Origin: Verrucomicrobiales bacterium
GTDB lineage: Bacteria > Verrucomicrobiota > Verrucomicrobiia > Verrucomicrobiales > DEV007
Length of the DNA: 35,181 nt
Reading direction: 5' to 3'
Assembly: GCA_029213065.1 (NCBI GenBank)
Contig: JARGPH010000012.1
Coordinates: 47,071 to 82,251 of the forward strand
Of this stretch, positions 1 through 35,181 are shown piece by piece; positions within the stretch are counted from its first letter, which is position 1; each line of letters starts with the position of its first letter. The notes under the pieces were generated by a model. It did not search any database, had not been told where the DNA came from, and worked only from the letters and a program-made list of their open reading frames with translations. The translations under genes and the position numbers were made by a program.

Positions 1-1
1 G

Positions 2-406
2 AACATCGAGCTCGACTCCGTTGCTCCTCCGGTCAAGGCAAGCCTCGATCGCGATGTCGAACTGAGATTGGAAACGACCGACTTTGCACCACAGCAGGAT
101 CAGCCTCAGGAGCGCATGACGTTTTCCTCGAGCGAACTCGACAGCAGCCCGCGCCTCGTAAGCCGTCCGCGTGTCTCTTTTCCCGAAGCACAAAGAAAAA
201 AGGGCGTTACCGAAGGTCGCGTCACTCTCGAAGTGCTCATCAACACCACCGGCAAGGTCAACGTTCGCCGCGTCCTCGACTCGAGCCACAATGACTTCAC
301 CGCGATGGCCCGCACTTTCGCCTCGAACTCCCGCTTCACTCCGCCCCGCAAAAACGGCCGGGCCGTGAACGCACTTTTCAAATGGCCCCTGATCCTACGC
401 CCCTGA
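2..406 (+). CDS. TonB-like energy transducer, C-terminal part (partial)
   Basis: The reading frame is open from the window edge to a TGA at 404-406, so the N-terminus (normally a membrane anchor and a proline-rich linker) is missing. The last ~80 residues look like a TonB C-terminal domain: a segment rich in R and P is followed by GRVTLEVLINTTGKV, then the helix and strand around VLDSSHNDFTAMARTF, and a closing RFTPPRKNGRAV. In the family this domain spans the periplasm and contacts the TonB box of outer-membrane receptors, using energy from ExbB/ExbD, which would lie upstream. A TTG at 68 could be read as a start, but the open frame upstream argues for a longer protein. The stop overlaps the start of the TPR gene, so the two are probably translated together. 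The TonB-domain call is by pattern recognition. Confidence 0.75.
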   Translation, partial: NIELDSVAPPVKASLDRDVELRLETTDFAPQQDQPQERMTFSSSELDSSPRLVSRPRVSFPEAQRKKGVTEGRVTLEVLINTTGKVNVRRVLDSSHNDFTAMARTFASNSRFTPPRKNGRAVNALFKWPLILRP

Positions 407-1785
407 TGTTTCCGATGCGCACACTTCTTCTGATCCTTGCTCTTGCCTCATCGACCGCCTTCGCCGCCGAGCCGCTCCCGATTGATCCGCTCTGGAAAAG
501 CGAAGCGTTCCGCAAAACGATCACCGGCAGCTACGGCATCGACTCACGCATCGAGCCACGCCTCACCGAGGACGAAGCGGAAGAACTGGAGATCTCGGGC
601 AAACTGCTCGCGGAAAAGAAACGCACCGAGGCAATCAAATCACTCAACGATTCCGGCATCGCCGAAAAAAGCCCCGCGATTCTCTTCTCACTCGCGACCC
701 TGCAATTTGAAGAAGGTGAAAGTGAAAAATCGATCAAACGGTTCAAAGAAGCGCTCGAACTCTTTCCCAATTTCCGCGACGCCCACCGCAACCTCTCCGT
801 TGTCTACGTGCAGGAGGAAAAATGGGACGACGCCGAGTCCCATCTCATCCGCGCGATCGAGCTCGGTGCGCGGGACGGACTCACTTTGGGGCTCCTCGGC
901 TATTGTCACGCCCGCAAAGACCGCGCCTCAGCTTCTCTCGACGCCTACCGTCAGGCCGCGATGGTGCAACCTCAGGAGGACCAATGGAAATCCGGTCAGG
1001 CACAGGCCCTCCAGATGCTGGGGAATCACAAAGAGGCCGCTTCGATCTTTCAGGAAATGATCGCGAAAAATCCCGAGAGCATCCAGAACTGGTTGGCACA
1101 GGCGGAAAGTCTCATCGCTTTAGAAAAACCGGTCGCTGCGATCGCCAATCTGGAACTCGCCCATCGTGCCGGTGAACTGGGTGCCTCGCAAACCTTTTCG
1201 CTGGGACATCTCTACCTTCAGAATGATCTCGTTGAGGAGGGATTCAAATGCTATCAAGACGCATTGAATGCTGGGACCGAAGTCCCGCTAAGGCAGGGAG
1301 CCGATGCCCTCGGAATGCTCGCAAACCGCGAGAAATGGGACCTCGCAACCCTACTTTTAAAACAATGTCAGGAGCACCCGAAAATCGGCGAAGCGGCTCG
1401 CGCGTCCGCCGGGAATAACTTCCCCGAAGAAGACCTTTCCCGCTACGCCCGTTCCGTTGCCTTGATCCACGCAGGGAACAAAGACTTCAAAGAGGGCATC
1501 GCGGGTCTCGACGCCTATCTCGCCCAACAGCCAACCGATGGCGAAGCCCTTCTCCTCCGCGCGCGCCTCCACCGCGACTCCGGAAACCGTGAGGAAGCCG
1601 AGATGCGCTACGAAGAAGCCGCACGGATCGATGCCGTTGCCGCGAACGCCTATCGCGAGCACGGTGAACTGCTCGTCGATGCGCGCGAGTATGCCAAAGC
1701 AATCGAACTGCTCGAGCGCTCCCTCGCCCTCGAGCCCTCCGACGCCGTCGCCCGCTACCTCGCAGCGGTGAAGGAATTGGAGTAG
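406..1785 (+). CDS. Secreted tetratricopeptide-repeat (TPR) protein
   Basis: The protein is 459 residues from the ATG at 406, whose A is the last base of the preceding TGA (TGATG), a classic coupled start; the ATG at 415 is an alternative and gives a cleaner signal peptide (MRTLLLILALASSTAFA). The mature part is almost all helical 34-residue repeats with TPR-type spacing, for example AEKSPAILFSLATLQFEEGE, then the segments starting NFRDAHRNLS and DGLTLGLLGY, and a C-terminal pair ending with AIELLERSLALEPSDAVARY. TPR arrays act as protein-binding scaffolds, so this is probably a periplasmic adaptor. TonB-TPR gene pairs are common in Gram-negative TonB systems, and here the TPR protein likely works with the transducer upstream. 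Substrate or partner cannot be told from sequence. Confidence 0.85.
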   Translation: MFPMRTLLLILALASSTAFAAEPLPIDPLWKSEAFRKTITGSYGIDSRIEPRLTEDEAEELEISGKLLAEKKRTEAIKSLNDSGIAEKSPAILFSLATLQFEEGESEKSIKRFKEALELFPNFRDAHRNLSVVYVQEEKWDDAESHLIRAIELGARDGLTLGLLGYCHARKDRASASLDAYRQAAMVQPQEDQWKSGQAQALQMLGNHKEAASIFQEMIAKNPESIQNWLAQAESLIALEKPVAAIANLELAHRAGELGASQTFSLGHLYLQNDLVEEGFKCYQDALNAGTEVPLRQGADALGMLANREKWDLATLLLKQCQEHPKIGEAARASAGNNFPEEDLSRYARSVALIHAGNKDFKEGIAGLDAYLAQQPTDGEALLLRARLHRDSGNREEAEMRYEEAARIDAVAANAYREHGELLVDAREYAKAIELLERSLALEPSDAVARYLAAVKELE

Positions 1786-1792
1786 TGATTCG

Positions 1793-1822
1793 TTGACAGA
1801 ATTCCCGAAGCTCGGGTGTAAT
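1793..1822 (+). promoter_or_regulatory. Sigma-70-like promoter of the DUF2233 gene
   Basis: A perfect -35 box TTGACA (1793-1798) is followed by an 18-nt spacer and TGTAAT (1817-1822). The ATG at 1832 lies only 9 nt after the -10 box, so transcription should begin 2-3 nt before the start codon and the mRNA would be almost leaderless. The site lies in the 46-nt gap after the TPR gene, so this gene can be transcribed separately. Confidence 0.6.
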
Positions 1823-1831
1823 GTGTGAGAT

Positions 1832-2599
1832 ATGACTCTCTTCCGTTGCACTATCCTTTGCCTCGCCTTCGCCGCCACTTCAGCGCAGGCCGAGGTGGTC
1901 GAACACCGCGGAGTCGCCTTTCACGTTTACCGTCTCGATCCGGCGAAGGAAAGGCTAGAACTGCACCTCAGCGATAAAAAAGGCGAGCCCAACACCTTCC
2001 TGAAACTGGCGGAGAAAGTGAAAGGTCAAAATCGCGAACTGAAGTTCGCGATGAACTCCGGAATCTTCGAGAAGACCCACCGCCCTTCCGGCCTCCACAT
2101 TGCGGAAGGCAAGACAATCACGAAGCTGAATACAAAGGACTTCGTCAAAGAGCACGAAGGGCAATTCACTCCCAATTTTTTCCTCAAGCCGAACGGGGTC
2201 TTCTATCTTTTCTCAGACGGAACCGCCGGAGTCTCTGAAACAGGTGTCTATTCGAATCTCAAGCTCGACCCCATTCTAGCGACACAGTCCGGCCCTCTTC
2301 TCGTCAATCACGGAGTGATTCATCCCGTCTTCGGCAAAGATTCGACGAGCAAAAAATATCGTAACGGTGTCGGAGTCACCGGGAACGGGATGGTAATTCT
2401 CGTTTGCTCAGTTCTCGATCCGGAGTTGGGCCTGACCAATTTCCAAACTTTTGCCGAACTCTTCCGCGACAAGTTAAAGTGCCCCGACGCGCTCTATCTA
2501 GACGGCGTCATTTCCGATATCTACATCAAAGGCGAAACCCAACTGCGTGAACGAAACTGGTTTGCCGGAATTCTCGCGATCACAGAACCCGCCCCGTGA
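1832..2599 (+). CDS. Phosphodiester glycosidase family protein (DUF2233/NAGPA-like), secreted
   Basis: This is a 255-residue protein with a signal peptide (MTLFRCTILCLAFAATSAQA). The body matches the NAGPA/DUF2233 fold: an early KFAMNSGIF segment, an FFLKPNGVFYLF strand pair, the QSGPLLVNHG motif, then NGVGVTGNG and a C-terminal DALYLDGVISDIY block. In characterised relatives this domain cleaves phosphodiester-linked sugars (mammalian 'uncovering enzyme') or acts on cell-wall glycopolymers; the bacterial substrate here is unknown. It has its own promoter (1793-1822). A second copy of the last 18 codons is found 675 bp downstream at 3221-3274, at the start of the sulfatase gene, showing that a paralogue once stood there. 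The family call is confident; the reaction is inferred from the family. Confidence 0.85.
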   Translation: MTLFRCTILCLAFAATSAQAEVVEHRGVAFHVYRLDPAKERLELHLSDKKGEPNTFLKLAEKVKGQNRELKFAMNSGIFEKTHRPSGLHIAEGKTITKLNTKDFVKEHEGQFTPNFFLKPNGVFYLFSDGTAGVSETGVYSNLKLDPILATQSGPLLVNHGVIHPVFGKDSTSKKYRNGVGVTGNGMVILVCSVLDPELGLTNFQTFAELFRDKLKCPDALYLDGVISDIYIKGETQLRERNWFAGILAITEPAP

Positions 2600-2691
2600 T
2601 CCGGCAGCGAGGAGGCCGGGAATATGACTTACTGGCCGCCATCGCGGGGAACTCGTTCGAGCCCGTTTAAAGAAGAGCCCATCTTGAAACT

Positions 2692-3120
2692 TCACCTCAG
2701 ATTCTCAATAGCCCCCCAAAGTGAATCCCGCTGAGATTTGCTGAGCGGTTCCAAAAATGATTCGCTGACAACATTGACTGACCTCTCTGCATCCTCGAAC
2801 ATTTTTTCACCGGCAGACGTCAGCTTAACCAGACTCACGCGAGCATCACGCACACTCTCCTCCTTCTCCACCAATCCAATTTTTTGCATCGGATTCAGGA
2901 GTCTCGTAACACCGGATGCGGTGAGTCCAATCTTTTCAGCCAGGTCAATTCGTCGCATTTTTTTATTCGGAGAATTACTCAGATGAAGCATGACCAAAAA
3001 CTCGGTCACACTGATGCCGAGATACGATAACGAACTATCGAGACATTTATGGAGTTTGGTTTGAAGCCCCAGAAGATTGATCAAAAGCTGGCTATGTTGC
3101 TGAATATTTGGCCCACTCAT
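2692..3120 (-). CDS. MarR-family transcriptional regulator
   Basis: The 142-residue protein has the length and order of a MarR winged helix: an N-terminal dimerisation helix (QQHSQLLINLLGLQTKLHKC), a central helix-turn-helix (KMRRIDLAEKIGLTASGVTRLLNPMQKIGLV), the wing with a conserved D-R pair in VRDARVSLVKLTSAG, and a C-terminal dimerisation helix. MarR proteins are usually repressors released by small phenolic or oxidising ligands; the ligand is unknown. It is transcribed away from the sulfatase. By eye the gene and its upstream gap are richer in A/T than neighbours on either side, and it sits between the DUF2233 gene and a DUF2233 remnant, so it may be an insertion. Its promoter contains a TTGA-N4-TCAA dyad that fits self-repression. 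Confidence 0.88.
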   Translation of the reverse strand: MSGPNIQQHSQLLINLLGLQTKLHKCLDSSLSYLGISVTEFLVMLHLSNSPNKKMRRIDLAEKIGLTASGVTRLLNPMQKIGLVEKEESVRDARVSLVKLTSAGEKMFEDAERSVNVVSESFLEPLSKSQRDSLWGAIENLR

Positions 3121-3128
3121 TTACTTGC

Positions 3129-3158
3129 ATTATACTTGATAAGTCAACGATTACGCAA
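3129..3158 (-). promoter_or_regulatory. marR-type promoter with embedded TTGA/TCAA operator candidate
   Basis: On the minus strand a -35 TTGCGT (plus 3153-3158), an 18-nt spacer and a perfect -10 TATAAT (plus 3129-3134) stand just before the regulator's ATG at 3120, with 8 nt between -10 and ATG, so the transcript should be nearly leaderless. The spacer contains TTGATAAGTCAA (3136-3147), an inverted repeat with 4-bp arms and the TTG-N6-CAA outline of MarR-type operators. Binding there would occlude RNA polymerase. The operator role is inference. Confidence 0.5.
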
Positions 3159-3220
3159 CATTTAAAAAAGGTCAATGAGTTTATGCTCTGAAAAGACGAG
3201 AGTATGAAACGCCGTCGATA

Positions 3221-3274
3221 CGTGAGACGAATTGGTTTGCCGGAATCCTTGCGATCACAGAACCTGCCCCATGA
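3221..3274 (+). pseudogene. C-terminal remnant of a second DUF2233 gene
   Basis: Codons 3221-3274 read RETNWFAGILAITEPAP and a TGA stop; the intact gene at 2546-2599 reads RERNWFAGILAITEPAP and TGA. The 54-nt stretches agree at 45 positions. Three mismatches fall in the single R-to-T codon and the other six are all synonymous, which is the pattern of two copies that diverged while coding. A weaker match (E-T) extends a few codons upstream to about 3206, but the LDGxIS block and everything before it are absent. The stop overlaps the sulfatase ATG at 3271 (ATGA), so the lost gene was probably translationally coupled to the sulfatase. The homologous body has been deleted or replaced by the MarR region. 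Confidence 0.75.
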
Positions 3275-4716
3275 TTCGGCGCGTTCTCTTTTCCCTATTT
3301 CTTATCACTCTCCTCACCCCGTTCGTGCAAGCAGACACGAAACGCCCCAACATTCTCCTGATCGTTTCCGACGATCAGGGCTACAACGACCTCGGCGTTC
3401 TCGGCAACGGCATCATCACCCCGGCACTCGACCGTCTCGCCGCCGAAGGCACCCGCCTCACCAATTTCTACGTCTCCTGGCCCGCCTGCACCCCGAGCCG
3501 CGCCAGCCTTCTCACGGGCCGCTACCCGCAGCGAAACGGGATCTACGACATGATCCGGAACGAGGCTCCCGACTATGGTTACAAGTACAAACCGGGCGAA
3601 TACGACGTCACCTTTGAGCGCATCGGCGGAATGGATCTCCGCGAAAAATTCATCCCCGACCTCCTGCCCTCCGAATACCAATCCGCAATCTACGGAAAAT
3701 GGGATCTCGGAACCCTGAAGCGATTTCTACCGACCTCGCGCGGCTTCGATGACTTCTATGGCTTCGTAAATACCGGCGTCGATTACTTCACTCACGAGCG
3801 CTACGGCGTTCACTCGATGTATCGCAATCTCGAACTGACGACCGGGGACACCGGCACCTACTGCACCTACCTCTTCGAACGCGAAGCACTCCGCTTTCTC
3901 GAAAGTCACTCCGGTAAAGATCCCTTCTTTCTCTACGTTCCTTTCAACGCACCGCACAACTCATCCGCACTCGAACCCGAGATCCGCACAAGCGTCCAAG
4001 CTCCTGACAAATACAAAAAGATGTATTCACCGGTTGATCCGGAGTTTAAAGATGTCGCGCAATACAAATACGGTGGCCCCGCGAAAGTGGTTACGAAAGA
4101 GGCCCGTCAGCGCGACTACCGCGCCTCCGTGACCTGCATGGATGACTCCATCGGCAAAATGCTCGCGCTCCTCGATGAAAAAGGAATCGCCGATGACACC
4201 ATCGTGGTTTTCTTCAGCGACAACGGCGGCTCAGGCGGCGCTGACAATGCCCCGCTTCGAGGACGTAAAGCCCAGACCTGGGAAGGTGGCATTCGCGTTC
4301 CCTGCATCGTTCGCTGGACCGGGGGAAAGATTCCCGCGGGAACGGAAAACGATGCGTTTCTCTCCAGCCTCGAACTCGTCCCCAGCTTCGCCGCAGCGAC
4401 GAATCATGAACTGCCCGAAGACCTCATTCTCGATGGCTACAACTGGTGGCCGACTCTGCGGGGTGAAACCGGATCCCCCCGCACCGAAATGTTCTGGAAG
4501 CGCCGGAATCAGCTCGGTGCCCGTGTCGGAGACTGGAAATGGACCGTGATGGGTGAGAAGCAGGGGGGACTCTTCAATCTCGCTAAAGACATCGGCGAAA
4601 GAAATGACCTCTCCGAAAAGCACCCGGAAAAACTGGCCGAGCTCAAAGCTGCGTTCGACAACTGGCTCAAAACGATGGACGAAGCCGAACCCCGTGGACC
4701 ATTCCGCGATTTCTAG
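3271..4716 (+). CDS. Secreted sulfatase (arylsulfatase A-like) with altered active-site motif
   Basis: The ATG at 3271 gives a 481-residue protein with a signal peptide (MIRRVLFSLFLITLLTPFVQA); longer frames upstream only read through the DUF2233 remnant out of frame. Sulfatase features are clear: metal-binding SDDQG (D34, D35), the CTPSR signature whose C73 would be converted to formylglycine, APH (H229), SDNGG (D317, N318) and K333 before TWEGGIRVP. The usual GKWHLG motif reads GKWDLG, so the catalytic histidine partner is D145 while K143 remains. The family hydrolyses sulfate esters, often of algal or animal glycans. An anaerobic-type maturase (anSME) or FGE would be needed and is not in the window. 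Given the His-to-Asp change, activity may be changed. Confidence 0.9.
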   Translation: MIRRVLFSLFLITLLTPFVQADTKRPNILLIVSDDQGYNDLGVLGNGIITPALDRLAAEGTRLTNFYVSWPACTPSRASLLTGRYPQRNGIYDMIRNEAPDYGYKYKPGEYDVTFERIGGMDLREKFIPDLLPSEYQSAIYGKWDLGTLKRFLPTSRGFDDFYGFVNTGVDYFTHERYGVHSMYRNLELTTGDTGTYCTYLFEREALRFLESHSGKDPFFLYVPFNAPHNSSALEPEIRTSVQAPDKYKKMYSPVDPEFKDVAQYKYGGPAKVVTKEARQRDYRASVTCMDDSIGKMLALLDEKGIADDTIVVFFSDNGGSGGADNAPLRGRKAQTWEGGIRVPCIVRWTGGKIPAGTENDAFLSSLELVPSFAAATNHELPEDLILDGYNWWPTLRGETGSPRTEMFWKRRNQLGARVGDWKWTVMGEKQGGLFNLAKDIGERNDLSEKHPEKLAELKAAFDNWLKTMDEAEPRGPFRDF

Positions 4717-4719
4717 TGA

Positions 4720-4743
4720 GGCACTTAAAATGGGGAAAGTGCC
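4720..4743. terminator. Short hairpin between convergent sulfatase and SH3 genes
   Basis: GGCACTT (4720-4726) and AAGTGCC (4737-4743) form a 7-bp stem with a 10-nt loop at the convergence of the two genes, covering the last codons of the minus-strand gene. There is no T-tract on either side, so termination activity is uncertain. Confidence 0.25.
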
Positions 4744-5453
4744 GCTCTGCTTTTGTATTTTCCACCTTCGATGACAAAGGCAACCACATAGCCCCCCGCC
4801 CCGTCGCTGTTGAAACTGGTGATGTAGACCGCATCATCTTCGGGATTGAGGGTCACCTTCGTGTTCCCCGGGTAAAGACCGGGATTAAATAAATTCTGAA
4901 GGGCCTCGTCAGGCAGTGTTATTTTCCTCTCCCCCTCCTGAACCGTGATCGCCCGATACTGATCCCGAGGCTCTGCGCCGTCCGTTCCCCAGTATTCTTT
5001 TCCATCGATTTCAATCAGGTAACGCTGCCCCTCGTCGAACTCCTTGTAGGTGAGCTCCCGGTTTTCGATTTGAAATGGTTCGAGCTGAATTTTCACCTTA
5101 ATGTCACCTTTTGTTATCGTTTCGGTTTGCTCCGGTTCGGACACCTCGCCAGTGAATGTCTCCAGATCAGTCAGGGCTTTGAGCCGGCTGGAATGAATGA
5201 ATCCGGTGCGTTCCTTTCCCTCCTTGTCCATAAAAATGACATTCGGCCACTTCATCATCCCTCCCTGGGAAACCCACACAAGCTGCCCGTGATCGACCCG
5301 CGCGATGACCTTGCTGTTTATGTCCCCTTTCTCCCTGACATTGGTATATCCGTCACTGTCCTGAACGACGCAAAACTCATCCAGTTCAGCCGCCACCGCG
5401 GTGAGAACACTGAAAAATGAAACTACCGAGAACCACGTTATGAATGCTTTCAT
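4725..5453 (-). CDS. Secreted SH3-like (SH3b) domain protein of unknown function
   Basis: The 242-residue protein begins with a signal peptide (MKAFITWFSVVSFFSVLTAVAA). Residues ~28-95 look like a bacterial SH3 domain: YTNVREKGDINSKVIARV, a central GQLVWVSQGG strand and GFIHSSRLKAL at the end, the usual pattern of a cell-wall or protein-binding SH3b module. The remaining ~150 residues contain EYWGTDGAEPRDQYRAI and a C-terminal strand-rich block (DDAVYITSFNSDGAGGYVVA); I do not recognise this part as a named domain. It lies 39 nt downstream of another secreted protein and probably ends the FHA operon. Its 3' end is 8 nt from the convergent sulfatase. Function is unknown. Confidence 0.7.
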   Translation of the reverse strand: MKAFITWFSVVSFFSVLTAVAAELDEFCVVQDSDGYTNVREKGDINSKVIARVDHGQLVWVSQGGMMKWPNVIFMDKEGKERTGFIHSSRLKALTDLETFTGEVSEPEQTETITKGDIKVKIQLEPFQIENRELTYKEFDEGQRYLIEIDGKEYWGTDGAEPRDQYRAITVQEGERKITLPDEALQNLFNPGLYPGNTKVTLNPEDDAVYITSFNSDGAGGYVVAFVIEGGKYKSRAALSPF

Positions 5454-5492
5454 GGCTGAAGTCTAACACCACATGAATTGAATAAACCAGAA

Positions 5493-6350
5493 CTATTCGG
5501 CGTCGTCAGCATCTCCCCCGCCGCCCGCCTTCGCCCGGCTGTTCATCCGGAACCGCAGGCCTCCGCCCTCTGCCTCCCCGCTCTTCTTTTCCCCGGAACC
5601 GATCTCCTTGTCCGTCGCAACTTTGACGTCGTCTTCCCGATCGGGAGTTTCCACCACCGGCACATTCGGGAACAGCCCCCCAAAGGGTTCTACCGGAAAT
5701 TCGCTGGAGGGTAAATCGGACTCTTTCACATACTGCGTGGTACCCCAGTCGTAGCCATCGCCTACCGAGACAACACGTGATTCCTCACGCTTGAAGTTCA
5801 CCTGCGAATAGAGCCAGTCGATACTGTCATCAAGCAGCTCATGCTGCGTTTCCACGGCGGCCTCAAACTCGTTCGGCTTTTCCTCGATGAGTTCGTCAAG
5901 GATGCTTCGGGCCTCGCTCAGGGTCGAAAGTGAGTCCTCAAATTTGTTCTCGAACCGCTGCTTCTTTCCCAGCTCATAAGACTCAATAAAGTCGAGATAT
6001 TTCATCATGATGTCGTGCTCACCACTCGTCAGAGCCTCCTGAGCAACCTCGATATCCTCTTTCAATTTTTCCAGGCGGTAAGCGACGACATCAGGTTCAT
6101 ACGTCGGGTGCTCTTGCGCTAAAATTTTGATCTGACGGTCGGCTTCGATGTAGCTTCCAATCGCCAGGGGCCAGAGCTCTGCCGATGCGAGCCGGTCGCC
6201 CGTTTGAATCCAGCCGTAAGCGCTTACCCACTGCGATCCTGGATCCTCTTTCTCCTCTGCAAACGCAATCCCCATCACCAGAAAGATTACAAGAGACCAC
6301 GGCCACTTGCAGCCCCGACCATCACCACCGACTTTTCCTGGATCACCCAT
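5493..6350 (-). CDS. Secreted/periplasmic helical protein, unknown
   Basis: The ATG at 6350 gives 285 residues; a TTG two codons further up is less likely. A hydrophobic stretch (WPWSLVIFLVMGIAFA) after a glycine-rich, positively charged N-terminus acts as signal peptide or anchor. The middle is helical and acidic (for example ASAELWPLAIGSYIEADRQI and FEDSLSTLSEARSILDELIE), with loosely TPR-like spacing. The C-terminus is low complexity (glycine, acidic residues and a basic RFRMNSRAKAGGGG patch). I do not recognise the family. The start lies 9 nt after the stop of the FHA gene, so the two are almost certainly one transcript, and a common complex in the envelope is plausible. Confidence 0.6.
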   Translation of the reverse strand: MGDPGKVGGDGRGCKWPWSLVIFLVMGIAFAEEKEDPGSQWVSAYGWIQTGDRLASAELWPLAIGSYIEADRQIKILAQEHPTYEPDVVAYRLEKLKEDIEVAQEALTSGEHDIMMKYLDFIESYELGKKQRFENKFEDSLSTLSEARSILDELIEEKPNEFEAAVETQHELLDDSIDWLYSQVNFKREESRVVSVGDGYDWGTTQYVKESDLPSSEFPVEPFGGLFPNVPVVETPDREDDVKVATDKEIGSGEKKSGEAEGGGLRFRMNSRAKAGGGGDADDAE

Positions 6351-6359
6351 TTTCAAGGG

Positions 6360-7994
6360 TCACGCTCCCACCTCGCGTATCAACACTTCGACCTTTCTGA
6401 GAATTTCAAAATGATCCCCCTCCGCGATTCTATAACCGTGACGAATCACTTTCGTAACCTCACCGGGACGGAAAGGTTGCTCCATGAACTCTTTGGTTCC
6501 CCACCCTTTCTTAACCAGAATCTGCACTTCTTTCCGAAGCTTCGGCGTTAACATGGTGCCTTTCTCGACGAGAAACGGAGTGACACCGTTTTCGCTCAGA
6601 ACCATCGCGAGGCTGTCCTGAAAGGCGGAGAGTTCCCGATAGATATCCCGATACTTTTTCGATTTCGCGTAGCTCTCGACGAGTTCATCAAGCTGATCGA
6701 CCCGCTCGATCAAGAGCCTGAAAATCTCCTGCTCACGATCATTCGCAATCACCATCGATTCGAAGCGCTCCGGAATCGCGATCTCAGTGCCTTTGCGACT
6801 CAGGCTCTGCGCCCGTCTCACTTCGTTGTCGACCTTGGCGCGGATCTCTTTTAAATCCTCAGTGGACTGCTCGTGAAGACTGAGCTGCTCATTCTTGCGG
6901 CGTTCCAAATCCGAACGCTCGTCTTCGAGGTTCTCGCATCGCCGCCGGAGCTCTTCTTGAACCCCGTCTCCGAACTCGTGCCAGATCGGTTCAATCAAAT
7001 CGAGCTGCGACCGGATCGCATCCGCCAATTTCTCGCTTTTCGCAAAAACGGCATCGACCTCATCGCCGGATTCATCACCACCGGGATGAACTCCCCCGGT
7101 CCACTCTTTCCAATCACTCTGCAATCGCTCAAGAAAGGCACCGGTTCGAGCGAACAAGGCAGCGCGGCTCGATTCCGCTGAATCAGCCCGTTGCAAAGCA
7201 ACCATAAGAGCACTGGACTTCTGCTCCAGCTCATCACTGGCAGCACTGTGAGCGGCCTTGAGCTGCGCCAACTCGTCCCCTGTCTGTCCAGCACTCTTCT
7301 GCAATCTCGCGAGACTACCGTCCCGCTGGTTCACTTCATAGGTCAAAGCGGCAATATCCCGCTCTTTCTGCATGAGTTCGTCACGGGTCGTGCTCAGCTG
7401 ATCACGGGTCCGGGCTTCACGCTCGACCGATTCAGCAAGATCACGCTTCGTGGAACGCAACTCTAGATTGAGTGCTTCCGCCGAGGCCTTCAGCCCCGCT
7501 TCCGAAGCTTCCAACCCCGCGATCGTTTCCTTCAAAGCCGCCAGTTCAGCTCTTGCCGCGAGCTCTCCCTCAGTGGGGCCCTTCGGCACCGCAATCGTAG
7601 GATGTGGAGCGGTCTGTCCCATGGGGGAAACCGCCGGTTTTACCGGAGGAGAAACACTGGCTGTGAGCGCAGCCCCGGAGATGACGCTTCCATTCGATTC
7701 CACCACCGAAAATTCCTCCGTTGCCAATCGAACGACGTCTCCTTCGGACAATTTCCGAGAGAGAATCCGTTCACCATTGACGAAGGTCCCGTTACTCGAA
7801 TCGCAATCGTGAAGCTCAAGCCCCCCTTCGCCGCTCAGCTGAAGTCGGGCGTGACGACTCGAAACCGCCTGAACGTTGACCTGCGCATCGTTACCCGAAT
7901 CGCGACCCAAAAACACACGACTGCCCCCCTCGGGAATCGCAATCAATCCCGGAGGAAAACTTGCCGGGTTAACTGGTTTCAAACAGAGCGCCAT
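6360..7994 (-). CDS. FHA-domain protein with long coiled coil and GrpE-like C-terminus
   Basis: The protein is 544 residues. Residues ~20-100 form an FHA domain: VFLGRDSGND (the GR pair), SSRHARL (S and H) and DSSNGTFVNGERI (N), the phosphothreonine-binding set. A proline-rich linker (VKPAVSPMGQTAPHPTIAVP) leads to a long heptad-rich coiled coil (~135-400). The last ~100 residues (VEKGTMLTPKLRKEVQILVK to the end) resemble the C-terminal half of GrpE, including EVTKVIRHGYRIAEG and a closing VEVLIREV strand. No signal peptide or membrane segment is seen, so the protein should be cytoplasmic. FHA proteins read Ser/Thr kinase signals; no kinase is present in this window. The GrpE similarity is my inference. 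A possible TATAAT lies on the minus strand at plus 8053-8058, ~60 nt from the start. Confidence 0.8.
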   Translation of the reverse strand: MALCLKPVNPASFPPGLIAIPEGGSRVFLGRDSGNDAQVNVQAVSSRHARLQLSGEGGLELHDCDSSNGTFVNGERILSRKLSEGDVVRLATEEFSVVESNGSVISGAALTASVSPPVKPAVSPMGQTAPHPTIAVPKGPTEGELAARAELAALKETIAGLEASEAGLKASAEALNLELRSTKRDLAESVEREARTRDQLSTTRDELMQKERDIAALTYEVNQRDGSLARLQKSAGQTGDELAQLKAAHSAASDELEQKSSALMVALQRADSAESSRAALFARTGAFLERLQSDWKEWTGGVHPGGDESGDEVDAVFAKSEKLADAIRSQLDLIEPIWHEFGDGVQEELRRRCENLEDERSDLERRKNEQLSLHEQSTEDLKEIRAKVDNEVRRAQSLSRKGTEIAIPERFESMVIANDREQEIFRLLIERVDQLDELVESYAKSKKYRDIYRELSAFQDSLAMVLSENGVTPFLVEKGTMLTPKLRKEVQILVKKGWGTKEFMEQPFRPGEVTKVIRHGYRIAEGDHFEILRKVEVLIREVGA

Positions 7995-8153
7995 TGCAGG
8001 GTTTTACACGTCAGTCTTCACCTCGCATCATACAGGAAAAACTTCAAATACCATTATATAGACAAGAGGATCAGACTGCGAACCGGCTCCATGTAGAAAA
8101 TCTACCGCTTTCATGGAATTGACGAGTTTCGGGATTCCTGCCACGCTCCTTGC

Positions 8154-9587
8154 ATGCAACAGGATAAACCGTCACTTCCCTCTCGTCGTTCCGCGATCAA
8201 AACCACCGCAGGAGCATCTGTTCTCGCCGGAATCGCCCTTCCCCACGTTCATGCGCAGGACAATCAGGAATTAAAGCTTGCCCTCGTTGGCTGCGGAGGA
8301 CGCGGAACCGGAGCAGTTAAGAATGCCCTCAGCGTTTCGGGAGCACTCGGACCGCTCAAACTGCATGCCATGGCTGACGTTTTTGAGGAGAACCTCAACC
8401 GGAGCTACGAAACCCTCAAGAAACAGGAGAGCATCGCCGACAAAATCGACGTCGCTCAGGAGCGCAAGTTCATCGGCTTTGATGGCTACAAAAAGGCGAT
8501 GGACAGCCTCAACAAAGGAGACATCGTCATCTTCACGACGCCCCTTGCCTTTCGCTGGCCCATGTTTGAGTATGCCGTTGAAAAGGGACTCAACGTTTTC
8601 ATGGAAAAACCGCTCTCAGCTGACGGTCATTCCTCACGCAAACTTCTCGAAATCAACGAGAAAGCCAAAGAGAAGAACCTCAAAGTGGGAGTCGGACTCA
8701 TGTGCCGTCACTGCGTTTCACGAAACGAACTGAAAAAGCGCATCGACGACGGAGCCATCGGCGATATCACCTTCCTGCGCTCCTACCGAATGCAGGGAGC
8801 GATCGGATCGTGCTTCACCCCGAAGAACACGACCGACCTGACCGAGCTTCAATATCAGATCAAAAATTTCCACAGCTTCCTCTGGCTCAGCGGCGGCGCC
8901 TTCAGTGACTTCTTTATCCACGGCATCGACGAGATGTGCATGATCAAAGGAGCCTTTCCTGTGAACGCTAAAGCAGTGGGCGGCCGTCATTACAAAACAA
9001 TCGAGCGCAACGGCGAGCAACTCGAAGCGGTCGATCAGAACTTCGACAGCTACGGCGTGGAATACACCTTTGCCGATGGCGCGAAAGCCATTTACGAAGG
9101 CCGCAACATGCCCGGCTGCAACCAGGAATTTGCCGCCTACGCCCATGGCACGAAAGGTTCCGCAGTGATCTCATCCGCCGGCCACGTTCCCGCCCGCTCA
9201 CGACTCTACAAGGATCAGAACATTAATACCAATTATCGCGCCAAGCCGGAGAACCTCCTCTGGTCATTTCCTACCGGAGAGCGTGGCGCCAGTCTCGAAG
9301 GAAATCCCTACGACATCGAATGGGAGCACCTTCTCGAAGCGATCCGAAACGACGATGAATACAACGAGGTCGACCGCGGCGTCGCAGCCAGTGTCACTAC
9401 CTCAATGGGACGGATGGCGGCACACACCGGACAGGTCATCACCTACGATCAGATGCTGAACAGCGAGCACGTTTTTGCTCCTAATGTTAAAGAACTGACG
9501 ATGGACGGAGACTCACCTCTCATGCCCGATGCGGACGGACGCTACGCGAAACCCGAACCCGGCATCAAGAAAGAAACGGAGTACTGA
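8154..9587 (+). CDS. Gfo/Idh/MocA-family oxidoreductase, Tat-exported
   Basis: The 477-residue protein opens with a twin-arginine signal (SRRSAIKTTAGASVLAGIAL, ending HVHA) and then the Rossmann nucleotide-binding loop LALVGCGGRGTG. The EKPLSADGHSSR motif is the family's conserved EKP element with the catalytic-site lysine, and the C-terminal domain carries the DFFIHGIDEMCMIKGAFP helix with the usual H-D pair. Tat export fits folding with NAD(P) before transport. Such secreted Gfo/Idh proteins are abundant in Planctomycetes/Verrucomicrobia and oxidise or dehydrate sugars or inositols; the substrate is unknown. A TTGACG box at 8119-8124 sits correctly for a promoter, but its -10 (CACGCT) is poor. 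A strong terminator follows, so it is a single-gene unit. Confidence 0.9.
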   Translation: MQQDKPSLPSRRSAIKTTAGASVLAGIALPHVHAQDNQELKLALVGCGGRGTGAVKNALSVSGALGPLKLHAMADVFEENLNRSYETLKKQESIADKIDVAQERKFIGFDGYKKAMDSLNKGDIVIFTTPLAFRWPMFEYAVEKGLNVFMEKPLSADGHSSRKLLEINEKAKEKNLKVGVGLMCRHCVSRNELKKRIDDGAIGDITFLRSYRMQGAIGSCFTPKNTTDLTELQYQIKNFHSFLWLSGGAFSDFFIHGIDEMCMIKGAFPVNAKAVGGRHYKTIERNGEQLEAVDQNFDSYGVEYTFADGAKAIYEGRNMPGCNQEFAAYAHGTKGSAVISSAGHVPARSRLYKDQNINTNYRAKPENLLWSFPTGERGASLEGNPYDIEWEHLLEAIRNDDEYNEVDRGVAASVTTSMGRMAAHTGQVITYDQMLNSEHVFAPNVKELTMDGDSPLMPDADGRYAKPEPGIKKETEY

Positions 9588-9617
9588 GCAGGATATACCT
9601 GGTTCCATTTTTAATAG

Positions 9618-9651
9618 AAAAGCCCGTCGAATTGCCGACGGGCTTTTTTTT
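9618..9651 (+). terminator. Rho-independent terminator after the oxidoreductase gene
   Basis: GCCCGTCG (9622-9629) pairs with CGACGGGC (9636-9643) around a 6-nt loop and is followed by eight T (9644-9651); four A before the stem could lengthen it. It lies 31 nt after the stop codon at 9587. The A-run upstream would also support termination in the other direction. Confidence 0.92.
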
Positions 9652-9705
9652 GACTCCGCTACGATCAGGCACATAAAAAAGGAGCGTTTTCACCCCGGAA
9701 ACGGC

Positions 9706-9780
9706 ACGCCTTCCATTGCCTCAACCATCAAACAGGGTTAGATGTCTGACCTAACCCTGTCAGGTCCATGACCTAACCCT
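9706..9780. repeat. REP-like palindromic repeat, copy 1
   Basis: ACAGGGTTAG (9732-9741) and CTAACCCTGT (9751-9760) are a perfect 10-bp inverted repeat. The 12-mer TGACCTAACCCT occurs at 9747-9758 and again at 9769-9780, and AGGTC-CAT-GACCT (9762-9774) forms a smaller dyad. A flank with ACGCC, CAT and GCCTCAAC (9706-9725) is shared with the second copy at 32248-32296. It sits between the terminator and dnaG. The layout suggests a dispersed repetitive extragenic palindrome, possibly spread by a REP-associated tyrosine transposase encoded elsewhere. Confidence 0.65.
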
Positions 9781-9831
9781 CTGCAGCCTCAGCGCAGACG
9801 GGTAAAATTGGAAATCGGGGGCATTCGGCAC

Positions 9832-11715
9832 ATGGCTATCATCTCCCAGGAAACGATCCAGAAGATCCTCGACGACAACGACATCGTCGAGCTGATCCAG
9901 GGCTATTTTCCGCTGAAAAGAGCCGGAACAAACTGGGTCGCAAACTGTCCTTTTCACAACGAAAAGACACCGAGTTTCAACGTCGTCCCCGGTCGCCAGA
10001 TCTTCCACTGTTTCGGATGTCAGGCCGGCGGAGACGCAATCAAGTTCGTACAGATGTACGACAATCTCCCCTTCCCCGAAGCGGCCCGGAAACTCGCCGA
10101 CCGCGCCGGAATCATGCTTCAGGAAGAAGTCTACGATCCCAAAGCGGAAGCCCGGCGCAAAGGCAAATCCGAACTGATGCGCCTCCAGCGGGCCGCGACA
10201 GAATGGTTCCACCTTCTCCTTTTCAAGAAGCCCTTCGCCCAGCCCGCCCGTGATTACCTGAAATCGCGCGGTCTCGGGATGGAAGTCTCCCGCAATTGGA
10301 AATTCGGCTACGCGCCAGAGGACCAGCGCTCCTTCTTTGACTGGGCCCACGGCGAAGGATTCTCTGTCCAGCAGCTCGTCGACGGCGGTCTCGCGAAATG
10401 GCGGGACGAACACAACCCGAACCGGGGTGCCTACAGCTTTTTCCGTCACCGGCTCATGTTCCCGCTGAACAACGATTTCGGTGAACCGCTCGCCTTCAGC
10501 GGACGCGTTCTTTCCGCCGAACAGGGAGGCGGGAAATACGTTAACTCCCCCGAAACCTCTCTTTTCAACAAAAGCAAAACCCTCTTCGGACTCGATCGTT
10601 CAAAGCGAGCCATCATCCGGGACAAGAAGGTCATTATTTTTGAAGGGCAGCTCGATCTCATCGCCGCCTTTGAGAACGAAATCGAAAATGTCGTCGCCCC
10701 TCTCGGAACCGCCCTGACCGAAGATCACGCGAGAATTCTGAAACGTCACACCGACGAAGTGGTGCTCTGCTATGACTCGGACAACGCCGGGGTCAAAGCC
10801 GCGAGCAAGGCCTTCAAGCTCCTCGCGCCCACGGGAATGCTGGTACGACTGGCCCAACTCCCCGAGGGTGAAGATCCTGACTCACTGATTCGCTCTCAGG
10901 GAGCGGACGCGCTCCGCGAGATCGTGGGAAAGGCGCCCGAGTTCTTTGACTTTCAAATCGACAGTCGCGGTACAAAACTGAATCAGGGAACCCTGCGCGA
11001 CCGCCTCAACTTCGCCAAAGACCTCGCCACCGACATCGCCCTGATCGACGACCGCATGCTCCTCGATTCTCTCATCAGCCGGGTCACCATCCGCCTCGGA
11101 GTCGGCGAAGACGACGTCAGAAAGCTCGTCCATGATGCCATTTCCGCGACGGAGCGGTTTGAAAAAACGAAGCGCAAACGGGATGCCATTGCCAAGCGCC
11201 GCGAGGAGGAGGGCCATCATCGCCCGCCTCAGAACCGGGGACACTATCAACCACAGGAGAATCCTGACCTTCCCGTAAAGAGCGCCGCTCCCACGGAAAT
11301 TAAAAGCCGATCCGTCCGCCTCCTTTGCCGGGCTCTCCTCACCGACAAAGAAACCAAGGAGACGATCTCTTCGCAACCCATCCCGGAGTATTTCCGGAAT
11401 CTCACCGAGACGGAATTGCTCACCGCAATTTGGATGGCACCGTTCGATCCCGGAGTCCCCTCCAGCGTGAACGCGTTCATCAGCCAACTCGGGAATGCCG
11501 ATCAACAGTGCCTCACTAGACTTCTCACTGAAGAGAGCGCCAACCTCACCCTCGCACTCGCGCATGACTGTCTCGCCAAACTGGTAAAGCAAAGTATACA
11601 AAACCAGATATCAGTTACAAAAGCGCAATTGGGAGCACCTAATCTTCCGCCTCAAGAGATAGAACGGCTTAGCAAACTACTGCTTGACCTTAGGATACAA
11701 CTACACGACCGTTAG
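9832..11715 (+). CDS. dnaG: DNA primase
   Basis: The ATG at 9832 (after a G-rich stretch, GGGGG at about -15) gives 627 residues, normal for DnaG. It makes RNA primers at the replication fork. The N-terminal zinc ribbon is intact (C39, H42, C60, C63 in CPFHNEKTPSF and HCFGCQAGG). The Toprim core follows, with the metal-binding glutamate in FEGQLDLIAAF (~271) and the DSDNAG motif (~315). The C-terminal helicase-binding region is present but little conserved. Codon use changes abruptly in the last ~45 codons (from ~11581), with several ATA, CTA and AGG codons unlike the rest. rpoD follows after 57 nt, the familiar dnaG-rpoD order; no rpsU is seen upstream, only a REP-like repeat. Confidence 0.96.
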   Translation: MAIISQETIQKILDDNDIVELIQGYFPLKRAGTNWVANCPFHNEKTPSFNVVPGRQIFHCFGCQAGGDAIKFVQMYDNLPFPEAARKLADRAGIMLQEEVYDPKAEARRKGKSELMRLQRAATEWFHLLLFKKPFAQPARDYLKSRGLGMEVSRNWKFGYAPEDQRSFFDWAHGEGFSVQQLVDGGLAKWRDEHNPNRGAYSFFRHRLMFPLNNDFGEPLAFSGRVLSAEQGGGKYVNSPETSLFNKSKTLFGLDRSKRAIIRDKKVIIFEGQLDLIAAFENEIENVVAPLGTALTEDHARILKRHTDEVVLCYDSDNAGVKAASKAFKLLAPTGMLVRLAQLPEGEDPDSLIRSQGADALREIVGKAPEFFDFQIDSRGTKLNQGTLRDRLNFAKDLATDIALIDDRMLLDSLISRVTIRLGVGEDDVRKLVHDAISATERFEKTKRKRDAIAKRREEEGHHRPPQNRGHYQPQENPDLPVKSAAPTEIKSRSVRLLCRALLTDKETKETISSQPIPEYFRNLTETELLTAIWMAPFDPGVPSSVNAFISQLGNADQQCLTRLLTEESANLTLALAHDCLAKLVKQSIQNQISVTKAQLGAPNLPPQEIERLSKLLLDLRIQLHDR

Positions 11716-11772
11716 CGGCTCCACAGCGCGCAGGTGCGTAGTCCCTCTTGCACTTTTCCGAGCACTTTCAAA

Positions 11773-13629
11773 ATGGCTGTCGATAAAAAAGCGAAACGAA
11801 CGAACACCAAGCAGGTTAGCAAAGCCGCTACCCCGCGTTCAACTAAAAAGTCGACAAAAAAGAAGCCAGCTCCGCCAGCCGCTTCCAGGGCGAAATCGAC
11901 TTCCAAAAAGGCGCCGGCGAAAAAGAAAAGAGCTTCTGCAGCGAAGACGAAAGCTGCTGACACCGCACCCGCCTGCAAGTCATTGCTCGATTCCCCCGAA
12001 TTTCAGCCCATCGTCAGAGATCTCATTCGTCTCGCGAAGGAGCAGGATTACCTCACTTTTGACGACATCAACGAAGCCCTTCCCGACACGGAAACGGATC
12101 TGGAGTTGATGGAAGAGCTCATCGAGCGACTCCGCACGATGAAGTTTCGCATCATCGATTCAGCGGAGGTGGACAACCTCAAGGCTGATTCCGACGATGA
12201 AGAGGAGGACGAGGACAGCGCAGCGACTCCTCCGGTCAAAAAAGTCACCCCGGAAAGAGCCGGACGTCTCGATATTCTCGACGACCCTGTCCGGATGTAT
12301 CTCAAGCAGATGGGCCAGGTTCCCCTGCTCACCCGGGAAGAGGAAGTCGAGATTTCCAAGCGTATCGAGAAGTCCGAACTTGAGATTCGCAAGATCCTTG
12401 CGCAATTCGGATTCATTCCCGATTCCTATCTCGATCTTTCAAAACGGCTTGAAGATGGAGAAGAGCGATTTGACCGGCTCATCATCGACAAGAAGATCGA
12501 AAGCCGGGCCCGCTACCTGAAAAATCTCACCAAGCTTTGTGAACAGGTCGAGTCCCTTCGCGACGAGATGAACGACATCTACGCGAAGATTCGCTCCGGA
12601 AAAGGCGATCCGACACCCAAACTGGCCGAAAAGTGGAAGAAAGGACTCGCAAGTCTCTCGCGGACTTACAATCGTTTCTACTTCAAACAAAAGGTCACCG
12701 AAGATCTTGTCAATTTCACCGCTGAGTTTACCGAGCGATCGACGAAACTCAAAAGAGAAGCGAAGAAAGCAAAAGACCGCGCCGCGAAGAGCCAGGCAAC
12801 CCGCTCCAAAACCGCTTTCGAGAAGGAAGTCTGGATGGATCAGGAAGCTTTCGATATCCTTGCCGGAGACCTTGAGATTCACGTCGCCGAGGCAAGGAAA
12901 GCCAAGGATGAGATGGTTGAAGCCAACCTTCGTCTCGTCATCTCGATTGCGAAGAAATACACGAACCGCGGGCTCTCTTTCCTCGATTTGATTCAGGAAG
13001 GCAACATGGGCCTGATGAAAGCGGTCGAAAAATTCGAATACCGTCGCGGTTACAAATTCTCCACCTACGCAACCTGGTGGATTCGTCAGGCAATCACCCG
13101 CTCGATCGCGGATCAGGCGCGGACGATTCGTATCCCTGTTCACATGATCGAAACGATCAACAAGCTCATGCGCGTGCAGAAGCAGCTTGTTCAGGAATAC
13201 GGACGCGAGCCCACCTCCGACGAAATTGCTGAGGAAATTCACCTTCCTGTCGAACGCGTCAGCGCGGTGCTGAAAATGGCGCAGCAGCCTATCTCCCTTC
13301 AGGCACCTGTTGGCGACAGTGACGAAACCAGTCTCGGCGATTTTATCGAGGACAAAGGTGCTGAAGATCCCAGCGACATGACTTCCATGTCAATGCTGAA
13401 GGATCGCATCAAAGACGTTCTCGATACCCTCACAGAGCGGGAGCGCGAAGTTCTCGAACAGCGTTTCGGACTCGTTGACGGATACAGCCGCACCCTTGAA
13501 GAGGTCGGTAAACAGTTTCAGGTGACTCGCGAGCGAATTCGCCAGATCGAGGCAAAAGCACTCCGGAAGATGCGTCACCCGACCCGAATCAGGCAGCTGG
13601 AAGGGTTCATTGACGCCCCGCACCTGTAG
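11773..13629 (+). CDS. rpoD: RNA polymerase primary sigma factor (sigma-70)
   Basis: The ATG at 11773 gives 618 residues. A Lys/Ala/Ser-rich basic tail (~60 residues) precedes region 1.1 ([20 protein letters not shown]). Region 1.2 contains [20 protein letters not shown], followed by a long non-conserved insert. Regions 2.1-2.4 ([20 protein letters not shown], then [15 protein letters not shown]) and 3 are intact, and region 4.2 has the helix-turn-helix [20 protein letters not shown] that reads the -35 box. This is a housekeeping sigma factor, consistent with TTGACA/TATAAT-like promoters found in the window. It probably shares a transcript with dnaG. Frames starting upstream in the gap are non-coding extensions. 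Confidence 0.97.
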
Positions 13630-13650
13630 AGCGACGCCGTCGATCTCCCC

Positions 13651-13680
13651 TTTTTTCCTGATCCTCCTCTTAATCTCCCC
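13651..13680. repeat. Pyrimidine-rich repeat (TTTTTCCT…CTCTTAATC), copy after rpoD
   Basis: A T6-CCTGATCCT run followed by CTCTTAATC matches, with a few substitutions, the reverse complement of 28794-28820. It lies in the 171-nt gap after rpoD, which holds nothing else I can support apart from a small CGACG/CGTCG dyad near 13632 that might help end transcription. Confidence 0.4.
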
Positions 13681-13800
13681 CACAGCATCGGAGCAACGGC
13701 CAGTGCCGCAATGCCCGGAAGTGAGTTGGAAAAAGATGAAGGTTCTGAAAAAAGAATAAATCCCGTGAAACTTGCGCGAAAACGCGGAGTTTAAAGAGCC

Positions 13801-14220
13801 ATGGAACATCAGGAGCCAAACGATCCCGAGCTTGAAAAAGTATGGGAACTTCTTAACTCGGCGAAAACCGTAGAACCCAGCCCGTATTTCTCCCGAAACG
13901 TGCTCAGGGAAGTGCGTCGCATCGAGGATGAAGCCCGGACGGGCTGGCTTTCACAGGTGAAGGCGTTCTTTTCAGTTTCCGCTCTACGCCCCGTCATGCT
14001 CGGCGCTGTCACCTGCGCCATTGTCACACTCGCTGTCGTCCTCACTTCCAATCCGGATTCTGCGGGATCGTCAGAGCCTGCCATAGCTTCAACGACCGGT
14101 GAAACAGAGGAATTTGATCCAGCCACCGAAATGGCTGAGGTGGAGTATTTCGGCCAACTCATGGCAGTTGCCGACCCCGCAATGCTCGACGACGCCTCGA
14201 TTGCCAATCTCTTCTTCTAG
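13801..14220 (+). CDS. Small single-pass membrane protein, anti-sigma-factor-like
   Basis: This 139-residue protein has a soluble N-terminus with PYFSRNVLREVRRIE, one membrane segment (PVMLGAVTCAIVTLAVVLTS, ~61-80) and a short acidic C-terminal tail (EEFDPATEMAEVEYFGQLM). The N-in, single-TM layout and the ELEKVWELLNSA...VEPSPYF start resemble small proteins found beside sigma-factor genes in Verrucomicrobia; anti-sigma factors share this plan, but no zinc-binding H-C-C motif is seen. It lies 171 nt after rpoD and may or may not be on the same transcript. A role in sigma-factor control is a guess from context. Confidence 0.6.
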   Translation: MEHQEPNDPELEKVWELLNSAKTVEPSPYFSRNVLREVRRIEDEARTGWLSQVKAFFSVSALRPVMLGAVTCAIVTLAVVLTSNPDSAGSSEPAIASTTGETEEFDPATEMAEVEYFGQLMAVADPAMLDDASIANLFF

Positions 14221-14289
14221 CGTTTTGTTAGCTTGTCGGCTTACCGGGAATCGCCATTCGGCGCCGGATTTTGACATCAAGTAGCTGAA

Positions 14290-14363
14290 TGTCAGGTGCT
14301 CGAAGCTGACAATGCCACTCTCGCGGCCGGGCCGGCTCTCAAAATGAAGGAAGAAATTCTTCC
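14290..14363. promoter_or_regulatory. Two dyads in the 14221-14471 gap
   Basis: The 251-nt gap contains TGTCAG (14290-14295) facing CTGACA (14306-14311), and a perfect 15-bp palindrome GGAAGAA-A-TTCTTCC (14349-14363). They could be operators or part of small hairpins upstream of the M48 protease gene. No convincing promoter for that gene was found: a TTGATT at 14421 has only a weak -10 (CTGAAT, 14444). Confidence 0.3.
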
Positions 14364-14471
14364 AGATCGGGCATTTTTTCTAAGGCTGAGTCCATTCAAG
14401 CGTTTATATTGTCCCGGCGGTTGATTCAAAGTCCCCCTAGTCTCTGAATCTCCGGCGTTCCCCGATTCTGT

Positions 14472-15260
14472 ATGAAAAGACAATGTGCTCCGTTGATTGC
14501 TCTGGCGACCCTGTCAGTCTGCCTCATCGCAGTTGCATGTCGCACCGTTCCTGAGACGGGCCGGAAGCAGGTCAATTTCATGAATCCGGCCGACGAAGCC
14601 GCACTCGGCCTTACTGAGTTCAACAAGCTCAAACAGGAGAAGCCGATTTCAAAAGACCAGGGCTACAATGCCCTCGTGCAACGCGTTGGCGACCGTCTTT
14701 CCAAAGTCATGCCGGTACCAAACGCCGAATGGGAATTCGTCGTCTTCGAAGATCCGTCACCCAATGCTTTTGCACTTCCCGGCGGGAAGGTCGGGGTCCA
14801 TACGGGACTCTTTCAAATCTCCCAAAACGAAGCGGGTCTTGCCGCGGTGATCGGCCATGAGGTCGCCCATGTCGTCGCCCGTCATTCAGGTGAGAGAATG
14901 TCCCAGGGCGTTCTCTCCGGTGCCGCAGTCCTCGGAGCGGGATACGTGCTCAACAAGAAGACAGGCTCCAACGGTGTCATCCCCACCGCCGCCCTCGGAG
15001 GTGCAGCCCTGCTCGCGACAAAAGCATTTTCCCGAAAACAGGAACTTGAAGCTGACCGCATGGGTGCCATTTTCATGGCCCGTGCCGGCTACGACCCTCA
15101 GGAATCCGTGGAACTGTGGAAACGTTTTGCGGCCTGGCGGGCTCAAAGCGGACAACAAAGCACTCCCGTTTTTCTAGCAAGTCACCCACTCGACGAAACC
15201 CGTATTTCCGAACTGCAGCGCTATATGCCCGAGGCACTCGAAGACTATAAAAAGCCATAA
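14472..15260 (+). CDS. M48-family metalloprotease, lipoprotein
   Basis: A 262-residue protein with a lipoprotein signal (hydrophobic LIALATLSVCLIAVAC, lipobox cysteine at C23). The zinc site is H129-E-V-A-H133 with the third ligand E193 in ELEADRMG, the standard M48 arrangement. It has one hydrophobic stretch (GAAVLGAGYVLN) between them. M48 lipoproteins of this type (relatives of YcaL/LoiP/BepA) clean up or assemble outer-membrane proteins. The stop TAA overlaps the next ATG (TAATG), so it is translationally coupled to a folate enzyme with no obvious functional link. Confidence 0.9.
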   Translation: MKRQCAPLIALATLSVCLIAVACRTVPETGRKQVNFMNPADEAALGLTEFNKLKQEKPISKDQGYNALVQRVGDRLSKVMPVPNAEWEFVVFEDPSPNAFALPGGKVGVHTGLFQISQNEAGLAAVIGHEVAHVVARHSGERMSQGVLSGAAVLGAGYVLNKKTGSNGVIPTAALGGAALLATKAFSRKQELEADRMGAIFMARAGYDPQESVELWKRFAAWRAQSGQQSTPVFLASHPLDETRISELQRYMPEALEDYKKP

Positions 15261-15862
15261 TGGATAAACAGCTCCTACGCCGCGAAGGCTTCGCAACCAT
15301 CGAAGCCATCAAACCAGAAGAAAAAGCAAGCGCCTCCGTCGCGATCTGTCGTCAACTCGCTGACACTCGTGTCTTCCGCAAGGCGGAAGTGATATTTGCC
15401 TATCTCTCAATGACGAGCGAACCGACTCTGGAATCGCTCTTCAGCACTTACCCGCAGAAGAGATGGGGATTTTCCCGGATCAACGATGAAGGTCTCCTTG
15501 AGTTTCACCACGTCACCGGCATCAGTCAGGTCGCCGTCGGAGAGTATGGGATTTTCGAACCCGATCCGAAACAGTGCAAGAAACTCACTCCGGAGGAGGT
15601 AAACCTCATACTCGTCCCGGGCGTTGCCTTTGATGCGTCGAACGGCGCCCGCCTCGGAAGAGGCCGCGGGCACTACGACCGCTATCTCGCGAAGGTTGCT
15701 TCGACACCTGAGCCGGCCCATATCATGGGGGTCTGCTTTGCCAATCAGCTTACCAGCCTCAATCCGGAAGAGCACGATGTGCCCATGGATCGAATCATCA
15801 CTGAGAAAGGGATTGTCCAACACGTCGCCACCACCAACTTGATCGATCCAGCCGGGGCCTAG
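15260..15862 (+). CDS. 5-formyltetrahydrofolate cyclo-ligase
   Basis: The 200-residue length and motifs fit the MTHFS/YgfA family: N-terminal basic helix, EVIFAYLSMTSEPTLESLF, the LVPGVAFDASNGARLGRGRG loop and GHYDRYL that bind ATP and folate. The enzyme converts 5-formyl-THF to 5,10-methenyl-THF with ATP. In several bacteria this gene follows the 6S RNA (ssrS); no 6S-like hairpin was noticed here, where it instead overlaps the protease gene by one base. Its TAG stop shares the four bases CTAG (15859-15862) with the convergent gene's stop. Confidence 0.92.
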   Translation: MDKQLLRREGFATIEAIKPEEKASASVAICRQLADTRVFRKAEVIFAYLSMTSEPTLESLFSTYPQKRWGFSRINDEGLLEFHHVTGISQVAVGEYGIFEPDPKQCKKLTPEEVNLILVPGVAFDASNGARLGRGRGHYDRYLAKVASTPEPAHIMGVCFANQLTSLNPEEHDVPMDRIITEKGIVQHVATTNLIDPAGA

Positions 15863-16626
15863 CTGAATGTGGCTGAAAAGCCGGCCTCACGCAGGGCTTT
15901 AATGACGGCGTTGCAGTCGAACCCCTCTCCGGTGACCTGTATCGCGGTAGCGCCAATCTTAGCCTCGACCTCTTCAACGCCTTTGACGGACTCGACCGCT
16001 TTCTCAAATTCCTTGATGCACTTGCGGCAGAACAGTTGAACGCCGCGAACGCGCATCGTGTCGGAAAGAAACGCCTCATCTTTCAGCTCTGCGATTTTAA
16101 TAGAGGGATGATCTGAAACGCCGTAGAAACCAATTCTACTGACGGCGTCGACCGCAGTCTTCGCCGCCTTCCCTGTCGGTGCGGTAATCGTCACCGTGCC
16201 GGCTTTGGAATCGACCACATATTTCACGGCAGGATCGACCTTCACCTCCTCATTCGCGGGAATGCCGGTGATGGCATCTTCGCATTCACCGCAACTGAGA
16301 TGAACCCCGCTGAGCGTGACCGTGGTCTCCCCTTCCGGAATGGCAGCCGGCTCACCCGTGCCCCCGGATGTGGCCATCTCTTTTTTATCCGCGGTTTTGA
16401 GCCCGTTAATGTAATCGCGATCCGCTTCTGAAAGCCCTGAAAGAGGCACATCAAACTGATTTCCATTTGCCATTTTTATCTGCACAGTCGACTCATCTTT
16501 CATCCCCACATACTCGGCACTGATCTTCTTCCCATCTGAGGCTCTCGTCCAGTCTCTCAACTCAGCACGAAGCATGGATGAAGCGCAAAACAGAACAGCA
16601 ATCGCAACCGTAAAAAGTTTCTTCAT
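15859..16626 (-). CDS. Secreted SHD1-domain protein with two HMA-like CxxC domains
   Basis: The 255-residue protein has a signal peptide (MKKLFTVAIAVLFCASSMLRA). Residues ~22-75 look like an SHD1 domain (LRDWTRASDGKKISAEYVGM, then VPLSGLSEADRDYI), a module widespread in Planctomycetes/Verrucomicrobia exported proteins. Two ferredoxin-like halves follow: ~103-175 with SCGECEDAI and ~190-255 with FCRKCIKEF, both in the position of the metal-binding CxxC of HMA domains (MXCXXC in copper chaperones), ending in ALREAGFSATFS as in HMA folds. A periplasmic metal-binding or thiol role is inferred. It has a good promoter of its own (16633-16661, minus strand) and shares its stop with the convergent folate gene. 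Confidence 0.75.
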   Translation of the reverse strand: MKKLFTVAIAVLFCASSMLRAELRDWTRASDGKKISAEYVGMKDESTVQIKMANGNQFDVPLSGLSEADRDYINGLKTADKKEMATSGGTGEPAAIPEGETTVTLSGVHLSCGECEDAITGIPANEEVKVDPAVKYVVDSKAGTVTITAPTGKAAKTAVDAVSRIGFYGVSDHPSIKIAELKDEAFLSDTMRVRGVQLFCRKCIKEFEKAVESVKGVEEVEAKIGATAIQVTGEGFDCNAVIKALREAGFSATFS

Positions 16627-16632
16627 GGGAGC

Positions 16633-16661
16633 ATTGTATCGATTGCCAATCGAGCGGTCAA
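16633..16661 (-). promoter_or_regulatory. Sigma-70-like promoter of the SHD1/HMA gene (leaderless)
   Basis: On the minus strand TTGACC (plus 16656-16661), a 17-nt spacer and TACAAT (plus 16633-16638) precede the ATG at 16626 with only 6 nt between, so transcription should begin at or within a base of the start codon. Confidence 0.6.
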
Positions 16662-16677
16662 TCCATCTCGCGTGTCA

Positions 16678-16704
16678 GAAAAGGGTGTTTCTCACACTCT
16701 TTTC
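16678..16704. other. 11-bp stem hairpin upstream of the DUF1080 gene
   Basis: GAAAAGGGTGT (16678-16688) and ACACTCTTTTC (16694-16704) pair over 11 positions (one G-T wobble) around a 5-nt loop. It lies in the divergent gap just before an alternative ATG at 16706. There is no T-tract in a terminating position; a regulatory or DNA-structure role is possible. Confidence 0.4.
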
Positions 16705-16768
16705 CATGGCGGGTGAACGTCCCCCCGGTGAATTGACATGTCTCCTCCAAACTGGTGCAATCACTCCT

Positions 16769-17515
16769 GTGAAAAGTTACCTACTCCTATCCTTCCTTTT
16801 CCTGACACTGAGTCCCCTGAACGCCGAGACTCCGTCAGCTAAACCCGCTGCCGCCACCGTGACGCAACTGGGCAGCCTGTCTCACTGGAACCGTACCGGC
16901 GAATGGGCCATGGCCGAGTCCATCTCCGGCAGCACCACTGAGATGAAGTGGAAATCGATTAAAGAGGGTAAGGCAATTCTCTTCAACGGAAAGTCAGGGA
17001 AGAGCACTAACATTGTCAGCAAAACGACGCATTCGGATGTCGAAGTCCTCGTCGAATTCATGATCCCCAAATCATCGAACTCCGGGATTTACTTTCTGGA
17101 TCGCTATGAGGTTCAAATTCTCGACAGCTACGGCAAAGCAGATGATGCCCTTTCCCACGGCGATTGCGGAGGCATCTACGAGCGATGGGATGACAGTATC
17201 GAGGATCCGAAAAAGCGGGGCTATGAAGGGACCGCTCCGACGACCAATGCCTCAAAGGCTCCGGGCGCATGGCAGCAACTCATGATCGCCTTCAGGGCTC
17301 CACGCTTCGATGCATCCGGTAAGAAATCTGAAAATGCCCGCTTCGTCAAAATCGCCCACAACGGCGTTGTCATTCACGAAGACGTGGAAGTGACCGGCCC
17401 CACCAGAGGCGGCAAAGGTGGTGCCGAAGTCGCTGAAGGCCACTTCATCATTCAGGGAGATCACGGCCCTGTCGCGATTCGAAAGTTCCAGATCACTCCA
17501 AAAAATTTCGAGTAG
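16769..17515 (+). CDS. DUF1080 (3-keto-disaccharide hydrolase-like) secreted protein
   Basis: The GTG at 16769 places the signal peptide (KSYLLLSFLFLTLSPLNA) right at the N-terminus and gives 248 residues; the ATG at 16706 would add 21 residues and remains possible. The DUF1080 concanavalin-like jelly roll shows KTTHSDVEVLVEFMIPKSSN, SGIYFLDRYEVQILDSYGK, GGIYERW and the final GHFIIQGDHGPVAIRKFQI. Some family members hydrolyse 3-keto-glycosides made by Gfo/Idh-type dehydrogenases, so this gene could act with an enzyme such as the one at 8154-9587, although they are 7 kb apart. It converges on the Amt-like gene with an 18-nt gap. The substrate is inferred from the family. Confidence 0.82.
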   Translation: MKSYLLLSFLFLTLSPLNAETPSAKPAAATVTQLGSLSHWNRTGEWAMAESISGSTTEMKWKSIKEGKAILFNGKSGKSTNIVSKTTHSDVEVLVEFMIPKSSNSGIYFLDRYEVQILDSYGKADDALSHGDCGGIYERWDDSIEDPKKRGYEGTAPTTNASKAPGAWQQLMIAFRAPRFDASGKKSENARFVKIAHNGVVIHEDVEVTGPTRGGKGGAEVAEGHFIIQGDHGPVAIRKFQITPKNFE

Positions 17516-17533
17516 GTTTGCCGCGGGGAAAAA

Positions 17534-18802
17534 TCAGCGGGCATCTTCCGGATTTTCAAAATCGGGATACGCGTTTAATGAGAGTTCATTAAAATCGCTA
17601 CCCAACTGCTGCTCCTCGTCGGAAACCTTCAGCCCGATGCTGTTATCGATCAGCTTGAAGAGAACCAGAGCGATCACGAAAGCACTCAGGCCGAGGGCAA
17701 TCCCTCCCAATAGCTGAGTCTTGAACCCCTCGAATCCTTTCATTTCGTCGGGACCGAAAAGGGAAACCGCTGCCAGTCCCCAGAAACCGCAAATGAGATG
17801 CGCGGGAACAGCGCCTCCCGCATCATCTATCCTCAGCTTCTCGAGCAGTGAAGTGCCGAGGACCACAAGAATACCGGCACCGAGACCTACCATGAAAGCG
17901 GTCGCGGGAACCAGCGTCGGAGCACACCCTGAAGCGGAAACAAGCCCGCCGATAACGGCGTAGAGCGTGGTGTAAAAACCGGTAGCGCCGTAGAACATAC
18001 GGTAAAGAGTCATCGCACTGAGCCCGGAAGCGGCCGCGGAAATCAGGGTCATCATGATAACCTTCCCTCCTGACACAGCCGCAAGGCCGGCAAAGGCGAG
18101 GTGAAGCCCGCACCACCCGATCAAAGCGAGAGAGACGCCGGGCGAAATAAGAACCGGCTGGTGACCTGTGAGATGCCGAAGTCGCCCATCACCGAGAAGA
18201 CGGCCCCTCCGTACCCCGACGACCATCGCGCCAGCCAGAGCAAATGCGCCCCCCACTATATGAATCACGCCCGCTCCGGCAAAATCGTAAAATCCAATCC
18301 GGGAAACTTCGAGCCAACCGGGAGAAGCTGCCTTGGAAAAATAGCCTCCCCACGCCCATTGAGCGAGAACGGGAAAAACAATACCCGAGAACAGGATTGA
18401 AAAAACGATCAATCCCCGAAGTCGAATGCGATCAATCATCGATCGACAGGCAACAGATAGAGCGACGGCAACAAGCCCTGCCTGAAACACCGCCAGGGTC
18501 CAACCGGGATCACTCTCGAGGGATTTTCCCGTAGCGAATGCAGCTTTCCAGTCAGGAACCGAAAAGAGGCCCTCAAAAACCAGGATTCCGAAACCGGTGA
18601 AGGTGATTATGCAGATTGCCAGAATCACGAAGTGGTTCAGGGAAGTGCTCGCGGCATTCTTTGCCCGGGCAGCCCCGACAGCAATGAGGGACAGCCCGAG
18701 AAGGATCAAGAGCGGAAAGAGAGCATTCCCCTCCGGAAATGCGGCGTTGGAAAGAAGTTCTCCACCAGAGGAAAAAATGCCGGGAGATACTTGTATATTC
18801 AT
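17534..18802 (-). CDS. Atypical Amt/MEP-family ammonium transporter-like protein
   Basis: The ATG at 18802 overlaps the preceding stop (ATGA) and gives 422 residues with about eleven membrane segments. Family signatures are present: DPGWTLAVFQ, AQWAWGGY, the DFAGAGVIHIVGG helix (first pore histidine), IDDAGGAVPAHLICGFWG (second pore histidine) and the cytoplasmic tail LKVSDEEQQLGSDFNE. Compared from memory with E. coli AmtB, both phenylalanine-gate positions appear to be leucine (FQAGL for FQGSF; WCGLHLAF for WFGFNAGS), and the S219 position is F. Amt proteins conduct ammonium; this one may have changed selectivity or act as a sensor. No glnK/PII gene is adjacent; instead two unrecognised genes overlap in the same operon. 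Confidence 0.85.
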   Translation of the reverse strand: MNIQVSPGIFSSGGELLSNAAFPEGNALFPLLILLGLSLIAVGAARAKNAASTSLNHFVILAICIITFTGFGILVFEGLFSVPDWKAAFATGKSLESDPGWTLAVFQAGLVAVALSVACRSMIDRIRLRGLIVFSILFSGIVFPVLAQWAWGGYFSKAASPGWLEVSRIGFYDFAGAGVIHIVGGAFALAGAMVVGVRRGRLLGDGRLRHLTGHQPVLISPGVSLALIGWCGLHLAFAGLAAVSGGKVIMMTLISAAASGLSAMTLYRMFYGATGFYTTLYAVIGGLVSASGCAPTLVPATAFMVGLGAGILVVLGTSLLEKLRIDDAGGAVPAHLICGFWGLAAVSLFGPDEMKGFEGFKTQLLGGIALGLSAFVIALVLFKLIDNSIGLKVSDEEQQLGSDFNELSLNAYPDFENPEDAR

Positions 18803-19587
18803 AATCGGTAAGAGCCTCTCTTTTGACCAAAGCAAGCCAGACAAAGTTCCTCATGAGCCGTTTCGAGGCGCTTTCGAATCCGGCGATCACGAACCTGTGA
18901 AATCAGAGATTTTCCGAATCCTTTCTCCGGTGGCTCCTTGCGGGAATCATAGGGAATCGCTTTTATCGCGTTCCATTCCGGTTCAAGGATACGACTGACC
19001 TGCTTCGAACTTAAGATATTCAGAAAAAGTGCCTCCACCTCCGCCTTGAAACGCGCTTCGCGTGACAGTGGATCAGGAGCTGCAATCGGCGTCGGCATCG
19101 ACCCATTGATACCGGATTTTGCATCACCCGGCGAGTCAGAATCACGCCGATCCGCATTCTCTACCGGAGTTTCCACTTCAATCTTCAATTCCGGCAGCGC
19201 CACCACACCATCACTGTCGAGCTTGAGCGAATCTTTCCATTCTAGGAGAAATTCCTCGCCCGCCTTCTCAACGACAGCGGCATCGTCATCATCCCCGAAA
19301 AAGAAACAGAAAACATAAGGAGAGAGATTAAAAACAAGGAAACTCCCGCCGCTGAAGTCGAACAACGCACGATTCAACGGCTTACCCGTATTTCGATACT
19401 GCGCGAGCAAAGCCTTGATCTGAAGAACAAAATCATTCAATTGATGCTCTCCCAGTAAGGTTTCAGAACTGAGACAAACCCCGTCCCTGATTACCACGGT
19501 CCCTTCAAGTTTCCGAATTCGTTTGAGCCTCTGCAAAGCCTGCAACATGGCATCGTAGGAACTCGTCTCACTGGTCGTCTTCTCCAT
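18799..19587 (-). CDS. Unrecognised cytoplasmic protein, coupled to the Amt-like gene
   Basis: The ATG at 19587 gives 262 residues; a frame-extension to 19617 is less likely. The start overlaps the previous gene by 20 nt and the stop overlaps the Amt-like start by 4 nt, so the three are one operon. The first ~130 residues read like a small alpha/beta domain (LEGTVVIRDGVCLSSETLLG and RALFDFSGGSFLVFNLS), vaguely like roadblock/LC7 modules, and contain FCFFFGDDDDAAVVEKAGEE. A Ser/Asp/Pro-rich linker leads to a C-terminal helical segment rich in Arg/Lys (VRDRRIRKRLETAHEELCLA). No membrane segment. The roadblock similarity is weak and unproven; a regulatory role for the transporter is suggested only by gene overlap. 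Confidence 0.6.
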   Translation of the reverse strand: MEKTTSETSSYDAMLQALQRLKRIRKLEGTVVIRDGVCLSSETLLGEHQLNDFVLQIKALLAQYRNTGKPLNRALFDFSGGSFLVFNLSPYVFCFFFGDDDDAAVVEKAGEEFLLEWKDSLKLDSDGVVALPELKIEVETPVENADRRDSDSPGDAKSGINGSMPTPIAAPDPLSREARFKAEVEALFLNILSSKQVSRILEPEWNAIKAIPYDSRKEPPEKGFGKSLISQVRDRRIRKRLETAHEELCLACFGQKRGSYRL

Positions 19588-19915
19588 TGCCCTCAATTTC
19601 AGTGGGTTCGCCGGCACGACTTGCCTGCATCAAACTGGAAGCCGAATAAGACTCACCAGAGACGAAAATTCCGCGTGCATCGATTTCACGGGATGAGGAT
19701 TTCAGAAATCGAAAAGAAAGACCGCCATCATCACTGCTCACGGCACACCCGTTCAGCCGGGGTGTTCCAAGGGACCTCCCGAGCTCTTTGCAAATCAATT
19801 GGAGGCCTTCCGCTTCACGGGCGAACTGGTTCCTGATCTCCTCGGAGTCATCCCCGTCGACGCAATGGACCCGCTCATTGCTGATCTCCAATAGTGATAA
19901 TATTTTTGCCGCCAT
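19568..19915 (-). CDS. Small unrecognised protein, first gene of the Amt-like operon
   Basis: This 115-residue protein begins at the ATG at 19915 and overlaps the next gene by 20 nt. It has an N-terminal helix (MAAKILSLLEI), an acidic helical middle (DDSEEIRNQFAREAEGLQLI) and two likely strands (NGCAVSSDDGGLSFRFLK and EIDARGIFVSGE), then a disordered Gly/Glu tail. I do not recognise a family. The tail overlaps the next reading frame, so only ~95 residues are likely folded. It is divergent from the OmpA-domain gene across a 116-nt AT-rich gap that should hold promoters for both. Confidence 0.5.
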   Translation of the reverse strand: MAAKILSLLEISNERVHCVDGDDSEEIRNQFAREAEGLQLICKELGRSLGTPRLNGCAVSSDDGGLSFRFLKSSSREIDARGIFVSGESYSASSLMQASRAGEPTEIEGNGEDDQ

Positions 19916-19995
19916 GGAACTTGCCTTAGCATCATCAAAACGCTCTAATGAAATTTAAGAGTTACAAGATTGCCCCTGACGTAACAAACATAAAT

Positions 19996-20024
19996 TTGAG
20001 AATTTTCATCAAGCTTGATTAACT
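19996..20024 (+). promoter_or_regulatory. Sigma-70-like promoter of the OmpA-domain gene (leaderless)
   Basis: TTGAGA (19996-20001), a 17-nt spacer and TTAACT (20019-20024) are followed after 7 nt by the ATG at 20032, predicting a start of transcription at the start codon. The surrounding 19916-20031 gap is strongly AT-rich. Confidence 0.5.
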
Positions 20025-20031
20025 AATCATC

Positions 20032-20982
20032 ATGAAGATCTTTGTAAATATTGTCCTGCTCCTGATCCTGCTGGCCCTGCTTGGGTTGGCGGTAACGGTG
20101 CCACGCCAATGGGCAGGCAGCGGAGAGGAGGATGCAGCAAAGCATGAGAAAGCGACCTTCGTGCTGAACGAGGAACCCGATGCCGCCCCGGTCGAGCCGG
20201 TTCAGGCGGGCCCCGATGAGGAACTGACGCAGCTACCCGGGCGAAAGCCTGAGAAAACACCTCCGTCCGGGATCCTGGAAATCCTATCAACGCTGCAACG
20301 CGGGGAATCGGAAAAAGCCACAGACCTCATCAGCGACGCACTTGAATCACTCAGCGCTGAGGATGCGATCACCCTGCAAACCATTGTCACTGAGGAAAAG
20401 GCGAGAGCGGAACAATTGGAATCGCTGACGGCTCAACTGGCCGAGTCCCGGAAAGAGCTCGCTGCCGTCGAAAAAAACAGCAAGGAAGCGCTCGAAGAAT
20501 CGCTGCGAACCCTCGCAATTGCGACGCGGCGGGCGGAAGATGCGACCGCTGAGTCAAAGAAACTCACCAGACAACTGGAGGAGAAAGCTCTCGAAGAAAT
20601 CACCGCAGCGAAAGCTGAGGAGCCGGTTGAAAGCCCACCCGAAAAGGATATCCCGCTACCCGAAAAAGACCTCATCGACTTCGCCTTCGGCTCAACCTAT
20701 CTGAACGATGCCAACCGGGAGACGCTCTCCAAAACGATCAGAATTCTGAAAGAACGCAGTGAACTCGACGTGCAACTGCGTGGCCACACCGATACAATTG
20801 GAGAACCCGAATACAACGCAGCCCTCGCTCTCGCCCGATGCGAAATGGCGCGGGATTTCCTGATCGAACAGGGAATCGAAAACCATCGTATCTCCATCGT
20901 CTCGTTTGGTGAGAGTCAGGTTTTTAAAGAAGGCGTTGTCGCCGAGAAACCCCGGCGGGTCGAAATCCTTTTCCGCCCTTGA
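20032..20982 (+). CDS. OmpA-domain protein with inner-membrane anchor and coiled coil
   Basis: A 316-residue protein. An uncleaved-looking hydrophobic N-terminus (IFVNIVLLLILLALLGLAVT) anchors it in the inner membrane. A charged linker and a coiled coil rich in Glu/Ala/Lys (~110-205) span the periplasm, and the last ~105 residues form an OmpA-like peptidoglycan-binding domain: DFAFGSTYLNDANRETLSK, VQLRGHTDTIGEPEYN, ALARCEMARDFLIEQGI and HRISIVSFGES. The family's diaminopimelate-binding D and R are in the expected GHTD and final RRVEI positions. The layout is that of MotB/TolR-like or Pal-like tethers; no MotA/TolQ partner is next to it. Function is probably to hold the envelope together or to anchor a complex. 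Confidence 0.85.
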   Translation: MKIFVNIVLLLILLALLGLAVTVPRQWAGSGEEDAAKHEKATFVLNEEPDAAPVEPVQAGPDEELTQLPGRKPEKTPPSGILEILSTLQRGESEKATDLISDALESLSAEDAITLQTIVTEEKARAEQLESLTAQLAESRKELAAVEKNSKEALEESLRTLAIATRRAEDATAESKKLTRQLEEKALEEITAAKAEEPVESPPEKDIPLPEKDLIDFAFGSTYLNDANRETLSKTIRILKERSELDVQLRGHTDTIGEPEYNAALALARCEMARDFLIEQGIENHRISIVSFGESQVFKEGVVAEKPRRVEILFRP

Positions 20983-21158
20983 TCGTAATCCCTCGCGAGC
21001 TTCTTCGAATGGGAAGCGCTGAACCAAATTAATCCGTTCACCGCACCGGGTCGCCGAATGGCGTGTCCTCGTCCACTTTTTCCGTGGAACTTGATTCGAT
21101 TCCTGCGACCATTGCAACCGCTGCCCCGGTGTATAACCGGGTTGCTGCATTTCTCACT

Positions 21159-24100
21159 ATGAAACTCCGATCATTACTCCTCATTCAGTTCTTAATGTTG
21201 CCGCTTTCGTGTGGATACGCGCAGGAAAAAGAAGACACCGGAAAGACCCTTGAGAAACCATCTGAATTTCTCAGCTCTGCCGAGTATGACAAAGAGGCAG
21301 CAGTCCGGATCAACAGCTTCACACTACCCGATGACATCGAGGCATCCCTCTTCGCCGACTCCAGCCAGATTCAAAACCCGAGTGCAATTTGCTTTGATGC
21401 CAACGGCGATCTTTTCGTCGCGGAAATTCACCGCTGGAGAGCCGGCGTCCAGGACATTCGGAACGAGCAGCAAATCCTCCTCGACGACATCAACAACGAA
21501 ACGAGCCGCGACCGCTACGAGATGTATGAGCGCGATCAGGTGACTCGTCCCCTTTCTTTCTACACCGAGTATACCGATCAAATCGTTCTTCTCAAGGACT
21601 CGGACAACAACGGTAGAGCCGACACTTCATCTGTCTGGGCAACCGGATTCAATGATGTCCTCGACGGTCCCGGAATCGGGCTCATCGCCGGATTCGAAAA
21701 CGACATTTACTACACCAATATTCCCCACCTCTGGAGACTAACCGATACCGACAATGACGGCAAAGCTGAAAAGCGTGTCTCGATTCAGGATGGCTTCGGC
21801 GTGCGGATGAGCATTTCCGGGCACGACATGCACGGTCTCGTCTGGGGACCGGATGGCAAGCTCTACTGGTCCATCGGAGACCGCGGCTACTCTTTCACAA
21901 CGAAAGAAGGAAGGCACTATCACGAACCTTATCGCGGCGGCGTCTTTCGCTGCGACCCTGACGGGTCAAACCTTGAAGAGATCTACACCGGGCTCCGCAA
22001 CCCGCAGGAACTGGCTTTTGATCAGTATGGAAACCTATTCACCTGCGACAACGACGCCGACCAATGGGACAAAGGTCGTCTCGTCTATATTCTTGAAGGC
22101 GGTGACTCAGGCTGGAACCACGGCCACCAGGTCCTTCTCAATTTCCGCAACCAGCTCGAACTGCGCACTCCCACTTACGAGCACCCCGGTCACAAGTCGA
22201 TTCCGATGAACCCGTGGATGACCGAAACGATCTGGGAAACACAGCAGGAGGGCCGCCCCGCCTACGCTCTTCCCCCTGTCGATATCGTCTCATGGGGCCC
22301 GAGCGGGCTCGTCTACAACTACGGGGTCACCGCTATGCCGGATCGCTACGCGGAACATTTCTGGATTTGCAACTTCGGCGGAGCCAAGGGTGATCTTGAA
22401 GCCTTCAGCGTTAAGGAAAGCGGAGCCGGTTTCAAATTGGATCACAAGGAAGTCTTCATGGAGGGCCTCGGAAACACCGACGTGGAGTTTGGCCCCGACG
22501 GCCGCATGTATCTCAGTTGCTTCAACAACAACGGCTGGGTTAAACAGGATCTCGGCAACATCTACACCCTCGCGTCCCCCGGGAAACTCAACTCTCCGGC
22601 AGTTAAGCACACGCATGAAATCCTTCTCAAGGACTTCACTTCGTTTCTCGAAACCGAACTCGTCGAAGCACTCGGCCATCCCGACATGAGAGTGCGCCAA
22701 AAGGCACAGTTCGAACTCGTCAAACGCGGCACCAAAGAGGCGCTTCTGGCCTCTGCACAACCGGGAGAAGGCCAACTCAAGCGCCTCCACTCGATTTGGG
22801 GATTGGGGCAGCTCGCGAGAAAGGATGAGACACTTCTCAACGCGATCGCAAAACACCTCACCGACGAAGACGCTGAGGTTCGCGCCCAGACCGTCAAGGT
22901 CCTTTCAGACTCGCGGAATACGGAAATGGGAGTCCTCCTCGAACCGCTCCTCGCCGATGCCTCCGACCGGGTGAAATCCTTTGCCGCCATCGGCGTTGGA
23001 AAATGCGGGAACGTCCCCGCCCTTCCCAAGCTGTTTGAGATCCTCGCTGCGAACGACAACAAGGACCGGTTCCTCCGTCACTCCGTCGTCCAGGGAATGT
23101 GGTATCTCAACGAACGGGAGAAAATCCTCAAAGAGTTTCAAAACGAGTCCGCCGGCGTCCGTATGGGAACACTCCTTTTCCTGAGAAAACTGAGAGATCC
23201 TCGCGTGAAGTATTTTCTCAAAGACGAGGACAAGAGCATCGCCTACGAGGCGATCCGCGCGATCAACGACCTGAACCTGATTACGGCGATTCCGGATCTC
23301 GCCAGAGAAATCGCACCTTTCGCTGCCGGGGAGGAGTCAGCCCGCTGGCCTGAGGATCATCGCGACATCATCATTCAGACCCGCCTCATCAATGCGAATT
23401 TTCGCGACGGAAGCCCCGAGTCAGCGACGCGGCTCATCAACTACGCGGCGCAGCCCAAGCTCCCCGCCACACTTCGTGAACAGGCACTGCTCGCACTTTC
23501 GGAATGGAAAACTCCCAAACCGGTTGACTCGACCGACGGAAGCTACCGCCCTCTCGATCCAACCTCACGACCCGACATCAGCGAAGCGGTCAAAAAGGCG
23601 CTTCCCTCCGTCTTTGACACCGCCGAAGGCAATCTCGTAGGACTTGCCACCAAACTCGCTCTCGAGTATAGCGTTGCTGCGCCCGTCGAATTGCTTATTG
23701 CTCAGGTCACGGACGAAAAGGCGGAACTCAATTCCCGTGTCGCATCGCTCAACGGCCTCGCACGACAGGACCTCGCTTCGCTCGATCCGCTCTGGTCCAA
23801 CCTTCTCAAGTCAAACAATGCCGAGTTCAAAGGAGCCGTCGTATCTGAACTGCTCACCGCGAAACCGGAACTCGGACTTTCCGAGGCTCTCGAAATGGCA
23901 AGATCCGGAGACGTTAAAACCAGACAGCAGGGCTATCGCCTTCTCGGCCCCGTCGAAAACGCTGAAGTCGCCGCGCTCTTCGCAGAGCGTCTCACCAAAA
24001 TTTCCGATGAGAGAAAAGGCGCTCAACTCGACCTCATTGAAAATGCGGCACTCCAGAACGATGAAACCGTCAGAGAAGCACTCGCGGCCTACAACGCCAT

Positions 24101-24605
24101 ACTGGATCCCGCCGATCCCCTCGCCGCCTTCGAGCCGACCCTCCACGGGGGCGATGTCAACCGCGGCAGAGAAATCTTCATGACTCATGCCGCCGGCCAG
24201 TGCGCCAAATGCCACAAGGTGAATGGCGACGGTGGCGTCGCCGGCCCTGAGCTCACCGGGATCGGAACCCGTCAAAAACGCGAATACCTCCTCGAGTCAC
24301 TTGTTGCACCCAGTTCCGTGGTCGTTCCCGGCTACGGACTAACCATGATGACGCTCAAAAACGGTGAAACTATCGGAGGAACCTATCTTTCCGAAGACGA
24401 TACGAACCTGACACTCAAAGTGCCTGACCCGGAAAATCCCGCTCAACAGGTCGAGAAGAAAATCGAGCTCGCCGACATCGCAACGAGACAGCCTCCTGTA
24501 TCGGCCATGCCCCCTATGGGACTGATCATGAAGAAGTCAGAAGTTCGTGATCTCATCGCTTATCTGGCTTCACTGCAGGAAAAAGGAGGAAAAAAAGGTC
24601 ATTAA
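21159..24605 (+). CDS. Large secreted propeller-HEAT-cytochrome c protein (PVC-type heme-binding)
   Basis: The ATG at 21159 begins a signal peptide (MKLRSLLLIQFLMLPLSCGYA) and gives 1148 residues. Domain order: a six-bladed propeller like membrane-bound/PQQ-type dehydrogenases (~45-480, with CFDANGDLFVAEIHRW, HDMHGLVWGPDGKLYWSIGD and GLRNPQELAFDQYGN); HEAT repeats (~500-960, e.g. EDAEVRAQTVKVLSDSRN); and a C-terminal c-type cytochrome of the Pirellula/Verrucomicrobium type, with one heme site C1015-A-K-C-H1019 followed by GVAGPELTGIG and an M ligand in SAMPPMGLIM. This architecture is typical of the PVC group and is thought to oxidise sugars or alcohols in the periplasm and pass electrons to the cytochrome. 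The substrate is unknown. A GTG 96 nt upstream is a weaker start. Confidence 0.93.
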   Translation: MKLRSLLLIQFLMLPLSCGYAQEKEDTGKTLEKPSEFLSSAEYDKEAAVRINSFTLPDDIEASLFADSSQIQNPSAICFDANGDLFVAEIHRWRAGVQDIRNEQQILLDDINNETSRDRYEMYERDQVTRPLSFYTEYTDQIVLLKDSDNNGRADTSSVWATGFNDVLDGPGIGLIAGFENDIYYTNIPHLWRLTDTDNDGKAEKRVSIQDGFGVRMSISGHDMHGLVWGPDGKLYWSIGDRGYSFTTKEGRHYHEPYRGGVFRCDPDGSNLEEIYTGLRNPQELAFDQYGNLFTCDNDADQWDKGRLVYILEGGDSGWNHGHQVLLNFRNQLELRTPTYEHPGHKSIPMNPWMTETIWETQQEGRPAYALPPVDIVSWGPSGLVYNYGVTAMPDRYAEHFWICNFGGAKGDLEAFSVKESGAGFKLDHKEVFMEGLGNTDVEFGPDGRMYLSCFNNNGWVKQDLGNIYTLASPGKLNSPAVKHTHEILLKDFTSFLETELVEALGHPDMRVRQKAQFELVKRGTKEALLASAQPGEGQLKRLHSIWGLGQLARKDETLLNAIAKHLTDEDAEVRAQTVKVLSDSRNTEMGVLLEPLLADASDRVKSFAAIGVGKCGNVPALPKLFEILAANDNKDRFLRHSVVQGMWYLNEREKILKEFQNESAGVRMGTLLFLRKLRDPRVKYFLKDEDKSIAYEAIRAINDLNLITAIPDLAREIAPFAAGEESARWPEDHRDIIIQTRLINANFRDGSPESATRLINYAAQPKLPATLREQALLALSEWKTPKPVDSTDGSYRPLDPTSRPDISEAVKKALPSVFDTAEGNLVGLATKLALEYSVAAPVELLIAQVTDEKAELNSRVASLNGLARQDLASLDPLWSNLLKSNNAEFKGAVVSELLTAKPELGLSEALEMARSGDVKTRQQGYRLLGPVENAEVAALFAERLTKISDERKGAQLDLIENAALQNDETVREALAAYNAILDPADPLAAFEPTLHGGDVNRGREIFMTHAAGQCAKCHKVNGDGGVAGPELTGIGTRQKREYLLESLVAPSSVVVPGYGLTMMTLKNGETIGGTYLSEDDTNLTLKVPDPENPAQQVEKKIELADIATRQPPVSAMPPMGLIMKKSEVRDLIAYLASLQEKGGKKGH

Positions 24606-24644
24606 AGTCCCGGCTCATCCGTTTAGGTATTAGACGGGCGTTTC

Positions 24645-24673
24645 TTGAAAGAGGCCCCGTTCTGCCCTATACT
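24645..24673 (+). promoter_or_regulatory. Sigma-70-like promoter of the FFxF-repeat gene
   Basis: TTGAAA (24645-24650), a 17-nt spacer and TATACT (24668-24673) precede GTG 24681 and ATG 24684. Transcription should begin near 24680, leaving a leader of 0-4 nt. The TTG that is the first base triplet of the -35 box is therefore not a start codon. Confidence 0.65.
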
Positions 24674-24683
24674 GTTAATTGTG

Positions 24684-25751
24684 ATGAGGAAAATACTCCC
24701 AACTGCGTTAATCATTGCCCTGACCTCCACTTGCGTCTCTGACGCTCAAGTGAAGAAGAGCAGTGGTTTCTTTGGCTTCAACCGCGACGAGGAGCAGCTT
24801 TCATCGGGCCTTTTCCCAACCGAAACAACCACTCAGCCCGTCTCTCAAACGAGCACGGCGCCAGCGACGAGCGCCCCCGCACCTCCTTCACAGTCCTCAG
24901 CAGATCACGACGGCATCTTCCGCGGAGGCTCCCCCGCACCGGTCGCTCCGGTGTCCTACGTCATCGAAGAAGGTCAAAAGGTCGATACCTCGGAAAAGAA
25001 ATCATCCTTCTTCGGATTCGGGAAAAGAGATAAAACGGAAGAATCCGATGCCCCCATCGTGACGCCGGTGCCTCCAACCACACCTTACTTTTCAACCACT
25101 GACGATCCGACGGTCGCGAAACCCGCACCGGCGCCCGTGCCTCAAGCAGCTCCCGCTCCTGTGGCAATGGAGGAGAAGGAGGAAGATTTTGTCGCCGAAA
25201 GAACGGAGGATACCCCGGAATTCCAGACTGACGAAAAGGAGTCAAAAGGCGGTGGATTTTTCTCCTTTTTCAGCCGGAAAAAAGCTGAACCGGAAGCCGA
25301 TATGCCGGTCGTCGAACCGACAGCAACAGTCTCACAGACAGCTCCGGCCACTGCAACTGAGGTAGTGGCAAATACTCCGACAGAGGCGGCCGGGACCTCT
25401 GCCGGTTCGGACGAAAATATTTTCGAAGTGCCTTCCATGCCCCGCGCCGAGACAGAACCGGAGAAAGAAAAGGAGAAGAAAACCATTGCCGGAACTATTT
25501 TGTCTCCCGTATCGAAGATTCGCCCTCCCAAAAAGGAACTGGATTTCACCGGGGCGGAAACCATCATTGCCGACGGTGAAATCGTCAACGATGACGGACA
25601 GAGCCTTAACAGCCGCATCGTTACGACACAGGGAGACGGTAAGAAAGATCCTCCTAAAATCGTAAACGGAGTGAAGACCTACTCCTCCTGGGAAGACGTC
25701 GAAGGCAGCAGTGTTTCAGCGGCCGATAAGATCATTAAGCAGATCCGCTAA
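24684..25751 (+). CDS. Secreted Pro/Ala/Thr-rich protein with three FFxF motifs
   Basis: The protein is 355 residues from the ATG at 24684 (GTG 24681 possible). A signal peptide (MRKILPTALIIALTSTCVSDA) precedes a mostly disordered, Pro/Ala/Thr/Glu-rich chain. Three lysine-flanked aromatic motifs recur: KKSSGFFGFN (~24-33), KKSSFFGFGK (~105-114) and KGGGFFSFFSRK (~188-199), about 80 residues apart. The C-terminal ~100 residues are more ordered (ELDFTGAETIIADGEIVNDD, then TQGDGKKDPPKIVNGVKTYS). I do not recognise a family. Repeated short motifs in a flexible chain suggest a scaffold that docks a partner several times in the periplasm or at the outer membrane. Confidence 0.65.
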   Translation: MRKILPTALIIALTSTCVSDAQVKKSSGFFGFNRDEEQLSSGLFPTETTTQPVSQTSTAPATSAPAPPSQSSADHDGIFRGGSPAPVAPVSYVIEEGQKVDTSEKKSSFFGFGKRDKTEESDAPIVTPVPPTTPYFSTTDDPTVAKPAPAPVPQAAPAPVAMEEKEEDFVAERTEDTPEFQTDEKESKGGGFFSFFSRKKAEPEADMPVVEPTATVSQTAPATATEVVANTPTEAAGTSAGSDENIFEVPSMPRAETEPEKEKEKKTIAGTILSPVSKIRPPKKELDFTGAETIIADGEIVNDDGQSLNSRIVTTQGDGKKDPPKIVNGVKTYSSWEDVEGSSVSAADKIIKQIR

Positions 25752-25824
25752 TCGATCCGGCTCTTCCTGCCTGTTTTTACTGGAAAATGCTTCATCTTGA
25801 GGCAGCATTGGACGCTCGGTGTCA

Positions 25825-27381
25825 ATGTCTCCCTCACTTTCTCAGTCCCCTTTCCTCAGTCGCTCGATCTGGCTTGTTTCCGCCGTTCTCGTTGCGAGAC
25901 TGATCTACGCATGGATTGTTCCGGTCAATCCAGCCGGAGACGAGGCCTACTACTGGGACTGGGGCCGCCAGCTTGATTACGGCTACTATTCGAAGCCGCC
26001 TTTCATCGCCTGGCTCTATGCCTTTGTCGACTGGATTGGCCAGGGCTCTCTCTTCGGTATTCGCGCAACCGCCGCAGTTCTCGGAACGGCCTCGGTGCTC
26101 CTGCTCTATTTTCTGACGGCATCTCTTTTTGATCCGAAAACCGGATGGATCGCTGTCGTCCTCGGTCTCATAGCTCCTGCCAATTCCGTTCTCAGTTTCT
26201 TTCTCACGATCGATGCCCCCCTCGTCTTCACCTGGACCACCGCTCTCTGGATGCTGTGGCGTTACCTTTCCGGAAAAGGCGGCGCGGGTACACTAATCGT
26301 TCTCCTTTTCGCTCTCGGTATAGGTCATCTCAGTAAACAGATGATGATGATCTTCCCGGTTCTTACCGTTGTCTACCTGGCACTGAATGAGGATACACGA
26401 CACCACCTGAAGCGCCCCGCCTTGCTCCTTACCCTCCTCGGTTCGTATCTCTTCCTCGCACCACCTCTGATCTGGAACGCCCAGAATGATTGGATCACCT
26501 TCCAGCACACCGGTCATCATTTTGAAGTGGAAGAAGCCGACGGCTCTGTTCTCATTGAGCGAATCGGTGGTTTTCTTTCCTTCTTCGGAAGCCAATTCGG
26601 AGTGCTTTCACCTGTTACCGCCTTTCTCGCCTACAGCCTCTGCATTCCCGGCTTGTTCATCATCCGTAAAGCGGCAGCCCCGATCCGTTTCTGCCTCACC
26701 TTCAGCGCGATTCCGCTCGCCGGGCTGCTGGTTCTCGCGATGCGTCAGGAGTTACAGCCCAACTGGCCCGCCGTCTTCTATATGACCGCGATTTCTCTGA
26801 CCGCAGGCTGGTATACGGGCCGTGTTACCCTCTTCAAGTTTCCCCTCATCTCCTGGCGTAAGCTTCTCCCCGTTACCATTTCAATCGGCTTATTTCTCGT
26901 TCTCTACTTCTATGCAGGGCCGATGTTTTTCGAGGCCATCGGAAAGCCGGGCCACACGGCCGATCCTGAGCGCCGCCTTATGAGCCATGATCTCGTCGCC
27001 GATGAGGTCGAGATGATTCGCCGCGAGCAACCCGATGCCGACACTCTGTTTCTCGCTGTGATCGGCCACCGCGATCTCATCAGTCACCTTGCCTTCGGCC
27101 TCCCCGATCAACCACGGGTCTACGGCTGGCACGGACAGGACAAAATTTTGTCACAATATGATCTCTGGCCCAATCCCGAAGACGACGGCTTCGCCGGCAA
27201 AAACGGGCTGATTGTGCATTGGGGAGCCACCGCAGCACTCCCGGCCAAAGTCGCGAATGCTTTCACCTCAGTGAAAAAGCTTGAGGAATTCACCGTGCCC
27301 TTCGGCTATGATGTCGAAAGGACCTACACCGTATTCCGGGGCGAAAACTTAAAATTCTGGCCCGAGAACGGCAGTAAATAA
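25825..27381 (+). CDS. Glycosyltransferase family 39-type membrane protein (ArnT/PMT-like)
   Basis: The 518-residue protein (ATG at 25825; GTG at 25819 is possible) has about ten or more membrane helices. The first periplasmic loop contains the DE pair and the motif DEAYYWDWGRQLDYGYYSKP, the catalytic region of GT39/ArnT-like enzymes that take sugars from polyprenyl-phosphate. The C-terminal ~100 residues form a soluble domain (SHDLVADEVEMIRREQPDAD). It lies 16 nt upstream of a GT2 enzyme of the dolichol-phosphate-mannose-synthase type, which would make its lipid-linked donor. The acceptor (lipid A, protein or polymer) is unknown. Confidence 0.88.
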   Translation: MSPSLSQSPFLSRSIWLVSAVLVARLIYAWIVPVNPAGDEAYYWDWGRQLDYGYYSKPPFIAWLYAFVDWIGQGSLFGIRATAAVLGTASVLLLYFLTASLFDPKTGWIAVVLGLIAPANSVLSFFLTIDAPLVFTWTTALWMLWRYLSGKGGAGTLIVLLFALGIGHLSKQMMMIFPVLTVVYLALNEDTRHHLKRPALLLTLLGSYLFLAPPLIWNAQNDWITFQHTGHHFEVEEADGSVLIERIGGFLSFFGSQFGVLSPVTAFLAYSLCIPGLFIIRKAAAPIRFCLTFSAIPLAGLLVLAMRQELQPNWPAVFYMTAISLTAGWYTGRVTLFKFPLISWRKLLPVTISIGLFLVLYFYAGPMFFEAIGKPGHTADPERRLMSHDLVADEVEMIRREQPDADTLFLAVIGHRDLISHLAFGLPDQPRVYGWHGQDKILSQYDLWPNPEDDGFAGKNGLIVHWGATAALPAKVANAFTSVKKLEEFTVPFGYDVERTYTVFRGENLKFWPENGSK

Positions 27382-27396
27382 CCATTTCCGATTGCT

Positions 27397-28179
27397 ATGA
27401 AATCTCCCGGCTACACTTCTCCTTTCGAGCAAACGAAAGGCCTCAGAACCTCCGCTCCGACTTTCGACACCGTGAGCGTCGTCGTTCCCTTCTACAACGA
27501 AGAAGAGTGCGCTGAGTTCGTTCTTAAAGAAATCGTGGAATGCCAGCCCGACGCCGAGATCGTGGCGGTGGATGACGGAAGCACCGATGGGACCTGGGAC
27601 ATTCTCTGCAGCGTCGAAGGTGTCACCCCGGTTCGCCTCACCGAGAACCGCGGCCAAAGCGGAGCCCTCTACGCGGGCCTCAAATTTGCTTCCGGCGACA
27701 TTCTCGTGATGCTCGACGGTGACGGTCAAAATGACCCGGCCGATATCGGAAAACTCGTCGAACTCGTTCGTGGAGAAGGCTGCGATGTCGCCGTCGGAAG
27801 ACGGGCCAAGCGAAAAGACACCTGGAGCAAACGAACCGCCTCCAAAATCGCCAACCGGATTCGTCGCTGGTTCATTCACGACGGCATCAGCGACACCGGT
27901 TGCTCTCTGAAAGTGATCCACCGCGACTACGTCGATCTACTTGTCCCCTTCAACGGACTGCACCGTTACCTCGCCGGAATCTTTACTCATGCCGGTCTTC
28001 ACATCGCCGAAATCGATGTGAATCATCGCGAGAGGAAAGCCGGCACTTCGAAATACACCAATCTCGACCGTGCCATCCGCGGTGTATACGATCTTATCGG
28101 CGTCTGTTGGCTCTTGAAGCGAGGTGTCATCATCCCTCAGCTTGAAGCAGGCGGCAAAAAGGACGAAGCTTCGAGGTGA
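27397..28179 (+). CDS. Family 2 glycosyltransferase (polyprenyl-phosphate sugar synthase, DPM1-like)
   Basis: A 260-residue, largely soluble GT2 enzyme. The nucleotide-sugar motifs are [48 protein letters not shown] and the DxD-like LDGDGQNDP, then [14 protein letters not shown] and [11 protein letters not shown]. These match polyprenyl/dolichol-phosphate mannose or glucose synthases, which transfer a sugar from a nucleotide donor to a lipid phosphate on the cytoplasmic face. No C-terminal membrane helices are evident, as in the shorter DPM1-type. Placed right after the GT39 gene, it probably supplies its donor. Confidence 0.92.
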
Positions 28180-28220
28180 TTTCACTTTCGCCGACGCCTT
28201 CATTTCTCTAGAATCGTCTT

Positions 28221-28607
28221 ATGAGAATCCAAATCATCACGAGTCCTCTTCTTCTCGCAATGGTGATGGCGCTCCCGATGACCGCCTGCGTTGAGACGAG
28301 CAGCACAGCATCTTCGTTGAACTCCGGCTCAGCCACTACCACGGCAACCGCCCCGCAGGAGAAACTCACCAAGCACGACGCCGCATTGAGATTTCTCACC
28401 GCCTTCATCCGATTGGATCGGGGGATGGCCCTGCAATACGCCACGCCCGAAGCGGTCAGTAAGCTGAACTGGAACATGCCGCACGGCGGTAACATTCCCT
28501 ACTACGACGACAAGATGATCCTCTACTACAGAGGAGGACTCGCCAAAGTCTACTTTCAGGAAGACGCCAACGGAAGCTTCCGCGTTTCCAATCTCCACGT
28601 TTACTAG
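28221..28607 (+). CDS. Small lipoprotein, unknown
   Basis: A 128-residue protein with a lipoprotein signal (LLLAMVMALPMTAC; lipobox cysteine C23), a Ser/Thr-rich linker and a small folded end with DAALRFLTAFIRLDRGMALQ, MLYYRGGLAKVYFQ-like strands and SFRVSNLHVY. I do not recognise the family. A TAGAAT at 28209-28214, 6 nt before the ATG, could be a leaderless -10 box, but no good -35 is present. It is 41 nt after the GT2 gene and may belong to that operon. Confidence 0.6.
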   Translation: MRIQIITSPLLLAMVMALPMTACVETSSTASSLNSGSATTTATAPQEKLTKHDAALRFLTAFIRLDRGMALQYATPEAVSKLNWNMPHGGNIPYYDDKMILYYRGGLAKVYFQEDANGSFRVSNLHVY

Positions 28608-28610
28608 GAG

Positions 28611-28832
28611 CCTTTTTCTTTTTCTGACTCCTAATCTTAATCTCAAAAGCCTAAGGCTCGGAAACACGCGGAAAAAATCGCAAATCAACTCTCTGATCCG
28701 CGAATTCAGAACCTCTTTATCTTGAGCTTCATCCCTGCTCCCGAATCTGAGTGAGCTGCTCACACCGTTGAACAGCCCCAAACTTGAGTAACAGGGATTA
28801 AGAGTAAGATTAGGAAAAAGAAAAAGAGTCTT
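28611..28832. repeat. Long inverted repeat of TTTTTC / CTAATCTTAATC elements
   Basis: The 331-nt gap 28608-28938 has no gene. Its left edge (28611-28644) carries CCTTTTTCTTTTTC, then CTAATCTTAATCTC; the right part (28794-28832) carries the reverse complement, GGGATTAAGAGTAAGATTAG followed by GAAAAAGAAAAAGAGTC. The arms are about 150 nt apart with an imperfect match (an extra TGACTC in the left arm). A palindrome AGCCTAAGGCT lies at 28648-28658. The same sequence type occurs after rpoD (13651-13680). This could be a mobile-element end, a bidirectional terminator or a dispersed repeat family. Confidence 0.55.
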
Positions 28833-28938
28833 AGCGAACCAGCCGTCGCCGGACGACCACTCGAAGCGAAACGCTACCGCACGATAGTTGCTTCAAAGCC
28901 TAACCGACTTTTTACCTTTTACGACGCGCAGCGTCCCT

Positions 28939-29958
28939 CTAGCGGAACATTTCGCGGGCGGAGTAGGCGACACCCAACGCTGCAGACCAGTCGCCTCCTG
29001 AGGCCCACTCGAATCGAGTCGTTACCTGATCGGGGTTGATCGGGCTGCGCTGGTAGACTTCCCAGGCACGCTCCGCGAAGCCCTCGCGAACCCAGTCCAT
29101 ATACTGATCACGGAAACTCGTTTCAGCGAGGCCGCCACCAATGACGACAAGCCCAGGATCAAAAACACGCACGAGGTCAGCAATCCCGTAACCGAGAATC
29201 TGCCCCTGCTGACGAAAAATCCCAATCGCCATTTCGTCACCGTCCGTCGCATAGTCACGAAGCGCGAACGCTTTCTCCTCGACCGTCTCGATCGCCTGAA
29301 TAGGGTGATCTTTATTCTCCTCTTTCGCCAACTCGAGTCCTACACGACGACGCAGCGCGACGAGTGAAACCCAGGCCTCGAGACAGCCCACTTTTCCGCA
29401 GGAACACTGAGGCAGCTCGCCATCATCTTCACGATGCGGAACGGAAATGTGCCCCACTTCGAGGGCCATTCCATTCGCGCCCTCATAAGCAGTTCCACCG
29501 GGAAGGACGAGTCCGCCACCAAGCCCTGTGCCGGGAGCAATCAAAAGCAACGCACCGTGGTGCTTGCGACGCACCGAATACTCACCGAGAGCAGCGGCGT
29601 TGCCGTCATTCGTCATGTAAACCGGCGTGCCACCGAGGCGGGCGGAAAAGGCATCGCGGATATTCGTTCCGACCCAGTCTTGCGCCAGATTGGCCCGTCC
29701 CCAGATCACGCCGTCACTCGAAGGCGCCGGCACATCCATTCCGATACCACAGACCTGATCCCGTGAAACGCCAATGTTCGAAGTCAACTGATCGAGCGCT
29801 CCTTCGAGCTGACCGAAGGTCGCCTCGTAGCCGTCTTTAACATGACTGCGAACCTCAACCATTTCGCCGGCGAGATCGCCTTTTTCATCCACCAAAGCGG
29901 TTTTCACCGTGGAACCGCCAATATCAAGTCCTGCAAAGTATTTCGCGTTTTCAGCCAT
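28939..29958 (-). CDS. ROK-family sugar kinase (glucokinase-like)
   Basis: The ATG at 29958 gives 339 residues; a longer frame to 30033 adds a basic tail without support. ATP-binding begins at AGLDIGGSTVKTALVDEKGD, the sugar-binding TNDGNAAALGEY and GTGLGGGLVLPGG follow, and the ROK zinc motif is complete: GHIS...CSCGKVGCLEAW. ROK kinases phosphorylate glucose, N-acetylglucosamine or related sugars; no HTH is present, so it is an enzyme and not a repressor. It is downstream of the FkbM gene on the same strand with a 154-nt gap. Confidence 0.92.
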   Translation of the reverse strand: MAENAKYFAGLDIGGSTVKTALVDEKGDLAGEMVEVRSHVKDGYEATFGQLEGALDQLTSNIGVSRDQVCGIGMDVPAPSSDGVIWGRANLAQDWVGTNIRDAFSARLGGTPVYMTNDGNAAALGEYSVRRKHHGALLLIAPGTGLGGGLVLPGGTAYEGANGMALEVGHISVPHREDDGELPQCSCGKVGCLEAWVSLVALRRRVGLELAKEENKDHPIQAIETVEEKAFALRDYATDGDEMAIGIFRQQGQILGYGIADLVRVFDPGLVVIGGGLAETSFRDQYMDWVREGFAERAWEVYQRSPINPDQVTTRFEWASGGDWSAALGVAYSAREMFR

Positions 29959-30112
29959 ATCTATATCCCGTTTAGAAAAGGGAAAAGGGATACGCTTTGG
30001 CCATGACGACGTCAACGGGAATTCATACGACAAATAGAATCGAAACGAAAGAAGCGCTTCTCAACCCGCTATTGAAGGGACACGTTCAAGCCGTGACGCC
30101 ACCCGGTGAAGT

Positions 30113-30991
30113 CTATGCGGAAACGGCAACGGGAGTCACTTCCGCAACGTCATCCGACGACGGCGCCACCGCGTTCGTCGGAAGAAAAAGCCCGTTGAAA
30201 TCAAACTCATCAGTGAGCTCATACCCGAGGCTGGAGAGCATCGCAAAAATCGATTTCCTCGATGAATCGAATCCGTTGAGATTGCCATCGTAGATCTCCA
30301 TGATGATCGCAGGGCGGTGCGTCTTCAGCATCTCCATCATCCCTTTGAGAGCCTCTTCTTCGGCTCCCTCGATATCCATCTTCACGAGCCCAACTTCCAT
30401 GCCGGTTTCCTCAAGGTAGTCGTTGAAGGCTGCGAATTGATCCAGTGCCTCCACCTGAACTTCAAATCGCTCGCCATCGCGGTGAGCGGGATCGGTAGGT
30501 GACTCAAGAGAAGACTGCCCGACATGCTCGGGGGGCTCGACGAAGGTCGCCATTCCCGCCTCTGAAGCGAGGGCAACACGGAAGACTCGTACGAGCGAAC
30601 CGAGGCCATTCACCTCGACGGAACGCTCTAGACAGTCAGCGGTTTTTGTTCCCGGCTCGAAAGCGGCAACGGGACATCCCACATCTTTTGCGACGCCGAG
30701 ACTGTGAAGCCCGAGATTGGCCCCCACATCGAGGAAGATTTTGCCCGGATCAGCATGCTCACGCAGCAAGCGGCAGGTCCTGGGCTCATAGGTTCCGAAA
30801 TAACGGAAAATCCGGGAGAGATGATCCCGGGGACGGACGAAAAGCTTCACTCCGGTTCTCATTTGAACCGGTTGCGGCAGGGTGTCGAGCTGATCCTTTG
30901 CCTCGTCAGAAAGCAGGGTGAACAAGCGGTAACGCCCTGTCGCAAAAGGCCAACAGTACATGAATTTGATGAGCAGTTTCGCAAAAAACAT
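30113..30991 (-). CDS. FkbM-family methyltransferase
   Basis: The 292-residue protein contains the SAM-binding loop FLDVGANLGLHSLGVAK and the following acidic strand (AAFEPGTKTADCLERSVEVN), then VGLVKMDIEGAEEEALKGMM, the FkbM DxEGxE motif. The family methylates oxygen atoms on sugars, polyketides or lipids. An N-terminal hydrophobic stretch (FAKLLIKFMYCWPFA) may bind membrane. Context is an SGNH hydrolase upstream and a sugar kinase downstream, which would fit glycan or polysaccharide decoration, but the substrate cannot be read. Confidence 0.9.
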   Translation of the reverse strand: MFFAKLLIKFMYCWPFATGRYRLFTLLSDEAKDQLDTLPQPVQMRTGVKLFVRPRDHLSRIFRYFGTYEPRTCRLLREHADPGKIFLDVGANLGLHSLGVAKDVGCPVAAFEPGTKTADCLERSVEVNGLGSLVRVFRVALASEAGMATFVEPPEHVGQSSLESPTDPAHRDGERFEVQVEALDQFAAFNDYLEETGMEVGLVKMDIEGAEEEALKGMMEMLKTHRPAIIMEIYDGNLNGFDSSRKSIFAMLSSLGYELTDEFDFNGLFLPTNAVAPSSDDVAEVTPVAVSA

Positions 30992-31096
30992 GAGGCGTCA
31001 AAGTGAGTCCAGAATCGTTAAGCCTTTCGAATCATTTCGATCAGCGGATCAACTGAATTACAAAAATACTCGTTTTTATAGTATTTGTCAATTTGC

Positions 31097-32212
31097 TTAG
31101 CGCTCCGCGAGCATCGCTTTGATCCACGCATACACATTTTTCCCTATCGCTTCGTATCCCGCGTCATTGGGATGCACCGCGTTATCCTGCGGGTATCCGA
31201 GATGCGGATCGACACTGTGAGCGGTGGGAACGACGAAGATGTTCTCTCTCTCCCGCCCTGAAAAGGCCTCAAGCTGCCGCTGCACGAGCCGGTATTGAAT
31301 ACGCCGCCAGCCGTCCCGTGTGTAACTTTTCCCGTAGTTCGCGACAAAGGCCCCTTCCCTGTCATTCGGTGCCGGGGTGAGCCCAATCCCGATGATCGCA
31401 TTCGGCGCGGCCTCTCTCAGCGATGCGAGAAAAGTCTCAGCCTGTTTCATCATCGCATCGATCTTCGCCTCGATCGCCGCAGGGTCTTCAGGATTGGCAT
31501 GGAAACAATCGTTAACGCCGAGAAGGACAAAAACAAAATCCGGCACATCCCCTTGGTGGAACGCTGAGAAATAACGGGAAACGTTGAGTTCGGGCTGACC
31601 TTTTTCGGAGAGGAAGACAAAAGGACTCGTGCGCGTTTTCCCGGTCTGATCTTCCTTCGGTTCATAGCGGGTATTGAACCGGCTCCATGTCCAGCCGCCA
31701 TAGCCTTCGTGAAAAACATTCGGCGTCGCCGACTTCGGATGATGGGTCCCCATGAATCTCCATTTTGGATTACCCGGTTCATCGAGGAGCTCCGCAATGG
31801 CGTTTGGATAACGGGACGCATGGGTGAGACTGTCTCCGACGATAAGAAGTGAGAGTTCCCTTCTCTCACCCGCATTGGCCGGGACCACTCTCACGGTGAG
31901 TGACGCGGCAGTCGCAGGCCCCGCCGCATCACGGGCGATTCGAACCGTGATACGATGATCTCCGATCTCTCGTTCAGAAGCGCTCAAGTGCCACACCTCG
32001 CCCTCGAGTTGACCGACCGGGGAATCGACTTCGATCTCCAGTGGCGCGGTCGGCAATACGTCAACAAAACTGCGGCAGTGCAACGAAGTCGGCACCCCCT
32101 CCACGGCGTAAACGATTTCCGGAACGGTGACCGTCAGCGACGACTCAAGATCAGCCCCTTTCCCGCTCGTAAGAAAACCAACCACCAGCGTTGCTAAAAT
32201 CCACCTCATCAT
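31097..32212 (-). CDS. Secreted SGNH/GDSL-type esterase or hydrolase
   Basis: A 371-residue protein with a signal peptide (MMRWILATLVVGFLTSGKGA) and an N-terminal immunoglobulin-like region (~25-115). The SGNH hydrolase domain has all blocks: G126-D-S128 in IVGDSLTHASRYP, a glycine in EGYGGWTW, N234 in LLGVNDCFHAN, and the D343-H347 pair in DNAVHPND. Such enzymes remove acyl or acetyl groups from glycans. A possible promoter (TTGCTT, 17 nt, GACAAC, ending 7 nt before the ATG) overlaps the edge of the REP-like repeat. It is divergent from the pseudopilin cassette. Confidence 0.9.
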   Translation of the reverse strand: MMRWILATLVVGFLTSGKGADLESSLTVTVPEIVYAVEGVPTSLHCRSFVDVLPTAPLEIEVDSPVGQLEGEVWHLSASEREIGDHRITVRIARDAAGPATAASLTVRVVPANAGERRELSLLIVGDSLTHASRYPNAIAELLDEPGNPKWRFMGTHHPKSATPNVFHEGYGGWTWSRFNTRYEPKEDQTGKTRTSPFVFLSEKGQPELNVSRYFSAFHQGDVPDFVFVLLGVNDCFHANPEDPAAIEAKIDAMMKQAETFLASLREAAPNAIIGIGLTPAPNDREGAFVANYGKSYTRDGWRRIQYRLVQRQLEAFSGRERENIFVVPTAHSVDPHLGYPQDNAVHPNDAGYEAIGKNVYAWIKAMLAER

Positions 32213-32247
32213 GAGAATGGTTGTCTCAAATTAGCCCACCCGAAGCA

Positions 32248-32296
32248 ACGCCGAATGCATGGCCTCAACAGGGTCAGGTCAGAGACTTAACCCTGT
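32248..32296. repeat. REP-like palindromic repeat, copy 2
   Basis: ACAGGGTCA (32268-32276) faces TTAACCCTGT (32287-32296), and a flank with ACGCC, CAT and GCCTCAAC is shared with copy 1 at 9706-9780. Copy 2 is shorter and lacks the second CTAACCCT unit. It lies in the 210-nt gap between divergent genes. Confidence 0.6.
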
Positions 32297-32422
32297 CTAA
32301 CTCGCTCTTGCATCGGGTAGTTCCACTCCTTTTGCCTTTACGGGGAAGAATAATATCCTCACAATCGGCACGCAACCCCCTGCCCCCCCTGAAAAGTTCC
32401 CCGACTTTTCGATGCTTAGCTG

Positions 32423-33007
32423 ATGACCCCCGCTGAAGAAGCACCTCGTAGTACGTATGCATTCTCATTGATTGAGGTGGCAATTGCGCTGGCCATCTTT
32501 TCGTCAGGCATTCTCCTGCTGTTCTCAATGCTGCCGGGAAGTCTTTTCACGATGAAGGAGGCCTCCTCAAGGTCCATCGAAAGACGTATTGCAAGAAACC
32601 TCGTCAACGATTTGATGCTCAATGAATGGGAACGGCTTCATCAATTCGACAGCAGACAACTGGGTAGTCGACACTTCGATTCACAGGGCATCGAACTTTC
32701 TGAGTACGGGATGAATGCCATCTTCACAGCGAGAATCAAAATTCACTCTCGCGATGTAAATATTGATCCTGACAGAACACTGGAAGAAATCGATATCTCA
32801 GATTCCGGGGACTATTCGTTGCCGGATGACACCTACCTGGGAAAGTCAACAAGCCAGCACTCCAGGCGCATCACCGTTGAGATTACCGACGTGCCGCTTG
32901 AGACGTTTGACTTCGATGACCCGGAGAACGCTAAGCGCTTTCGGAGCTTCTCAACAGTGGTCGCAAACATGAAGGACACTGACTCGTTAAACAAACAGTT
33001 CCAGTGA
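32423..33007 (+). CDS. Verru_Chthon cassette protein B (pseudopilin-like)
   Basis: This 194-residue protein starts with a prepilin signal: a short basic leader, then AFSLIEVAIALAIFSSGILL with F at +1 and E at +5. The residue before the cleavage site is A, not the usual G. After the hydrophobic helix comes a soluble domain (SRSIERRIARNLVNDLMLNE). The order and type match the family found only in Verrucomicrobia/Chthoniobacter as part of a four-gene set. The stop overlaps the next ATG by one base (TGATG). The cellular role of the cassette is not known; a type II secretion/type IV pilus-like fibre or secretion device is inferred. Confidence 0.9.
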   Translation: MTPAEEAPRSTYAFSLIEVAIALAIFSSGILLLFSMLPGSLFTMKEASSRSIERRIARNLVNDLMLNEWERLHQFDSRQLGSRHFDSQGIELSEYGMNAIFTARIKIHSRDVNIDPDRTLEEIDISDSGDYSLPDDTYLGKSTSQHSRRITVEITDVPLETFDFDDPENAKRFRSFSTVVANMKDTDSLNKQFQ

Positions 33008-34047
33008 TGCGGAAAAACAGGATCACCCACCGCAGAGTCAGCTTTCGTCGAGCTTTTTCGTTGGTAGAGATGTTAGTCTCGATGGTGATTCTTTCCATCA
33101 TCATGGTCGCAGCCGCGACGATCCTCAAAACAACTCAGGAGGTTTGGACAACCTCGTGGGAGAGAACGTCACAATTCAGGGACGCGAGGCTCGCGTTCGA
33201 ACAGATCAGCCGAAATCTAAGCCAATCCACCCTGAACACCTACTGGGACTACGACTACTCGGGGAGTCAATCGAAGGCAGGCGTTCCGGGCGGATATCGC
33301 CGCGACTCCGAACTGCATTTCTTCACGGATGCTGCATCGCGCTTCATGGAGAATAGAAAGGCTGTCACTCATGCGGTCTTCTTCCAGGCCACGCTCGGTT
33401 ACACAAGAGACGAATCGTATGAACGGCTCGACGGCCTGCTCAACGGACTCGGGTATTTTGTCGAGTATGCTGACAACGAATATGGAAAACCGAAATTCCT
33501 CATCGCGCGCGAGAAAGGCAAAAAATCACGATGGCGATTTCGTTTGATGGAGTTTCAATCCCCGACCGAATTCAACACCGTCTACGAAGCGGACGAAGCG
33601 GGAGGTGATTCTGCAGCGAAGATCAGGGAATGGTTTTCCGCTGAGCAAATCGCTGCCTACAAGCGCCCTCTGGTTAACAATGTCATTGCCCTGATAATCT
33701 CCCCTCAGCTGAGTAGAGTTCCCGGAACCCCATCGTCGAGTGCATTGAGAATTGCGCCCCTCTATCGCTATGATTCACGAAACGCCTCCAATCCGGACAC
33801 GCTGAATGTCCTCCCTCCCCTCGTCAAAATAACCCTGGTGGCGATTGATGAAGCCGCGGCGATACGCCTCGAAGCTTCGACAAATCAGGGAAGCCCCCCG
33901 CGCCTCGTTTCACCGCAGTGGTTCAAGGAGGCAAAGAACTACGAGAAGGATCTCAAAGCCCTCGAGCAGTCACTCACTGAGCGCGGGTTGAACCACCGTA
34001 TTTTTTCAACAACCGTAGCGATTCGCTCTGCCAAATGGAGTACCTGA
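33007..34047 (+). CDS. Verru_Chthon cassette protein C (pseudopilin-like)
   Basis: The ATG at 33007 is coupled to the B stop; the GTG at 33004 is an out-of-context alternative. The 346-residue protein begins RRAFSLVEMLVSMVILSIIM, a prepilin helix with F at +1 and E at +5 (A before the cleavage site). The soluble part has the family's SQFRDARLAFEQISRNLSQS and TLNTYWDYDY motif. It resembles GspJ/PilW-type minor pseudopilins in size and position. It overlaps protein D by 13 nt. Confidence 0.9.
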   Translation: MRKNRITHRRVSFRRAFSLVEMLVSMVILSIIMVAAATILKTTQEVWTTSWERTSQFRDARLAFEQISRNLSQSTLNTYWDYDYSGSQSKAGVPGGYRRDSELHFFTDAASRFMENRKAVTHAVFFQATLGYTRDESYERLDGLLNGLGYFVEYADNEYGKPKFLIAREKGKKSRWRFRLMEFQSPTEFNTVYEADEAGGDSAAKIREWFSAEQIAAYKRPLVNNVIALIISPQLSRVPGTPSSSALRIAPLYRYDSRNASNPDTLNVLPPLVKITLVAIDEAAAIRLEASTNQGSPPRLVSPQWFKEAKNYEKDLKALEQSLTERGLNHRIFSTTVAIRSAKWST

Positions 34048-34670
34048 AATCAAAAGGTCCATGCAGCGCTGTAGAGGCAGGTGGTTTTTCACTGATTGAG
34101 ATTCTCGCTGTCCTCACGATCATTTCGTTGCTGCTCTCAATGAGCGTCATTGGAATCAATCGCATTACCGATGCCACGGATTTGACCAACAACGGGGATC
34201 AAATCGTGAATCAACTCGTTCAGGCCCGCCAGAGAGCGATCTCCGACAACGCCCATGTCGAGGTTCGTATTTACCCTCCACCGGAAGGCAACCGGATCAA
34301 AGAATGGACGCTGGTTCTGGCGAGGCAGGGGCTTAGTGAGACACCGGCACCCCTGCAGCAACCGCTCATTCTCAGCGAGAGCATCGCCATCAGCGAAGAC
34401 GGGGATTTCTCCACCCTTATCGCTGCACGAGAGCCGCAAAAAGATGAAGGGCTGATGCACTCCGCTTCGGGAACTGAACAGAAATACCACGGCTTCAGAT
34501 TCCACCCTGACGGATCGACTAACCTACCCGTAAATCCCAACGGAGATACCTGGCACCTCACGGCAGCTTCACGCAGAGATATCGAGAGGAACAAAGGCAC
34601 ATTGCCGGACAATTTCTACACGATCCGCGTCGATCCCTTCACCGGCGCGGTTCGCTCATTTCGCCCCTGA
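34035..34670 (+). CDS. Verru_Chthon cassette protein D (pseudopilin-like)
   Basis: A 211-residue protein with a canonical prepilin site (GGFSLIEILAVLTIISLLLS: G before F, E at +5). The soluble part has QLVQARQRAISDNAHVEVRI, in the style of GspH/FimT minor pseudopilins, and a C-terminal strand pair. It overlaps C by 13 nt and precedes A by 2 nt. Confidence 0.9.
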   Translation: MEYLKSKGPCSAVEAGGFSLIEILAVLTIISLLLSMSVIGINRITDATDLTNNGDQIVNQLVQARQRAISDNAHVEVRIYPPPEGNRIKEWTLVLARQGLSETPAPLQQPLILSESIAISEDGDFSTLIAAREPQKDEGLMHSASGTEQKYHGFRFHPDGSTNLPVNPNGDTWHLTAASRRDIERNKGTLPDNFYTIRVDPFTGAVRSFRP

Positions 34671-34672
34671 CC

Positions 34673-35181
34673 ATGAAACCGCCCCGGCCAGCCATGCATC
34701 AAAGGACCCGCGAAGATTCCGCGGGAGCGGCGCTCATATCCATTCTTCTGATCATGGCTTTGATGGTCGTGCTCGTCATGGCAATTGTTCTTCTGGCACA
34801 GTCAGAATCACGTTCATCGGCCGTCTATGAGAACCAAATTTCATCGAGAGATCTCTCAGACGTGGCAACCAATTTAGTCGTGAGCCAACTGCGTTCCGGC
34901 ACTGTGGGTAAATCGGAAACATGGGCAAGCCAGCCCGGTGCCGTCAGAAAATATGATGAAAAAGGGAACTTCCTCGCAGGCTACAAATTGTTTTCGGATG
35001 ACGACATGATCATCTCCGGGGAGGAGGAGTTTCTCAAGGATTTACCACCGGGAAACTGGCAGAAGGAAACGCAACACTTCGCTGACCTGAACGCCCCCTC
35101 GATGATGGATCACGATCTCATTTTTCCCATCATTGACCCGAGGGCGCTGGGAACCGTCGAGGGATTTAGCGTTGCCGAAAC
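34673..35181 (+). CDS. Verru_Chthon cassette protein A (partial, runs off the window)
   Basis: The ATG at 34673 opens a frame of 169 codons that is still open at the window end; no stop is seen. The N-terminus is AGAALISILLIMALMVVLVM, a PilX/GspK-type membrane helix without a classic cleavage motif, then SQPGAVRKYDEKGNF and the family's DPRALGTVEGFSV region. Protein A is the longest member in known cassettes, so most of it should lie to the right. Confidence 0.88.
   Translation, partial: MKPPRPAMHQRTREDSAGAALISILLIMALMVVLVMAIVLLAQSESRSSAVYENQISSRDLSDVATNLVVSQLRSGTVGKSETWASQPGAVRKYDEKGNFLAGYKLFSDDDMIISGEEEFLKDLPPGNWQKETQHFADLNAPSMMDHDLIFPIIDPRALGTVEGFSVAE

Follow-up and report, generated by a model that had tools for sequence, protein, structure and literature searches.

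The Verru_Chthon B-C-D-A cassette as a probable minor-pseudopilin tip complex encoded apart from its engine

Analysis of the window (the whole stretch of 35,181 nucleotides) indicated that the Verru_Chthon B-C-D-A cassette at its right end is a minor-pseudopilin tip complex of the type IV filament superfamily, with its engine encoded elsewhere, a reading to which we assign a probability of roughly 0.7. Judged by sequence and modelled fold, B appears to be GspI or PilV, C GspJ, D GspH and A a giant GspK, as in the minor pseudopilin tip of type II secretion systems (T2SS) and type IV pili. The earlier note had described a system of unknown function; that description no longer holds, as the four proteins correspond by sequence and fold to the GspH-I-J-K minor pseudopilins. 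The genes lie in the window as follows.

32423..33007, + strand: Verru_Chthon B, GspI/PilV-like minor pseudopilin, 194 aa, Ala at −1, Glu at +5
33004..34047, + strand: Verru_Chthon C, GspJ-like minor pseudopilin, 347 aa, Ala at −1, Glu at +5
34035..34670, + strand: Verru_Chthon D, GspH-like minor pseudopilin, 211 aa
34673..35181, + strand: Verru_Chthon A, N-terminal 169 aa of a giant GspK-like pseudopilin, no Glu at +5

B and C overlap by 4 bp, C and D by 13 bp, and 2 bp separate D from A; the start codon of C is GTG, or ATG one codon downstream. The coordinates previously given for four overlapping or adjacent genes were correct, and the prepilin-type N-termini are real. Comparison with NCBIfam models placed B in TIGR02598 (9.9e-21, 74.5 bits, cut-off 51.4), C in TIGR02599 (2.6e-99, 332.9 bits, cut-off 256.5) and D in TIGR02596 (1.4e-35, 123.1 bits, cut-off 70). 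The A gene is truncated by the window end, and its 169-aa stub scored under the cut-off of TIGR02600 (3.7e-34, 117.9 bits, cut-off 332.3). Genome-wide, two pieces of A, scoring 532 and 455 bits, exceeded that threshold. The full-length protein, read across a run of 10 N immediately after the last base of the window, has 1459 aa and matches that of relative L153 (AH-707-L10) at 86% over 1459 aligned positions. The Verru_Chthon B-C-D-A naming is therefore sound, A included once it is read past the window edge: four adjacent genes, all above the curated cut-offs.

To describe the distribution of the cassette, C genes were collected at E ≤ 1e-20, giving 44 in 8 genomes, spread over the tree, 39 of them above the family cut-off. 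Up to 17 diverged cassettes occurred in one genome, and two full cassettes in the window's own. Scanning the GTDB collection with a single protein gave no match; scanning it with an alignment found 362 relatives. The best 80 of these 362 represent 77 distinct loci, all titled within Verrucomicrobiota, and TIGR02600 had no match in 14 control genomes, bearing out the proposed restriction to this lineage. Together, the 44 cassettes and the 77 further loci, minus 4 duplicates, make 117 distinct loci, and 92 of these carry the complete four-gene set in shuffled order. The order H-I-J-K was found in 4 of the 44 cassettes; two divergent sets in the window's genome are also ordered in this way. Across all 44 cassettes the median length of A was 1366 aa; 43 of them had an A of 1178–1751 aa, and in the 44th (L123) it is split over two frames. 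Among the 77 loci, 55 had four genes, 10 were partial and 12 showed A alone. A contig end interrupts most of these A-only loci; in three (L157, L163 and L170), no credible pilin motif was present within about 10 kb on both sides of A. A rule that A invariably accompanies B, C and D was rejected accordingly.

The leader motifs agree with such a tip. GspK is the minor pseudopilin without Glu at +5, and the pattern of Glu in H, I and J and none in K is reproduced by B, C and D as against A. A class III signal with Glu at +5 was matched in 41/41 B, 44/44 C and 44/44 D proteins, although the search pattern itself requires Glu and so tests for the presence of such a motif only. Two of the D matches fell on a neighbouring spurious motif; the true motif, read by eye, also has Glu. 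The A motif was placed in 41 of 44 proteins with Glu at +5 in none, three having an odd −1 residue that was left unchecked, and three further A proteins read by eye likewise had no Glu there. Ala at −1 in the window's B and C was correctly noticed earlier, but it has no special status: it occurs in 10/41 B and 20/44 C across the 44 cassettes (both of this genome included), and by hand count in 9/38 pseudopilins of ordinary T2SS stretches.

Sequence comparisons pointed to the same assignments. In the window, D matched GspH (4e-9), the A stub matched the GspK model NF037980 (1.6e-7), B matched PilV (5.2e-6) and GspI (4.3e-3), and C matched several pilin models, GspJ at 6e-4. Family members (47 B, 38 C, 46 D and 26 A) were scanned against the pilin and Gsp models at E ≤ 1e-3. 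GspH was matched by 43/46 D and GspK by 23/26 A, while all 47 B matched TIGR02598, 20 PilV, 19 XpsI and 12 GspI. For C, GspJ was matched by 20/38. ComGE was matched by more C members (26 of the 38), a count that goes against the GspJ reading. The relation of B and D to GspI and GspH was seen in sequence, mostly in the N-terminal region and at sub-equivalog scores, B being related to PilV as well; no match of a cassette protein to any NCBIfam Gsp or Pil equivalog reached its cut-off. For A, Pfam gave nothing above cut-off, the profile found no PDB sequence at E ≤ 10, and hhalign aligned it with ordinary GspK over 48 N-terminal columns only (probability 25.8, E 7e-4).

Predicted folds were then considered for C and A. 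The AlphaFold2 model of the window's C (pLDDT 87.7) has a GspJ-type fold: ten GspJ-type entries scored Z 9.8–11.4, with the next unrelated row at 4.5, and aligned over 144–189 residues at rmsd 3.7–5.5. In plain Foldseek the top two matches were TTHA1219 and GspJ (E 0.055 and 0.066). The A model was that of a relative, L177, whose A is 45% identical to that of L153, the near-orthologue of the window's A. This model resembled GspK (3ci0_K) with Z 9.8 and rmsd 3.9 over 262/280 residues, the next row being at 4.9. A second look with VIA-align ranked GspK first; plain Foldseek did not, returning no GspK in its top 50, nothing at E ≤ 0.001, and mostly C2 and other beta-sandwich domains. The basis for the putative GspK assignment of A is its N-terminus plus the single model from L177, in which A looks like a GspK enlarged by insertions into the GspK core. 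A holds several such insertions, one stretch being weakly like beta-sandwich domains.

Cassette flanks were searched with GspE, GspF, secretin and PilM queries (GspG was not among them). Machine genes were found beside none of the 44 cassettes and beside two of the 77 further loci, that is 2/117 distinct loci overall, so that the cassettes are not part of a T2SS operon; as a positive control, the search recovered 17 machine frames in 7 loci. This agrees with the original observation of no ATPase, platform protein or secretin nearby, and the cassette probably borrows a machine; a secretin operon resembling Amuc_1098-1101 does, however, start some 15 kb beyond A. The case named in the earlier note as refuting, ordinary minor pseudopilins of a complete T2SS operon next door, was borne out for their minor-pseudopilin-like character but not for the neighbour. 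With up to 17 tips in one genome and no complete engine alongside them, a common engine is probably encoded elsewhere.

The proposed genome-wide search for partners yielded a tandem ATPase/GspF locus, part of an ordinary T2SS at C47 and one prepilin peptidase gene. The tandem ATPase pair, unlinked to the cassette, was present in all 8 full-cassette genomes examined, followed by GspF in 8/8 and by a GspG-like pilin in 7/8. No credible minor-pseudopilin motif was seen in these stretches in the 8 genomes; 12 of 14 ordinary T2SS stretches have at least three pseudopilins. We therefore regard the tandem-ATPase/GspF locus as the candidate shared engine. That it, possibly with the Amuc_1098-1101-type secretin complex, drives the cassette tips is a proposal to which we would give about even odds. 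The first ATPase of the pair occurred in 19/19 genomes with an A-profile match and in 48/61 without (E ≤ 1e-149, a threshold set after the fact), and exclusive co-occurrence with the cassette was rejected on these counts. In L196 the pair lies 3 kb from a cassette, and on contig C32 of G234 about 14 kb from one; by rough estimate such physical linkage is within chance, and nothing in these data connects cassette with engine.

The same tip could have another use. Cassettes might cap true surface type IV pili, used in adhesion or to take up DNA, instead of a periplasmic pseudopilus for secretion, and giant A would then act as PilY1 or ComZ at the tip, a possibility that we hold to be real yet unlikely. 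B scores higher against PilV than GspI, though XpsI was matched nearly as often; the tandem ATPases score slightly higher as PilB than GspE, all sub-cut-off; the secretin operon is of a pilus type; and ComZ is a GspK-like tip pilin whose large inserted domain binds DNA (PMC6561018, available text). On the other hand, D scores as GspH, A as GspK and the platform protein slightly higher as GspF than PilC, and the large secreted-type neighbours found in some genomes are at least as compatible with secretion. Less probable still is the view that the cassettes are alternative tips, of the same identity, for the ordinary T2SS at C47 (GspF-G-H to K). C47 has GspF, a GspG above cut-off and minor pseudopilins in the same genome, and each of the other seven genomes likewise has GspE-GspF stretches that include pseudopilins; however, its minor pseudopilins already include a normal 312-aa GspK, and none were seen at the tandem-ATPase locus. 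That the proteins use the prepilin signal and act outside filaments, as envelope-anchored surface proteins, is very improbable: it would suit the 115/117 loci with no engine gene found alongside and the solitary A genes, but four tip-type pseudopilins, the Glu pattern of H/I/J versus K and the GspJ and GspK folds would be hard to explain.

Under the preferred reading, a tip complex driven by an engine encoded elsewhere, the genome's prepilin peptidase would remove the four leaders, and A, B, C and D would then assemble in the inner membrane. The complex would initiate a filament built of a major pseudopilin from another locus and be carried at the tip of that filament. There the large A domain would lie outermost, in contact with a substrate or surface. 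Several cassettes could then serve as alternative tips for one engine, by analogy with Myxococcus xanthus, in which three minor-pilin/PilY1 clusters serve one machine (PMC7541494, available text).

Of the 17 cassettes in one genome, 12 lie next to a beta-strand-repeat or PEP-CTERM gene; 444 kb of non-random background gave a single credible case. The two full cassettes of the window's genome have no neighbour of this kind. V. spinosum has 65 PEP-CTERM proteins, according to the available part of PMC1569441. Speculatively, each cassette may be a dedicated, swappable tip for a single tandem-ATPase engine, which in one Verrucomicrobium would serve as many as 17 pairs of tip and cargo. Giant GspK would recognise its own cargo, often the neighbouring large beta-strand-repeat PEP-CTERM protein, which would connect type II-like secretion with the display of PEP-CTERM proteins on the surface. 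The tip-complex reading gives a concrete molecular identity to a cassette that so far had a name but no explanation. The data point to one engine that may take many specialised tips, a design that would make substrate choice by the secretion tip testable. It may also provide the many PEP-CTERM proteins of Verrucomicrobium with a way out of the cell.

Our literature search found no paper naming the Verru_Chthon cassette or TIGR02600. In PMC13274419, 67 PulG-like copies are reported for one genome; the word "cassette" is absent from its available text. The window's proteins belong to the same families as TIGR02600, TIGR02598, TIGR02599 and TIGR02596, whose names carry no function. Like the GspH-I-J-K tip of T2SS (3ci0; XcpUVWX), the cassette has four prepilin-type subunits, sometimes in the order H-I-J-K, with a GspJ fold modelled for C, a GspK fold for a relative's A, and no Glu at +5 in A, as in GspK. 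It differs in that A is some five times the usual size of GspK (about 300 aa), no T2SS operon surrounds it, many copies occur per genome and scores fall under the Gsp equivalog cut-offs. The M. xanthus clusters are alike as alternative sets of four minor pilins for one machine; there, PilX accompanies a separate PilY1 (PMC7541494, available text), whereas in the cassette GspK itself is giant and sets number up to 17. In ComZ/PilA2 of Thermus thermophilus, likewise a GspK-like tip pilin, the pilin fold accommodates a large insert, a beta-solenoid of about 380 residues (PMC6561018, available text), whereas A has several insertions, among them the stretch weakly like beta-sandwich domains.

On its right-hand side the window (G000:C1:47071-82251 in its genome) ends within the cassette, whose four genes are tightly packed on one strand:

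32423-33007, + strand, Verru_Chthon B, over the NCBIfam cassette cut-off
33004-34047, + strand, Verru_Chthon C, over the NCBIfam cassette cut-off
34035-34670, + strand, Verru_Chthon D, over the NCBIfam cassette cut-off
from 34673, cut by the window end, + strand, Verru_Chthon A, a 169-aa stub under the NCBIfam cut-off

Past the window edge, gene A reached 1459 aa and scored over the TIGR02600 cut-off. A run of 10 N directly follows window position 35181, inside gene A (3253-3262 of fetched stretch L009). The frame is kept across the gap if this is truly 10 bases, a length suggested by a near-orthologous locus (L153; AH-707-L10, Verrucomicrobiales), which keeps the cassette and most genes on both sides; identities to this locus were 86% for A (1459 positions) and 76%, 78% and 68% for B, C and D. 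The Verru_Chthon families carry names without a function. A literature search found no paper for the cassette name or TIGR02600, and none about the cassette, as judged by title and start of abstract, among the papers listed on Verrucomicrobia pseudopilins, minor pilins, or PEP-CTERM with type II secretion.

Below the cassette models, window D matched GspH (4e-9), A matched GspK at its N-terminus (1.6e-7), and B matched PilV (5.2e-6) and GspI (4.3e-3), while C matched several pilin models, with ComGF and ComGE (2e-4) ahead of GspJ (6e-4). None of the window proteins reached an equivalog cut-off. Across family members (E ≤ 1e-3), GspH was matched in 43/46 D and GspK in 23/26 A; the 38 C proteins matched ComGE (26) and GspJ (20), and the 47 B proteins PilV (20), XpsI (19) and GspI (12). 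For C, the fold decides: the predicted structure (pLDDT 87.7) scored Z 9.8-11.4 in alignments with entries for TTHA1219, EpsJ, XcpW and GspJ, against 4.5 for the next unrelated chain, indicating a GspJ-type protein. TTHA1219 is itself closest to XcpW/GspJ, according to its description (PMC5131608). For A, the model of a relative (L177, 1195 aa, pLDDT 84.3) gave Z 9.8 against the GspK chain of the GspK-I-J complex, with 262/280 residues aligned (next chain, Z 4.9). As this match is spread over model residues 29-1195, A seems to be a GspK core interrupted by long insertions, of which one (about 505-779) bore a weak likeness to C2/beta-sandwich domains. Among 44 A proteins (L177 numbering), conservation peaked at 201-250, 351-400 and 901-1000 and dropped to its minimum at 701-750 and 1001-1050; other members have their longest insertions at 486-745.

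The N-termini were compared across 44 cassettes. Glu+5 was present in B-D and absent from A, as it is from GspK in the account cited here (PMC7541494). Ala before the predicted cleavage site, pointed out for B and C in the earlier note, is not special. It occurred in 10/41 B and 20/44 C, and in 9 of 38 pseudopilins from ordinary T2SS stretches (hand count). About half of the D proteins carried Ala at this position (among those placed, Ala in 20 and Gly in 22; two others were read by eye), and A had Gly in 38 of the 41 placed.

The C model scored over its cut-off in 8 of 387 genomes sampled from the phylum. Full scoring of those eight gave 44 C genes (E ≤ 1e-20), of which 39 exceeded the cut-off; 17 of the 44 belonged to one genome, G217. 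A, C and D were close together in all 44 cassettes, and B was present in 41; in one (L123), gene A is split over two frames. Gene order was A-B-C-D in 22, B-C-D-A in 8, B-C-A-D in 6, D-B-C-A (equivalent to H-I-J-K) in 4 and B-A-C-D in 1, with 3 lacking B. When 99 C proteins were placed in a tree, the 17 G217 copies needed 12 label changes, a number not exceeded in many shuffles (84/500), and several paired with a copy from genome G066; the G217 cassettes are thus, as read from the tree, old and separately kept paralogues. A further 77 loci were reached through A in the GTDB collection, from the best 80 of 362 relatives, and held the full set (55), a partial set (10) or A alone (12). Three of the last (L157, L163, L170), where about 10 kb each side held no recognisable B, C or D and no other credible pilin motif, are solitary giant GspK-like genes; in the remainder, the sequence ends early on one or both sides. 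In a further 11 of 80 class genomes the A profile gave matches that were only partial, in frames of 1028-1594 aa; giant GspK-like proteins thus seem to reach beyond the named cassette. Two giant A genes stand in tandem at L134 8012-16938, L148 8192-16646 and L149 9968-15822, preceding B-C-D in the first two; L149 is cut by a contig end. Such pairs could possibly form two tips with one common B-C-D set.

The window's genome holds a second full cassette (A-B-C-D, contig C4) and two divergent H-I-J-K sets (L030 5189-10876 and L031 5409-10942), whose GspK-like proteins measure 1144 and 1179 aa; the I-like member is weak in the second. A secreted-looking protein follows each divergent set. A lone prepilin-type gene occurs on the window's contig (L046 4643-5182; G000:C1:134642-135181), and the surrounding 10 kb that was fetched showed no other.

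That no assembly ATPase, platform protein or secretin lies nearby, as first noted, was borne out. Queries from the window's own genome (ATPases, platform, secretins, PilM), applied to flanks of about 9-10 kb where the contig allowed, found no machine gene in the 44 cassette stretches, nor in L030 or L031, and hits in only two of the 77 further loci (117 distinct loci after pooling): a secretin (L145) and a tandem ATPase pair in Spartobacteria LR76 (L196 16749-20136), which is separated from one cassette by about 3 kb and lies on the opposite strand. As a positive control, the queries recovered 17 frames in 7 loci. All eight cassette genomes encoded two adjacent GspE/PilB-type ATPases followed by GspF, with a GspG-like pilin in 7/8 (none by motif pattern in G078). 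Motif search found no credible minor pseudopilin in these stretches, and three or more pseudopilins in 12/14 ordinary T2SS stretches. In the window's genome this locus lies on contig C73, where the ATPases score slightly higher as PilB than GspE, the platform as GspF and the pilin as GspG, all under cut-offs; one prepilin peptidase gene was found. Downstream of the cassette, at a distance of about 15 kb, is a secretin/PilM operon of the Amuc_1098-1099-1100-1101 type (L045 8047-14556; G000:C1:101046-107555), with secretin, Amuc_1099 and Amuc_1100 homologues over their own cut-offs and Amuc_1101/PilM under (605 of 650 bits). The tandem-ATPase locus is a candidate engine, complementary to the cassette; this is suggestive only, since the first ATPase also occurs in 48/61 class genomes without an A match.

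Candidate cargo was sought among neighbours, using a beta-strand-repeat model built from TIGR02601 stretches of scanned neighbours (frames of at least 300 aa). The seven scanned neighbours, chosen among large ones, carried TIGR02601 repeats (7/7) and a PEP-CTERM domain (6/7). A beta-strand-repeat frame lay within 700 bp at 19/117 loci (18 on the same strand; L115 weak) and farther off at 10 more; the G217 background (23 stretches, 444 kb) contained none. PEP-CTERM-like ends occurred within 700 bp at 18/117 loci (19 genes, 3 on the opposite strand), with 19 more distant, a few spurious-looking, in 17 loci (1.54 Mb of flank) and 2, one credible, in the G217 background. One or the other lay within 700 bp at 28/117 loci (G217 12/17, G066 5/8), in counts where some neighbours are cut by stretch ends, the background is non-random and orthologous loci do not represent independent cases. 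Against the cargo reading, both full cassettes of the window's genome lack such a neighbour. Large genes of one or both kinds adjoin L084, L085, L087, L089-L091, L094, L099, L101, L105, L106, L146, L169 and L198, among others. Many adjacent ends are PEPxR (VPEPGR), not PEPST; this may be the sign of a distinct sorting class, or simply of the family Verrucomicrobiaceae. At L100 10961-17347, the A frame is open upstream into a PEP-CTERM-like tail (VPEPGR...RRRR), possibly a fusion or a sequencing artefact; it was excluded from the adjacent count.

We infer assembly, engine and cargo alike, and the most likely working is that of a tip on a pseudopilus. B, C and A with D would start and cap the pseudopilus, an engine encoded elsewhere would drive it, and the enlarged A would face outward. 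GspIJK and XcpUVWX, as presented in PMC6211770, are the models for the tip. Multiple tips served by one machine in M. xanthus, as described in PMC7541494, offer a precedent for several cassettes per engine, and ComZ, an enlarged GspK-like tip pilin in the account of PMC6561018, one for the giant A.
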